This document shows positions 1 to 64,000 of a stretch of DNA of 64,000 nt, one piece after another; position 1 is the first letter of the stretch; the number at the start of each line of letters is the position of its first letter. A program made the position numbers and the translations under genes. Below the pieces are notes generated by a model that saw only the letters and a list, made by a program, of their open reading frames with translations, did not search any database and had not been told where the DNA came from. This stretch comes from Brettanomyces bruxellensis (Eukaryota; Ascomycota; Pichiomycetes; Pichiales; Pichiaceae), in contig NC_054690.1 in assembly GCF_011074885.1 (NCBI RefSeq), positions 1,431,001 through 1,495,000 of the forward strand. Direction: 5' to 3'.

Positions 1-2258
1 AAACGAGCCTGCGAACCACCCTCCTCGGTATCAATAAACCGTGGCAGCGGAAATCTGTCGACGAGAATATCGGCAGCGTCGAGTCTGGGCTGCTCGAGGA
101 AATCCTTGAAGTACTTGTAATCAGGCTGGTCCTGGTACCCTAGACGCCTCCATTCGGCAACCACTGAGCCATGGTAGATCAACAAGTGGAAAAACGTGTC
201 GAGAAGAAGAATCCGCTCTGGTTTCAGTGACGTCGAGTCCAAAACCACCGGCTCCGGCTCTTTGTCTAGCTGATATGCCGTTAGTGTTGGCTGGATCATG
301 ATAAGACTGTTTGTGCAGTCCTCAGCCAGAAAGCAGTGCCGGTAGTATGAGGTCTCGTCTGGTGAGCTGTTGAACACCTGGAGAAATCCGGACCGCCGGA
401 GGTGGTACACGAACTGCGGAAACAGGTTGATTTCTGCCGGAAGAGAGAGTGAGCCCGGGTCGTTTGCCCTATAAGAGGCGAAATGCGAGCAGAGGTCGAT
501 GAGGAAGTTGTCAATGAGCCTGACACCGTCGTTTGGCTCCCACTCTGTGTTTTGCACACCTCTCCAAACAGCCTCCCTGGCTACAATCACTGCCGCTGCC
601 TCCTGGTCGAAGTTTTGGATCAATTCGCCTGACCCAGCCGCGGAAATCGGCCTCTCAACAGTCGTCACATGGATCCTCCGTGACCCATCCGGATGCTGGT
701 AAGTCGTAATGAACTGAATCGCTGCCCCAGGCACCGACTCTCGGCCATTCGCCAGTTGTATCCCGGGGCCGCTCGCCACATCAAAGAAAAACACGTAAGT
801 GGAGTGTGTCCACACCGCACCAAGCTTCCACGCGTCTGTGCCAGACTCACCGATGGCAGAAGAGTCTCCAGTCGACCGGAAAAGCCTCAACGTGGACCGC
901 TTCGACCCGCTCACGAGCTCCGTGTCGTTGTCCGAGTGGTGTAAGGATGTCATGTGGCCGATGGCGCCGCGGATCCGGAGATTGTGCGACACCTTCACCT
1001 GGAGCGTGGCATTCAAACCAAACCCAAGTGCCCCCGTGGCCTCATCCTGCGATAGCAGACGCTTGAACGACCGTTTGAAGATTGCAGAGGTGAAAGAGTC
1101 GCTTTGAACCACAATACCCCCCGTTTGGTGGGCCAACGACTCCATCTCGCTGAGCCCGACCTGGTCATAGCAGCCAATCAGAACATCGATCGTGTGCCCG
1201 TTGGCCGACGCCGTTTTGGCCACGCCCGTGTAGAACTCGCTGCTCTCACGGTACCGCTTCGCAACACTTGCGACATTTATGATGTCGTGATGCGACCGGA
1301 TCGGCTCGCTATACGGAATTCCCACCACCTGTCCGGGCCCTTCCGTGCATGGACCGGCCGTAAAAACGAGTATCCGTGCCCCCGTACGCGGGTAGGTCGT
1401 CTGCAAGATGACCTCGGCAACACTAACCGCGCATCCGGTCGCCCGGTGCTGCCGTTCCTGCTTACCCACAGCAAACATATCTTGCTCCAGAGTTTCCATG
1501 AACCGGTCGAGGCCAAACTCGCAGACTGCATGCTGCTGCACAAACCGAGACGCGCTCGTCAATGCCCCGTTATTCATCCCTGCCAGGGCACCGGTGAGCC
1601 CGAGTCTTTTGCTCACCTGTTCGGCAGTGTAAGTTTTCGATCCGTTGAATGAGTACAGTGTCTGCCGTTCCTCGACACCCACCTCGTACACTTGCACGTG
1701 GCGGCCAAACGTCAGAAAGCCCACCAACGCATCCGGCGGAAGCGAGTGTATCGACTCCTGCACTGTCTGCTTCAACGACTCAAAATCTGCCTTTTCCTCA
1801 AAGCACGTGTCCAAAACGTAGAAGAAAATCGGCGGTTTCTGCGTTTCCGGCGGTGCTACCACGTACTCGATATCCAGGGCTGCCGGGTCCACCGGAAAGG
1901 GAAGCTGATTTTCTCCCTGTGCTTGTGTTTGGGCTACCTGAGACTCGATTGTACCATCTGGATCCATTTTTTCTAAAGGTGGGAGGGCCGGCAGCTGGTT
2001 TTGCGTCCCACAGAACGGACACCCCCACAATCCCGTCGCAGAATTGATCCTGCAGTACGGATTGAGGATTGCCCTGCATTTCCGGCAGCCCGTTGGGGGA
2101 ATTTGGACCAAAACTGGCGATGTCCGAGGTCTCAACGGCTGATATAGGCATGAAAGTGGAATAACGCACCTTTTTTGCTCTGCCTCGTTCGCGGGAAACA
2201 TATTCCACGGGAACCGGAGCCCTGTCTGGTCCTCGAAATCCTCGAATTGGGCCTGCAT
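1..2258 (-). CDS. SEC23: COPII coat GTPase-activating subunit Sec23, C-terminus outside the window
   Basis: Sec23 pairs with Sec24 in the inner COPII coat and is the GAP for Sar1 at ER exit sites. The frame is open for 752 codons from ATG at 2258 to the window edge. Seen: N-terminal tryptophan region, a zinc finger with Cys58, Cys61, Cys80 and Cys83 (GCRKC ... GCPFC), a trunk domain (IFFYVLDTCFE, SHHDI), a beta-barrel (TQFITTYQHPDGSRRIHVTT) and a gelsolin-like end (LPRFIDTEEGGSQAR). Yeast Sec23 is 768 aa, so only the last few dozen residues should be missing. Sampled segments are about 55% G+C, clearly higher than neighbouring genes. It is divergent from the next gene with a 608-bp spacer. 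Identity is very secure. Confidence 0.96.
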   Translation of the reverse strand, partial: MQAQFEDFEDQTGLRFPWNMFPANEAEQKRCVIPLSCLYQPLRPRTSPVLVQIPPTGCRKCRAILNPYCRINSATGLWGCPFCGTQNQLPALPPLEKMDPDGTIESQVAQTQAQGENQLPFPVDPAALDIEYVVAPPETQKPPIFFYVLDTCFEEKADFESLKQTVQESIHSLPPDALVGFLTFGRHVQVYEVGVEERQTLYSFNGSKTYTAEQVSKRLGLTGALAGMNNGALTSASRFVQQHAVCEFGLDRFMETLEQDMFAVGKQERQHRATGCAVSVAEVILQTTYPRTGARILVFTAGPCTEGPGQVVGIPYSEPIRSHHDIINVASVAKRYRESSEFYTGVAKTASANGHTIDVLIGCYDQVGLSEMESLAHQTGGIVVQSDSFTSAIFKRSFKRLLSQDEATGALGFGLNATLQVKVSHNLRIRGAIGHMTSLHHSDNDTELVSGSKRSTLRLFRSTGDSSAIGESGTDAWKLGAVWTHSTYVFFFDVASGPGIQLANGRESVPGAAIQFITTYQHPDGSRRIHVTTVERPISAAGSGELIQNFDQEAAAVIVAREAVWRGVQNTEWEPNDGVRLIDNFLIDLCSHFASYRANDPGSLSLPAEINLFPQFVYHLRRSGFLQVFNSSPDETSYYRHCFLAEDCTNSLIMIQPTLTAYQLDKEPEPVVLDSTSLKPERILLLDTFFHLLIYHGSVVAEWRRLGYQDQPDYKYFKDFLEQPRLDAADILVDRFPLPRFIDTEEGGSQAR

Positions 2259-2866
2259 GTTTGTCTGTTTCTATAGTTATGCGTGAGTAGGTGTATCAAA
2301 ATATCGTATGTGTGCGTGTATTGGTTTCGGAATGTGGATGATGGACTTACAGTAGGAATATTCTATGATTATCGATGTCTGGTTGAAACGAATGACTTTT
2401 CCCACCTCTTATCCTGTATATTGGTGAATCGAGATCCCCTATCACAGATTCAAGAGAGAAATCGAGAATCATATGTCCGCTCATCTTGCAAGAGAATTTA
2501 GGCTCTGCCGCACATTGATACTTTAATCTTTTTTTTTTCGCGTTGTTGGCTTCATCTGTTCATGATTTTTGAATTTTTTCACTTTTTTTTTTTTTTTTTT
2601 TTAGCTTCGCTCAGCTCCTTAGCTCCTACTCATCACTCCTAATACAGTTAAGCACGGTAAGAGGCACTTTTCTATTCATCTGAAGTTAACATAAATATAC
2701 ACATTCAAGCTCATTTTGCACTACAGCAAAGAAAGAGCGCATACCATGCAACCAGTGGCCCGCCTACAAACAAAGAAATACTAGATGTTTTATCTGCTAA
2801 GCTCAGTACTCTATATGTTATCATAATAGCATCATTTATCATACTTATCGTGCGGAGTATTCAGTA
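2259..2866. promoter_or_regulatory. Divergent intergenic region, SEC23 / 235-aa gene
   Basis: 608 bp between two divergent starts. It contains a T20 tract (2583-2602) and a shorter T9 run near 2530, typical nucleosome-excluding poly(dA:dT) tracts of yeast promoters. No tRNA or convincing small ORF was seen. G+C drops sharply on leaving SEC23. Confidence 0.5.
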
Positions 2867-3574
2867 ATGCCTGACACCTGGACCTCTGACTCAATGCTTG
2901 CTCTTATTGAGTCTGCGCTTGATTGGCTCTCGTCGCCATCAAAGAATACCACTCGGATGACAATCATAAATCTTGAAGAACCTGCCACAGAAGGAAATTC
3001 GTCAAGTCGCAAACCTTCCTTTAAGCCACCTTTATTCCGTTTATCGAACCGACTCACAATAAGACAGCAGGCTTCAAAGAATCGAATACGACTTGCATCG
3101 GTCATTCATTCACCCGACGATCCAATGAGAGTGCTATATGACTTTCTGTGCAATTTTCAACTCTGTGTGCAAGAAAGTATAAAAAAAGAATCCAATGTTT
3201 CCTTTTGCCTAGTAGTTAATGGATTTGTTGAGTATCTTTCATTTCATTATTCGAAAATCCTTGCGAAACTTGACGGTGAATCATCAAGTCGGTTTAATAG
3301 CTCATCGTCATTGTTGTCCGAAGAGGATTTCCTGGGTTTTACACTAGGGCAAACAATTCTTTGCCTATCCAAACTTCTGCAACTTGAACAGTGCCAAAAA
3401 TGTCATATCATTCTCAATGACCCAGCTTCGATCATCGAGAGACTCGATTTTATTTATTTGAGCACTAACAAGTTTGGGCCTCGCGTGGTAAACGACTTCC
3501 GCCAATTTTCAACGAACCATCTTGTATCTCTTCGGAAAGTGCTCCAGCTATTTCATATATGCTATCAGGATTAA
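2867..3574 (+). CDS. Unrecognised 235-aa protein
   Basis: Open frame from ATG 2867 to TAA 3574, convergent with HSE1 (111-bp spacer) and divergent from SEC23. I do not recognise the family. Seen: no signal peptide, no clear transmembrane segment, a Ser-rich stretch near residues 140-150 and an alternation of hydrophobic segments (LYDFLCNFQLCVQ, VSFCLVVNGFVEYL, CHIILNDPASIIERL) that could be a compact alpha/beta fold. The size and the beta-strand-like blocks would fit a small fast-evolving yeast factor such as a Shu-complex or Elongator accessory subunit, but this is a guess with no motif behind it. Its gene-like spacing and unbroken length support a real gene. Confidence 0.7.
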   Translation: MPDTWTSDSMLALIESALDWLSSPSKNTTRMTIINLEEPATEGNSSSRKPSFKPPLFRLSNRLTIRQQASKNRIRLASVIHSPDDPMRVLYDFLCNFQLCVQESIKKESNVSFCLVVNGFVEYLSFHYSKILAKLDGESSSRFNSSSSLLSEEDFLGFTLGQTILCLSKLLQLEQCQKCHIILNDPASIIERLDFIYLSTNKFGPRVVNDFRQFSTNHLVSLRKVLQLFHICYQD

Positions 3575-3685
3575 TATCAGTTCTCTTTGTTTTGCTAGTA
3601 AATGTTATTATTCGACAGACAGAAATAAAAAAAAAAGGTTAAAAAAAATAATGATAGTAAAAACAAACTTTGAGTAGTCAATCTC

Positions 3686-4984
3686 TCAAAATTCATGCTT
3701 CGTATAATCTGTCTGATAGGGCGACTGCGGCTGCAGAGATAGTCCAGACATCTGCGTCTCTAATTGAGGGATATATGCTCCAGATGGTGGGGGTTGTAAT
3801 TGTTGTTGGCCTTGATGAGACTGAACCAAAAGCTGTTGATAAAGTGCGGTGCTAGAATCAGCATTTAACTTCAAACTTTCAAGCTCAGACACCTTTAACT
3901 TTAGCACATTAAGTAAGTTTGTGAGCCTTTCCTTTGTTTGTTGTAGCTTTTCCAATTTTGAAGGTATACCATTTGTGATTAAATACTGTTCAAACTCCTG
4001 ATTCGTGATCTGCCCTGTTTTGAGCTTTGTGCTGAGATCCATCAGTTTCGAAAGAAGCATCTCAATGTTATAAGAATCATCTAGCTCACTTTGTAATTTG
4101 CCTAATTCTTCTGTTGTAATCTGTGGAACTTCTTCAACGTAATTGGCTGGTACTATTCCCATTCTACCCCTCAAGCAACCCCTGATCCAATCATTGTTCA
4201 CCTTCTCAACAACAGTAATAATGTCATCCTGCTTGAATGAGAGTGTGTCCTCATCATCCGTTTGCAAGTCATAGAGTGCTTTCACTTTCGCTGGTTTCGG
4301 AGTTTCCGGTTCCGGCAACTTTGTTACAAACGGATTATTCTGTGATGGAACATTTGACGATGGAACCGCAGGAGGTGCATCAGACGACTGGTGCAAAGAC
4401 GTTGTTTCTTGTCCTCCATTACCTGCATCTTGCAATGAAAGTTCTATTGCCTTCTTAAGGTCTTCCTCTTCCTTTTTTGTTGCTTCACTCGTATGACCAG
4501 ATAAGTCAGGCTTACTTCCTCCATCAACTTCCTCTGAAGCCTGCTGGCAAAGATACCTATAGCTTGATTGCAAGGACCGGAATGTCTGCCCCATTATCGA
4601 CAAACTGTCATCGCCCTTGAAACTTTTGCTCAACTTGTAAATCTCCTTGATAGTAGCATATTTGACTGTTATGTGCATTTCTCTACTGTGCACAATTTTC
4701 AGAAGATAATCGTCCACGAATGTTCTTTTGGCAATCTCAGCTTTCATCATGGCACCGCAATTTTCTGCTAGAAAGTCCACCAGAGTAATCGTCCTTAGAA
4801 CAATGTTTGCATTAGTCGATCGAAGTTTCGTCTTGACTAAATCTATGGTTTCACTAATATTTTTGTTTGGATCCTCCTTCACCTTATCAACCACATCTAG
4901 CAAAAGGCCATAATCATCGTCTGTTAGATCTGCCGATGTTGCCTTGTCAATAGCTTGGCTCAATTCGCTGTTTGTATATGACAT
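3686..4984 (-). CDS. HSE1: ESCRT-0 subunit Hse1 (VHS-UIM-SH3)
   Basis: Hse1 binds Vps27 and sorts ubiquitinated cargo at endosomes. The protein is 432 aa from ATG 4984; the frame extends 12 codons further upstream but only to a GTG, so 4984 is chosen. Domains: VHS about 1-145 (starting SELSQAIDKATSADLT), a ubiquitin-interacting motif about 170-187 (EEEDLKKAIELSLQDA), an SH3 domain about 233-287 (KALYDLQTDDEDTLSF ... GIVPANYVEEV), then a helical region likely used for Vps27 binding, and a Gln/Pro-rich tail. Yeast Hse1 is 452 aa. The order VHS-UIM-SH3 is diagnostic of the STAM/Hse1 family. Confidence 0.94.
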   Translation of the reverse strand: MSYTNSELSQAIDKATSADLTDDDYGLLLDVVDKVKEDPNKNISETIDLVKTKLRSTNANIVLRTITLVDFLAENCGAMMKAEIAKRTFVDDYLLKIVHSREMHITVKYATIKEIYKLSKSFKGDDSLSIMGQTFRSLQSSYRYLCQQASEEVDGGSKPDLSGHTSEATKKEEEDLKKAIELSLQDAGNGGQETTSLHQSSDAPPAVPSSNVPSQNNPFVTKLPEPETPKPAKVKALYDLQTDDEDTLSFKQDDIITVVEKVNNDWIRGCLRGRMGIVPANYVEEVPQITTEELGKLQSELDDSYNIEMLLSKLMDLSTKLKTGQITNQEFEQYLITNGIPSKLEKLQQTKERLTNLLNVLKLKVSELESLKLNADSSTALYQQLLVQSHQGQQQLQPPPSGAYIPQLETQMSGLSLQPQSPYQTDYTKHEF

Positions 4985-6831
4985 TTTCTGTAGTTGAGTA
5001 CTCAAAATGAAAGGCGACACCTAATGATATAATATTTCTAAATGCAGGGTATTCTGACTATAAGTATATCAATCACTTTACACTTGATAGTTTTCCTGAT
5101 GTTCTTCCCTTGCTTTTGCTTTAATATCTTTGATTTGGCTTTAGCTAAAACAATAGTATGTTTGTTGTCTATCTATCTCCATAATGCTTATGTATATTTT
5201 TAGTGCAAAAACTGGGCATTTGTTCACGATGTTCCAATTTTTTTTTTTTTTTTTTTTTTTGCCTGCATAGCCACTGAGATGATCTCGATCCATGATGTGG
5301 CTGAAGGTGGCTAAGCCGACTGACTGTCAATGTGAGCTATCTTTGATGTCAGCTAAGTCAAAACTACAAACTAACCTCAGAGCTCATTTATAAATCAGTG
5401 AGCTGTCAACTATTTTGAGTTCAATTACAGCCTCACTACCAAAGTCTTTTATCTCTTCCACATTTTTAATCAATATAATCGATACTTTTATCTTTAAAAA
5501 AATGACCAAGTAACTACTTATCATTCGGCTCTACATTTATCGTTATTGCTTATGAGGGGGGTCCATTCGATTATCTCTTGTCGTGATACACATTTATACT
5601 TGCCTTAAACCCATTAAGGTCACCACGGTTTTACAGGCTATAGATAAAATCAATCGTTAGCATTACAATTTTTATTATTATAAGTTTTCTTTTAATTGTC
5701 AGCCATCCCGATCTGTTGTACGTATTTTTACCTCTTTTTGAATTCAACTTTGCTTCTCCTCCAATGCGTATGATAAATCTAAATAAAAGGCTTCGAAATT
5801 TTACAGCGATCAATTGTTCGCACTGAACAAATTATATTTGACTATTGTTCAAATTATTTTTCGAGGCTTCTCGGCGAATCACCGCGCTCTATGTTATCAA
5901 ATTTTTCAGCATGTTCCTTTTTTTCTCCCTATACTGCATATGATCTCACAATTGTGAGTCAGTATAGTATTTATAAATGCCAAATCCTGGGCCTGCAAGG
6001 CTGCTTTATCGCGAGTTCAAATATATTATTTATTAATTGTGTTTCGTTTTTTTCGCATTGTTTTTCTTAATACAAATTCTAATCGCTCAGATTATTCTAT
6101 TCACTCTGCTCTCCATTCACTAATCCCAATCTATTCTGTGCTTGCTATTTATTTCACTTTCTTCCTTACACTTTACTCAAATACTCATCGGCTGTGTGAA
6201 GTATGAAGAGGTATTGTTTCATTGATATTCTTGTTTGTTTCTATTATTCCGCCGGCTTTCTTGTTCGGATGGTCTGCTTCTTTACCAAACCTAAACCATC
6301 ACAGTTTCTCATCTTACCCAAACAATGTTTCCTTTCACGTTGCATTGTTTTCTTCATGAAATTACTGTTGTTCAAGAAAATAAAACCGTTAGTTTGTATT
6401 GTTCTCGCGCTCCGTCTTCCAATCATCTTCGTTAATCTACCCCTGTATCCAATGCCAACACTTCTGTTCAAATCTGTTTTGGTGTCTTCGATTTCCTGCA
6501 TTATTTTCTTTTGGCTATATTATTCATATATCTCAGTGTGTTTTCTGCCAACTTCACTTTTTATTTCCTCTTATGTCTCTACCCATCATCTTTACTAAGG
6601 TTCTTTTTTTTATTTTATTTTGTATCATCATTCTATATGCGAAGATTATCTTGACCCGCAATACGCTTCCTGTTAATCAAGATTCTCATACGATTCATCA
6701 CAGTTCAATTCCGTCTCGTGATCTGCATTCTTACATATTTCAAGTCCAACCATTATTATTTACCTCGCTTATCCATTCATATCCGCTGCTCTTTTAGCAA
6801 ATTTCAATTAATATTACCTATCATCAGTTTA
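4985..6831. promoter_or_regulatory. GAT1: Long divergent intergenic region, HSE1 / GAT1, rich in GATA sites
   Basis: 1.85 kb between the HSE1 and GAT1 starts, much longer than any other spacer here apart from the retroelement zone. It holds a T23 tract (5238-5260) and many GATA-factor core sites (TTATC/GATAA), among them CTTATC at 5517-5522 and others near 5450, 5570, 5640, 5770, 6005 and 6646. Positions 6030-6831 are strongly pyrimidine-rich with several upstream ATGs, so they look like a transcribed leader with small uORFs rather than a gene. Autoregulation of GAT1 is inferred. Confidence 0.5.
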
Positions 6832-8760
6832 ATGACGCAAGTCACATCTTTGGATAACATTCAAGACTTTCGCACACGCGCGCAAGTTGTTCATTCTAAA
6901 GGCTTTAATGCCAAGGAATGTCTTAGAAAGGAAATACATCAGGAACTTTTCCGGGATGATACAGTCTCTCTGCAGATATGGAAGATGTTTCATAACAAAA
7001 ACAGCCTCCTTCCAAACAACAAAAGAATCTTGAACATGTCTTGGCGTATTTATAGCATGAACTACCTAAAGAAAACTCGCGCCAGAAAGACTAAGCACAA
7101 ATTAATGAATACAATTGATCCAGCAAATTCTCGTCAACAAATTCAAGTCAAATCAGAAAGTAATGCTGTCTTGTCAGGATCAGCAGCATCTTCTTCAAAA
7201 ATTAATTCCCTCTCTACTGGAAAATCTGCTTTTCCGTCTTCGGAATTTTTATCTGGTCACGTGTTCGTCAATACTAGCCCATCCGACTTTAAAGGACCCA
7301 AGCATCCGAATATCGCTAAAAGTAATGCAGATCTTTTGAAGCAGCACAAAGCTGAAGATCTGATCAGTGCAAACACAATAGCTCCGGAAGCCTCGCAAGA
7401 GTTCGATTATATCGAACATATTCGTCGTCTTTCTGGTGCTAATGATGATCCTTTAATACATTTTGACACCGAATCCGATCCGCTTCAACCATCGTTAGGA
7501 TCATTTTATGGGGAGAATACGCCTTCCCAACCAATTCCGATTGCAAATAGCTCTCAACAGATGAACTTTACAAAACCAGGTTCTAGCTTTGATTCAGACA
7601 GCCTTCTCTTTTCACCCATCGAAAATGGTTCTTTTTCTTCCGCATCAGGATTTTCTTCCTATCGTAAACCAGGTGCTGGTATTACTTCTCCAATGTCTAC
7701 AAAATCGTCTTTCTCTGCCTATCCTCCTTCGCTTTCTACCTTTAACTCTGTTGCTGATATTCCAAACTTGGCCTCTACTGGTTCTTACAAACTCCAAAAA
7801 ACAAATAGATTGCAAAAGAATTACGATCAGCTTCGTCAGCCAGTTAAGCCGCAAAAATTGGGTGGTGGAATTAAAGTGGAAGCTTCCAATAAGGATACCC
7901 TGGGTGTTAATATCAACTTTGATGAAGATTTAAAGGATATTATAGATTTTTCGAAATTTTCTGACTATGATGCCGACATAGACCTAATGCAAGAAGATGG
8001 TAATAACAGAGGTTCAACTAGTAATGTGAGTATGGTGAGTGGGACTGGAGATCCTGAGAAAAGAGATTCCTCGTTACGCTACAATTTGGATAGTTATATC
8101 AACACGCTGGAATTATCGTTAAACAAGCATGAAAGGAAAAGAAAGATGCATAATAATGGTGTATCTGGATTTGAAATGGAGAATGGCTCCTATCCAACCC
8201 CTGTGACAAGTGCTTCTTCGTTATCTTCACCATCGAAATCACAGTCCTCCAAAGGACCATCACCATCTTCTTTTGTGCATCAGAGCACTGTAATGCCGTC
8301 ATCCGAGCCTTCATCGATAACATCAACAGTTCTTCCTGGTTCTTCATTATTTTCTGGATCTTCCTCCTTTGGCAAAAAAGAATTTCGGGGCCATCCAGTG
8401 TGTGAAAACTGTTTGACTTCAAATACTCCCTTGTGGAGAAAGACAAGCGATAATCGAATTTTATGCAACGCTTGTGGTCTCTTTTTTAAGCTGCATGGAA
8501 TAATCAGGCCTCCAGTGAAGAATAAGTTTGCTCGTGGAAGACTTCAGGCTGAAATGAAAAAGCTACGTAATTATCATCAGCTTGAATCGCAGATAAAAGC
8601 AAGAAATCCCCGGGATAATACACAAATCTCTTCTGGTTCTCAGAGCAAGTTTCGTACGACATGTGAGAAACCAATAATTTCTGTCGCTGGTAGTGCTGGT
8701 AACGCCAACGGTAAAAGGATGCGTGATAATGATGACTGGAGTTGGCTCAACTTTGAATAA
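6832..8760 (+). CDS. GAT1: GATA-type nitrogen regulator (Gat1/AreA family)
   Basis: Transcription activator of nitrogen-catabolite-repressed genes. 642 aa from ATG 6832; the frame is open further upstream only from a GTG, and the first ATG matches family N-termini. Seen: the fungal GATA-associated N-terminal motif about 45-78 (SLQIWKMF ... LNMSWRIYSMNYLKK), a long Ser/Asn-rich middle, one GATA zinc finger from Cys524 (CENCLTSNTPLWRK ... CNACGLFFKLHG), a basic tail after the finger, and an AreA-like C-terminal end DDWSWLNFE. S. cerevisiae Gat1 is 510 aa and Gln3 is 730 aa, so assignment to one of the two is uncertain. The single finger and N-terminal motif make the family secure. Confidence 0.82.
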   Translation: MTQVTSLDNIQDFRTRAQVVHSKGFNAKECLRKEIHQELFRDDTVSLQIWKMFHNKNSLLPNNKRILNMSWRIYSMNYLKKTRARKTKHKLMNTIDPANSRQQIQVKSESNAVLSGSAASSSKINSLSTGKSAFPSSEFLSGHVFVNTSPSDFKGPKHPNIAKSNADLLKQHKAEDLISANTIAPEASQEFDYIEHIRRLSGANDDPLIHFDTESDPLQPSLGSFYGENTPSQPIPIANSSQQMNFTKPGSSFDSDSLLFSPIENGSFSSASGFSSYRKPGAGITSPMSTKSSFSAYPPSLSTFNSVADIPNLASTGSYKLQKTNRLQKNYDQLRQPVKPQKLGGGIKVEASNKDTLGVNINFDEDLKDIIDFSKFSDYDADIDLMQEDGNNRGSTSNVSMVSGTGDPEKRDSSLRYNLDSYINTLELSLNKHERKRKMHNNGVSGFEMENGSYPTPVTSASSLSSPSKSQSSKGPSPSSFVHQSTVMPSSEPSSITSTVLPGSSLFSGSSSFGKKEFRGHPVCENCLTSNTPLWRKTSDNRILCNACGLFFKLHGIIRPPVKNKFARGRLQAEMKKLRNYHQLESQIKARNPRDNTQISSGSQSKFRTTCEKPIISVAGSAGNANGKRMRDNDDWSWLNFE

Positions 8761-8884
8761 GATCGACATTTCTAATTATTTTTCCCATTTTTGTAAATTG
8801 GGTATTTTTTTGTCATAATGAATATGGATATAACGGGTTCTTTAATCAGTGATTTGTTGTTGTAAAAAGCTGTATTGTTTGTGA

Positions 8885-9274
8885 TCATCGTATTCGTTTG
8901 TCGTCGGCTTTGGCCAATGCATCTGAACTTCTTTTCCAAAGGTGAAAAAGTCCAAACCAATCCGATAGCTTTGCCCCCTTGTTGAATTTTCGATCTCTCC
9001 TGACTATTTCACTGATGATTTGATCTTCGTCAATTAGTTCATTTAAAAGAGTTTGTGAAACTCTATTGACCAGAGTAGTCCTGGAGGTTGGTCTTCTTGT
9101 AACTCTGGATCGCCTGATTCTAGTTGGTGATTGTCGTTTGTTTGATGGCATTGAGCGTCCAGCAAATGCCGCTGAATCTGACATGTAACCTGTTGAAAAA
9201 AACGTTATAATAGACCTCCAAATGCGTCGGATTGTACGAAAGCGGGAATATCGGGGAGGGGGAAGCGATCTCAT
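8885..9274 (-). CDS. Small basic protein, unrecognised
   Basis: 129 codons from ATG 9274 to the stop at 8885, convergent with GAT1. The frame is open upstream to about 9331 without another ATG, so the true start or an unseen short 5' exon is uncertain. Composition: Arg/Ser/Thr-rich residues 35-65 (TRIRRSRVTRRPTSRTT), one short hydrophobic stretch near residue 20 (RIWRSIITFFSTGYM), and an acidic/helical block (LLNELIDEDQIISEIVRRD). I do not recognise a family. The ordered middle and C-terminal blocks and the lack of any other gene in this gap make it plausible, but it could be chance. Confidence 0.4.
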   Translation of the reverse strand: MRSLPPPRYSRFRTIRRIWRSIITFFSTGYMSDSAAFAGRSMPSNKRQSPTRIRRSRVTRRPTSRTTLVNRVSQTLLNELIDEDQIISEIVRRDRKFNKGAKLSDWFGLFHLWKRSSDALAKADDKRIR

Positions 9275-9823
9275 ATCTCGACTTCGTACAGGTGTAATAA
9301 AGAGAATGTTAAAAATGTAAAAGATAAGCAACCTATTTTATAAGGTCCTTTTATTGTTACCGTCTTTTCATATAAATATATATTAATTTTATATTTTTCC
9401 CCTGTACTATTCTTTATCTCAAGAGGTGAGGATTTTGACGCCTAATTTCCTAAACCAGAATCTAGGTTATATTTTTTTTTCCTCGTGGCATGGATTGAAA
9501 AAAAAAAAAAAAAAGCTTACGTGTAAATAAGTGAGCATCTTAGTTAGATCTTAAAAAAAAACGTCTGATAGAATATCAAAGAAAAAGCACTGTGTTCAGT
9601 TTAATTGCTAGTTCGTAAGATAATAAATACTGCATCGATATCGTTCTCTTTGGTAAATAGGGAGTTCCTTCGGATTAGGTGTCACCGTTTGCGGATCGTT
9701 GGAACTGGTTATAGCAAATCAGAGAATTTTCATCATATTATAGAGATCGTCGAATAGCATATTCACAATTTATAGAGAACTTCGGCGGCTTCAAATTAAC
9801 GGCAAAAATAATTATAATTTAAT
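9275..9823. promoter_or_regulatory. SCJ1: SCJ1 upstream region
   Basis: About 550 bp with an A16 tract (9499-9514) and several shorter T/A runs. No clear unfolded-protein-response element or heat-shock element was seen. Probably the SCJ1 promoter and the promoter of the small minus-strand gene. Confidence 0.4.
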
Positions 9824-10951
9824 ATGACCAATCCATTCTTTGTTTTTGTTCTTCTTGTTACTCTTATCGGAGTGGTACTTTGCGATGCAGACTACTATAA
9901 GGTGTTAGGTGTGAGCAAAAACGCAGATGCCAAGGAAATTAAAACGGCTTACAGAAACTTGAGTAAAAAATATCATCCTGACAAAAATCCTGGCGATGAC
10001 TCGGCTCAACAGAAGTTCATGGAAATTGGTGAGGCATATGAGGTTTTGAACGATCCGGATAAAAGGGCTGTGTATGATAGGTACGGTAAGGAAGGATTGC
10101 AAAATGGGGGTGGCGCACAAAATGCCAACACTGGTGGCAGAGCAGGTGATCCTTTCGACATGTTTTCATCATTTTTTGGTGGTGCAAGGGCAAGAGGTGG
10201 AAGACAAGGAAAGCCTAGGGGAAGGGATTACAGATATGCTGTCGGGATTACTTTGAAAGATTTCTATAACGGAAAGAGTGTAAGGTTTCATTTAGAACTC
10301 CAGGATATTTGTGATAAGTGTGAGGGTACAGGTTCGGAGGACGGTAAGACACATCCATGTCCAGTCTGTCAGGGTAGAGGCCGTGTGATTCAGCGGAGGC
10401 AGATTGCTCCTGGAATGTTCCAGCAATTCGAATCGCCTTGTGGAGCATGTCATGGTAGCGGAAGAAAAATTGATCATTTGTGTAAGAAATGTCACGGACA
10501 AGGTGTCTACATGAATCAGAGGACATACACTGTTGATATATCTCCTGGAGAGCCTAGAAACCACGTTCAGATGTTCCAAGGTGAATCCAATAAGAGTCCT
10601 GAGTGGATAGCAGGTGATTTGGATATCACGTTACGTGAACTGCCACAAGGAAACTTGGGATACCGTCGTATTGGATCTAACCTTTACCGTACCGAAGTTC
10701 TGACGTTGAAGGAGGCTTTAACCGGCGGCTGGGAGAGGACTATTCCATTCTTGGACACTTACGAACCGGATCTTAAAATAAGAAGAAAGAAAGGTGTCGT
10801 AGTTCAGGATGGTGAAATAGAAAAAATCAGGGGTAAGGGAATGCCAATATTTGAGCAGGATGATGAGCATGGTGACTTATTTATTGAATACAAGGTTATT
10901 TCGCCCACAGGAAATTCTAAGTTACTTCAGAAGCTTCATGATGAATTATAA
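9824..10951 (+). CDS. SCJ1: ER-lumenal DnaJ co-chaperone Scj1
   Basis: Hsp40 partner of Kar2/BiP in the ER lumen. 375 aa, against 377 in S. cerevisiae. Seen: a signal peptide (residues 1-20, hydrophobic FFVFVLLVTLIGVVLC), a J domain (about 22-88) with HPD at 51-53, a Gly/Phe-rich linker (about 93-135), four CxxCxGxG zinc repeats (CDKCEGTG, CPVCQGRG, CGACHGSG, CKKCHGQG), C-terminal substrate-binding domains, and a C-terminal HDEL retention signal. Every part needed for a lumenal class A J protein is intact. Start ATG 9824 gives the signal peptide directly. Confidence 0.97.
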   Translation: MTNPFFVFVLLVTLIGVVLCDADYYKVLGVSKNADAKEIKTAYRNLSKKYHPDKNPGDDSAQQKFMEIGEAYEVLNDPDKRAVYDRYGKEGLQNGGGAQNANTGGRAGDPFDMFSSFFGGARARGGRQGKPRGRDYRYAVGITLKDFYNGKSVRFHLELQDICDKCEGTGSEDGKTHPCPVCQGRGRVIQRRQIAPGMFQQFESPCGACHGSGRKIDHLCKKCHGQGVYMNQRTYTVDISPGEPRNHVQMFQGESNKSPEWIAGDLDITLRELPQGNLGYRRIGSNLYRTEVLTLKEALTGGWERTIPFLDTYEPDLKIRRKKGVVVQDGEIEKIRGKGMPIFEQDDEHGDLFIEYKVISPTGNSKLLQKLHDEL

Positions 10952-11068
10952 GAGGTTTTCATTTCTCCCTGCTTTCTTTCTCTGTACCATATAATTAATT
11001 CTCTATATAGACTATAGTATCGCACCGCGAAAAAAAATCATCTTACCTATGGTAGTACGTAATTGACT

Positions 11069-13468
11069 TTAACCGTCAACATCCGTGACATCCCTAACTG
11101 CGTGTATTTTGTCAATCACATCCCTTCTTTTAGAGCTGTCCACGAATAGTGCTTTAATAATTTTGATAAGTTCTCCTGTTTCTAATTCGAAAAACTTGGC
11201 ATCATAAAAGTCCTGAAGAATTGTCTTTAAGTTTGAAACTATTATCAGTTTCACTTGCTTAAGTTTGTGGTAGCTCTGTACTTTTCTTACATCAATAAAT
11301 CCATCTGATAGTAGCAGGCTTGCCATATTTATTACGTCGTTTATCATCTCACCAAGTGAGTCACATTCATCTGATCCAATCTCATCCCGGGAAAGTAGTT
11401 TGTTGCTGATCTTGTCAAATAACGTGTTGATGATATTCAAATAGATGCTGTTCACAAGTTTTGAATTATCTGACTTAGTAATGTCAAGTTTGGATTGAAT
11501 TTCCCCTAGCGTTTGTTTGAGATCTGTCTCAAATTCATCCATTTTCAGCCTTCTTTCTTCGTCGTCTGTGGCTTCACCTTCAAATAAATCTGAAGCATAT
11601 TTATCCACAATATCTGATGCTTTTTGTGTATTCTCGATATTTAATTCATCCACAATTCGATAGCTCATATCAAAACATGTGCTCAAGTCAATCTTGTACT
11701 GTACACTAACCCCTTGAATAATAAAATTCAAATCGTTATAAAATAAAATAGGGCGTGGATAGCAATGTTGCATGTTGGCGCTCACTAACATGTAATAGCA
11801 GGTGATCAATTTTTTGAGTCCATTCCTGAACTGTGAATACGCATCTTCTAGTTGACCTTTGTCCTTGGTTGCATTCTCTAAATCGGCATATTGTTTATAA
11901 TAGTTTGCAATCACTTCCAACACTTTATCAGCTATAATCGTCCTTTTATATAATAACACCCGGGATTCTGATTTCACTAGCTGTTCCTGTAGTGGCTTCT
12001 GAGACTCTGATACTTTTCCAATTGCTGTTGCAGCATTACTCGCCTTCTTCGTATCATTGATCCAATTATCTTCTTCTTCATCTCCCCAGTCATCCCATCC
12101 ATCCTCTTCTTCTTCTTCTTCTTCCTTGTTTTTATTAACTACCGTAGCTTTTTCTGTTTGCTGTTTATCATCATCCTGTTCATCCCAAGCATTGTTCCAG
12201 TCGTCATTCTTGTCATCCTTTATTTCGTTATTTATTTCATTCGAATTCCTTTCAGAGGCATTTTCAACAGTTGGATCTTCATCTATAGTCTCTTGTATTA
12301 TATTTTTGGCTTCAAAATATTCTTTGTACTTGCCATTTATCACGTTAAATACAATGTTCTTCTGTTCATTCATTGCTTTACTAATTAAATCATTGATCCA
12401 TGTACTAATTAAATCGTCCATCCAAAATTCTATTTCGCACATTCCATCCCTGGACCAACCAGGTTGTGAAAGTAAGTCAGATATACCCTGCAATTCTTTT
12501 GGTGTTCCATTTCCACCATGCTCATCGGTTTGGGCTTTTAAGTAGCTCGACATTAGAGGATATATGTTCTTATCTGAAAATATTTCCATCTTCAACGAGC
12601 GTAGAATGGTTTTGCCTACGACGAACCTCAAATGTTTTAAGGGGTCGTATGATCGTGTAGTACCGTTATATTCAACTAGTCGATTAAAAAATCTTATCAC
12701 ATTTTCCACTGATTTAATGTAGTCACTAAAGGTTCCAATCTTCGAACCTATCTCCACATTTATATTTATTTTTCTCATATTTGCATTTTCAATTACTCCA
12801 GCAGAGAAGCCATTTTCAATTTTGTTTAGGACCTCTTCTGTCCAACCGTTAAATATTTTCCTGAAGTTGAATAATCTTGTTTCATCTGGATCGTCACTTA
12901 ATGTATACCGATGGCATCCTTGTAGATATTCACTGAATTTCATATTACCAACCTTATCCGTATAGGTAACAGAAGAATTGCTTTGAAAATGAAGATAATT
13001 TTCTAAATTCCGCTGGATCAACTTTTCAATTGTCTGTTGATAAGTATTGAGCTGTTTCTCAATATCATCAATTATTCTTATATACTTTCCTTTCAATTGT
13101 AGATTTTCGATCAGTTCATTAATAGATACCTTTAGTTTGACATAATTGTTTATTATTTCAGAGAAATCAATATTTTCCTTTTCTTCGCCATCCTCTTTGT
13201 CCAATGTATTAAGGAACATTAACCTATCAACCAAATTCTTCACTTTTTTGAGCTCTTCGCATAATTGAAGTTGCATTGAATAGTCCACATCCAGACGTTG
13301 CCCTACATTATGTTTCAATGTTGATTCTCCTCCAATCTTGTCCCTACTCGCAGTAAGCTCTCTCGTAAATTCCGTTTCAAATGAGAGAGTAAATGAACTC
13401 ATTTTCTGCTCTAACCCATCAAGACTACTCTCGAGTCTCTTTAAGTTTTCTTCTGCATCAATATACAT
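11069..13468 (-). CDS. DSL1: Dsl1 tethering complex subunit (ZW10-like)
   Basis: Dsl1 tethers COPI vesicles at the ER together with Tip20 and Sec39. 799 aa (754 in S. cerevisiae), ATG 13468. Overall similarity is low, as is usual for this family, but the diagnostic unstructured 'lasso' is visible: two acidic, Trp-containing segments about residues 420-470 (DDWNNAWDEQDDD, then a Glu run followed by DGWDDWGDEEEDNW). In the known protein these bind the coatomer subunits alpha- and delta-COP. The N-terminus is coiled-coil-like (ENLKRLESSLDGLEQKM). Tandem with TFC4, which lies upstream on the same strand, with a 329-bp spacer. Confidence 0.85.
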   Translation of the reverse strand: MYIDAEENLKRLESSLDGLEQKMSSFTLSFETEFTRELTASRDKIGGESTLKHNVGQRLDVDYSMQLQLCEELKKVKNLVDRLMFLNTLDKEDGEEKENIDFSEIINNYVKLKVSINELIENLQLKGKYIRIIDDIEKQLNTYQQTIEKLIQRNLENYLHFQSNSSVTYTDKVGNMKFSEYLQGCHRYTLSDDPDETRLFNFRKIFNGWTEEVLNKIENGFSAGVIENANMRKININVEIGSKIGTFSDYIKSVENVIRFFNRLVEYNGTTRSYDPLKHLRFVVGKTILRSLKMEIFSDKNIYPLMSSYLKAQTDEHGGNGTPKELQGISDLLSQPGWSRDGMCEIEFWMDDLISTWINDLISKAMNEQKNIVFNVINGKYKEYFEAKNIIQETIDEDPTVENASERNSNEINNEIKDDKNDDWNNAWDEQDDDKQQTEKATVVNKNKEEEEEEEDGWDDWGDEEEDNWINDTKKASNAATAIGKVSESQKPLQEQLVKSESRVLLYKRTIIADKVLEVIANYYKQYADLENATKDKGQLEDAYSQFRNGLKKLITCYYMLVSANMQHCYPRPILFYNDLNFIIQGVSVQYKIDLSTCFDMSYRIVDELNIENTQKASDIVDKYASDLFEGEATDDEERRLKMDEFETDLKQTLGEIQSKLDITKSDNSKLVNSIYLNIINTLFDKISNKLLSRDEIGSDECDSLGEMINDVINMASLLLSDGFIDVRKVQSYHKLKQVKLIIVSNLKTILQDFYDAKFFELETGELIKIIKALFVDSSKRRDVIDKIHAVRDVTDVDG

Positions 13469-13797
13469 GATTTATACTCCCCGTCAAAAAAATAGTCCCA
13501 GCAATTTATATTATCACTTTCAAATTGACGGTAGTGAAGGGAAAGATTTCAGTTTGATAGTTCAAAGAAAGAGTTGAAATAAACGGAGATGTTTACGTTG
13601 AAAAAAAAATCAATCGATAAAATAAAATTAAAAAAGTACCCTTAATTGACCATACTTTCCACTGGTCCTCCTATTTCTTGGGATCAACGATTAAAATAAA
13701 ATTCATCGAAACTTCTTACAAATAATCAAATATACAACTGTTAATAATTATACAAATCTTAGCTAGTTCACAAAATGTAACAAATAAAAGGTAAATA
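13469..13797. other. Intergenic region, TFC4 terminator / DSL1 promoter
   Basis: 329 bp, AT-rich with A runs. No specific element was recognised. Confidence 0.4.
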
Positions 13798-16700
13798 TCA
13801 AACAACCAAATACATGTCCATAATATCTTCCGCCAACTGAAAATTCTGATGGATGTTGTAGATCATGTATAAATTGTAAGCGGTCTCGATTTTGAGGTCG
13901 TACTTGTCATCATCTACCTCAATCTTAAGAACCTTTTCGTAAAATGAAATTGCAATGTTGTCCAATCCTAGTTGGTGGAATGCCCTGCCAACGTTATAAA
14001 GAACTTCCATTTTTTGATATGGATCATTCATATCCTTCAATTCAGCATATTCTTTTAAGTATGTTAATCCCTGAAGTATCTGGAAGTTTGTATTCAACGT
14101 TTTCCTCTGTGTTGATCGGTTTAAATTTGAAAGGGCGAGTAAAAAAAGAAGAGCAGGATCATTGTCAAAATTTCTGTAGAGCTTGACACAATAAGCAAGG
14201 GCCGAGTAGTACGACTTGTTAAAGTAAAGTAATGAGGCATAGATGTAATTAAGGAGCGGATGATTAGTGGATAGATCAACATTTTTATTTGTGATCGCTG
14301 CCATTCCAGTTATATCTTTCTTTTCCTTCAAGGAGTCATACGCTTTTACCTGTCTCAAAATGTATTTCTGAGTGGATGGATCAGCATAATGCTCCATATT
14401 GAAAGAATCCGGAAGATACGAGGCCATGAATATTTTTAATACAATAGGACAGAACTGATAGTCGTTCATAAGATTCCGGACCTGTGTTTGCGCTAAGTAA
14501 TGATCTGAAGATTGTATACCGATTGATAATCCAACCAGTGTCGTTGTTAAGTTATAATCCTTAAAAACGTTCACATGCTTTGCAATGTCCAAAATGGCCA
14601 TAGAGCTCTCTGTATCTTGCTCATACTGAGCAATCATAATAGCATATTTCATGAAAAGATTATACCATTGTTCGTATGTAATGCCTCTAAAGGAAGTCCG
14701 TTTAACAGCATCTTCAGCACTATCCATCTCTTCACTGAGAATTATCTCATTTTGAAGATATCTCATTCTCGAAAGTTTGTGATCAATACTAAGCTTCTCA
14801 GTCCTTTTCCGAAGACCCACATTAAATCTTTTGGCCCTTTCAGACGAGAAAAAGCATCTGTACATCGAAAAAATTTCAATTAAATCAGAAGTTAAATCTA
14901 TCCAAAGCGAGGCAATTGCCTTGATATGGAGATTCTTTTCGCCAGGTCCGGGAACTAATCCAGTTCTTTCATCATAGCCAACCACTTCGGTGCTCTCTTG
15001 GTTATGAAGATTTTCCAAAAGTCTCATTATTCTCTTATACTGCTTAGTAACACGTAGCTCTGATTTTGCTACCCTGTTTTTAAGTTCAGCAGCAGAAAAT
15101 GTGAGTTTCTTCTTTTTGTTTGGTTTCTTTTGTGGAAGATCTGCTATAAGTGCCTGATTATTCTTACTAAATATCCCATCATCATTTTCATAATTATCCT
15201 CCTCTTCCTCCTCTTCCTCCTCTTCCTCCTCCACTTCTTCCTCTCCCTCTTCGTTATGTTCCCGAGTTGTATCATTTGCAAGTAAATTTGACCGTGCAGA
15301 TGCCCTTTCTTTGGTTCTTTGTTCCTTTGCTTCTTTATAAAGCCTCGAAGTTGTATCCATATCATTTAAGTAAAAGCAGACTTCTGCTAAAGCAACCTTA
15401 ATTTCAACATCTTCTGGATTATACTCAAGTAGCCTCATATATGCTTCCTTCGCATTCTCGAAATCGCCTGTTTCTCTCAGGCATTTAGCAATCGCTAGAA
15501 CCAAAGATGGTGTATTTTGCTCCTCAATATAAGATATTGGAATAAGAAGTTCGAGAGCCTCACCATATAAACCAAAACCTTCTAATTCCATTCCCACCTT
15601 CAAGTAAAGATCTGTCGTATCTTCAATAGGCTGATTTAAAAGAAAGTTAAAATGTTTCATAGATTCGGTAGTGTTTTTGGTATTGAGCCGAAAAAGTCCT
15701 AATTGCACTCGGATGTCGATAGGTAATGCGTAGTCTTTCTTTTTCTCATCAATTTTTAAGTTCTGAAATTTCGGAAAGTCAAATCGGCGTTCATCAAACT
15801 CGATATCAGTATCTGGCTTATTATCCCAAAATGTTTGGTCCTCTCGTTCCTCGATCCATCGTGCTATCTGACGTATCATTTTTATTCCCAGTGACCACGC
15901 ACCTTTGTTACTGTAAAGCTCTGAAAGAATATTAAGCTCCGACCATCCAAATGGTACAGATTTCAGCTTTGATCTGCTTCTTCTTTTCTGTCTTAACCTT
16001 CGAAATGACATATTATCCTCAAGTATTTTCTTGTACATTGTAATTGCATCATTTACACGATCCTCATCAACATACACCTTTGCCAATTCACGAACAATTT
16101 TTGGCTCTTTTGGTAACACTGTTCTGAGTTTCAATAAGCTATCCGTAGCCCTCTTAAACCTTCTTTGTTCCCTATAAATGCAAGCTCGAGCGAATATTGA
16201 CTCGTAATCCTTGTGGTGTGAAGATTTTATAGCCTTTGTGTAGCAGTAAACAGCTTGCCTTTGGTGGCCCAATTCTACGGAAAGTTCTGCTAATTCTCTC
16301 CAGAATTCGTAATCCCATTGATGAATATGAGCCGCTAAAAGCCAAAAGTTAGAACACCGATTGTAATCTCCTTTTAATCTGGCAATTTCTCCCAATGTTT
16401 TGTAAGCACTGAAATTCATTTTATCCATTTTCACAACTTCAAGGTAGAAGTTTGAGGCTTTATCAAGTTCATTTCGCACAAATGCTTCATTTGCTTTCCC
16501 CAAGAGAATTTTCACTTCGGGTGAAGGTTCCTCCCTTCTTATTTTCCTCCGTAGTGCTGCTAGACCACCTTTTTTCTTCGGTTTTTTGGCTTCTTTTCTC
16601 TTCTTTGTTTTAAAGTTTGAGGCTTCCCGCAACGCATTGATGAATTCGAATTCCTCATCTATATCTGACTCACTCAATTGTTCATCTTCTTCATCGGAAA

Positions 16701-17040
16701 ATGCGAATTCTCCTTCATTTAAATCCTCTGAATCCCTTTCACTAGCAATGTTGCTATTCTCGTCATCCAATTCCTCGCCATCTTTTGCAGATCCTTCATC
16801 TTCACTTTCTTCATAATCTTCGTCATTCAAATCTTCATCCATCGCACTAGAATCAACGTCATTGAAATCCGTCCTTCTATTCTTTCTTAATCGTCTTTCA
16901 TTTGGAGGCTCTAATTCTTCGTCATCGGAAAATATCACAGCTTCTTCATTATTCATAGTATCTTCATTGTCAGCATCTAAAAGTTCTCGTAATCTTGCAG
17001 CCTGCTCATCGCTTAGAACAAAATCGTCATCTTCCGCCAT
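13798..17040 (-). CDS. TFC4: TFIIIC subunit tau131 (TPR protein)
   Basis: Tfc4 is the TPR subunit of TFIIIC that recruits Brf1/TFIIIB to Pol III genes. 1080 aa (1025 in S. cerevisiae), ATG 17040. Seen: an acidic N-terminal 150 residues, a Lys-rich segment (KTKKRKEAKKPKKKGG), then two blocks of tetratricopeptide repeats (for example NEAFVRNELDKASNFYLEVV and CLRETGDFENAKEAYMRLLEY) separated by a low-complexity acidic linker at about 600-615 encoded by a GAA/GAG microsatellite (15196-15240). Divergent from UFD1. Its own tRNA-gene targets occur 12 kb away in this window, which is coincidental. Confidence 0.94.
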   Translation of the reverse strand: MAEDDDFVLSDEQAARLRELLDADNEDTMNNEEAVIFSDDEELEPPNERRLRKNRRTDFNDVDSSAMDEDLNDEDYEESEDEGSAKDGEELDDENSNIASERDSEDLNEGEFAFSDEEDEQLSESDIDEEFEFINALREASNFKTKKRKEAKKPKKKGGLAALRRKIRREEPSPEVKILLGKANEAFVRNELDKASNFYLEVVKMDKMNFSAYKTLGEIARLKGDYNRCSNFWLLAAHIHQWDYEFWRELAELSVELGHQRQAVYCYTKAIKSSHHKDYESIFARACIYREQRRFKRATDSLLKLRTVLPKEPKIVRELAKVYVDEDRVNDAITMYKKILEDNMSFRRLRQKRRSRSKLKSVPFGWSELNILSELYSNKGAWSLGIKMIRQIARWIEEREDQTFWDNKPDTDIEFDERRFDFPKFQNLKIDEKKKDYALPIDIRVQLGLFRLNTKNTTESMKHFNFLLNQPIEDTTDLYLKVGMELEGFGLYGEALELLIPISYIEEQNTPSLVLAIAKCLRETGDFENAKEAYMRLLEYNPEDVEIKVALAEVCFYLNDMDTTSRLYKEAKEQRTKERASARSNLLANDTTREHNEEGEEEVEEEEEEEEEEEDNYENDDGIFSKNNQALIADLPQKKPNKKKKLTFSAAELKNRVAKSELRVTKQYKRIMRLLENLHNQESTEVVGYDERTGLVPGPGEKNLHIKAIASLWIDLTSDLIEIFSMYRCFFSSERAKRFNVGLRKRTEKLSIDHKLSRMRYLQNEIILSEEMDSAEDAVKRTSFRGITYEQWYNLFMKYAIMIAQYEQDTESSMAILDIAKHVNVFKDYNLTTTLVGLSIGIQSSDHYLAQTQVRNLMNDYQFCPIVLKIFMASYLPDSFNMEHYADPSTQKYILRQVKAYDSLKEKKDITGMAAITNKNVDLSTNHPLLNYIYASLLYFNKSYYSALAYCVKLYRNFDNDPALLFLLALSNLNRSTQRKTLNTNFQILQGLTYLKEYAELKDMNDPYQKMEVLYNVGRAFHQLGLDNIAISFYEKVLKIEVDDDKYDLKIETAYNLYMIYNIHQNFQLAEDIMDMYLVV
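15196..15240. repeat. Coding microsatellite (GAG/GAA on the minus strand) in TFC4
   Basis: CTCCTCTTC-type repeats encode an uninterrupted Glu tract in the TFC4 linker between its two TPR blocks. The reading frame is maintained. Confidence 0.8.
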
Positions 17041-17643
17041 TTTGGAGCCTTAGAAAAGGTTGTATTTGGCAATTGCACGATTTCTTTTTGGATCAATAAC
17101 AATTCAATAGTGTACCTTGTTTCGAACTCAGGGTGTAGAAACGCGCTTGAAGAACAACAAAATGATTTTGGAGAAGAGAAAAAAATCAAATGAGAAAGAT
17201 CTTTCTTACAAGTCGCGTTGACAGTTTATTTCCAAACAAGTGAAGAGGTTTACTTCCCTTTTCTCTCCGTAGATAAAAATATAAATATTAGGTGATCAAA
17301 TCAATTTATCGAAGGGTGTCATTATAAAGCCTATATAAAAAATATTTATTATTCATAAAAAGTTATTTCCCTACCCTTTCTGTAAATTCCCTGTTCCTGT
17401 GCTCTTTTTCGGCCGTCCACAATCGTCGCGCCTTAAATTATGTTGCTCCTTAGTGCACACCCCCTAGTTTCAAATTCTGATGTTCTCAACCCTTCTCTGT
17501 TTTCAGCATTTGCCTTTGATGAACGTTTCTTTACGACAAGCATTATCATTCATATTTTACCTTAGTTCTCTGGATACTGTCACTTCATTAAAAATTTGCA
17601 TTCCTGCATATACTGGGTATATTCTCCGTTAATTATTTTAAAA
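17041..17643. promoter_or_regulatory. Divergent intergenic region, TFC4 / UFD1
   Basis: 603 bp serving both starts, AT-rich with T/A runs. I did not find a proteasome-associated control element (GGTGGCAAA) or another named site. Confidence 0.4.
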
Positions 17644-18840
17644 ATGGTAAGTATCTTAAATTAGATCACCTTTGATGAAGGACATATTTCCAATATTTCA
17701 GCGCACCTTACTAACGTACTGGCATAATATATTCAGTTTACCGGATTCAATGATTTTGTAAATGGGCAACAAGCTGGTTTCTTTCCTAATGCTATTCCGA
17801 TTCCACAAACTTTCGAGGATTACTTCAGATGCTACCCGATAGCTGATATGAGTGATGCCTCCAGTAAAATAGAGGCGAATTACGGGGGCAAGGTTTTCTT
17901 GCCTCAATCAGCGTTAAACAAACTCACAATGTTAAATATAAGGTATCCCATGCTTTTTAAGTTAACTTCTGAAACTTCAAAAAAGTCAACACATAGTGGA
18001 GTGCTAGAGTTTACGGCGGAGGAAGGTCGTTGTTATATGCCACAATGGATGTTGGACACCCTTCAATGTCAACCTGGTACATTGGTCAAGATACAGACAA
18101 CAGATATTCCATTAGGATCATTTGTCAAGTTAGAACCTCAGTCTGTCGACTTTTTGGAAATAACAGATCCAAAGGCCGTATTAGAGAATGCACTCAGAAA
18201 CTTCGCTACCCTTACGGTCGGTGATATTATACAGTTACATTACAACAATCAAATTTACAAAATTAAGATTTTAGAGGTGAAGCCTGATTCAGAAAGCCAA
18301 GGAATATGTGTTATTGAAACAGACCTTGAAACAGATTTTGCGCCACCGGTTGGCTATGTGGAACCTGATTATAAAAAGCAAAAGGAAGAGAATGCGAAAA
18401 TACGCAGAGAAAAGGCATTGGATGCTCCAGCTTTAAGAGGGGAAGGCTCGATGGCAAAACAGATACATTACGATAAACTACTGAGAGCATCAGAAGACAA
18501 TGATATTAAATTTAAAGGTACAGGCATAAAACTTTCCGGTAAAAAGGTTACTAAGACCTCAGAGAACAAAGACGCCGATAAAAGTATCGATAAGCTTGAT
18601 CTTTCAGGTTCATGTAAGCCTTTAAATCTTCCGGATGGTTATCTTTTCTTTGGATTTCCGGTTGTTCCATATAAGGATGATGTTGAAGAGGCCGAGGAGA
18701 AGCGTAAAGAGAAGGTTGATGTTTCTTTCAAGGGTGAAGGACATACCCTTCGCCACAGCAAGAAAAGGAAAGACAAGCGAAAGTCACATCTTCCCAAAAA
18801 AAATAAGGAGCATTCTCCCGAAACCATCGTAATAGATTAA
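17644..18840 (+). CDS. UFD1: Cdc48 substrate-recruiting cofactor Ufd1, spliced
   Basis: Ufd1 with Npl4 delivers ubiquitinated substrates to Cdc48. Exon 1 is only the ATG (17644-17646), then a 90-nt intron, then exon 2 from 17737; together 368 aa (361 in S. cerevisiae). Exon 2 restores the conserved N-terminus (IPQTFEDYFRCYPI) that would be lost if translation began at the in-frame ATG 17848. Seen: the double-psi-barrel domain (GKVFLPQSALNKLTMLNIRY, VKLEPQSVDFLEITDPKAVL, FAPPVGYVEPDY), two Cdc48-binding SHP boxes (FKGTGIKL near 260, FKGEGHTL near 332), LFFGFP near 304 and a basic C-terminus ending TIVID. Convergent with CWC23, 103 bp apart. Confidence 0.97.
17647..17736 (+). other. UFD1: Spliceosomal intron of UFD1 (90 nt)
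   Basis: Donor GTAAGT at 17647, branch site TACTAAC at 17709-17715, acceptor CAG at 17734-17736, 22 nt from branch A to the AG. Splicing joins ATG to TTT ACC GGA in frame with the conserved Ufd1 N-terminus. Confidence 0.95.
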
Positions 18841-18943
18841 GTGACCGGACACCCCATAAATATCTTTCCTATAGTATGTAATTTTCGGTCGTGCCTCATT
18901 GATACATAGCTCAAACATTATGGGCATATTTTAAATAAAGTTT

Positions 18944-19846
18944 TTATTCACTTGATATCGCTTTCTTAATTTTCAGTGTACTTATACTGAGGTATTCGTC
19001 AAAGGTCATATTATCATACAATTCAAAATTTTGTTTATTGTAACCATTCATTTTAATTGATCGAATAAGTCTTGATATCCTTGCCATTCCCATCTCATCC
19101 CACAATGAGTATGGTTTGCTATATGCAAAGCATGATGCCAAGACACCCGAAATGCTTCTTTTATATTCAACCTCGGCATAATGATATCGATTATTAGCGC
19201 TATTCAATGATGATATCTCAATATTTGTGACCTCCCCAAATATCCCCATTAAATTTTGAATAACATTTTCATCAATTAGTTTCGATGCACCTTTCCGATT
19301 CTTCCATTTCACATTTATAATGTATGGAAATCGGAACACCGAGTCTGATTCCTCTGGAGTATGTTCGTCTTTATTTCCGGTAACGTTTGGCTTCATTTGC
19401 CTTACTCTTTTCACTTTGTCAAAATTTCTGTGCAATAATTCTAGCTTTCTCATTCGAAAATTATTCCTATATGTTTCATCTCTATGGTACAACTCGTTTC
19501 TTAAAAGTTCGTCCTTTAGTGTACTGTTTCTCACGTCCCGAAGTTGTTTTTCATGTGACAATTGCCTTTTATTCACGATTTGATTGTTTAAGTATTCATC
19601 ATACTTTATTCGCAAGTCAGGATCACTTAATACATGATAACTAACAGCAACCTCTCTAAATTCTAACTGTGCACTTCGAGACTTGTTTTTGTCCGGATGT
19701 AGTTCCAATGCTTTCTTTAAGTATGCTCTCCTTATCTTTGACCTATTCGGCTGCTCATCATGTTCTAATTCAAGAAATTGATAGGCTGTTTTGTTACGTG
19801 TCAAAAGCCATCTGTAATCATTATCATTTTCGTGTCCATTAGGCAT
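18944..19846 (-). CDS. CWC23: Spliceosome-associated J protein Cwc23
   Basis: Cwc23/DNAJC17-type J protein, involved in spliceosome disassembly. 300 aa from ATG 19846 (283 in S. cerevisiae). Seen: a J domain about 19-88 with the HPD motif in ALELHPDKNKS and the helix I-II pattern SKIRRAYLKKALEL; a long basic helix (KQLRDVRNSTLKDELLRNEL); and a C-terminal RRM-like fold (IINVKWKNRKGASKLIDEN ... FGEVTNIEISSLNSANNRYHYAEVEY), an arrangement known in DNAJC17 and S. pombe Cwf23. The intact HPD is noteworthy because the J domain is dispensable in the S. cerevisiae orthologue. Last host gene before the retroelement nest. Confidence 0.86.
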   Translation of the reverse strand: MPNGHENDNDYRWLLTRNKTAYQFLELEHDEQPNRSKIRRAYLKKALELHPDKNKSRSAQLEFREVAVSYHVLSDPDLRIKYDEYLNNQIVNKRQLSHEKQLRDVRNSTLKDELLRNELYHRDETYRNNFRMRKLELLHRNFDKVKRVRQMKPNVTGNKDEHTPEESDSVFRFPYIINVKWKNRKGASKLIDENVIQNLMGIFGEVTNIEISSLNSANNRYHYAEVEYKRSISGVLASCFAYSKPYSLWDEMGMARISRLIRSIKMNGYNKQNFELYDNMTFDEYLSISTLKIKKAISSE

Positions 19847-21003
19847 GTTAATTGTGTAATAAGCAAATTAAAAGCCGGATTTTGATTAAAAGTCATATCA
19901 CTTCCTGATCTCGTAACCCTCACCGGAATATTATTTATTCCTTGAGATTCAGACAGCCGATTTTAATATTAAACCTTCTCACGGCGCGATATTTAAAGGT
20001 CCAAATTTCCTGGTGAAAATTTTTTTCCTTATTTCAACTTATTACTTCTTTCTTCATTCAAAATAATTGTATTAACTAAGAATTTCAAGTCATACGATAT
20101 CAGCCAGTTGGTTGATATCGTCTATGTCGTGAATTGTTTTTGAGAGAAGTTCTGTGTATATGAATTTGCGATGAGACATTTGTTTATGATGATAAATTTT
20201 TACTCAGCTCACTCTGAGTCTTTAATGAAGACAATTTTTTTGTTCCAACAAAACTATCCTGATAGCCAATGTTCATCCAAGCTTCATTTGCACTTGTATA
20301 TGTCATTATATATATGCTTGAACCCTTTGCCTATGGTACTATGCTTAAAGTTCATGATGTGCTGTGATTTGTATAGTATGTTCAGTATCTTGAGTATCGT
20401 GTCAGTTTTAATTTTATTTTTGTTTGACATTAAAAATTATATGCTCAAGTTGTATTTTTTGCTAGTATTTATATCAGCAAGCTTCTAAACGGCGACTGTT
20501 CCGGCTTTAGAAGTAATACAGCTGTTTTTGATTTTGGTCTGCTGAAGTATTGGTGATGGTCATCATTTTTCGGTAGAACTTAGGTGGCACGTATTTTTCG
20601 TAATTATTTTTTGTAGTCCACCCGTATACGCGCATATCGTTTTTGCGCTATCGGGACGAGGTATATTAACATTGATTGGTTGCTGCTGAGCAAAGATATA
20701 AAGATTATTTCAGGCAAATTTTAAAGGAAATATCAATGATACTGTTGCTTTATTTATAATTGGATTTTGACAATTTTGAACTAACAGGATTGGGGCTATT
20801 TTGTGCAACTAATGTTTAACAGCATCAAGATGTAAAGTTTCATGAAAGTTATAGAAATTACTTGTTAGCCTGAGTATAATTAAATGAAGTAACAGGACAA
20901 ATTGTTTGTTTCTGTCCATTTTAAATGGCCTCTCATTGTTAAATATAAAATTATACTTTTTATCGTTTGTGCAATGGAGATACATGGAATATGGAATAAT
21001 TAT
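19847..21003. other. Gene-free AT-rich region
   Basis: 1.16 kb. The only long frame (20171-20488, 105 codons, hydrophobic, AT-rich) has no gene-like composition. The first about 250 bp probably include the CWC23 promoter. No tRNA, LTR terminus or repeat was recognised. Possibly old decayed retroelement sequence. Confidence 0.4.
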
Positions 21004-21590
21004 TGTCGGACGTATGAAAATATCACCTAGTGTGTAATATTTTGGTTAATTGGTTTAAGTGTGACGCCGATTACTTTATGATGTTTGTGTTCTAACTAGT
21101 ATTAAATGTTTCCAAGGCCAAAGAAATGAAATGTATAAAATAAAGAGATTAAGTATAAAGGTAAAATGAACAGGATAAAAAGGGGAAATGCACATACTTA
21201 AATACATTTAATCCTTATGAGTGAGGTTTTCTTGGGCATAAACAAGGCAGGGCAATTTTATGTAGACGCGACTGTCGACGTATATATTACATTATGTATT
21301 ATTACCTCACTTTATTTTCCTTCGATTTTTACTTTGCTTTGCCAATTCGTATATAACTTGCTTCTTCTACGAAGAGAGGAGACCCGCTAGTTTATTTTAC
21401 AATAATCTAGTTCGGCTCCACTTGATGATGATAGAGCAAAAAAATATATATTCTTTTTCTATGATGACACACACTTGCACAATCGGTAACATATTAAGGG
21501 ACTTAGTATCATCGGGCATACCACTGTGTACTTTATAACCATACATTTCATATAATCAACCTTACAAGTTTCTGAACTTCCTCAATGTAT
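21004..21590 (+). repeat. Decayed solo LTR of the copia family (copy D)
   Basis: Begins TGTCGGACGTATGAAAATAT, matching the terminus of the full-length element's LTR. After a diverged middle it regains clear similarity from 21299 (TTACCTCACTTTATTTTCC, TATATAACTTG, TCTACGAAG, AGTTCGGCTCCACTT) to about 21575. The last about 90 bp up to a TCCGACA end are not recognisable, so the 3' boundary is approximate and no target duplication can be tested. The oldest copia-family LTR in the window. Confidence 0.75.
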
Positions 21591-22038
21591 GGAATTATTG
21601 TATAATAATGTTAAGCAATCATCATCAAGTGGTATTTATCGGAATGGAAGTAACATAATTAATATTACATACCCGGCAGTTAAAGCATTATATGCAATCA
21701 TGTCATTACTCATATCACTAGGTGAACTTGAATTTATCTAATTGGATAACTCAGTTTACAATTCTTAAAATGATACTTCCTCTTATATTCTTAATAGAGT
21801 GATCAAAAAAGAAACATGATGTCCACCTTTTTTAATTTTAATATATATGTCGAATAATATTCAGAGATTAGTTCGCAGATAATCCCTCAGATTAAAGTGC
21901 AGATATACGAACTTTAATTAAACATTTCAGAGATTTTTAAAAGAAAGGAAATTCAAGAAAGTAAAAGGAGAATCAAAAATTCAATACTTTCATAATACGT
22001 ATTATATTGTCACAAATAGCAGTCGTATTTAGAAAAAT
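21591..22038. other. AT-rich spacer between LTR D and LTR A
   Basis: About 450 bp without a recognisable gene, tRNA or LTR terminus. It may include the lost end of LTR D. Confidence 0.35.
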
Positions 22039-22245
22039 TGTGAGGGATCAATCAAGTACAAGTCACGTGTTATCCAAGTGGTTACGAAATAGTATGAGTG
22101 AAGAAACACGTGGGAATTATTCATTAAAATTGGACGACGAAGTGCAAATATTTTATTAAGCAGAAAAACGAGAAAACATTAAATGAATATTTAGTCTTTT
22201 TGGAAAACTCAAGATGAAGATAAGAAAGAACAAGTAACAGCTTAC

Positions 22246-22437
22246 TGTAAAGTTAGTGTTACCAGATTTATATAGTATTTCGATTTTTTTGTGGTATGTA
22301 ATAAAGAGTATGTATAATGATATAAAAGGGAATATCTTCACTTTATATAGATGTTGTTCTCGTATTAATCAGATGATATAACAATACCATCTTTCCTTAC
22401 TTGAACTCCATTGTTCGAGAGCTTTATTGTTTTGACA
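22246..22437 (+). mobile_element. Family-3 short solo LTR (copy F), 192 bp, nested in LTR A
   Basis: Starts TGTAAAGTTAG and ends TTTTGACA, with canonical TG...CA ends. Flanked by a perfect 5-bp direct repeat CTTAC (22241-22245 and 22438-22442). It is absent from the homologous position in LTR copy B, which runs straight through CAGCTTAG. A homologous 196-bp segment sits in solo LTR C (30604-30799). No internal region of this family occurs in the window, so the element that made it is unknown. Orientation is given as read. Confidence 0.85.
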
Positions 22438-22738
22438 CTTACAGACCAAGAAGATAGAGAAGAATAATAAGAACCGAGATAAGAATAAGAGAAAAGATAA
22501 CAAGAAGATAAAAATAAAAATAAAAAAATAAAAAAAATAAAAACAAAAAGTCATTCAAATAAATATAACATTACTTTAAATTATAAACATATACAAAGGG
22601 GTGCTTTTATCTATATCCTAGTGAATACAAACTAGTTGATTATTTCATTATACATTACTTCCGCACTTACTTAAATTACATCATAACATTCTAAAAACAC
22701 TATTTTACAACATACAATACTTCATCTTTTAGTGGTTT

Positions 22739-23347
22739 TGTCGGACATATGAGAATATTACCTAGTATTAGGTAATCTATTATTATATGTCATTAGATTT
22801 ATTTGTTTTGAGATCTGAACTTATTCTAAAATAACGAAGATTTAGAATAATATCTAATAGAGACAATCCTGGATAAAATGCACTAACTGTGTATGTTAGG
22901 GAATCAGCAGAAAAAATAATTATGCGCGATCATAATTCTGTTTCTGAGAATTAAATCCTTTTTTTTTATGTATGATTACCTCACTTTATTTTCCTTTTTA
23001 TTTTTACTTTACTTTACCTCTTTTTATATAACTTGTTTCTTCTACGAAGGGACGAGACCCGATAGCCTATTTTGCAATACAACTAGTTCGACTCCACTTT
23101 GATGGTAACAGAGTAAAGGAAGTAAATTCATTTTCTTCTATGGTGATACATACACAATTGTTAGAATGTTAAAGGCATTAACATTATCACACAGACCACT
23201 TGGTACATTTATATCCACCCACTTAGGTAACCGACCTTACAATTGTCTGAATCTCCCCGACTGCTAGGTTCTTATTAGTTCTATTAAAGAAGGAGTTTGA
23301 TAGCTAAAGCCCGGGAGTAACTCATAAGGTCTCTCTTAACTCCGACA
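22739..23347 (+). repeat. 5' LTR of the copia element
   Basis: 609 bp, TG...CA ended with 7-bp perfect inverted ends (TGTCGGA/TCCGACA). Contains a TATA-like TTTTTATATAACTTG (about 23020-23035), probably the promoter/R region. Confidence 0.96.
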
Positions 23348-23365
23348 TGGCGTCACAGACAGGAT
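23348..23365 (+). other. Minus-strand primer-binding site
   Basis: TGGCGTCACAGACAGGAT directly abuts the 5' LTR. Its complement reads ATCCTGTCTGTGACGCCA, the shape of a tRNA 3' end: T-arm ATCC, a 7-nt acceptor strand CTGTGAC, discriminator G73 and CCA. G73 suggests tRNA-Ser, but Asp and Asn are also possible. The tRNA itself is not in this window. Confidence 0.75.
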
Positions 23366-23708
23366 AACCAATTTGTGTGATTTTTGTGAAGAGGCAGATG
23401 TGTATGCCATTTTTTTTTTCTTTTGAATTTAGTTGAGAATTCTACGAGAAGGAATTTTTTATTATGTCTACTGAATTTCTCTCAAGAAAAATTCTCACTT
23501 GATGAAAATATTTTCAGGTTATGCCTCCTGGGAAAATTTTCTAAGATCCGTTATGAGTGTTAACAGATTGGGAATTTATGTGAATTGCTGACCATATCGA
23601 TTACATAATCTCATTCATATTATCTTTATCAGCTAGTTTTTAACCAAAGCTTCAGATATATTATCAGCTTAATAGATATACTTTCTACTACTTCATTAAT
23701 TTTTCAAT
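23366..23708 (+). other. 5' leader of the copia element
   Basis: About 340 nt between the primer-binding site and the gag ATG. No ORF or hairpin is evident by eye. Expected to contain packaging signals. Confidence 0.4.
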
Positions 23709-24743
23709 ATGACTTCAAAATTTGCTGAAAACGAAAGGAAACTTACCGAGACCAGAATGTCTCAGATGGAGCGGAAGATCGAAAAGACGATGAAGATGTT
23801 AGCAGATCTCGATGTTTCTGGAGACGATACTAAAGAAGCGAATAGAAAATTGGTCAAGGACCAAATTGCCCCACAGATCCCGATGTTAAAAGATGGAGCT
23901 GCTAGGAGCAACGGTATTTTGTTCATTGAATATTACAATGCCTTAACTAGCGTTTTGGAAGCTCATGACTGTGGTCAGGTGAAGGTGCTTTTTGAAGCGA
24001 ACAAGTCTGATTCTTGCAAAGGATCAACTGAAGCCATTGCCAACGAGGCGATTCGAAGCACGATTGACAGTGCTGTTTATGCGAGGTTGAGAAGACACCA
24101 TTTGAGAATGAAGGGTGAATACCCTACTGCTGTTGGTCTTCTCCACATGTTGCGTGATCGCTATTGGGGATTGAAATATACATCTGAATCATTTATGAAC
24201 GTTTTGGACGATGTCAAGTATGATGATTATAGGAAACCGGTTATTGATTATTTCGATATCATTGACAATATCACTACAGCTATGAAATGGTGTGGTTGTT
24301 ATCACGGGGATACGGATATTTTGGCCCATCTTAGACCCGGTGTCGCTGAATCGATTAAAGGAAATTGTTCAGAATTTGATGAAATAAACGACTTAGTTGA
24401 ATTTAAGAAATGGATCGAAAGAAAAGTCAAGTCTAAACGTAATGCTGCGATTGTTTCGAAGTCGCTTTCCAAGTCAATCTTTGTGACTTCCAACAAGCAA
24501 GGTTATTCCAGCATTTCGAAAAACAAGAAAAGACAAGAGCCGCCGAATAATAACCGTTCGCATGGATCTGATCATCAGAAGAAGGATCAATCTAACAAAG
24601 GCAAGAAGAATGAGAGGAAGGAGAATATGAATAATGTCAAATTGAGCGATGAATCTACTAATATCTCCGAGTTACAAGTCCTAGGCAGCGTGCCAATGGA
24701 TAGTTTGAATACTCCGAGGCATTCGAGATTTTATCTTAATTGA
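23709..24743 (+). CDS. Copia retrotransposon Gag
   Basis: 344 aa, intact, ATG 23709 to TGA 24743. Forms the virus-like particle in related Ty elements. Seen: a Lys/Glu-rich N-terminal coiled-coil-like segment (ERKLTETRMSQMERKIEKT), a hydrophobic core (TAVGLLHMLRDRYWGLKYTS), and a basic Asn/Lys-rich C-terminus (GKKNERKENMNN) that could bind RNA. There is no CCHC zinc knuckle, as in S. cerevisiae Ty1 Gag. The pol frame overlaps the last 35 nt in +1. Confidence 0.92.
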   Translation: MTSKFAENERKLTETRMSQMERKIEKTMKMLADLDVSGDDTKEANRKLVKDQIAPQIPMLKDGAARSNGILFIEYYNALTSVLEAHDCGQVKVLFEANKSDSCKGSTEAIANEAIRSTIDSAVYARLRRHHLRMKGEYPTAVGLLHMLRDRYWGLKYTSESFMNVLDDVKYDDYRKPVIDYFDIIDNITTAMKWCGCYHGDTDILAHLRPGVAESIKGNCSEFDEINDLVEFKKWIERKVKSKRNAAIVSKSLSKSIFVTSNKQGYSSISKNKKRQEPPNNNRSHGSDHQKKDQSNKGKKNERKENMNNVKLSDESTNISELQVLGSVPMDSLNTPRHSRFYLN

Positions 24744-27700
24744 TAATGGCGCTGCCATTAGTCTCACAGGTCATAGGGAATGGCTACATGATTACATGCC
24801 TTTCCGCAAGGACGATAAAGTTTTCTCTGTTGGTTATGACGATAGTCAAAAGAAATTGGAAGGTTCCGGTAGGATAATCTTTAATTACATGGGAAATGTT
24901 CTTACACTCTACCTACACTATTATGAGGGTGCTCCTACTATCTTTTCAGAAGACGATATCAACCGTTGCCCTGAATGCCGAATTCAGACCTATTTTCACG
25001 ATTTTGGTACCAAATCTCAGACTTATTCAAAGGTTCTCAATGTTGGAGATGAATGTATTCAGTTAGTTCAAGTTAACAAGCTATGGTATATACCAGGTGA
25101 TTTTAATCAGTTTATGATTGGTGGAGGACAATTGCATATAAACAACTTACATCTTAAATTGGCTCATGCTAACCCTAGGCTAATCAAAAAGTCTATTAAT
25201 CATGGGACGATTACTGCTTCGAAGAAGGAAATAAAGGAACTTGATGAATTGCTCAGCAAAGGTTGTGTTGATTGTATGGAAGCGAAGGCNAGACGAGCAA
25301 ATGCTATAGAGGGTTCAAGAGACTATTACTTGCGTCCTATTCCTTTTGATGTTGTTTATTCCGATGTTTGCATTGTCAAGACGCACACGAGTGTTGGCGA
25401 AATGGGTTGCTTTGTTACTTTTAAGGACCAATATACTAAGTATACAACGGTTTTTATGATGAAACACAAGAGTGATGTTGCTCGTGCAGTTGATAAATAC
25501 GTTCGATGGGTATCAAACCAATTTAGCAAGGAAGGATACAGAGTGCATAAAATCTTCTCAGATAAAGGTACTGAAATACTTAAATGCTGAATTGAAAACC
25601 ATATTAGAACGTGAAGGTATTGAACTTCATACTACCTCCGGTTATACATCTGCGTCTAATGGTGTTGCTGAACGCTTGAACTTAACGATTATGAATGATG
25701 CGCGTGCCATGTTGCATTCTGGTAAAGTTTCTCACAATTTTTGGAAAGGAAGCTGTGCTATATTCAGTATTTGTCAGGAACAATCTCGTGAATGATAATA
25801 TTGGAACCAGTCCGTCACTTAAACTCAAGTTTATGTCTCCCAAAACTAAGGATTTGCATATCTTTGGTGAACTTTGTGAGGTTACTTACCCTCCGAAATA
25901 CACACCTAAGCTTGGGGAAAGGGCTNTTCAGGGCATATATCTTGGATGGAGCAATGAAACCTTTGGTTGCCAAGTCTTCATCCCGAATACGCCAGGAGAC
26001 ACACGTTACGGGTACATTTACGGATACACGCCATGTTCAATTTATGAACCCGTCTGTACTTTATACAGACTATTTTCTTACACCTCAATCACGCGTGGAT
26101 GATTCATTGCAGTCACTTTATGATCCAAGAATTGAGATTTTTGCCGATCTATCTGCTGATGAATGCATCAAGTGATATTTCTTCTGAGGTGCCGAGTATT
26201 GTTGGATTATCTGAAGGTCAGAATGCGTCATCTATTCCTGTTGACAGAAAGCTCTACGACGATGCTGCTATGGAGAACCGAGCTATCTGAAGATGATGAT
26301 CATTCGATTGTGACAGAGCCCACATTGCGTGCTGGCAGTCCAATTGTATCCAGTTCAGACGATGACTACGAAAGTGATTCTGACTGGGTGCCAGATTCAG
26401 ATGATAATTCAGACATACTGTCTACTACTTCTTCTACGTCTGAGGACTACTCTGATGATATTGAGAGCGCTGCCGACTTACGTGAAGTCTCAAACTCAGA
26501 GGAACCTCAGACTATCCAAGCATCAGACGAGAAGCCTACAGCGGAAACTACTATGCTTTTCGACTTGGATGCAGGAGATCACTCAACTCCTCAACTGCAT
26601 TACAGGAAGCCAAACTTTAAGAAGCCTGCCAAGGGTACTAAACCCAAGAAAGTTTCATCGAAGCCCGCTCCTAATGCGAAGCGTTCACCTATGGTTGGTC
26701 ATGCTGGTAAGATTAAGGGAGCGAAGCATTCAATGCCCCAAGCTCCTAAGGAGAACGTTAAAGCTGAGAGATCTACTGCAACTTCTACTGACGACAACCC
26801 TGTTGTCGGTGGAAAGGAATCGAACAATCTTGCTACTTCCAGAGTGACAGTTCCTGAAAATATGGAAGCACTGAGCACGTTAAATCGTCCGTTGCCCGTG
26901 GTCGAACCTGAGAAATTTGCAGTTTCTGATTCACCAAGTTTAAATGCTGGTGAAAAGGATTATCAGAGACTAACTGGACAACAATCACACGGAGTCCAAG
27001 CATCATACTACGACCAGGCATCTTAACATCCCTTTACAAGCAGAACATGAAGATGATCGAGCATTACTCAACTCGTCATTGGATGGAGAAGTCAATCACT
27101 CTAAGTTACCTCAAGTTACTTCACCTCATGATACTTTGGCGGACAAATCCGGATCCTCTGGCCATAAGATATCATTTCAAGTGATTCCTGCGACTTCTGC
27201 TGGTGAAAAAGTGAAGACCGAGAAGGGTTCAAGCCGTTTGAAACAAGTCCAAATTCTCTTCCTTAGAGCCTTTTAGGACTGGAACTCGTTTATCAAGAAA
27301 ACATACTTATGATGATCTTGTGAATGGGGACACCCGTTCCTCGGTGCCGTTGATTAACAGCACTCCTGGCGAATCTTCTGCTCCTGAGCGTACCTATATG
27401 GTTGCTCGGAAGAAGCCACGGATTTTTCAAGTGTTGTTAAGCGACATTTATCTCGCAGCTAATCCGAAAGGTTACAAACAAGCGAATGTGCAGCAAGGAC
27501 GCTGCAAAATGGAAGGCAGCAATTGATGACGAGTTTCACTCTCATCATATACATAACACATGGGATCGCAATCCAATTCTTACAGATGATCCGAAAATTT
27601 TGAATTGCTGCGTCTCCACAAGTTGGGTTTTTACCGTTAAATCTGATGGTCGACGCAAAGCACGTCTCGTTGCTCGCGGTGATCACCAGAAGGAGAATAC

Positions 27701-29130
27701 ATATTCAATTACATTTTCTCCAACTCTTCGACCAGAGATCATGAGAGCGATTTTTGCTCTTATTGCTACTCAGCATTGGTTTATGGCTCAGTTTGATGTC
27801 AAAACTGCTTATCTATACAGTCCTATTGATACCGAATTGTACATTTAATCAGCCTCAAGGGTATTCTACCCACACAAGGCATGCAAAAGTGCCATCCGGC
27901 ATGAGGGTGGTCTATAAGCTTAACAAAGCTTTATATGGTCTCAAGCAATCGGGCAATTTGTGGCATAAGGAAATTCAGAAACATTTGGCCAAAATTAATT
28001 TTGAAAGTTCCCACCCTTTTCCATCCACCTACATTCATAAGAATCGGAATGGAAAAGTCGATTGCGTTGTTGGTTTATTTGTGGATGACATTATTGTTGG
28101 CGCTTCGAATAAAGCTATACTGGACAAAGTTTACAAACATATATCTGGTAAATATGAGCTTAAAACGATCCAACCTGATAAGAAGACCAATTTACAGAAG
28201 TTTTTGGGGATTGATCTCACTGTGGAAAGATTAAAGGATGGTCGTGTGAAAAAGATTAAGCTATGTCAGTCTGCCTATATCGAAGAATTCGTTGAGAAGC
28301 TTCACCTTACTTTTGCTAGAAGCTGTGCTACTCCGTTAAGTCCAAATTTCTACTTCGATACTGCGGAACATCCGTTAGAAGCTACTAAGGAGATGCTTAA
28401 TAAGGCAGTCAGTGATTTTCGACGCAAAATTGGTTGTTTATTATACGTCGCGGTTATGACAAGGCCTGATATTGCTTATGCTGTTGATTACTTAGCGCGT
28501 TTTTCGACGTATCCTCATCGTCTAGTCGTTGATCAGTTGAAACATGTTTTAAACTACCTCTATCATAGTCGTTTCAAATCTATCATTTATCAACACACTT
28601 CGGAAACTAAAATGGATCATTTGATTTGCTACTCAGATAGTGACTATGCTCAAGATCCGATTACAAGGAAGTCCATGAACGGATTTCTCATCATGTTTTC
28701 GGATGCACCTCTCTATTGGAAGTGCCAGTATACCCCATTGGTCTGCAAGTCATCTACTGAGGCGGAACTTCAGGCAATTTACCTACTTTCTAATGAGCTT
28801 GAATGGTTTCACCCTCTCATGAAGTTCATGTCCGCTTATCAAGGCGAAGGAAATTATCCTGAACTTTTAGTGGATAACAAATCCGCTGTTGATACGATAG
28901 TTTATGGTAACTTTTCACCAAAATCAAAGCCATACGCTGTCAGGTTGAAATGTTTAGAAGAACGATTTGAAGAGAAGCGTTTCATTATCAAACACGTTAG
29001 TACGAAGGACCAGTTAGCTGATATTCTTACTAAACCTATTACTACCAAGGTATTGGGTAAGTTAAGGAGCATGATTATTCAGATGCTACAAATCAAGGGA
29101 GCGTGTCGGACATATGAGAATATTACCTAG
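24709..29130 (+). pseudogene. Copia Pol (PR-IN-RT-RNaseH), reading frame stepped by nine internal +1 shifts
   Basis: Domains in order: protease (LIDNGAAISLTGHREWL), integrase zinc site (LHLKLAHANPRLIKK ... GCVDCMEAK), integrase catalytic Asp, Asp, Glu (VVYSDVCIV, SDKGTE, NGVAERLN), an acidic Ser/Asp-rich linker, reverse transcriptase (LYGLKQSGNLWHKE, FVDDIIVGA) and RNase H (CYSDSDYAQDPITRKS, KSSTEAELQAIY). PR-IN-RT-RH order defines Ty1/copia. The frame moves by +1 at gag/pol and nine more times: near 25574, 25748, 26005, 26170, 26280, 27020, 27260, 27490 and 27845. The last 458-codon block (27754-29130) is open. The terminal codons and TAG lie in the 3' LTR. Whether the shifts are real is uncertain (see findings). 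Confidence 0.85.
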
Positions 29131-29713
29131 TATTAGGTAATCTATTATTATATGTCATTAGATTTATTTGTTTTGAGATCTGAACTTATTCTAAAATAAC
29201 GAAGATTTAGAATAATATCTAATAGAGACAATCCTGGATAAAATGCACTAACTGTGTATGTTAGGGAATCAGCAGAAAAAATAATTATGCGCGATCATAA
29301 TTCTGTTTCTGAGAATTAAATCTTTTTTTTTTATGTATGATTACCTCACTTTATTTTCCTTTTTATTTTTACTTTACTTTACCTCTTTTTATATAACTTG
29401 TTTCTTCCTACGAAGGGACGAGACCCGATAGCCTATTTTGCAATACAACTAGTTCGACTCCACTTTGATGGTAACAGAGTAAAGGAAGTAAATTCATTTT
29501 CTTCTATGGTGATACATACACAATTGTTAGAATGTTAAAGGCATTAACATTATCACACAGACCACTTGGTACATTTATATCCACCCACTTAGGTAACCGA
29601 CCTTACAATTGTCTGAATCTCCCCGACTGCTAGGTTCTTATTAGTTCTATTAAAGAAGGAGTTTGATAGCTAAAGCCCGGGAGTAACTCATAAGGTCTCT
29701 CTTAACTCCGACA
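29104..29713 (+). repeat. 3' LTR of the copia element
   Basis: 610 bp. It differs from the 5' LTR by an extra C (TTCCTACGAAG against TTCTACGAAG) and one C/T change before the T run. Preceded by a short purine-rich AAGGGAG (about 29095-29101), the likely plus-strand primer. Confidence 0.96.
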
Positions 29714-29818
29714 GGTTTGATTCAACACTGCAAAACAAACACACAAATCACTTTGTACTTACATAATCTAAAATAATTTAGGTTCAAATCCAAACAGACC
29801 CCTTACCAAATCGCTATT

Positions 29819-29892
29819 GGTCGGATGGTCTAGTTGGTTATGGCATCTGCTTAACACGCAGAACGTCCCCAGTTCGATCCTGGGTTCGATCA
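29819..29892 (+). tRNA. tV(AAC): tRNA-Val (anticodon AAC)
   Basis: 74 nt, no intron. Acceptor GGTCGGA pairs with TTCGATC (G-U pairs allowed) and the discriminator is A. Anticodon arm CTGCTTAACACGCAG, T arm CCCAGTTCGATCCTGGG with an intact B box. Apart from the acceptor stem and the D loop it reads like yeast tRNA-Val(AAC). Followed by a T7 Pol III terminator (29906-29912). CCA is not encoded. Confidence 0.97.
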
Positions 29893-30522
29893 ATTAAGCA
29901 ATTAATTTTTTTGTCTCTTGGAGACTGCAACCTTATTATTCTCTACTTGCACTTCTTTCTTTATACCAACATATTTAATTTTTATATTACCTTCTTCAGA
30001 TGGAAAATGGGACACCTACAGAATATTGATGGGCTAAACAAATCAGGGGGCTTCATTTTTCTCCTCAAGAAACTCTTGCTGAAAACACTTTTTTTGTGAA
30101 CCAATTTCCTTATCAGATCAGGATTTTTTCGGAGACAAAATCAATTATTCAAAATAATGGTTATATTCTACTTACCTACATTTGCATTTACTGATCTTGG
30201 ATAGCATATGAATTGCTTTTTCAACGTACCGTGCCAAGAACACTAGCCGATGTACGAATGTACAGAGCTTAGGGTGGACACAGGATAGGTCAATTGAAGA
30301 GAAAATTTTATGATGAATAGAGGAAAGACCTTAAAGGGCACATCGCTTTCCAGTGAAATTTCGATGTTTGTTTTACATTTAAGCCGGATGTTGAATTACA
30401 AATGGCTTTCTTTTCTTCCCTGTATACAATTGAAAGGTGCATAAAAAGTTGCCTTTTCTTTTAAAGTATTATACTATAAATATTAGAAAAGCGGCAAAAA
30501 ACAAAGGATTTTTAAATGTAAG
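29893..30522. other. Spacer between tRNA-Val and solo LTR C
   Basis: 630 bp, AT-rich, containing the T7 terminator of tRNA-Val. A 62-codon frame (29911-30099) has no supporting evidence. No LTR terminus was recognised. Confidence 0.4.
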
Positions 30523-31333
30523 TGTTGAACATATGAGGATATTATATAGTATTAGGCAATCTATTATTATATGTCCTTATATTTATTTTTTTTGAGATCC
30601 GAATATTAAATGTAGTGCTACTAAATTAATAGAGTATCTGAATGTTTATTATACTATATTACTAATATGTGAGCTTTAAGCTAATCACCCGTGGATATCT
30701 TAGCTTTACATAGTTGTCATCATTCTCTTGTTTGACGACATAGACAATATAATTTGTTATTCTTAATACTCCATTATTCTATACTTCGTTGCTTTCACAC
30801 TGAACTTATTTTTAAATGAAAAGGATTTAGAATAATATTTATTAGAAGGAATCCTGGACAAATTGTACTAACTGTACATGATAGGGAATCAGCAGAAAAT
30901 TAATTATGCACAATCATAATTCTGTTTCTGGGAATTAAATCTTTTTTTATATTATGTATGATTACCTCACTTTATTTTCCTTTTTATTTTTACTTTACTT
31001 TACCTCTTTTTATATAACTTGTTTCTTCTACGAAGGGACGAGACCCGATAGCCNATTTTGCAATACAACTAGTTCGACTCCACTTTGATGGTAACAGAGT
31101 AAAGGAAGTAAATTCATTTTCTTCTATGGTGACACATACACAATTGTTAGAATGTTAAAGGCATTAACATTATCACACAGACCACTTGGTACATTTATAT
31201 CCACCCACTTAGGTAACCGACCTTACAATTGTCTGAATCTCCCCGACTGCTAGGTTCTTATTAGTTCTATTAAAGAAGGAGTTTGATAGCTAAAGCCCGG
31301 GAGTAACTCATAAGGTCTCTCTTAACTTCGACA
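30523..31333 (+). repeat. Solo LTR of the copia family (copy C), carrying a nested short LTR
   Basis: Begins TGTTGAACATATGAGGATAT and ends CTTAACTTCGACA, matching both termini of the full-length element's LTR. Length is 811 bp, of which 201 bp are the inserted family-3 element plus one copy of its target duplication. The 5' part (to about 30950) is roughly 85% similar to the full-length LTRs, whereas the last about 380 bp are nearly identical. Flanks GTAAG and CGGGA do not form a target duplication. One N at 31054. Confidence 0.93.
30604..30799 (+). mobile_element. Family-3 short solo LTR (copy G), 196 bp, nested in LTR C
   Basis: Interrupts copy C between GATCCGAA and CTTATT of the LTR. Flanked by CCGAA (30599-30603) and CTGAA (30800-30804), a 4-of-5 target duplication. 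Starts TATTAAATGTAG (TG has become TA) and ends TTTCACA. Homologous to copy F: about 22 of 30 identical near the start (TAGTG.TAC.A.ATT.ATA.AGTAT) and recognisable in the second half (ATATCTT, ACTCCATT.TTC). Confidence 0.75.
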
Positions 31334-31436
31334 CGGGATTTATATACTCTGACAAATAATTATAATACAAACATATATTTTATTTGGTTTTCCAGTAAAA
31401 CTTTAGTTTATAGAGAGGCATATAAAATTAAAATTT
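31334..31436. other. Short spacer ending in the AATTT target sequence of LTR E
   Basis: 103 bp, AT-rich. Positions 31432-31436 are AATTT, the left target duplication of LTR E. Confidence 0.5.
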
Positions 31437-32097
31437 TGTAAGGGGTCAAACCAAGCGCATATTGGTTTAAAGCCAGATAAAATATTAATGAATTCATTTA
31501 CCTGATTAGGTAACACGGAAAGATATAAATAGTTTCCGAAATAATTTATGAGAAGCGCGAATAAGAAATAAAGCGTACTGAAAGGATAGTGACCCGAAGG
31601 ACAATAAGAAAGAGCTACATCGGAATAAGCTGACTAATATTCGTGTGGCGACTGCATATGCAAAACAACAGGTTTTTGCATGATCGCGGGTTATGCTGAA
31701 TTCACATAATGTGATGTTCCCAAACAGGATGGATTCCTCTTTGGCATATAATTTGTTATTGTATGAAATTGGAAGAGAAATGGAAGAAGTGTCATTCTCC
31801 ATTTAATATAAATATGCGCCCTTGCCCTCCTTTGATACAGAGGCAAGGTTAAATTATGATTTAGTTATTTTTCTAGAAAGGGAGATTGAAAAGATAAGTG
31901 ATTAGATAGAATAATGAAAAAATATAATAGTTCATAGAGAGCTATGAGATAAGAGATATGAAAGGATACGAAAAGTATCAGATAACAATCTTATTAATCT
32001 ATTATATCTTTAGACGGATTTGGTAATCATCTAAAGAATCCTTATACTTCAGGTTATTAAAAATAATATTTTGTTACCTTCAGTCTGACCATTTACA
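31437..32097 (+). repeat. Family-2 solo LTR (copy E), diverged
   Basis: Starts TGTAAGGGGTCAAAC and ends CTGACCATTTACA; the ends are imperfect inverted repeats and match the termini of copies A and B (TGTGAGGGATC ... GACCCCTTACA). 661 bp, same orientation as B. Flanked by AATTT on both sides (31432-31436, 32098-32102). The interior is largely diverged from A and B, so it is either an older copy or a subfamily member. Boundaries rest on termini plus target duplication, not on full-length similarity. Confidence 0.7.
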
Positions 32098-32102
32098 AAT
32101 TT

Positions 32103-32695
32103 TGTGAGGGATCGAACAAGGAAAAGTCACGTGTTATCCAAATGGTTACGTAATATTATGAGCGAAGCAACATGAGCGAATTATTTATTAAAATTGGACG
32201 ACGAGATGCAAATATTTTATTAAGCAGAAAAACGAGAAAATATTAAATGAGTATTTAGCCTTTTTGGAAAACTCAAGATGAAGATAAGAAAGAAGAAGCA
32301 ACAGCTTAGAAAAAAGAGAATAAGATAGAGAAGAATAAGAACAACAGAGATAAGAATATGAGAAAATATAACAAGAAGATAAAAATAAGAAAAACAAACA
32401 AAACAAATAAAAAACAAGTCATTAAAATAAATATAATAACACTTCAAATTATAAACATATACAAAGGGGTGCTTTTATCTATATCCTAGTGAATACAAAC
32501 TAGTTGATTATTTCATTATACATTACTTCCGCACTTACTTAAATTACATCATAACATTCTAAAAACACTATTTTACAACATACAATACTTCATCTTTTAG
32601 TGGTTTGATTCAACACTGCAAAACAAACACACAAATCACTTTGTACTTACATAATCTAAAATAATTTAGGTTCAAACCAAAGCAGACCCCTTACA
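32103..32695 (+). repeat. Family-2 solo LTR (copy B), uninterrupted reference copy
   Basis: 593 bp, TGTGAGGGATC ... CCCCTTACA, with perfect flanking AATTT (32098-32102 and 32696-32700). It is homologous end to end with the reconstructed copy A. It carries the empty site for the copia element (GTGGTTTGATTCAACACTG around 32602) and for short LTR F (CAGCTTAG near 32303-32310). Its 3' end is 11 nt from tRNA-His. Confidence 0.93.
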
Positions 32696-32706
32696 AATTT
32701 GTAAAA

Positions 32707-32778
32707 GCCGTTCTAGTATAGTGGCTAGTACTCATCGTTGTGGCCGATGCAACCCAGGTTCGATTCCTGGGAACGGCA
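32707..32778 (+). tRNA. tH(GTG): tRNA-His (anticodon GTG)
   Basis: 72 nt, no intron. Acceptor GCCGTTC pairs perfectly with GAACGGC, discriminator A. Anticodon arm TCGTTGTGGCCGA with GTG, T arm CCCAGGTTCGATTCCTGGG. Very close to yeast tRNA-His; the extra 5' G of mature tRNA-His is added after transcription. Followed by a T9 Pol III terminator (32783-32791). Confidence 0.97.
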
Positions 32779-32949
32779 TTAGTTTTTTTTTGTGTAATCT
32801 GCTTTTTTTTGATAATGTTATGATGATAATTATTATCATTATTATTTTATATAGGAAAGGTGTTTAACGATTGTAACCAGGGCAATGTTGTGTCAAACAT
32901 CCATAGATAATTATAGAAGTTATACGGCTTTTAATAAAGAAAGGCGGAG

Positions 32950-33867
32950 ATGCGTTTAAAGCTAGCCCTTGAAAGTACAGTGGAGATTCGCCGTCCATTA
33001 ACGTTGCTATTAAACTTGAGAAAGATATGTGTTTTCCGATTTACCGAATCACAGTTAGTAATAATATCTTCCTCCCTAAATGAACCACAAGTTTGGACAA
33101 AAATAGCTGAATCTGTGTTTCAAATATACGAGGTTGAGTCATCAAGACATAATATAATTGTTTTTGAAATTAACATTGAACCCTTATATCAGGTTTTGAG
33201 AAATTATGAGAAATCGACGGTAACAAGTAACCTCTCAATACGATTACAACGACAATCTCCAACCGAAGCGGAAAGTCATATCCCGAAAAATAAGACTGCC
33301 GCATCATTGGCGATATTTTATACAGAGCAGATATCCTTGAATTCCACTGTGAACCATTCCTTTAATATACCAGTTCGATTGCTTAGGGCGAGTAGTGATG
33401 AAATGATACAAGAGCCCACCATTGATGATATGAAAATTGCGATGAAGCTGCCAAACACTATGATTCCGTTATTTCGGCGAATAGAAAGGTATAAAACTGC
33501 AGAAATGATTACTGTGATAGGAAACAAGTCAGGACAGTTGAAACTAGTAATTGATGAAGGCGAAAGGAAGGTGGAAATGCAATGGAAAAGTCAGCTTGAA
33601 ATATCTTTGGCGGAGGATGTAGATACGGTTGGCAGTCAAGAAAGAATTGAGAATAGTGCCTCTAGCGAGGATTTAAACTTGATCAAACCAATGGCATTAC
33701 GCCTGAAACTTCGATATTGGAATATTGGATGTAGACTCATTGAACTTTGTGATGCAATGTCTTTGATTATACATGATACAGGATGCATTCTTCATTGCTA
33801 CATAGATCAGGAACAGAAATGCGATATCACATTCTACATGAATGGATATTATAGCGATCAGGTATGA
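32950..33867 (+). CDS. MEC3: 9-1-1 checkpoint clamp subunit, Hus1/Mec3-like
   Basis: Subunit of the Rad17-Mec3-Ddc1 (9-1-1) DNA-damage clamp. 305 aa, ATG 32950, close in size to Hus1 (about 280 aa) and shorter than S. cerevisiae Mec3 (474 aa). Seen: N-terminal MRLKLALES resembling the Hus1 MKFRAKIV start; the central block IPVRLLRASSDEMIQEP ... MKLPNTMIPLFRRIERYK aligning with the Hus1 IPIKVI ... LP..K..K.VVEKMK pattern; GQLKLVIDEGERKVE as the following sheet; and an end HCYIDQEQKCDITFYMNGY like the Hus1 tail. No PIP box is obvious. First host gene after the retroelement nest; convergent with SER1. Confidence 0.75.
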   Translation: MRLKLALESTVEIRRPLTLLLNLRKICVFRFTESQLVIISSSLNEPQVWTKIAESVFQIYEVESSRHNIIVFEINIEPLYQVLRNYEKSTVTSNLSIRLQRQSPTEAESHIPKNKTAASLAIFYTEQISLNSTVNHSFNIPVRLLRASSDEMIQEPTIDDMKIAMKLPNTMIPLFRRIERYKTAEMITVIGNKSGQLKLVIDEGERKVEMQWKSQLEISLAEDVDTVGSQERIENSASSEDLNLIKPMALRLKLRYWNIGCRLIELCDAMSLIIHDTGCILHCYIDQEQKCDITFYMNGYYSDQV

Positions 33868-33960
33868 ACCTGAGTGGGTTAGAAATGAGTATGCCAACGT
33901 ACATTAAATTTTGGAGTTCGAGAATAAAAAAAACAGTTACCTAGAGAACTTATTTTACTG

Positions 33961-35124
33961 TTAGTGCTCTTTTGCAAAATTCTCAACAAATTGAGCCAAG
34001 AGTTCAACACTGTGATAAGTAACAGCATTGTAGAGAGATGCTCTCATTCCTCCAACAGATCGATGTCCCTTAAGACCGCCAAGCTTCTGGGCTGCCGCCT
34101 CTTTAAGGAAAATAGCATCAAGCGACTTGTCCTTCAGGGTAAAAACGACATTCATACGGGATCTTGCGCGCTTGGAAACAGGAAGATTGTAGATGGCAGG
34201 ATACTTTTCTAAGGTTGAATAAAGAAGATTCGACTTTTTGATGTTTTCTTGCTCTTGATTCTTTATACCTCCATTTTTGATTAATCTTTCGAGAACCAAT
34301 TCAATAATGTGAACGGCAAAAGTTGGGATTGTGTTGTAAGCCGAATCCTTTGAGACCACCGTTGGATAGTCAAAAGCAATTGGGGCGATAGGAATATCCA
34401 ACTTCCGAAGCTCCCCAACCGTTGGGTAGTCCAATAAAGCTTTTTTGATGATGTAAATAGTAACACCGGCAATTCCAACATTCTTTTGGGCACCGCCGAA
34501 AACAACGCCGTATTTACTGAAGTCAACGGGCTTTGACAAGAAATTGGAAGACATATCAGCAACAACTTCAATACCCTTGAATTGGTCGAATGGAAATTCA
34601 CGGAATTCAACACCATGAACAGTCTCATTATCACAGTAGTACACATAAGGTGTGTCCTCTGGTTTTGGAATGTTCCATTTACTGACATCAGGGATGTCTC
34701 CAAACTTTCCATCAACAGCTTTAGCATTCACAACAACTTGGGTTTCAAATCCAAGACGATCAGCTTCTTCACGAGCCTTGCTAGACCAATTTCCTGTAAT
34801 GACATAAGCAGGCTTTCCGGCTTTGCCATGCTTTTTGGCGAAAGAAGCAGTGAGATTCGTTGGAATCGATGAGAAACCAGTTGTACCACCACCCTGCAAG
34901 AAGAAAACTTCGTGTGTATCTGGAATGTGCCATAACTTTTTCAAATATGCCTTCGTGTTGTCAACAATTTCAACACCTGCTGGCGATCTATGACTAATTT
35001 CACCAGCGCCAATACCAAGGTCTTGAAAGTTAATCAAGTCCTTTGCTGCCTGTTGAAGAACAGACGTTGGTAGTTGTGCCGGACCAGCACCGAAATAATT
35101 TGGTTCTTTCCTTTCAAGCGACAT
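33961..35124 (-). CDS. SER1: Phosphoserine aminotransferase
   Basis: PLP enzyme converting 3-phosphohydroxypyruvate to phosphoserine with glutamate, the second step of serine synthesis from glycolysis. 387 aa from ATG 35124 (395 in S. cerevisiae). Seen: N-terminal NYFGAGPAQLPTSVLQQA, GISHRSP-type motif (GEISHRSPAG), FLQGGGTTGFS, VADMSSNFLSKPVD, the PLP lysine in VFGGAQKNVGIAG, and the C-terminal GLKGHRSVGGMRASLYNAV. Complete, without disruption. Confidence 0.98.
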   Translation of the reverse strand: MSLERKEPNYFGAGPAQLPTSVLQQAAKDLINFQDLGIGAGEISHRSPAGVEIVDNTKAYLKKLWHIPDTHEVFFLQGGGTTGFSSIPTNLTASFAKKHGKAGKPAYVITGNWSSKAREEADRLGFETQVVVNAKAVDGKFGDIPDVSKWNIPKPEDTPYVYYCDNETVHGVEFREFPFDQFKGIEVVADMSSNFLSKPVDFSKYGVVFGGAQKNVGIAGVTIYIIKKALLDYPTVGELRKLDIPIAPIAFDYPTVVSKDSAYNTIPTFAVHIIELVLERLIKNGGIKNQEQENIKKSNLLYSTLEKYPAIYNLPVSKRARSRMNVVFTLKDKSLDAIFLKEAAAQKLGGLKGHRSVGGMRASLYNAVTYHSVELLAQFVENFAKEH

Positions 35125-35724
35125 AATAATGGATAATGATACTTATATACCTGCCAACTATACTTTGCAAAATATTTACTACAGATAAAAATATCTTACA
35201 AATTGTGCTCAGATGTTATATATATACATGCAAGTGAGAAAGAAATGTTTCTCGTACTGAAAAATTCACCCAAAGGAATTCAGCTCACTTTAATAAACTG
35301 ATTAATTATGCTGAACAATAGTACAGGCTGTTAGGTTTGGTTACCTGCCATGAAGAAGTCAATGGGAGAGGGACGAAAAAATGAAATCATTCGCATTTCT
35401 AGATTAGGAGAAAAAATAGTCATCTCTCGGAATAGAATAATAAATGGGACGCAGACCTAACACAGCCTAGATACGTGTAATAATAAAAAAACATTATTAT
35501 TCACAGGAGCACATGTAAAGCATAGAACGGACGGAATCAATCATAAACGTATCATAGGGAAAAACGTACTTCAAAACAACCACCACAACAATAACTAGTA
35601 TATAAAGTAGAATTTGAACAGGAAAAATGTAGAAAAACATACATAAAAACAATGCCCCCGAACGGAACGACTAAGGGCATTATGAATCTACCAATTCGCA
35701 TGGTTGAAAAAATAGGACGCTCAT
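35125..35724. promoter_or_regulatory. SER1 promoter / SAC1 terminator region
   Basis: 600 bp, AT-rich. I looked for a Gcn4 site (TGACTC) on both strands and did not find a clear one. Nothing else was recognised. Confidence 0.4.
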
Positions 35725-37584
35725 CTACACACGTTTTTCATCGTCAAGATGCTTACTGTAAGCAGTAGACCTAACATACTTGATACCGGCAAGCTTTCCA
35801 TTTTTTAAGATTTCACTCTTTACCAAGAACTCTGGCGGGCAAAGTTTGGGCCAATTAACAAACTGGACACCGTTGACTAACATATAACGGAAGGAAAATG
35901 CTGCAACCAAAAACAATGTTGTTAAGAAAGAGTAATTCTTGAATTCCGTCAATGAGCCCTTTGGAGACAAAAATGTGGAAATAAAGACCCAAATGGCAAT
36001 AAACAACCCGTATGGTGTCCATTGCACAAACTTTGGTCTCTGATCTTCAAGAGCCTCTGGACCAAGATCATATGGAAGGGAATTTCCCAAGAATAAGTCA
36101 TAACCGTCTTGACGCGGACCATCCATAAAATTATTGATGATATACCTTGAAACCGAATTCATCAAGTCATTTAGTGCACCAAGCGTGGTTCGCTTACCGG
36201 TTCTCGTATAGTCAGTTTTCAATGCACCAGTACCTGAATAAGAATTTGAAACGGCATCTGCATTATCAGCCCAGACATTCTGGAAAACGAGATTGAAGGC
36301 AGGATCCAATGCAGACCAATCCTGTGTACCGCTTATCACATGACTCTCTTGTAACTGTTCTTGCAAGAACCAGCGGGCTAACATTGATTGAACAACATTC
36401 GTTCTGTCCAAACAGTCCATACAATTAGTTCTCACCACGTGTTCCTGCACTTTCACATTTGTAATATTATCCGAAGTGACTGAGAATGAAGAGAAATCTT
36501 CCCTTGAAAGACCCAATTCAACAAGCTTTGTCAAAAGAAGTTTCACCCTATCCCAACGCATCATACGGCATTCGTGATGAAAATCAAAATAAACATATCT
36601 AAGCTTAGGGTCGGCCAAAGCAGTAACCGCAGATTCATATGCCTGCTTAACTGGCTCCTCATGTCCAGATGAGTTGACTAAATTGACCAGGTAATTTGAT
36701 CCGTAGCGACTAATGGAGCGATCAAAATGTTTCCTTGCAGGAATATAGTCACTTGGGCCTAAATATAAGGGTGGTTTGTACTTCAAATTATTCATTTCGG
36801 ACCAGAATACAGGAACCGATCCTCTAATTTGGAAATACGTGTTGACATGCTCGCCCTTTTCCGTATTAAGAACCAAAAACTGTTCGGTTTCGTTAAAATT
36901 AGCAACATATCCATCATTATCGATTCCTCTACGGAAGTATCTTGTACCTGCACGGTGTCGTGACCTTCTAGTAATAAGTCCAAATGTAATTGGTGTGCCG
37001 CAAATTGTTGTACGGACAAACTTGGCGTAACCATAAATGAGCGGTAGAATAAATTGAGCAACATACCTATCTCCCTTCGCAGCATTAAGCAATGGTTCAG
37101 AAACAAAGTTATTCCACATAAACTCGGAAGCAAATTCGGTCTTACCCTGATCGAGACTTACCTGCTCACCAAAACGACGCGTCAAATCATAATCATACGA
37201 AAAATAAAGAGTTGCGGCATCCAAATGACTTTTTAGCATCATCAAATATTTTTTCTCCAAGTCATCAGCGGAATTAAAGGCTGCGATAGAAAGCGGTCTC
37301 ACAGAAAATGTGGCAACCTGGTACACCTTTTTGTTTCCGCATATAGTCCCGGCTTCTGAAGCTCCATCTGCTGTCAAAAGATAACGATTTGAGTGAAGAT
37401 GAATGACACCAATTACACCTGCAATTGTTGTGAATTTCGAAGTTAAGGGTATCTTTTCCAAATCACTAACCTTTATCTCTCCAGATTTGTTGATGTGAAG
37501 CACTCTGGTGCCTGACTCAGTTGTAGGTTGAAGAACGTAACCATCCGAGGCTTCGGCAATGCGTAGAGCAGTAACGGTTACCAT
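35725..37584 (-). CDS. SAC1: Phosphoinositide phosphatase Sac1
   Basis: ER/Golgi lipid phosphatase acting mainly on PI4P. 619 aa from ATG 37584 (623 in S. cerevisiae). Seen: the Sac domain, catalytic CX5R motif CMDCLDRTNVVQSML beginning at Cys388, the conserved FHHECRMMRWDRV block, and two C-terminal transmembrane segments (about 520-570: GLFIAIWVFISTFLS and FLTTLFLVAAFSFRYML) that anchor it in the ER. Tandem with ELP1, which is upstream on the same strand. Confidence 0.98.
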   Translation of the reverse strand: MVTVTALRIAEASDGYVLQPTTESGTRVLHINKSGEIKVSDLEKIPLTSKFTTIAGVIGVIHLHSNRYLLTADGASEAGTICGNKKVYQVATFSVRPLSIAAFNSADDLEKKYLMMLKSHLDAATLYFSYDYDLTRRFGEQVSLDQGKTEFASEFMWNNFVSEPLLNAAKGDRYVAQFILPLIYGYAKFVRTTICGTPITFGLITRRSRHRAGTRYFRRGIDNDGYVANFNETEQFLVLNTEKGEHVNTYFQIRGSVPVFWSEMNNLKYKPPLYLGPSDYIPARKHFDRSISRYGSNYLVNLVNSSGHEEPVKQAYESAVTALADPKLRYVYFDFHHECRMMRWDRVKLLLTKLVELGLSREDFSSFSVTSDNITNVKVQEHVVRTNCMDCLDRTNVVQSMLARWFLQEQLQESHVISGTQDWSALDPAFNLVFQNVWADNADAVSNSYSGTGALKTDYTRTGKRTTLGALNDLMNSVSRYIINNFMDGPRQDGYDLFLGNSLPYDLGPEALEDQRPKFVQWTPYGLFIAIWVFISTFLSPKGSLTEFKNYSFLTTLFLVAAFSFRYMLVNGVQFVNWPKLCPPEFLVKSEILKNGKLAGIKYVRSTAYSKHLDDEKRV

Positions 37585-38051
37585 AGTTATTTCAATTTCC
37601 TATAAAGTACTAGGAAATTTAGTGAAAACGATTGAGTGTCGAAGTTATTTCAACGCAAGCTTGTAAAATTAATGATAAAACCTAATCTCAGTTATGTCTC
37701 TATTCACTGTTCGAACGGGTAATCGGCACGCACCGTTTATGGAAATGAGGCTGAGAAAAAGTTGTCCCCAAAAAAATTTATGGGTAAAAAAAAAGAGAAA
37801 GAATCTCGAAAGAATTCATTCATCCTACTCGAAGAAAAGAAACAATCCTTAAACGAAGTGGGACAAAAACGCAATAAAATCTAACACTAGCTTTTAGTGA
37901 ATATACAAATTTGCATATACCAATTGTACTGATTATCCACTATATATATATTATATTCAACTTTAGGTTCGAAATCATAATGTTGCATCTGATTAAATGG
38001 GCAGGAAACTAGGCATAAATCAGTTTCCACTCGTCAGTTACTAAAACAAAA
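37585..38051. other. Intergenic region, ELP1 terminator / SAC1 promoter
   Basis: 467 bp with A-rich runs around 37770-37800. No specific site was recognised. Confidence 0.4.
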
Positions 38052-41000
38052 TCAATACTCAAGAATTTCGCGACTGGTGAACTTTTTCATTGATGGAGCC
38101 GGAATTTCCGGAATCATGTAAACGATTCCCCGATCATCTATTCTCTCTCTATCCTTATCACTCATGGTGTAAATCTCCTTCATATGATTCTCTATAAACT
38201 CTTGTAGTTCGATGAAATCAGCTTGTATTTTATGAGCCTGCTCCATCATTCCACGTCTTACTAGACCCTCAACAAGCTTTTCTGCGTCTGACACAGTAAG
38301 ATTCAATCTGTCGACTAACCTTCCAGTTGACCTGATCAAATATTCCTCTTCATATATCGTACCCTTCTTACCACGAGCTCTCTTCCTTTCCTCACGTCTC
38401 CTATTCTTTGCTGTCCGTCGAGAAGAACCCGTTTTTGCCGTGCTTGATGATTTTCCGGTGTATCTGGTGAAAATCGAAGATCTTAACGTTGATTCAGTGG
38501 GAGCGATGGATACATTATCGGCATTTTCAGCGTTTTCGGCATTTCCATTATAAAATGCAAATGGATTCAATTGCTTCTTCTGTCTAAGTTCCCTTAATCT
38601 CTTCAACTGGGCCTTAGACTGAGAGCTGCATTCGGCAAGAAGCTCTGCTATAATTCCAAACTGTTCACCCAAGGCTGGATCAACTATTTGCTTGAGGAGT
38701 TTTTCAGCTTCCTCCTCACTATTACTACCATGATCAAAGCACATAAGAATGGCTTCTTCAAAGTCACAATCCTTGCAATAAAGATGCAGTGCTTCTTTTA
38801 AATCTCCAAGATACTTATTTTCAATGTAGGCCGCAGCAGAATATTTGTGAATATTCTTCAAATTTTCCACAAGTTGCTCCGAAATATCTTCAAGTCGATC
38901 CTTGAATTCTGGCCGAACGGCTATAGAAAGAGCTTCCTTCCAGTTATCAGCAGAAATGTAGTCATCCAATGCATATTCGTAATTTCCCAGCTTGTCGAAA
39001 GCCAAGGCAGCCTCCGAATATTTTTCAGAGGAATGAAGATAATTTGCGTAAGACTCCAAAACATTATCAAACCTCTTACTATCATACCTATACAACTTAA
39101 GCGCGTGCTTGTAGAGCATATGATCTAAGATGTACTCTGAAATCTCCTTGTCTAAAGAATCACTGCTTTTGACTTTTTGATCTTCAATCAACCACTCTAA
39201 TGCCTTATCAAACTTTTTCAAATAGGTATCGACCATGAATTTCTTTCTGTTAGGCTCCTGCTTATAAAGATCTTGTAAGAATGGCAAGTACTCCTTTGGA
39301 TCCTTTTGCGACTGTTGGGCTAGAACTAATGCCAATGGAATATCATAAATGCTTAGGGCAGTATCATAAAGCTTGTTTACATCCAACAAAAAGCATAAGT
39401 GCTGAACACAGCGCTCTTTTTCGGACTCGTTTTCTATAGCACTTATTAACTGTAAAGCTTCCTTCGATTTAGGTGGATTCTGGCATGCGCATGCCGTAAT
39501 AATGGATTGGATATATTTAGCCCTGTATTTTGGCCTTGCTAATACCTTGGCAACAGAATCGCAAATAGTTCTGACTTTTTCTGGCCCTTTCAAAGCGAAT
39601 CCATTTTTACAGCTAGATTGCCGATCATCGATGCTTAAACTTGCTAATTCAGAACCAAACTCAGTGTTCACTTTGGACTTTGCTTCCGCATCCTCAGCGC
39701 TTGTCTGCTTGTACTTCGTTTCGGACACATTCTCTTCGGAAAGACAAGAAAGGAATAAATCTAGATATTCCACGGAGCCCAATTCGTTAACAAAATGCTC
39801 AACATTCTTGAAAAATAGCTCGGAATCGTAATCATGTAAAATATCCAATGATATACGGTGCGTTCTGCAAATAGTGAATGCTTTACGGTATTTGCGTTTC
39901 TTTATTGCACTCCGGACCTCACTGAGAACCATAATACGAGGAAATATAGTTTCAATATTACCCCTTGGAGCTTGCAATGTCACAGATGATTGTGATGGAA
40001 TCGCTGAAATAAGCCAGGAACCCCTTTCAATCATTCTGGCCCTCTCATCATATACCTGATTCTGCTGTTGATATTGCATTTGTTCTTGCTCAGATCCATA
40101 CACACTATTATTATTTTCCTGCTGCTGGTCGAAAGATTGAATGTCAACTGGCAATTCAAATGGTTTTGTGTCGTCCAACAAGGAGTCGTTATTTTCAAGA
40201 TGCATAAATTTAAGTTCATGTTGTGCTGTGGTATACAGCAAATACTTATCCGATAGTAAAATCGATGTTGCTCCTGAGCATAACAATCTTTGTCCGATAA
40301 ACAATTTACCATTTGTCGTAATTCCAAAACAGACGTAGTTGGACTCACCATCCTTTTCTATCTCACAGACCTCATAGTTGGAACAAAAATGTGGAAACTT
40401 TCCAATAAACTTTGGACCTTCACCTAAATAGACACTTCCATCCACGGTTTCATAAGAAAAGTTCTTAAATATTGAGTCAGACTTGAGACAAACAACAGAG
40501 ATACTCGTTGGTGTAGTTGTCATTAATTTTGGCTCTTTTAAGGACGAAATATCAAATTCAGAGAGCTCACAGCTAGATGGGGCAAATGTGTCACAAACCA
40601 CGCAAACCTTATCATTCCCAGAAAAACAGATCTGGCGAGGCTGACCTTTGATACAAAATAGATCCTTGGAAACATGGCTGACTATTTCTATAGAAGACAC
40701 AACTTTACCAGCGAATGAAACATGTGCAATGTACAAATTTTCGTTTGTAACAATAGCAATGTTTTCGTTGGATTGGGAAGCAGCCATATCAATAATTGGC
40801 TCACCAACCTCAACCTCTCTGAAACTGATTGGAGGTGGAACGTGCGCTTTTGCCAAAGGTGTCATCATGCATGTGGTTCCATCAGCGACAAGCATCATAC
40901 CAATATCATAAGGAGCTGCTGTCGGTCCATTTGTAAGACAGTAGTCCATATCAATAATTGTGACACCAGTCTGTGTGCCAACCATTAATCTGAAGGGCTT

Positions 41001-42188
41001 TTCTGGATGGAACTTGACAAAAGAAACAGATGACTGGACATGACTGTCCGCTGGAAAAATTTCCTGCTTTAGATACCAGTGATAGTTCTTGGTGGTCCAT
41101 ATTTGAACTCTATCATCATACCTTAAAGCAAGAGCCTCACTTCCGGATGACCATACTATTTGATTGATAACTTGCCCTTCTGGGATTCTTGTATCAAATT
41201 CTCCATGCCTTAGACCATTCTTCTCCAAGAAGACAACGTTCAAATGCTCATGAATAGAACCATCATCTGGATCGGCTTCTTTCACCCGCTGTGTACAGGC
41301 TAAATTGGCACCTTGTGGTTTCCAAGAAAGATTATCACCTTCCAAACCATCAATGGGCTCTGAGGATGATACAAGCTTGCCATCTCTTGTATAAACACGA
41401 ACAACACGACGCCTTGTATGATCTTCTTTTGGAGATATGTCCACATCATTTACACCAAAATACTTGCAGTCGCCCCTCCAAGAAATGCTTGCAGAATCCG
41501 GATGATCATGTTCAGTCATGATACCATACTCCATCTCTTTGACAGTGGGATCATGTAACACAGCTGTATCACTATCTATATTCAAACCAGCATGCTTCAA
41601 GGCTAATCTTTGTCTTGCCTCAGACTTTCTTGCCCCCGCACCTCTAAACTGTGTTTCTTTTTTACCCCAGCCAAGAGAAACTTGTGTTGTCATCTCCAAG
41701 TCATCAGAATCTTGCTTAATTTCAGCTATTGGGTCGAAGGTTCGTGAAAGGAGAACCACATTACGTTCCTTTGTAAGCAATGCCAGTGTCTCTTCATCAG
41801 GGGACCAGGCAGAACATATAATACCGACGTCAATAGATCCAACCACCTCAACAATAGTATGATCTATATCATTACCATTGATATTATCTGCATAGTTTGC
41901 AGTGATTATATCTCCAGATTCAAAAACAAATATGAGTTCGGTCAAGTCTGAGAAATGCGCAAATGACGTAAGTGTATCACCAGATTTAACAGGGAAGGAG
42001 GCTAAAAGTCTAATTGTGCCATCTTTAACATACTGCTGAACTTCAACAATTTCCGAATCTCCACATCCAAGTACAACTGTCACACTATCTGTGATAACGT
42101 CAAAAGTTGCAGTAACAATAGGAAGATCTGGATATGTCCTAGATTCTGGTTGCAACAATCCTTTATTCAATATCCGAAGGTTTCTCAT
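38052..42188 (-). CDS. ELP1: Elongator complex scaffold subunit Elp1
   Basis: Largest subunit of Elongator, which modifies wobble uridine (mcm5/ncm5) in tRNAs; also called IKI3. 1378 aa from ATG 42188 (1349 in S. cerevisiae). Seen: N-terminal WD-propeller region (MRNLRILNKGLLQPES, ASISWRGDCKYFGVN, SLGWGKKETQFRG), a helical/TPR C-terminal half, and the conserved basic segment near residues 1240-1270 (SSRRTAKNRRREERKRARG followed by KKGTIYEEEYLI) that binds tRNA in the known complex. Complete. Confidence 0.97.
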   Translation of the reverse strand: MRNLRILNKGLLQPESRTYPDLPIVTATFDVITDSVTVVLGCGDSEIVEVQQYVKDGTIRLLASFPVKSGDTLTSFAHFSDLTELIFVFESGDIITANYADNINGNDIDHTIVEVVGSIDVGIICSAWSPDEETLALLTKERNVVLLSRTFDPIAEIKQDSDDLEMTTQVSLGWGKKETQFRGAGARKSEARQRLALKHAGLNIDSDTAVLHDPTVKEMEYGIMTEHDHPDSASISWRGDCKYFGVNDVDISPKEDHTRRRVVRVYTRDGKLVSSSEPIDGLEGDNLSWKPQGANLACTQRVKEADPDDGSIHEHLNVVFLEKNGLRHGEFDTRIPEGQVINQIVWSSGSEALALRYDDRVQIWTTKNYHWYLKQEIFPADSHVQSSVSFVKFHPEKPFRLMVGTQTGVTIIDMDYCLTNGPTAAPYDIGMMLVADGTTCMMTPLAKAHVPPPISFREVEVGEPIIDMAASQSNENIAIVTNENLYIAHVSFAGKVVSSIEIVSHVSKDLFCIKGQPRQICFSGNDKVCVVCDTFAPSSCELSEFDISSLKEPKLMTTTPTSISVVCLKSDSIFKNFSYETVDGSVYLGEGPKFIGKFPHFCSNYEVCEIEKDGESNYVCFGITTNGKLFIGQRLLCSGATSILLSDKYLLYTTAQHELKFMHLENNDSLLDDTKPFELPVDIQSFDQQQENNNSVYGSEQEQMQYQQQNQVYDERARMIERGSWLISAIPSQSSVTLQAPRGNIETIFPRIMVLSEVRSAIKKRKYRKAFTICRTHRISLDILHDYDSELFFKNVEHFVNELGSVEYLDLFLSCLSEENVSETKYKQTSAEDAEAKSKVNTEFGSELASLSIDDRQSSCKNGFALKGPEKVRTICDSVAKVLARPKYRAKYIQSIITACACQNPPKSKEALQLISAIENESEKERCVQHLCFLLDVNKLYDTALSIYDIPLALVLAQQSQKDPKEYLPFLQDLYKQEPNRKKFMVDTYLKKFDKALEWLIEDQKVKSSDSLDKEISEYILDHMLYKHALKLYRYDSKRFDNVLESYANYLHSSEKYSEAALAFDKLGNYEYALDDYISADNWKEALSIAVRPEFKDRLEDISEQLVENLKNIHKYSAAAYIENKYLGDLKEALHLYCKDCDFEEAILMCFDHGSNSEEEAEKLLKQIVDPALGEQFGIIAELLAECSSQSKAQLKRLRELRQKKQLNPFAFYNGNAENAENADNVSIAPTESTLRSSIFTRYTGKSSSTAKTGSSRRTAKNRRREERKRARGKKGTIYEEEYLIRSTGRLVDRLNLTVSDAEKLVEGLVRRGMMEQAHKIQADFIELQEFIENHMKEIYTMSDKDRERIDDRGIVYMIPEIPAPSMKKFTSREILEY

Positions 42189-42568
42189 TGCAGTTATATT
42201 TTATATTCAGACACTTTTAGTATATCTAATCATCAAATAGCAATAAACTAGAATGAATTTGGGTGGTAACTCGAGTGCCTAGCACTATTATGATTAAGTG
42301 TAATAATGGGTTTACTCAGATGCTGGCTTATCTTCGTGAAAAATTTCAGACATCTTGGATTTCTTAAAATTTTTTATTTTATATCATTTAATTTAATTTT
42401 TTTTTCTTCATTTCTATTATGATCGAGATTACGGAAAACCAATAAATACCAACATAATGATAATTTGGACATAAGCCAAATAACGCAAGCTTCGAAATGC
42501 TTATATTCTTAAATAATCGTATCATGAATATGTTCCTATATATATACAAAGGGCTTGTCATTTTGAGA
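42189..42568. other. Intergenic region, RSM26-like gene terminator / ELP1 promoter
   Basis: 380 bp, AT-rich with a T run near 42400. No element was recognised. Confidence 0.4.
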
Positions 42569-43810
42569 TCAATTCTTTCCTAATCTTTCTTCAACAACTG
42601 ACCAATTAATGCAGTTCCACACGTTTTCCAAATACTTCTTCTTGCCGAAAACGCCATAATCTCTAACATAAAACGAAGGATTTACACCTACTGAAAGCAA
42701 CGGCTCGTGTACAAATTCAAAGGACTCATATGAATCTTGGGCTTTGGCAACTGTAGGGATGTCAATCTGATTAAGGTTGAAAAGTTGATCAGCACTGCTT
42801 TCATTTTCGACCATTCCTCTCTTCTCGTGATACTTTCTTGCACTACTAATTTGCTTGGCCCGAAATTGATGTGGTGTTCCATTGTTGTAGGTGTTTAGAA
42901 CTGCTAGTGACGAAAATCTATTAATCGTTTTTGAACCACGACCCATCTGGGGCTTTATAAATCGCCTAACAAGCCATGTGTAACCATTACCATGAATAGA
43001 GTTTGCGGAATCCAAGAAAAGTGTACGGAATTCTTTTAATGAGCCAAAAGATGTATTAATCATATCCAGAAGCTCTCCTGATGTAGGGGCATTCGGGACA
43101 GATGCATATACGTCAGGCATCTTAAGAAAATCACCCTTCAATGACTCCTTTTCAAACTTATTAGAGTCACTAGTGTTGGATTTGACAGATGAAAGAAAAT
43201 AGAAGAGGTTGTATATGCTTGAAGCGGATTGAAACACGAAATCATCCGCCTGAGACTTTGAAGTTTTTTCCAACAGCTTGTAATATTGATCTGCAACCTT
43301 ATTTGATGATTTCAAGCTAAAGTCATCAGCAAATCCGGCACCCGAAAAGCCACCACCAAACTTTCTGTTTGTTCTTAAAAATGGATTCATGCCTCTCTGT
43401 GCATTTACTCTTGCAGCAGACTCCTGTCTTTCCGTATTGAAAAAAGTATTTAATTCTTCTAAGTTAGGGGACTCAGATATTCCATATTTGAGATCCTCCA
43501 GTCTAGTTTTTGTCTGCCTTGTCCAAATGTCCTTGAACACATCCTTACTTAATAGTCCAGGAATGCCATTTCCAGACTTCTCATAAGCACTCAACGAGTC
43601 TGTGGTCGGTATCTGAACCTGAACCGATGAACTACTATCATCAGGAACAAAGGATTTATTCTTAGAAGATGTATCCAAATCTGCTACTTCCTCATCTTGC
43701 CTTTTCAAAGAAAAAGAAAAGCATCTGCTAAGATTTAGAGAAGTGTTAAAATTGATGGCTTTTACACCAGAATATTTAACCACATTCAATTTCGTAGCCG
43801 AAAACATCAT
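42569..43810 (-). CDS. RSM26: Mitochondrial small-subunit ribosomal protein, Fe/Mn-SOD-like (Rsm26/Mrp1 type)
   Basis: mS42/mS43 proteins are catalytically dead superoxide-dismutase folds in the mitoribosome. 413 aa from ATG 43810; upstream codons reach only a TTG. Seen: a basic, Ser-rich N-terminus compatible with mitochondrial import; FRTLFLDSANSIHGNGYTWLV as in the SOD core; NNGTPHQFRAKQ, matching the Rsm26 NNGTPYYF block; and the terminal VRDYGVFGKKKYLENVWNCINWSVVEERL, which resembles the Rsm26 DYGV..KYV.NVL..LNWSVV end. It is longer than S. cerevisiae Rsm26 (266 aa) because of the N-terminal 130 residues. Mrp1 (mS43) is the alternative. Confidence 0.7.
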   Translation of the reverse strand: MMFSATKLNVVKYSGVKAINFNTSLNLSRCFSFSLKRQDEEVADLDTSSKNKSFVPDDSSSSVQVQIPTTDSLSAYEKSGNGIPGLLSKDVFKDIWTRQTKTRLEDLKYGISESPNLEELNTFFNTERQESAARVNAQRGMNPFLRTNRKFGGGFSGAGFADDFSLKSSNKVADQYYKLLEKTSKSQADDFVFQSASSIYNLFYFLSSVKSNTSDSNKFEKESLKGDFLKMPDVYASVPNAPTSGELLDMINTSFGSLKEFRTLFLDSANSIHGNGYTWLVRRFIKPQMGRGSKTINRFSSLAVLNTYNNGTPHQFRAKQISSARKYHEKRGMVENESSADQLFNLNQIDIPTVAKAQDSYESFEFVHEPLLSVGVNPSFYVRDYGVFGKKKYLENVWNCINWSVVEERLGKN

Positions 43811-44741
43811 AAAATTGAGATTTCCGTTCCACAAAAGTACGATCCCTTACTGCTCTGGTATATAGAAGATAAGAGTGACTCAGAGGGTGAGGTTAAAGTT
43901 GTGATTCATCGGATGGCTACTATTCTGCGACGTGAATTTTCTCGAATCGAGGATAAAAAATAGTAGATCAAAGAAATAATTGTATCACGTGACAAAGTCA
44001 CCAGCTAAAGCTGAGCATAAACATAACATTTCTTCAGTGACATTTGTGCAATTTTAAAGAGATCAAGAATCAAAGCATATGATATGAGTATTTAATAAAA
44101 TAAAATATTAAACATGACGGGGCAGAAAAGTCAACGTGCATTGTTGAGTCAGTTTCATTAAGGGAAAACAAACAGGCGCTTGCCATTTTTTGACAAATGA
44201 CAAATAAATGTCCACAAAGCATAAGCACCGTTTACCATTTTCACAAAGTAAGCACTTCAGGAGTTACAACAGAACTGAACATACTATAATAATTTATTAA
44301 AGCATCAACGGTTTGGATTGCATGCTATACATATCTTTACGTTTTCGAGTCCCTGAAATTATTTCATCTCAGAGACGCCGAATATTAATGAAGTTTACAA
44401 ATTTCATCGCGCTTTAAAAACCTTCGAGCAACAGACGGCTGGATGGCTTCTGCTTCATTTACGATTACTTCTTTTTTGAGACTCGAATCGAGCAGCCGAA
44501 CGAACATTAATTTTTTTTTTCGTTCACATTTTCTTCCCTGAATAAAACCGCTGCTCGCTGTGATCAAATATTACTCGGATTTTTTTTTCTTGCGGTCTAC
44601 TACGAAATGCCACTACAAAAATTCCTTTAACCGAGAAGGGCACCACTTTTTTTCTTCTGCCTTTACCAATTGAAATATCCATTTATAGTATACTCTTTTT
44701 ACCAACGACATTTATACCAGATCACATAACAAAGAATAAAC
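43811..44741. promoter_or_regulatory. Divergent intergenic region, RSM26-like / GLC7
   Basis: 931 bp. A CACGTG E-box (Cbf1/Pho4-type core, TCACGTGAC context) lies at 43986-43991. T/A runs near 44510-44590. No tRNA or ORF is supported; a 60-codon minus-strand frame at 44385-44567 is likely chance. Confidence 0.45.
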
Positions 44742-46219
44742 ATGGCGGAGCCACAAGAAGCCGACGTTGATTCAATTATTGACAGATTGCTCGATGTCAG
44801 AGGATCACGTCCAGGTAAACAGGTTCAACTTCAAGAATATGAAATTAGATACCTTTGCACAAAAGCACGAGAAATATTTATCCAACAACCCATTCTTTTA
44901 GAGCTAGAAGCACCAATTAAGGTAAGTAAGAAATAGCACCATGAATTTCACGGACTTCGTTTTCCCTTTGATCATAAATTTACTTTGCCATCTATTTTCT
45001 ATTTTATTCGAGCTTTCCAAAGTATTTGTTGCATTTGAGGCATCCGCGTCTTTCCTCATTTTCTTCCTGCTTTTTCTGTTATCAACAAATTTGTTACCTG
45101 CATATGCGTCTTTCTATTTATTTTTTTTATACGTATTTTTTTTGCGTCAAGGACAGGACAGGACATTCTTTTTATTAGCTTTTTTTTTGAAAAAAGGTTT
45201 GGCAGCATTTTTGGGCAATAGCGGCTTCCTATTTTGCTTTCTCTCGAGAACTCCATTTCTAGGATTTGGTTCGCTTATTGGCACATCCACACAAAGACAG
45301 CAATACAAATGTTAATATCAAGGGATGATTCGTTGTTTCCGCAAACGTCAAGAATTCCGCTTTTAACGGAAATATACATTCTGTATGAACATTATACTAA
45401 CGTCTAAGTTATTTTTTAAAGATCTGCGGTGATATCCATGGTCAATATTATGATCTTTTGAGACTGTTCGAATACGGAGCATTCCCACCGGAGGCTAACT
45501 ATCTATTTCTTGGAGATTACGTTGACAGAGGAAAACAATCATTGGAGACAATTTGCCTTTTACTGGCCTATAAAATTAAGTATCCAGAGAACTTTTTTGT
45601 TTTGAGAGGAAATCATGAATGTGCATCGATTAACAGAATATATGGCTTTTATGATGAGTGCAAGAGACGTTATAACATTAAGCTTTGGAAGACATTCACA
45701 GATTGCTTTAACTGCCTTCCGATTGCTGCAATCATCGATGAGAAGATATTTACAATGCATGGTGGTCTTTCTCCAGATTTGAATACAATGGAGCAGATCA
45801 GAAGAGTGATGAGACCTACAGATATTCCTGATGTGGGTTTGTTGTGTGATCTTCTTTGGTCCGATCCGGACAAAGATATCACGGGATGGAGCGAGAACGA
45901 TCGAGGCGTTTCTTTCACATTTGGTCCTGATGTTGTTTCTAGATTCCTTCAAAAACATGACTTAGACTTGATTTGTAGGGCACACCAGGTCGTTGAGGAT
46001 GGATACGAATTCTTCAGTAAGAGACAGCTTGTGACGATTTTCTCCGCTCCTAACTACTGTGGTGAATTCGATAATGCTGGTGCCATGATGAGTGTGGATG
46101 AGAGTTTGCTTTGCTCGTTCCAGATATTGAAACCTGCCGAGAAGAAGAAGTACGGATATGCTGGTCAACTACCTTCATCAGCGTCGCAATCGAAAAACAA
46201 GAAGAAGTCGCTAAACTGA
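44742..46219 (+). CDS. GLC7: Protein phosphatase 1 catalytic subunit Glc7, spliced
   Basis: Ser/Thr phosphatase controlling glycogen, mitosis and many other pathways through targeting subunits. Exon 1 (44742-44921, 60 codons) and exon 2 (45422-46219) give 325 aa (312 in S. cerevisiae). Seen: metal-site motifs [60 protein letters not shown] and [16 protein letters not shown]. The protein is broken at IK|ICGD by the intron, which as far as I recall is the GLC7 intron position in S. cerevisiae. A CTG codon falls at the invariant Leu in [15 protein letters not shown], supporting the standard code. Confidence 0.98.
44922..45421 (+). other. GLC7: Spliceosomal intron of GLC7 (500 nt)
   Basis: Donor GTAAGT at 44922, branch site TACTAAC at 45395-45401, acceptor AAG at 45419-45421. 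Splices phase 0 between the codons for Lys60 and Ile61. The 124-codon frame inside it (44941-45315) is not conserved with anything I recognise. No snoRNA boxes were seen. Confidence 0.96.
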
Positions 46220-47323
46220 GCGGACAACGCAATATTATATCTCATGGTTGATGCTTTGAAAGTGCAGTCGCATATCTGTTATTAGCTTCTTTTTGTTTTT
46301 CGGTACGCCTCTTTATTTTTTTGACCTCAATTTCCGACTTTTTTGTCCTTGCTTGTTGTTCTCTTTATTGCCTTTTTTCGTTCTTGGTTCATGTCTATTA
46401 TATTGAGGTTAAAATCTACTGCTGACTTTCACCATTCCTTTACGGCTTTTGTTATGCTTTTCGGATTTCTTGTTCTATTATATTTCCATCTGTTAGCCCT
46501 ACTGGGATTGGTGCATTAGTTTAAGAGGGTGGAATGTGGAGTTTGAGACGGCATGCGGCGCTAGTAGCTTACATAAGAAGTGAGGAAAGTGGACTTTTAC
46601 TTCAATCATAAGCTGGGGGGAAAATGTGCTTGACGGGTGCCAATAAGTTGACAACTTGGATACACATATTGTGGAAAATATTCGGAGTTGTTTTCTTATT
46701 CACTAAAATTCAATTTAGCACTATCTGTGCTGGTTTGTAATCGTCATAGTGATACTAATCGATTCATCTATTCATATCATATTATATAAGATATGTAGTT
46801 TTTTTATATTTTTTTTGTTTTTGTATTTCATGTTTTACCTTAATGATTGTTTAACTTTATTACGTTCAGTACAGAATGTGGGGTAAAAGTTTTGTGCTTT
46901 AATTCGAATGCATTGACTGCCCTTTCTCGGTCTCTACCTCAGGTACAAACATATGAAAAATTGGCTGGCAAATTGGTAAGGGAGGTAAATATGGTCACAA
47001 AATCACGTGATATAATTCAGGTTTTATATTCTCCAATACTTACTAATCGCAGTCACAAACATATAAATTTAGAATTTTATGATATTACGTAAGCCGGCCT
47101 GCAAGGCGAGTGAGCTTTGAAATTTCCGGCGAAAACAAAATTTTTCAGCGCGGTGTGGAGTTCTGCTGGAGCCTGTGTTCTATAGTGAGGAACCTGTCTC
47201 GCGAAGAAGTTAGAATAATCCAAACATATCCGTCTGATATTAAATATAGGAATAACAGATACGTCCAGAAAAGCTGTTTTGTCGTTGAATTAAGCATAGG
47301 TAGCCGAGAGGAAATAGTACAAC
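46220..47323 (+). promoter_or_regulatory. RPS27: GLC7 3' region and RPS27 promoter
   Basis: 1.1 kb. Two sites stand out upstream of RPS27: a CACGTG E-box (47004-47009, context TCACGTGA) about 320 bp before the ATG, and AAAATTTTTCA (47137-47147), the reverse complement of the RRPE ribosome-biogenesis element TGAAAAATTTT, about 180 bp before the ATG. Both motifs are known in ribosomal-protein and ribi promoters of yeasts. No Rap1-type site was evident. Confidence 0.55.
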
Positions 47324-48072
47324 ATGGTATGTATCAGTAAAGGCGGTTGATGTGCATTATTGGGTTCTATAAAAACAATTTACAAAATAGAAATTCAGAA
47401 AGAAACGAACAAATACGCTTTGATGCCAAGAGACAATTATCATTAGCGAATACGAGGGAGATTATTTGAAACACTGGAACATGATATTGGGATTATTGTT
47501 TGGATAACAGTGCACACAGGTTGGCACAGAAATATAGTGAAACAACAGTATGGAAATTATCAACTGTACGTAGTGATATGTGCAAGAGGGTTTATGCAAA
47601 TGGAACAGATATGGTATACATGCTTAATTTCAAGCATGCAGAGACAGAGACAGACATATGCTCAGATTAGTGCAGCATTAAATTATGTCATATACTTGAA
47701 TTATGTGATTATTGCATGGAGACGTTACCGTTATGAATAATCAAACCCAGTAAAGCGCAATGATGAGCTTTTTTTTAAAAAAACTAATAAAGTACCATAT
47801 ACTAACAGCAGATATTATTGTTATAGGTTTTAGTTCAAGATTTGTTAAACCCAGACCCATCAACTGAGGCTCAGAAGCATAAGCTTAAAACTTTGGTGCA
47901 GTCTCCAAGATCCTACTTCATGGATGTGAAGTGCCCAGGATGCTTGAAGATCACTACAGTTTTCTCCCATGCTCAAACTCCAGTGACATGCGACTCATGC
48001 TCTACTGTTCTTTGCACACCAACCGGTGGTAAGTGCAGATTGACCGAAGGTTGCGCATTCAGAAGAAAATGA
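47324..48072 (+). CDS. RPS27: 40S ribosomal protein eS27, spliced
   Basis: Cytosolic small-subunit ribosomal protein. Exon 1 is only the ATG (47324-47326), then a 500-nt intron, then exon 2 (47827-48072). The spliced protein is 82 aa, exactly the length of S. cerevisiae Rps27: starts [13 protein letters not shown], contains the four-Cys zinc ribbon [15 protein letters not shown] ... CDSCSTVLC, and ends [15 protein letters not shown]. Without the intron the V-L-V-Q-D segment would have no ATG. Convergent with PIN3. Confidence 0.98.
47327..47826 (+). other. RPS27: Spliceosomal intron of RPS27 (500 nt)
   Basis: Donor GTATGT at 47327, branch site TACTAAC at 47800-47806, acceptor TAG at 47824-47826. 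Lies directly after the initiator ATG, as in S. cerevisiae RPS27A/B. A 76-codon frame within it (47510-47740) is not supported. Confidence 0.96.
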
Positions 48073-48314
48073 GCAATTACTTGGTTATGCCTAATGTATA
48101 CCTATCTAATTTTGCAAGAATAGGAAGATAATAACTTTTGTGTGAACATGTATACGTGTATGGATATATGCCATGACATGAGATGTATTTGTGGTAGATG
48201 TAGTTAGGAAAGTAGAAAAAAAGGGAGAAAAAGCCGACGGTTACATAACAAAACAGAATAATATCAGAAATAATTAAAAACAAAGAGAGCCCAATGGGCA
48301 ATACACCAAACCCT

Positions 48315-49109
48315 TTAAAAGATACTATTAACCAAATCGCTTCCAATGGTTGCACCTGCTCCAAATATAGCAGCATTTCCAAGCTTAGATCCAAACTTGT
48401 GCAAAGTATCATTAGTATTGGAATGGTGCTCTGTCTCCTGTTGTGGTTGCTGTTGCATTTGCGGCGTCATAAACTGTTGAGGCCCCTGACTGAAATATGC
48501 CGGCTGTTGCTGTTGCTGAACTTGCATCTGCTGAGGAGGAGGTTGAAATGCAGACGACTGCTGCTTTTGGTCTTTCTCAAAGTTACCAAGTTCCTTGACA
48601 TAATTCGAAGGGAATATTCCAGAACGGCTTCCACAGGTTCCTCTCCACCAGGATGGCGACAGCTTTTCGATAACCTCAATCTTATCGCCAACTTGAAGCT
48701 CCATATCTTCTGGTTGCTGAGGTCTGTATGCGTACAATGCCTCAACATAAATCTTATCATTTGATGACTGCTCGGAATATGGTGGTGGGGCCTGAGCACT
48801 ATTTGCAGAGCCAAATTCTTGCTTCTTTTCGTTCTGTGGAGCTTGTGTTGGTGCTGATTCAACTTTGTGAACGTCAGCTGGAATCATACCAGGTGTATAT
48901 TTTCCAGGGAGTTGTCTTAGAATCTCATCGTATAAATCTTTGGTGATGACTTTGGACTCCAACAAGAATTCGAGTTCCTTAACAAAAAAACAACAATGTT
49001 AGTATTACAAATAGAATAAAATAAGATATAAGATTAAAAAAAAAAGAGCATCCAATGCAATACTTACTGTCTTGACAGTGGTAAGTGAGCGGTTAATAGC
49101 GGCGGACAT
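48315..49109 (-). CDS. PIN3: SH3-domain protein Lsb1/Pin3 family, spliced
   Basis: Las17-binding SH3 protein linked to actin patches and prion induction. Exon 1 (49109-49068, 14 codons, MSAAINRSLTTVKT) joins exon 2 (48977-48315) after a 90-nt intron; 234 aa (215 in S. cerevisiae Pin3). The first exon supplies the family's N-terminus (INRSLT..KTELEFL). Seen: an SH3 domain (YVEALYAYRPQQPEDMELQV ... SWWRGTCGSRSGIFPSNYVKEL), a Pro/Gln-rich tail, a PPPY motif (Rsp5-binding PY type), and the diagnostic C-terminus FGSKLGNAAIFGAGATIGSD followed by LVNSIF. Confidence 0.93.
48978..49067 (-). other. PIN3: Spliceosomal intron of PIN3 (90 nt)
   Basis: Reading the minus strand: donor GTAAGT at 49067-49062, branch site TACTAAC at 49004-48998, acceptor AAG ending at 48978. 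Splices between Thr14 and Glu15 in phase 0. Confidence 0.94.
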
Positions 49110-49668
49110 TGTGGATAAATTGCAAAGACCAATAATACAACCCTATCAATTAATATGTGATCTTTTGAAACGAATAAACAACGTTGGGCTAAACAGTGAT
49201 ATCTGTGCAGGCACACGTACGTTTTTAAGAACTTACATTCCGAGATATTTATATATTAGCATACGTAGATTGCATGTGTGTGGCTAAATTAATTTTTACG
49301 TACTTTATTTTAGGCAAATCGAAAGCGATAATTACGTAGGTTTTTATTTTTTTTTTGTACGAGGTGGCTCAGCGCTGAGAGAAGTATCAACTATTCCAAT
49401 AAAAAAAATTAAAAAAGGACAGGCCACGCGGGAATAGGTCACGCCAAGAAATTGCTAACATGCCTATATGAGGTATATAATCCTACTAATTAATCATAAA
49501 CACATTTGCGACAGTCAACCAACTTTTCTTTGGCTAATCTGGCAAAATCTCTTTTCAGAAGAACTTTATATTACAAAATCTTACACTCCGGGCAATCGAA
49601 GAGAAGAGTAAACACATAAAAATAGTAGCGAGGTTTGATTATTAAGTGAATCCACAACATCTATCCGT
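49110..49668. promoter_or_regulatory. PIN3 promoter / RPB7 terminator region
   Basis: 559 bp between tandem minus-strand genes, with T/A runs near 49350 and 49405. A 71-codon plus-strand frame here (49072-49287) overlaps PIN3 exon 1 antisense and is not supported. Confidence 0.4.
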
Positions 49669-50187
49669 CTATAGTGGGCCCAAATAATCTTCCTTGATAC
49701 TACCAATGGCGGAAATGCTATTGACATCGGATCTGGTACCAATAATCTTTATCCTAACTTTAGAACTTTTCATCACAACCTGATCCTCACTTATGTAAGC
49801 AGGTGGGGTATGTGAAGGGGTGTATTTCATATCATTGGGAATTAAATGCTTTGAAATGAATACCGAAAGGGGCCCCACATCTGCGAAAAAGCCCATACTA
49901 TTGACAGAGGAAACAACCGCATCAACAACTTCTCCCTTGAAAGGTTTCCACACAACAGCTCTATACTTAACTTTGAATTCGGCGTATCCCGAGTTTCCTG
50001 TAAGAATCCGACCTTTTCCAACATCTATATTCATACAATCAAGAACACATATAATGTAACCAAACTGACCAGTACAGGTACCCTCTACATCCGTCAGCAA
50101 CTTTTGTCGAAGGTACTGCTTCATATTTGGGCCGAAATATGACGGATGAAGTGTGAGGTTGAGTGAAAGGTCTTTTATGAAAAACAT
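49669..50187 (-). CDS. RPB7: RNA polymerase II subunit Rpb7
   Basis: Forms the Rpb4/7 stalk of Pol II. 172 aa from ATG 50187 (171 in S. cerevisiae); the extra upstream codons start at a TTG and are not used. Seen: [19 protein letters not shown] at the start, [20 protein letters not shown], the S1/OB segment [20 protein letters not shown], and the end [14 protein letters not shown]. Complete. Confidence 0.98.
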
Positions 50188-50833
50188 ACTGTTCCGATCT
50201 TGTTTACTTATCAAAACTTGAATGCCGTCCCTCGTGCTATATCGTCTCCTAAAAGCCTCTCCTTCGGATAGATACTAATATGTAATTATCCAATATACTC
50301 TGCTGTTCAACCCGGGGAAATTAAGCAGATTCAATACTGTTATTATTTGCTATTTTGAGTCGAAGCTGACTAGAATCTCAATTGAACATGTATTTTTTTG
50401 TGCTCTCGAAATTTTTGGTCGGCTCTGTTTTCCTTTTCCTGCTATCACTGACTCCAAATTTTCATGTTGCCTTATTCAGCACCAAAAAAGTGACCATCAG
50501 AAGACCGCCACAATATTAATGAATTCGACTGAGCAGGTAAGATTGGTTGGTGTGTGATATATTGTAGGGAAATATTGATTGGTGAATGCTGAATTTAGTT
50601 TATTTTCATGAATAGGAAGTTCCTATGAATCTTTGGCAGGATGTATAACCGTCGCGGACATGTCATTTACGCAAATGCCCTGGGTACTTTTTTTTCTTGT
50701 GAACTTTTTTTTTTAAAGCTCGCTGAAAGACGTATGAAAAGATATTGGCACATGTTGCTTAGGCGCAATACCTTCAATTAGACTCTGCATTATTAATTAT
50801 TACCTCTGAGTCAGAACATTCAGGACATATAGC
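50188..50833. promoter_or_regulatory. Divergent intergenic region, RPB7 / MRPL23
   Basis: 646 bp with T runs near 50692-50715. No named site was recognised. Confidence 0.4.
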
Positions 50834-51370
50834 ATGTCAAACAAGATTGGCCAGGCAGGCCTGGGATTTGCTAGAGTGTGGCATCACATTGATTTAGCAG
50901 AGGATAAAAGAACTTTAGGAAGATTAGCCTCTCAGATAGCCATCACACTTATAGGAAAGCAAAAACCAGTTGGACATCCAACGCAAGATATTGGCGATTA
51001 TGTGGTTGTATCTAATTGTCGTTATTTAAAAGTTACCGGTCACAAATTGACAGATAAGACATACTGGCACCATACTACAAGACCTGGTACAGGTAAAATG
51101 ATTCCTATGGAGAAGGTTGTGCAAGATTTTGGATATGGTGAAATCATCAGACGTGCAGTCAGTAGAATGCTTCCAAAAGATTCTCATAGAAGGAGGAGAC
51201 TACATAGATTAAAACTCTATGACGGATCACAGACTCCTTACGATCAAAACATTATTGCTTGGGCGGATCAAAGGCCAATAGTGGAAAAGCGGTTGAAGGA
51301 CTTGGAAAAAAGACAGCAAGTCATGAACGCATATGAAAAGAAGAAAAAGATGCTCGATGAATCTCAGTAA
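50834..51370 (+). CDS. MRPL23: Mitochondrial large-subunit ribosomal protein uL13m
   Basis: Component of the 54S mitoribosomal subunit, L13 family. 178 aa, ATG 50834 (163 in S. cerevisiae). Seen: [20 protein letters not shown], a bacterial L13-like core; [40 protein letters not shown]; and [20 protein letters not shown], the conserved L13 signature. The Lys/Glu-rich C-terminal tail is longer than in bacteria. Convergent with RPB2. Confidence 0.94.
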
Positions 51371-51705
51371 TTGTCATGCGAGACAGTCTTGTAAATATAT
51401 ACGATAATAGAAGCATGTACGCATTTTAAGCCTGTATGTATTGAACCCGCTGATAGTAGACAACCAATTAAAAGGGATGGCCCGCGTAGACACAAAAGCA
51501 GGTGGAAAGAATACCAACAGTCCATCACAACAATAAAAATAGGAAATTACTATCACGTAACAAATCAGAGTAAAAATGGAATTGTACAATACATAGTTAG
51601 TTATCTTTATATTTTTGGTTGGACTAAGACTAATTCTTTTTTTAGTTTTTTTTCTTCTACTTTCCCTTTATAGTTTGTGCCACACCACAGTCGAACAAAA
51701 CTTCA
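51371..51705. other. Convergent intergenic region, MRPL23 / RPB2
   Basis: 335 bp, AT-rich 3' ends of two genes. Nothing else was recognised. Confidence 0.4.
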
Positions 51706-54700
51706 CTAACGGACAGAATAACCAGACTTCTCGGTGTAAAGTCTAGGAGCAATGTTCATACTCATGAGCTCCTGGAACATCAACTTGGCAGCGTAGGGAA
51801 TGTGGATCTGGTAAATGTTAGTCTTGTTCTTACAAGACTTACACTCAAATTGGTTCTTCTTGAGGTTTGCAACAACCGACATGAGTCCACATATTCCACA
51901 CACATGCACACGGAAGGCATCGGAGGAATCCATCAACCTCTCCTTCAAGAAACCAGCAACACCATGAGCAATCATACAATCTCTCTCCATCTCTCCGAAT
52001 CTCAAACCACCATCTCTAGCACGACCTTCCATAGGTTGTCTGGTTAAATTCTGATATGGACCTCTGGCCCTGGCGTGAATCTTATCATCAACCATATGCC
52101 TCAAACGTTGGTAGTAGGTTGGACCAAGATATATTTGTGCCATCAACTTCTTACCAGTGTGTCCGTTATACATGACCTCAAATCCTCTACTCTGATAGCC
52201 ATTCTCTCTGAGCAATTTAGAAACAGCATCGACAGTCAAGTCTGTGAAAGGAGTGGCATCACCTTCGTAACCTCTGAGAGCAGCAACTTTAGAAAGAAGA
52301 CACTCCACCAAGTGAGCCACCGTCATACGGGATGGAATACAGTGAGGATTGATGATAATATCTGGCACTATACCTTCAGCAGTAAACGGCATATCCTCAT
52401 GTCTGTATGTCATACCAATGGTACCCTTCTGACCATGTCTGGAGGCAAATTTATCACCGATTTGAGGAACTTTGGTAGTTCTCATTCTCACCTTGACGAA
52501 TTTCAAACCCTCGGCATTCGTTGTGAGCATCACCTGATCCACAATACCACTTTCTGCACTTCTGAGCGGTGTCGAAGCATCTCTCTTAGTATGGTACTTA
52601 GTCCTCTGTCCCAACTCCTCGGTATCAGGTGGAATAGGAACGGTCTTACCAATGATGATATCATCTCCAGACACCCGCACACCAGGAGCGACAAGTCCAT
52701 CATCGTCCAGCTTCTCGTACGTTCCAACTTTGAAACCCAATGTGTTTGAACGGTTTGGCTTTTCAAACTCCTCCACAATAGAAATACCGTTTCTTCTCTC
52801 CTGATCCATGTACGTCCGGAAAAACAATGATCTGAAAAGACCTCTATCAATAGATGACTGGTTCATGATAACGGAATCCTCCTGGTTGTAACCAGAGTAG
52901 CACGCAATTGCAACTATACAGTTCTGACCAGCTGGAAGCTCTCTAAACTTCAAGAATTCCATAGACTGCGTTTTGGCCAACGGCTTCTGTGGGTAATACA
53001 AGATATTTGACATCGTGTCCATACGCACGTTATAATTCGTAAGATAGACACCCATGGCCTGCTTACCCATAGCAGATTGATAAGTATTACGAGGAGACTG
53101 GTTATGATCTGGGAATGGAATAATGGATGCTGCCACACCCAAAATCATTGCAGGATGAATCTCACAGTGCGTGAACGAATGACTATTTATGTGCGTCTTA
53201 ATTCTCTTTGCAGGGTCCAACTCGACCTCTCTTCTCTGGTCTTGCTTGCTCATAGGAAGCAAATCCTCGGGAGACATCGCAATTAATGTTGTCTCTTCTT
53301 CTTCAGCATCCAAATACTCCACCATACCGTTCGTTACTAAGGAATCCCAACCGTAAACTCTTCTTATTGGCTCAGCTGGATTTCCATCCTCATCAACATC
53401 CTCCTCCGGAGCAATTTCTTCCACCTCACGGTCTCTAATTTTGCGAACATCATCTTTAGTGATCTTAAGGTTACCCTTCCGAGGAGAATCTGGATCGTTG
53501 TCGACTATGAACAATGGTCTGTACACACGACCGGCATCCGTGAATATCTTGAACTCTCTTTCTCTAATATCTCTCACCAATGAAACTTCGGGAGAAATGG
53601 TTCCACTTCTCCTCAACTGTCTCATGGTATCAACCAACATACCTGGATCTCTATGTGTACCAACCCAGTTACCGTTCAAGAACACCCTAGTGGCATTCTT
53701 ATGCTCCTGTGGATCATAATCTGAAAGTGGCTCTAAACCCCACTCCTCCAAAAGATAGCTGATAGGTTCAGATGAGGTACCAACTGATATTCCAGCCATA
53801 AGAGACAAGTTCTTGACCAAACCACAGGCTTGACCTTCCGGCGTTTCTGCCGGACACACCAAACCCCAATGCGTATTATGCAACTGTCTTGGTTTGGCCA
53901 ACTTACCATCTCTTCCAATCGGCGTATTCGTTCTTCTCAAGTGTGATAATGTCGAAGCATATGTATATCTGTTCAAAACCTGAGAAACACCAGCACGCGA
54001 ACTCATTGCCTTCTTTTGCTCTCCCCAGTTACCAGTGGCCAAAGAATACTTCAAACCAGAAGTAATGGTAGTCGACTTGACTGCAGAAACAATGTTGAAG
54101 TCCTCTCCACGTTCGATACATCTCTGCATGTACCTGTAGATATCCTTGGACAACTTACGGAATAGAATCCTGAACAAGTTGGCAAGTAAAGGACCTGCAA
54201 GATCCAATCTCTTCTTACCAAAGTGGTCTCTGTCATCAGGCTCTCTCCTCTCAAGAGCACAGAGCAACAATCTGTTCACTATGTATCCCAAAAAGTATGC
54301 CTTATTAGTCTCATAACCACTGTCCTGCGAAATATGCGGCAAGAATTCTCTCTGAAGGATATCCTTGGCAAATTGGATACGTCTGTCTCTTTTAATACCA
54401 ACCGCATTTCCTCTTCTACCAATAAAGTCCAAGGCAACTTCCTGAGACTGAATCAAGAAACCTTCCTCAATACATGGCTTAAGCATTTCCATCATCTGCC
54501 AGTCATTCTCATCATAACAGATGTGCTGGAGAATATCACCATCTTCTATAACACCCAAGGCACGGAAAACAATGACGATAGGAATATCCGACTTGATGTA
54601 TGGTAATGACGTTTTGATAGACCTTCCGACACCTCCGTTTTTCATGCTTGAAGCACCTCCTCTAGTTAGCTTAACCTGGATAGACGAAATCAAACGAGAA

Positions 54701-55512
54701 CCATGCTCAAGTGCACTTCTAATCTCTGCAACATGCGAAATTGGAGATGGTGCAGGCTTCTTGAAAACTTGGACAATGTTAGCAGCAGAACGCTCCTGAG
54801 CAATTAAAACTTTTTCAGAACCATTGATGATGAAATAACCTCCCATGTCATAAGGACACTCTCTAATTTCGTAGAGCTCGTCCTCCGTAAGACCGTACAA
54901 GGTGCAGAATTTCGATTTAAGCATGATTGGCACTTTACCAATGAAGATAGTCTGGGTTTCGGCACCACTAGAGTGGAACTTTGTTCCATGCTTTTCTTCA
55001 ACCACCTCATCCTCATCATCGTTGAAATCAGCTGGAATGGGAGCCGGCTCAGCGATTTCTCCATTCCGGAATTTCGTGATCTCTCCCTCTTTGTACCACT
55101 GAAGTTGTGAGGATGAAGTAGTACCGTCATCAATACTTTCCTTGACCATCTTCTTCATTTCCACATATAAGGGTGCAGAATATGTCAAGTTTCTTAAACG
55201 TGCCTCCTGGGGCAATAAAGTAGAGGTCGTTCCATCTGCTTCGGTCTGAGATGGCTTTGAAAGAAAGATATCTCCAAAGGTAATTTCGTATCTCCTGCTG
55301 ATATCATCATCCTCAGTGATATGCTGTGCAGGCTGATCCAAAATCAACTTTTTATCCTCAAGAACAAGTTCCTGAATAGAGGATTCAATGAATTCTTCAA
55401 AAGACTCCAACTGCTGAGAAACTAAACCTTTAGCTTCAAAAAAGGACGAGATAACCGTCCAACAGTCTTCTGTTGAAATCATCTCATCTTCAGGGATGGC
55501 GTATTCAGACAT
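51706..55512 (-). CDS. RPB2: RNA polymerase II second-largest subunit Rpb2
   Basis: Forms one side of the Pol II active cleft. 1268 aa from ATG 55512 (1224 in S. cerevisiae). Seen in order: protrusion and lobe, fork region ([20 protein letters not shown]), hybrid-binding domain ([38 protein letters not shown]), and the C-terminal zinc clamp [10 protein letters not shown] ... [11 protein letters not shown]. The last residues [13 protein letters not shown] match the eukaryotic Rpb2 end. Pol II rather than Pol I/III is supported by overall similarity and length. Complete, uninterrupted. Confidence 0.99.
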
Positions 55513-56416
55513 AATGGGAATGTATTCTCGCTTATCCTGCGTTTACACCTGTGTGGCGATTTGTCCCTTCTGATCTGGAAACAGAGTCTGCAGAAAGTGA
55601 TTGAATCTTTATTCTCTTTAAAAGAAAATAAACAAATAAACAAATAAAAAGACAATCGAGATTCCTTCCCACTTTCTTTCTATGTTATTTGAACGGATAG
55701 GAAACAAAAAAGTCAGACACTGTTATTCCGACCTTTTGGTTTGATAGAACGTCTAATGATTGAGAGAAAGTTTAGTATTATACAAACGACGACGGGAAAC
55801 AGAAGTTGTATTTTTCTTGCCCTGTAGTCACTATTATTATATCTTAACACCAAGTCCACTAGGAAAACACCAACAAAACCAATAACCCCAAACCTGCTGC
55901 AGTCTTAGTATATGCTTTTCTGGTATGCTCTTGCAAAAGATAACCGCTTTAAAGAAGCTATGTTATGTGTTTTATCTATAATGTACTTATTTTATTTACC
56001 TTCGTCTCTTTAATTTTTTCTTCTTCTTTTCTTTCTTTTTTTTCGTCTTCTTTTTCAACTTTTTTAAAGCACAGATTTTCAGGCAACGCACATAATAATT
56101 TGAAATTCGCGCCTTTCAATCGTTTTTCAGTCGAGCAGACGAGTCGAAATGCCCCATTTTTATTTTATTATTTTTTTTGTGTGGAAAGCGCCTAGCTGAT
56201 TTCGGTGAATAACAATATTTGTGAGTAAAGCACAGAGGGACCAATGGACCAAATTTTTTATTTTTTTGATCATTTTGTTTTCCATCCTACTCTTCATTTT
56301 TCTATCAAGAACGTGAAATTATATTCAAATTCTTGACGGGTTAGTGTCGTATTTCGAAAAGGATAATTTAGACAATAACAGGATATTTGGAAGCAAAATA
56401 GGCCATATTTAAAGCC
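55513..56416. promoter_or_regulatory. Divergent intergenic region, RPB2 / MRP20
   Basis: 904 bp with several T runs (56030-56065, 56160-56180, 56255-56268). A 76-codon Phe/Ser-rich frame at 55965-56195 is a by-product of the pyrimidine tracts. No named site was recognised. Confidence 0.4.
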
Positions 56417-57178
56417 ATGCTTCAGTATATGTCAAAGGCTTCTGCAAAAAAGGGCCTTTTTGAAATAACCAGTACAACCTCAACGAGAAGTTTCATTGTT
56501 GGAAGATTAAAACCATTTGCTCAGAAAAAGCCGGTGGAACCAGACAGAGAAAAGCGGGCGTTGAGATCTAAAAGCATTGTTGAATTCGTCAGAAATGCCA
56601 TAAATAGTGAGGAGCCAAGTTTTAAATTGGGCGCAAAGTCAATATATTTTCCAGCTGCAACAATTTGCTTATTAAGACCAAATGCAAAACACACACCCTA
56701 TCAGGCGAAGTTCATAGTTCCAAAGTCATTTAACAAGTTGGATTTGCGGGATTACCTTTGGAATATTTACCATCTTCGGGTTTTAAACATCACGTCAACG
56801 TTATCGCCAGCAACATTTACAAGATCATTACCAGCACCATACAGAACACGGTTCAGAAGCCCACAAGTTAAGAAAATGACTGTTGATTTGATAGATCCAT
56901 TTGTGTGGCCGGCAGAGACAAAAGATTTCAAGGAGGAAAAGGAGCTTGGGGAGGAGTTAGAGCAATACAGGAGTGAAAAGGAAGCCCATTTGAAGGGATC
57001 TGATAAGGAGAAACCTTCAACAGCATTTGATGGAATTATTGACCCTGAACCAAGGTCTATGAATTTCATCTCGAAAAGAGTCAAAAAACAGCTGAGAAAT
57101 GTTAAAAGAAGGGACATTTCCCACAGAAAATTACTGGATGCTGGAAAATTCATTGAACAGTATATTCCTTTACAGTGA
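56417..57178 (+). CDS. MRP20: Mitochondrial large-subunit ribosomal protein uL23m
   Basis: 54S mitoribosomal protein at the polypeptide exit. 253 aa, ATG 56417 (263 in S. cerevisiae). Seen: a basic, Ser/Lys-rich N-terminus compatible with import (MLQYMSKASAKKGLF); SIYFPAATICLLRPNAKHTP followed by YQAKFIVPKSFNKLDLRDYL, the Mrp20 signature; then a fungal C-terminal extension with VWPAETKDFKEEKELGEEL. Convergent with the TB2/DP1 gene. Confidence 0.93.
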   Translation: MLQYMSKASAKKGLFEITSTTSTRSFIVGRLKPFAQKKPVEPDREKRALRSKSIVEFVRNAINSEEPSFKLGAKSIYFPAATICLLRPNAKHTPYQAKFIVPKSFNKLDLRDYLWNIYHLRVLNITSTLSPATFTRSLPAPYRTRFRSPQVKKMTVDLIDPFVWPAETKDFKEEKELGEELEQYRSEKEAHLKGSDKEKPSTAFDGIIDPEPRSMNFISKRVKKQLRNVKRRDISHRKLLDAGKFIEQYIPLQ

Positions 57179-57502
57179 GTGATATGCGCTTTCTAATATA
57201 TGGCTTAGCTGTTCATGTAAATACCTTACGTACTTTTGCCAACATATAGAATATATGGCAGTATTTATTATCGATGTTGACTACGGTGAAGCTAAACAGA
57301 GTAGAGTCACCAAAGTTTTGACCATGTGTTATTGAATACCAAGTGTGGGGAAAAGAGAACAAGCACAAATAAAAAAAATAAAAAAATAAATCCGTAAATA
57401 TGAGTAGGCGAATACCAGAACTTAAGGGTTAAACCAGAAACTCAAAAAGTTAAAGTAATAAGAAGAGAAAAGAATAAAACAAACTCCAATTGCGACATTG
57501 TA
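57179..57502. other. Convergent intergenic region, MRP20 / TB2-DP1 gene
   Basis: 324 bp, A-rich with an AAAAAAATAAAAAAATAAA-type stretch near 57370-57390. Nothing else was seen. Confidence 0.4.
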
Positions 57503-58639
57503 TTAAGCGGAGCTTCTGAAACTGAAGATCCAAGAGGATTTCCGCTGTTGTGGCGAAGAAGATTTTCTAGAAGCTCCGCTGACAGATCTTGGTGTTGCAG
57601 GAGTTATGGGAACGTCTTGTGAAGCAGATTTGCCTTCTGGTTTGACGCTTTCTTTAATTACCACATCATTCATCATATCAAAGCCATCCACTATACTTGA
57701 GCCAGAACCGCTGACTATCCTTTTTTTTGGGTGCTTGGAGGAGACAGAGGAAGTAAAAGAAGTATCCCCGTCCGAGTTTGAATCTTGGTTGGATGAATCT
57801 TTTGTTTGAGAGGAATGTGAAATAACATACTGAGACAAATTTGTTAGTGGAGCGAAGAAACAGTCCGCCAAAAATCCCATCGAAATGCTCTCATTTTCAG
57901 TAGCCTCTTTGGAATATCTATTAGAGAAAGATGATGAATTTGTCACCGGAATAGCGGCAGAAGAAGAAAGTATATTTGAACCTTGTGTGCTTTGTTTGGC
58001 GGATTTACCCAGCATATCTGATATTGTCTGAGAAAATGACCTTCTTGATGAGTTGGCACCAGGATTGATACCTGATTGAATAGTATTAGAAGATCCCGCC
58101 TGCTTCTGATCTGGTGCAAAAGATGCCAACCAGACAGGTTGAATCTTCAAGAATTCCATCGGGGATGCATATTTGTCCACAAGATTATTATAACTGCTAG
58201 TATACAACACAACACTCTCATTTATATAAGCAGTAAGTCGCTCTAACCAATGGTAAAGATAATAGTGGTATATTATGAAGGTCCCTGTCACCTTGGCGTC
58301 TGTCTCGTTATTTTGATACTTATTTAACGAAACCATAGGAAATACAAGCCATACTCTCACATAAAGCAACAGCAAATAATTAAATGGAATTAGATCTCCA
58401 AGGAAAGCCACAAGCCTGATTGAACTTATATAATATCCTATTGATAGGATCATCCAATAGGCAACACACTCTTGAAGAGCTTCCGCCTTCTTCTTTGGGA
58501 TAGTAACTGTACCACTGATGCTTTCTAATATTTGCTTTGGGAATGGATCCTGCTTGTCAGATAAGAGTGCAAAGCTCTTGTATAGAGGGATGACAAATGA
58601 AAAAGCTAAAGAGATTGCCGAAAAAAGCATGATAAACAT
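57503..58639 (-). CDS. TB2/DP1/HVA22 (REEP-like) membrane protein with long Ser-rich tail
   Basis: 378 aa, ATG 58639. The N-terminal half has the TB2/DP1/HVA22 pattern: hydrophobic segment 1 (MLFSAISLAFSFVIPLYKSF), then ALQECVAYWMILSIGYYIS and DLIPFNYLLLLYVRVWLVFP, the hairpin segments that curve tubular ER. Yeast Yop1 of this family is only 180 aa; here about 190 extra residues follow, low-complexity and Ser-rich (SSSNFSNRY, SSPQQRKSSWIFSF). It is therefore probably a fungal paralogue rather than Yop1 itself. A role in ER shape is inferred from the family only. Confidence 0.75.
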   Translation of the reverse strand: MFIMLFSAISLAFSFVIPLYKSFALLSDKQDPFPKQILESISGTVTIPKKKAEALQECVAYWMILSIGYYISSIRLVAFLGDLIPFNYLLLLYVRVWLVFPMVSLNKYQNNETDAKVTGTFIIYHYYLYHWLERLTAYINESVVLYTSSYNNLVDKYASPMEFLKIQPVWLASFAPDQKQAGSSNTIQSGINPGANSSRRSFSQTISDMLGKSAKQSTQGSNILSSSAAIPVTNSSSFSNRYSKEATENESISMGFLADCFFAPLTNLSQYVISHSSQTKDSSNQDSNSDGDTSFTSSVSSKHPKKRIVSGSGSSIVDGFDMMNDVVIKESVKPEGKSASQDVPITPATPRSVSGASRKSSSPQQRKSSWIFSFRSSA

Positions 58640-59301
58640 TTTGAGTCAACTAAGCAGTTGGAAATAAAAATTGGCGTCAAGGATTGTTAATTTATAAAAG
58701 TGTTAAGATGTGGAATTTGAGAGTAAATGTACAATTCCTGGTGGTATTGAAAGCGTTTGAGTTGATAAGTTAAAGCGGCTTTTGAATATGTCGTTCTTTT
58801 AATTTATTTGGTTTCACAGAGAAAACTAATCGATGTCACTTAAAGTTTACCTATGATGGATATTTAAACAAGTAGAAGCTGTGTGGGGAAAAAATAAAAC
58901 GAGCAATATCGTAATATTCTTTTCATAAAATAGCTGGATTTCTCGATTTGCTTAATAAACTCGGAGGTAGTATAAAATTTATAGATATTGTACAAAAGAT
59001 ATATCAGAAAAGGAGAAAGCAAATGTAAATGAAAGCAATGTTGGAAAGGCGCTTTGACTGGCTTAGCTAGGAGGTAGCCGGTAAATTAAGTGCGTCTCAG
59101 ATATGAAGATACCATACCGATTTCACGATAATATGATTACACAATAAGAAAAAAAAATTTAGATACTATTATTATCATTATTATTTATTGTTATTATTAT
59201 CTGTAAAACGCGGCTTGAGTAGAAGGCCAATAAGTGATCAGGCGTCTAAGGAAAAAAAAAAATAAATAAAAGTGGGAAAAAAGACATGCTAAGATTTTTA
59301 G
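58640..59301. other. Intergenic region, TB2/DP1 promoter / ISN1 terminator
   Basis: 662 bp, AT-rich. Contains an ATT/TTA microsatellite (59165-59202) and an A10 run near 59251. No site was recognised. Confidence 0.45.
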
Positions 59302-60648
59302 TTAAAAAGTAGCCCAATCATCCATGAAGCTAATAAGGTCACGAAGAAGCTTTTTTGTTTCATTAGGACTCGAAATCCAGGCAGTTGCCGCCGCAGTCCT
59401 GCTAGCGTAATCATTAGCTCCCAAAGAGGCAAACTGATCCCCGACATGAAGAGTGTTTTTTGGTCCGACAACAATATCTTGGTGTTTGGCTATATATGAT
59501 TGAAGAATCCTAACACCAAAAGATTTGTCGCCGATGTCGACCCAAACATCTGATCCTCCATTAAATGCACACCATTTCAATCTTTGTGCAGGTTGGAATC
59601 GTCTCAGGTCTCTATCAATTCTAAGCACAACCTCCTCTAACTGCTCTCTAATGAGCTTATGACCTTCCATTGGCACTATTCCAACAGATCTTTCCTTCTT
59701 CATAACGGTGGCATGTAGCCGTAACTTTTTGATAAGTGTGCCAAACTTTTTTGCGGCGAAATCTAAGGATTCCTCAATGTCTTCCTCTTTCCATTCCTTC
59801 ATTTCATCTAGCATCCATTCCTCTGATGGTACTTTCACCAATCCGCCTTTCTCGTTATTGTATCGCATGACATAGTTTGCTTCTCCGCCCACAATGAGCA
59901 AATTCTCACATTGCGGCTTTTCAAGTGAGGTGGACTCTTTTAAAGCTTCAATTAATCCGTAAAACCTCTCTTCGTACTTTTCTTCTGCCTTATAGCCGGC
60001 AGCTGTAACTATGCCAATGTAAATTCCTTTAGAAAGTAGCTTGACCAGCTCTGTGATGATTGGGGATGTTGACTCGATGTTCTCTCCATCTTCATAAAGC
60101 GTGATATCACCATCAAACGTGATTAATTTCAGCCGGTCCTCCTCTGAAGTCGTTGTCATACTTGAAAGCCCGTGCGTCTTCATCTTAAGATATCTATTTG
60201 TAGATCTACCTGTCTGATATGCGGTAGCAAGCCATATTATTTGAGCTGTGTTCAATATTAATCTGATATCATTAAATGATGGAGCCACCAGTCTTCTCTT
60301 GCTGATACTTCTACGCTCATCTTCAATATAGAATGCTTTTTCCAAGGGTAAAGGAGTGAAAAATGTTCCAATTGAAGGAACATGTTGGTGCAATCTGGAA
60401 AGCTCAGGCACACCTGCATTAGTCATCTCGATATGATTATCCACCAAACTCTCGAGATCGTGGAAAATTTCCGCATATCTTCTTCTGGCCTCTGAGTCGA
60501 CCATAATCTCCTCAACATCTGAAATGGTACCTGCCGGCTTCACAGCATATAACACAAAAGGTGTGGATAAAAGTGATTTTATAAATTGAATAAATTCATC
60601 ATGTCTATGCTTTTTAAGGGCATAATCAACTCTGTATCTCGAAGACAT
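59302..60648 (-). CDS. ISN1: IMP-specific 5'-nucleotidase
   Basis: Dephosphorylates IMP to inosine, helping to adjust purine pools. 448 aa from ATG 60648 (450 in S. cerevisiae). Seen: the start MSSRYRVDYALKKHRHDEFI, a HAD-type DxD motif in LITFDGDITLYEDGE (about residue 178), IGIVTAAGYKAEEKYEERFY, CAFNGGSDVWVDIGDKSFGV and LHVGDQFASLGANDYASR, all characteristic of the Isn1 family. Divergent from TRP3. Confidence 0.96.
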   Translation of the reverse strand: MSSRYRVDYALKKHRHDEFIQFIKSLLSTPFVLYAVKPAGTISDVEEIMVDSEARRRYAEIFHDLESLVDNHIEMTNAGVPELSRLHQHVPSIGTFFTPLPLEKAFYIEDERRSISKRRLVAPSFNDIRLILNTAQIIWLATAYQTGRSTNRYLKMKTHGLSSMTTTSEEDRLKLITFDGDITLYEDGENIESTSPIITELVKLLSKGIYIGIVTAAGYKAEEKYEERFYGLIEALKESTSLEKPQCENLLIVGGEANYVMRYNNEKGGLVKVPSEEWMLDEMKEWKEEDIEESLDFAAKKFGTLIKKLRLHATVMKKERSVGIVPMEGHKLIREQLEEVVLRIDRDLRRFQPAQRLKWCAFNGGSDVWVDIGDKSFGVRILQSYIAKHQDIVVGPKNTLHVGDQFASLGANDYASRTAAATAWISSPNETKKLLRDLISFMDDWATF

Positions 60649-61439
60649 ATATTTTTAGGAATTCAGCTTTTAATGCTCTGATAGTTTATTTTTAGAGAAA
60701 TTGATCCTTTTTTTGAAACGAAATGTGGGATATATGTCTTTTTTGTAAAAGAAACGAGTGATGCATCCAGCAATCTGATGGCAAGATCTATAAAATGTGG
60801 AGAACCTCGGGCCGAGAACACAAAAAAAGCAAATCACGTGTCAATGCATCACATGACTGTTTTCACGACTTTGAAACCCAATGAGGTAGAGGATTCAGGC
60901 TAATTCTTTAGTATGTAAAAGAATCTTACCTTTATTCAAAGCCCCCTTTTGTCCTGAATATGATGTTACAAATATATTAATTCAGCTGAACTGCATATAA
61001 GATTGTTTAAGAAAATCAGTATTCAAACCATTTAATAGGTTTATCTGATCCTCATAGTTCTTACCCCACTGCTTGTTTCTTTACCCCTTATAAGTATAAA
61101 TCTAAACAGCTTCTTCTTTGCAATAAGTGCAATATAGTACTGCATATTTTCAGTTCTTTGTGTTACATAATTATATGTTTATGTGGTCATAATACCTGAT
61201 TTCTTCTAGCAGTGTAATTTTTTTTAGAGTGAAATATATATCTTTTTTTTTTTCTCCCTTTCCAGGCGGTGGTATTTTTCATCTTTTTTTCGCTGTTGAT
61301 ATTTTTTAGTCATCCTATGTACTCTATTATCCGTGAGTTTGCAGTTAGCAGATTAACTATCATCAAAAAGCCTCAACTAAGGTTCATTTTGGACAGGTAA
61401 AGCTAAGAAATATATCATTGAGTCTGGTTATTAAAAAAA
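60649..61439. promoter_or_regulatory. Divergent intergenic region, ISN1 / TRP3
   Basis: 791 bp. Contains a CACGTG E-box at 60835-60840 and one Gcn4-like half site TTAGTCAT (61306-61313, one mismatch from the consensus), which would suit general amino-acid control of TRP3 but is weak evidence. T10 run near 61245-61254. Confidence 0.45.
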
Positions 61440-62924
61440 ATGGTTGCTGCTGAACATGAACAGATACCTAAAAAGGTGATCATGATTGATAACTATGACT
61501 CTTTCACCTGGAATTTATATCAATATCTCTGTGAAGAAGGAGCCAATGTTTTGGTCTTCAGGAATGATGTTATCACAGTGAAGCAGATCGAAGATCTTCA
61601 TCCAGATATACTTCTTATTTCCCCTGGACCGGGACATCCTCGAACTGATGCGGGTATTTCCAGAGAGGCCGTTAAATACTTCATGGGTAAGATTCCAATA
61701 TTTGGTGTGTGTATGGGTCAGCAATGCATTTACGATGTTTTTGGTGGTAACGTTGAGTATGCTGGAGAAATTGTTCACGGAAAGACATCACAAATACAGC
61801 ATGATGGAAAAGGTGTTTTCAAGGATGTTCCTCAAGGAGTTGCAGTTACTAGATATCACTCTTTGGCAGGATCGCCATCATCTCTTCCAGAATGCTTGCA
61901 GGTTTCTGCAAAGACAAGCCATGGCGTTATTATGGGTATCCGTCACAAGAAGTACACTATCGAAGGTGTGCAATTCCACCCTGAATCCATTTTGACTGAA
62001 CAAGGTCATTTAATGGTGCGTAACATTTTGAAAATGCATGGTGGATACTGGGATGGAAAGGATGAAGCACAACCTGAAAGCGATAAGAAGGCTTCTATTT
62101 TGCAGAAAATATACAAACAGAGAAGAGAGGATTATGCGGAGATTGTGAAGGCACCAGGAAAAACATTTGAGGACTTGCAAACTTACTATAAGCTTGGTAT
62201 AGCACCAAAGAAGCCTCTAAACCTTTACGAAAAGCTTTCGGAGAATATCAGGAAGGGTAATGCTGCCATTTTGAGTGAAATTAAGAGAGCATCACCTTCA
62301 AAGGGTGACATAGACATGAATGCTAATGCTGCTGAACAAGCTACAAGATATGCTGAAGCTGGTGCTTCCGCTATATCTGTTCTTACTGAACCACATTGGT
62401 TTCATGGCTCTATTGAGGATTTAGAACTTGCTAGAAAGGCAGTTGAAATTGTGAAGGGAGAGAAGAGACCATGTATACTACGGAAGGAGTTTGTGTTTTC
62501 TAAGTACCAAATTTTGGAGGCTCGTTTAGCTGGTGCCGATACTGTTCTTCTTATAGTGAAAATGCTCACAACGGAGGAACTTAAAACTCTCTTTAATTAT
62601 GCGCGGTCCCTTGATATGGAGCCTTTAGTAGAGGTTAACACCCCTGCAGAGTTAAAATCGGCTTTAGAGCTTGGAGCTAAGGTTATTGGTGTGAATAACA
62701 GAAATTTGAACGATTTCTCTGTGGATCTAGACACGACTACTACAATGAAGAAACTTATTCCTAAAGGGGGTGATGCTTTACTTCTAGCATTGAGTGGCAT
62801 ATCTTCAGTCGAACATGTTGCCAGTTACAAGAAACAGGGTGTTTACGGATTTTTGATTGGTGAGGCTTTAATGAGAAAGGGTGACAAGGTCGGTGAGTTT
62901 ATTGGACAGCTAATTAATGCTTAA
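61440..62924 (+). CDS. TRP3: Anthranilate synthase component II / indole-3-glycerol-phosphate synthase
   Basis: Bifunctional tryptophan enzyme: the glutamine amidotransferase feeds ammonia to Trp2, and the second domain closes the indole ring. 494 aa, ATG 61440 (484 in S. cerevisiae). Seen: GATase (1-200) with [35 protein letters not shown], catalytic Cys91 in [15 protein letters not shown], and [18 protein letters not shown] (about 215-494) with [29 protein letters not shown] and [20 protein letters not shown] and [15 protein letters not shown]. No PRAI domain follows, as expected for Saccharomycotina. Confidence 0.98.
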
Positions 62925-63756
62925 AGTTAATTGGCTGGCTGTCCGTAAATAAGAATACCATAGGTGATTACTGTAGCGCGTCTAGTCTTTAAGCTTAGTC
63001 ATTATGAATAATAATTATGGCGTATGGATGCTTCTTAAGAAAGTATTGCAGTTTCATCATTATTGTTCTTTTTGTTCTGGCAATCTTAACGATGGATTCC
63101 ACATTGTGGTAGTCTATATATATAATTGACCATAAATTATGACAGAGCGCTAAATATTATTGTGTTACTTAAGCGCAGCAGTAGACACGCTTCTGATTCA
63201 AATCGAAATACACCATTGGAACAACATAGTGGCTGTGCATTGATTGAAATTTTTTTTCCTTCCTTTTGCGCACCGCGATAAATTTAGATTGGGCAGAATA
63301 CCTTAAATTTTTTTTTTTTTTTGCAAAGCCTGCAAATTCGAATCATATATGCCTTCATTGAAACTTTATCCTTCCTATTTCCTTTCTATTTTCTCTATGT
63401 CACCCATCCGGGTTTCAGCCGATATCGATTCTAACTGAATACTAGTTCACGTGCTACTGTTTAAGAACGAAAAAGCAAGTATTCAAGCATCTTTATTCAG
63501 ATTCCTTCGCTCACAAAAGAGTCGAAAATAGCATAGCCTTTTATTGACGGGAACAGCGTGTCTTGGATACACAAAAAAAAGCAGAAAATTGTTGAGCCAT
63601 TTGATAAGACTTATACCACCATAGCATATATTCATCAAGTCTTAAACGTGCCTGTTGATAGGTGATATTGTTTATCCGTTAACCTATTTTATTATATTTG
63701 GAAATTCCATTCAGTTATTGATTTTGCATACAGCATTGTGATTAGACACTCAAAAG
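62925..63756. promoter_or_regulatory. Intergenic region, TRP3 terminator / KRE9 promoter
   Basis: 832 bp. T15 tract at 63308-63322, CACGTG E-box at 63448-63453. No ORF is supported. Confidence 0.45.
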
Positions 63757-64000
63757 ATGCGTTTTTCACTTATTACATTTATTCTCACCACGCTTGCGAC
63801 ATTTTGTAAAGCCGATGTTGATATTAGTTCTCCAAGTTCGTCTACATCTGTGACTGCAGACAGTGGAGAGGTTTCAATTTCTATTGCTTGGAAGGATGAT
63901 GGATCGTCTCCCGATATTTCTGAAGCAAGTACCTTTACATTTAAACTTTGTACAGGTCCAAACTCTGATATCGTTTCTGTCGCTGTGTCGAGTGCTGTTT
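63757..64000 (+). CDS. KRE9: Kre9/Knh1 cell-wall beta-1,6-glucan protein, N-terminal part
   Basis: Secreted O-glycoprotein needed for beta-1,6-glucan assembly. 81 codons from ATG 63757 are in the window; the rest lies beyond the edge. Seen: a signal peptide (MRFSLITFILTTLATFCKA, cleavage about residue 19), then VDISSPSSSTSVTADSGEVS with ISIAWKDDG, and STFTFKLCTGPNSDI, which follows the Kre9/Knh1 pattern ('VNIVSPS...VPVEW.D.G...STFTFSLCTGPN'). KRE9 and KNH1 cannot be told apart from this part. Confidence 0.88.
   Translation, partial: MRFSLITFILTTLATFCKADVDISSPSSSTSVTADSGEVSISIAWKDDGSSPDISEASTFTFKLCTGPNSDIVSVAVSSAV

What the first reader, a model, noticed from the sequence alone, without database searches (positions are those of the whole stretch)
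22039..32778. An LTR family integrates at one fixed distance (about 11 nt) upstream of tRNA genes
Three family-2 LTRs (A, E, B) end just upstream of a tRNA gene in the same orientation. B ends at 32695 and tRNA-His starts at 32707 (11 nt between). A ends at 29806-29807 and tRNA-Val starts at 29819 (11-12 nt between). E ended at the same AATTT that B later used, so it also stood 11 nt from tRNA-His before B arrived. Established knowledge: Ty3 integrates at Pol III start sites with 5-bp duplications. These LTRs have a different size and termini (593-661 bp, TGTRAGGGRTC...), so this may be an independent or distant lineage with single-position targeting.
Basis: partly seen in the sequence, partly recalled or inferred. 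Interest (0 to 1): 0.76.

Follow-up and report, generated by a model that had tools for sequence, protein, structure and literature searches.

The report
Ty3-like LTRs fixed before tRNA genes
In the beer and wine yeast Brettanomyces bruxellensis, retrotransposons related to baker's yeast Ty3 sit again and again 11 or 12 letters before a tRNA gene, often at the same spot so that old copies stack up; this is a striking new case of a known kind of targeting.

Summary
The window is from Brettanomyces (Dekkera) bruxellensis. LTRs A and B are one family (F2, about 590 bp); E is a second, related family. Of 40 F2 3' ends listed, 4 are internal to full-length elements. Of the other 36, 20 end 11 or 12 nt before a tRNA gene, 15 abut another LTR (12 after exactly 5 nt, the size of the target duplication), 1 has neither. 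Starting from tRNA genes instead, 41 of 63 carry an F2 or E-type LTR end 10-12 nt upstream (shuffles: mean 0.04); 2-3 more do on closer reading. Four full-length F2 elements (6,525 bp, identical base for base in this assembly) each sit 12 nt from a different tRNA gene. F2 and E encode Ty3/gypsy Pol; F2 integrase matches Ty3 integrase through the C-terminal domain and vestigial chromodomain that touch TFIIIB in the Ty3 structure. So this is a distant relative of Ty3, probably guided by TFIIIB, not an unrelated invention. Differences from Ty3: about 3-7 nt closer to the tRNA, -1 frameshift, about two thirds of sampled tRNA genes occupied, several families reusing one site. The mechanism is inferred from homology; neither transcription starts nor TFIIIB contact were measured.

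The parts
22039..22738 (+). LTR A, left part (family F2; long subtype with about 200 extra bp inside)
   Evidence: TGTGAGGGATC start, matches B-LTR positions 1-206 and 217-504 with about 200 unmatched bp between
22739..29713 (+). Ty1/copia element nested in LTR A; its LTRs 22739-23347 and 29104-29713; duplication GGTTT
   Evidence: (RVT_2)
29714..29807 (+). LTR A, right part, ends 11-12 nt before tRNA-Val
29819..29893 (+). tRNA-Val(AAC), target of A
   Evidence: (29818), 5' end refined to 29819
31437..32097 (+). LTR E (second family, 661 bp, TGTAAGGGGTC..GACCATTTACA), older insertion at the same nucleotide before tRNA-His
   Evidence: AATTT on both sides
32098..32102 (.). target duplication AATTT shared by E (right copy) and B (left copy)
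32103..32695 (+). LTR B (family F2, 593 bp, solo), younger insertion
32696..32700 (.). target duplication AATTT, right copy of B
32707..32778 (+). tRNA-His(GUG), target of E and then B

Best explanation
A, B (family F2) and E are solo LTRs of two related Ty3/gypsy retrotransposon families of B. bruxellensis. Shown: their ends, and those of a third LTR group (F5), lie 11-12 nt upstream of mature tRNA 5' ends, mostly in the tRNA's orientation, with 5-bp duplications where copies are whole; later copies enter at the same spot and push the older LTR away, so that order from the tRNA gives relative age. Inferred: as in Ty3, the integrase C-terminal domain and its degenerate chromodomain grip TFIIIB (TBP/Brf1) assembled by TFIIIC on the tRNA gene and act as a ruler for strand transfer; because TFIIIC binds inside the gene, TFIIIB is set at the same distance again on the new LTR DNA and the site is re-made after each insertion.
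For: LTR-first: of 40 F2 3' ends, 20 lie at 11 or 12 nt (10 each) from a tRNA gene, 15 abut another LTR (12 at 5 nt, 2 at 4, 1 at 2), 4 are inner ends of full-length elements' 5' LTRs, 1 (C1:4079) has no tRNA found; 9 of the 40 ends were extended by 1-21 nt to the LTR end because the match stopped short. E family: of 21 complete LTRs, 12 abut a tRNA at 11-12 nt (10 by the 3' end, 2 by the 5' end), 5 abut another LTR, 4 neither by the edge list used (two of these 4 do touch an F2 LTR, one is the inner LTR of the full-length E element). tRNA-first: 41 of 63. Four full-length F2 elements with 0 differences among them stand 12 nt from four tRNA genes with matching outer duplications; if the identity is real they are too young for selection to have sorted them. 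Pol order PR-RT-RH-IN; integrase to Ty3 7q5b E=5.7e-96; Foldseek ranks the four Ty3 chains first. Primer site TGGTAGCATCGG complements the 3' end of a host tRNA-Met in both F2 and E.
Against: No TFIIIB contact or Pol III start site was measured. The spacing (11-12 nt) is closer to the tRNA than Ty3's (about 15-18 nt). Identity to Ty3 in the chromodomain is only 19 of 66 residues. One tRNA gene has its LTR end at 23 nt and 18-19 of 63 have none recognisable. Identity of the four full-length copies could be an assembly artefact. Some sites may be copies of one event: two tRNA-Trp genes (C3:191782, C2:2038) share the same flank and E-F5 stack.
Confidence: 0.88

Rival explanations
1. The elements insert widely and only copies in this harmless spot survive selection.
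For: Many insertions elsewhere in a compact genome could be harmful (general knowledge).
Against: Selection would leave a broad harmless zone, not one or two nucleotides; the four base-identical full-length F2 copies are all at 12 nt; the same nucleotide is used again by later insertions.
Confidence: 0.04
2. tRNA gene plus LTR units were spread by segmental duplication or gene conversion, not by many insertions.
For: Two tRNA-Trp genes (C3:191782, C2:2038) share flank and E-F5 stack, and two tRNA-Val genes (window 29819 and C9:1538987) share flank and LTR family.
Against: Duplicated tRNA genes with like flanks elsewhere carry different LTR families at the same spot (tRNA-Asp C7:631738 E and C7:634618 F2; tRNA-Leu C9:2486864 F2 and C9:2491781 E; tRNA-Gly C5:136599 F2 and C5:151549 E); many tRNA types and many different 5-nt duplications are involved; both orientations occur.
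Confidence: 0.04
3. Position-specific targeting evolved independently of Ty3 and uses another host factor or ruler.
For: Spacing differs from Ty3 by about 3-7 nt; -1 rather than +1 frameshift; separate clade in the integrase tree; Dictyostelium elements show that tRNA targeting can arise repeatedly.
Against: The C-terminal domain and vestigial chromodomain that contact TFIIIB in the Ty3 structure are both alignable and the chromodomain region is predicted as strands plus helix.
Confidence: 0.08

Closest known systems
Ty3 of Saccharomyces cerevisiae (Ty3/gypsy)
   Same: Pol order, integrase with C-terminal domain and vestigial chromodomain, 5-bp duplication, one narrow position before tRNA genes, initiator tRNA-Met primer (primer of Ty3 recalled)
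   Different: Here 11-12 nt from the mature tRNA instead of about 15-18; -1 instead of +1 frameshift; about 65-70% of sampled tRNA genes occupied; several families stacked at one site; integrase 35.5% identical
Tj1 of Schizosaccharomyces japonicus
   Same: Ty3/gypsy, inserts 5-11 bp upstream of mature tRNA 5' ends, 5-bp duplication, orientation with the tRNA (PMC4600332, passages)
   Different: Tj1 orientation was the same in all Pol III inserts of that study; here 38 of 42 LTR ends are in the tRNA orientation and 4 opposite
PkudTy3A of Pichia kudriavzevii
   Same: Pichiaceae Ty3-like element with -1 frameshift (PMC6053246, one section read)
   Different: No tRNA-distance statement in the passages seen; that element was not tested here
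DGLT-A of Dictyostelium
   Same: Ty3/gypsy element upstream of tRNA genes, either orientation (PMC5911963, PMC5006619, passages)
   Different: 13-33 bp window, no chromodomain

Membership tests
Ty3/gypsy (Metaviridae) LTR retrotransposons | Pol order protease-RT-RNase H-integrase | tested here: met
   Pfam on F2 pol: PR 180-293, RT 439-599, RH 687-793, integrase zinc domain 963-1021; integrase core model rve below its cut-off but core aligned to Ty3. E: same order read by eye, integrase 56.8% identical to F2; no domain scan of E
Ty3/gypsy (Metaviridae) LTR retrotransposons | LTRs TG..CA, 5-bp duplication, tRNA primer site, LTR pair of recent elements alike | tested here: met
   four F2 LTR pairs 0 differences; four outer duplications match
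Ty3 targeting type (Pol III start-site specific) | one narrow position upstream of tRNA genes | tested here: met
   gaps 10-12 nt in 41 of 63 tRNA genes
Ty3 targeting type (Pol III start-site specific) | integration 1-4 nt from the Pol III transcription start | not testable with these tools
   start sites of B. bruxellensis tRNA genes unknown here; distance from mature 5' end is 11-12 nt, Ty3 about 15-18
Ty3 targeting type (Pol III start-site specific) | integrase C-terminal domain plus vestigial chromodomain that contact TFIIIB | tested here: met
   sequence: 22 of 65 (C-terminal domain) and 19 of 66 (chromodomain) identical to 7q5b (limits from PMC8632968, offset assumed); strands and helix predicted at 711-775 of P0003. 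Presence only; the contact was not tested
Ty3 targeting type (Pol III start-site specific) | dependence on TFIIIB | not testable with these tools
   needs protein work
Ty3 element proper | +1 frameshift between gag and pol | tested here: not met
   pol lies in the -1 frame with heptamer T TTA AAT in the overlap; -1 also reported for PkudTy3A
Ty1/copia | integrase before RT, RT of PF07727 type | tested here: not met
   F2 RT is of RVT_1 type and precedes integrase; the nested element in A is the copia one

The most novel reading that the evidence does not exclude
The integrase ruler of this Pichiaceae lineage is set about 3-7 nt nearer the tRNA gene than Ty3's, and every insertion re-creates the same landing site on its own LTR end, so most tRNA genes of this yeast now run with retrotransposon-made upstream DNA and carry an ordered record of past insertions of at least three families.
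Probability: 0.35. Interest if true: 0.55.

Novelty: new member of a known kind. Interest (0 to 1): 0.42.

Why it matters
It gives a natural data set of position-specific integration in another yeast family, with occupied, stacked and reverse-oriented sites at many tRNA genes. Because the Ty3 complex with TFIIIB is solved, the different spacing with a recognisable but diverged chromodomain makes the 'ruler' idea testable. The stacks give an insertion order independent of mutation clocks. I saw no mention of this targeting for B. bruxellensis in the searches made (listings) or in the passages seen of PMC7313668, PMC4999066, PMC6493715 and PMC3314683; the last reports at least 22 Ty3-gypsy-like elements in another strain, without their sites in the passages seen. 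The library lacks most subscription papers.

Tried and rejected
I first suspected that the copia element recognises a B-box-like motif in the F2 LTR (note). The coordinates did not support that: the 13 copia LTRs within 300 nt upstream of a tRNA lie at 84-108 and 168-203 nt (the bands were drawn after seeing the data, so this is a description, not a test). Ty1-like spacing from the tRNA explains the nesting better, though the exact re-use of one nucleotide of the F2 LTR is sharper than spacing alone.

I looked for other Pol III genes (5S, U6) next to LTRs that lacked a tRNA: Rfam at gathering threshold on 17 loci gave 5 matches, all tRNA, so targeting of other Pol III genes is neither shown nor excluded. 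Gag gave no PDB match. The second-look structural alignment mainly tests the catalytic core and ranks foamy virus integrase level with Ty3; Foldseek ranks Ty3 first but with low whole-model TM-scores (0.19-0.20 of the query), as expected for a multi-domain model of pTM 0.30; I rest the Ty3 link on sequence. Two papers tried, one on Ty3 positions and the hemiascomycete LTR survey, were not held, so Ty3 spacing comes from reviews and the structure paper. Searches looked for stacked Ty3 LTRs at tRNA genes and listed 1 and 2 papers, none on this by title or abstract start.

Full report
What is there. The window holds LTR A cut by a copia element (22039-29807), LTR E (31437-32097), LTR B (32103-32695), tRNA-Val at 29819 and tRNA-His at 32707. 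B ends 11 nt before tRNA-His, A 11-12 nt before tRNA-Val. E and B both carry AATTT as target duplication, so both used the same nucleotide before tRNA-His, E first. A and B are one family (here F2); E is another: the B searches do not return E.

Where it comes from. The window is in contig 9 of a 13.1 Mb genome in 9 contigs. The HUS1-like protein beside tRNA-His is 100% identical to a Brettanomyces bruxellensis protein. A published assembly of that yeast lists 99 tRNA genes, 26 LTR elements mostly related to Tdh5, and at least 96 solo LTRs (PMC7313668, passages).

Genome-wide distances, LTR first. A search with the last 171 bp of the F2 LTR gave 40 places (65 candidates, 40 scored, so a lower bound that favours well-kept copies). 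Twenty 3' ends lie 11 nt (10) or 12 nt (10) before a mature tRNA 5' end in the same orientation; 15 abut another LTR terminus, 12 at 5 nt, 2 at 4 and 1 at 2; 4 are the inner ends of the 5' LTRs of full-length elements; 1 (C1:4079, near a contig end) has no tRNA found. Nine of the 40 ends were extended by 1-21 nt to the LTR end because the match stopped short. LTR partners in this count come, some added by hand. For complete E LTRs (21), 12 abut a tRNA at 11-12 nt, 10 by the 3' end and 2 by the 5' end; 5 abut another LTR; 4 neither by the edge list used. Of these 4, one is the inner LTR of the full-length E element and two (C9:2665570, C8:2928826) do touch an F2 LTR by the coordinates.

Genome-wide distances, tRNA first. 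The Rfam tRNA model listed 63 tRNA genes (725 candidates, 63 scored). I held upstream sequence for all 63, 8 of them with under 40 nt, and looked for the F2 and E ends in both orientations with up to 5 mismatches in 17-18 letters. 42 of 63 have one: 41 at 10-12 nt (1, 21 and 19) and 1 at 23 nt. Shuffled upstream sequences gave a mean of 0.04 and a maximum of 1 of 63 at 10-12 nt over 100 rounds. Of the 21 misses, two (C7:659808, C9:864139) had only 28-29 nt fetched and have an E LTR at 12 nt by coordinates, and one (C9:1926431) has a decayed F2 end at 11 nt (6 mismatches). So 43-44 of 63 tRNA genes are occupied. F5 ends are counted with E here, as their last letters agree. A further 19 tRNA genes, reached through LTRs and therefore not an independent sample, are all at 10-12 nt. 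Orientation: 38 of 42 ends are in the tRNA's direction, 4 opposite (one-sided p 2.8e-8 if independent). The sites are not all independent events: two tRNA-Trp genes (C3:191782, C2:2038) share flank and stack, and two tRNA-Val genes (the window's and C9:1538987) share flank and family. On the other side, three pairs of like tRNA genes with like flanks carry different LTR families at the same spot (Asp, Leu, Gly), as expected of separate insertions.

Target duplications. Of 45 places listed, 9 lacked a fetched flank; of the other 36, 15 show identical 5-mers. The rest include inner and outer LTRs of full-length elements, which must be compared across the element; there all four F2 elements match (TACTG, AAAAT, CTGGT, GCTGG). 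The remainder are interrupted, decayed or possibly recombined copies.

Stacks. New copies enter at the same spot, so LTRs line up with about 5 nt between. Before tRNA-Leu at C9:2486864 the order outward is F2, E (reversed), a third group F5 (reversed), and an F2 remnant. Both orders of F2 and E occur (E older at tRNA-His in the window; F2 older at C9:63591 and C9:783003), so the families were active in overlapping periods. F5 was seen only through LTRs (about 540 bp, partly alike to E) at tRNA genes C3:191782, C9:1537082 and C2:2038 with 11-12 nt; an F5 element appears to run from C8:2073329 to the tRNA-Arg at C8:2067300, but its inside was not read beyond the region after the primer site.

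The element. Four full-length F2 copies of 6,525 bp are identical to each other at every base, LTR pairs included. This means very recent movement, unless the assembly copied one consensus into all four, which I could not check. Stop-to-stop frames are 340 codons (gag) and 1,416 codons (pol). Pol is in the -1 frame with a T TTA AAT heptamer in the overlap; that this is a -1 slip site is read from sequence, not tested. A -1 shift is also reported for PkudTy3A of Pichia kudriavzevii, in contrast to +1 in most Ty elements (PMC6053246, section read). The primer site TGGTAGCATCGG fits the 3' end of a tRNA-Met of this genome plus CCA, in F2 and in E; that this tRNA is the initiator is judged from its sequence by recall. 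Domains are protease, RT, RNase H, integrase. A full-length E copy (C8:538649-543793) also encodes Ty3/gypsy Pol, read by eye and by an integrase match, and stands 11 nt from tRNA-Val.

Relation to Ty3. The integrase piece matches the Ty3 chain of 7q5b with E=5.7e-96. Over 453 aligned residues 161 are identical; 22 of 65 in the C-terminal domain and 19 of 66 in the chromodomain, with limits taken from PMC8632968 and an assumed offset. A predicted model of P0003 (mean pLDDT 74, pTM 0.30, so domains only) has strands and a helix in the chromodomain region, and Foldseek ranks the four Ty3 chains first. In the tree F2 and E are sisters (100/98) in a group of 10 rows with Pichia inconspicua, a bin labelled Lactobacillus and unnamed proteins; Ty3 groups with Naumovozyma and Kluyveromyces proteins (100/100); the yeast group as a whole is weakly supported (77/87).

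Mechanism. For Ty3, strand transfer at -6 and -2 of the start site gives the 5-bp duplication, TFIIIB is the tether, and the chromodomain is described as a ruler (PMC8632968, passages). With a start about 10-12 nt before the mature tRNA, Ty3 ends would lie about 16-18 nt from it; one paper says about 15 (PMC5006619, passages). Here it is 11-12. Either the start is nearer the tRNA in this yeast or the ruler is set differently; the present data do not decide. That the site is re-made on LTR DNA follows from TFIIIC binding inside the tRNA gene (established knowledge) and fits the stacks, but is inference.

Known or new. Ty3-like targeting is known in several yeasts and in Dictyostelium (PMC5911963, passages with its table). 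This is a new, unusually clear and dense member. I saw no statement of it for Brettanomyces in the searches made or the passages seen; the library lacks most subscription papers.

Noticed in passing
window 22739-29713; C8:603820-610566; C5:136780-143520: A Ty1/copia family lies upstream of tRNA genes, much like Ty1: of 41 listed LTRs, 18 are within 1.4 kb upstream of one of the 82 known tRNA genes, 1 downstream, 22 within 3 kb of none (some of these are the far LTR of an element); the 13 within 300 nt are at 84-108 or 168-203 nt, bands drawn after the fact. A paper calls most elements of this yeast Tdh5-like.
   Followed up: partly
F2 LTR position about 426 (C8:603823, C5:136782, C3:70898, C7:894310, C9:63761, C9:1926613, C9:2844471, C3:475424): The copia LTR is nested at the same nucleotide of the F2 LTR at these 8 loci, in both orientations; the duplication TCCGC was read on both sides at two of them.
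   Followed up: partly
window 22245-22447 and other F2 copies: Some F2 LTRs carry about 200 extra bp near position 206-230, a long LTR subtype.
   Followed up: no
window 31331-31354; C9:2488857; C9:2666421: A further LTR-like end ..ACACGGGATTTATATACTCTGACA recurs, apparently another element family.
   Followed up: no
window 25290, 25926, 31054: Single unresolved bases (N) lie in the copia element and a nearby copia LTR, and the copia coding frame is in several pieces; described only.
   Followed up: no
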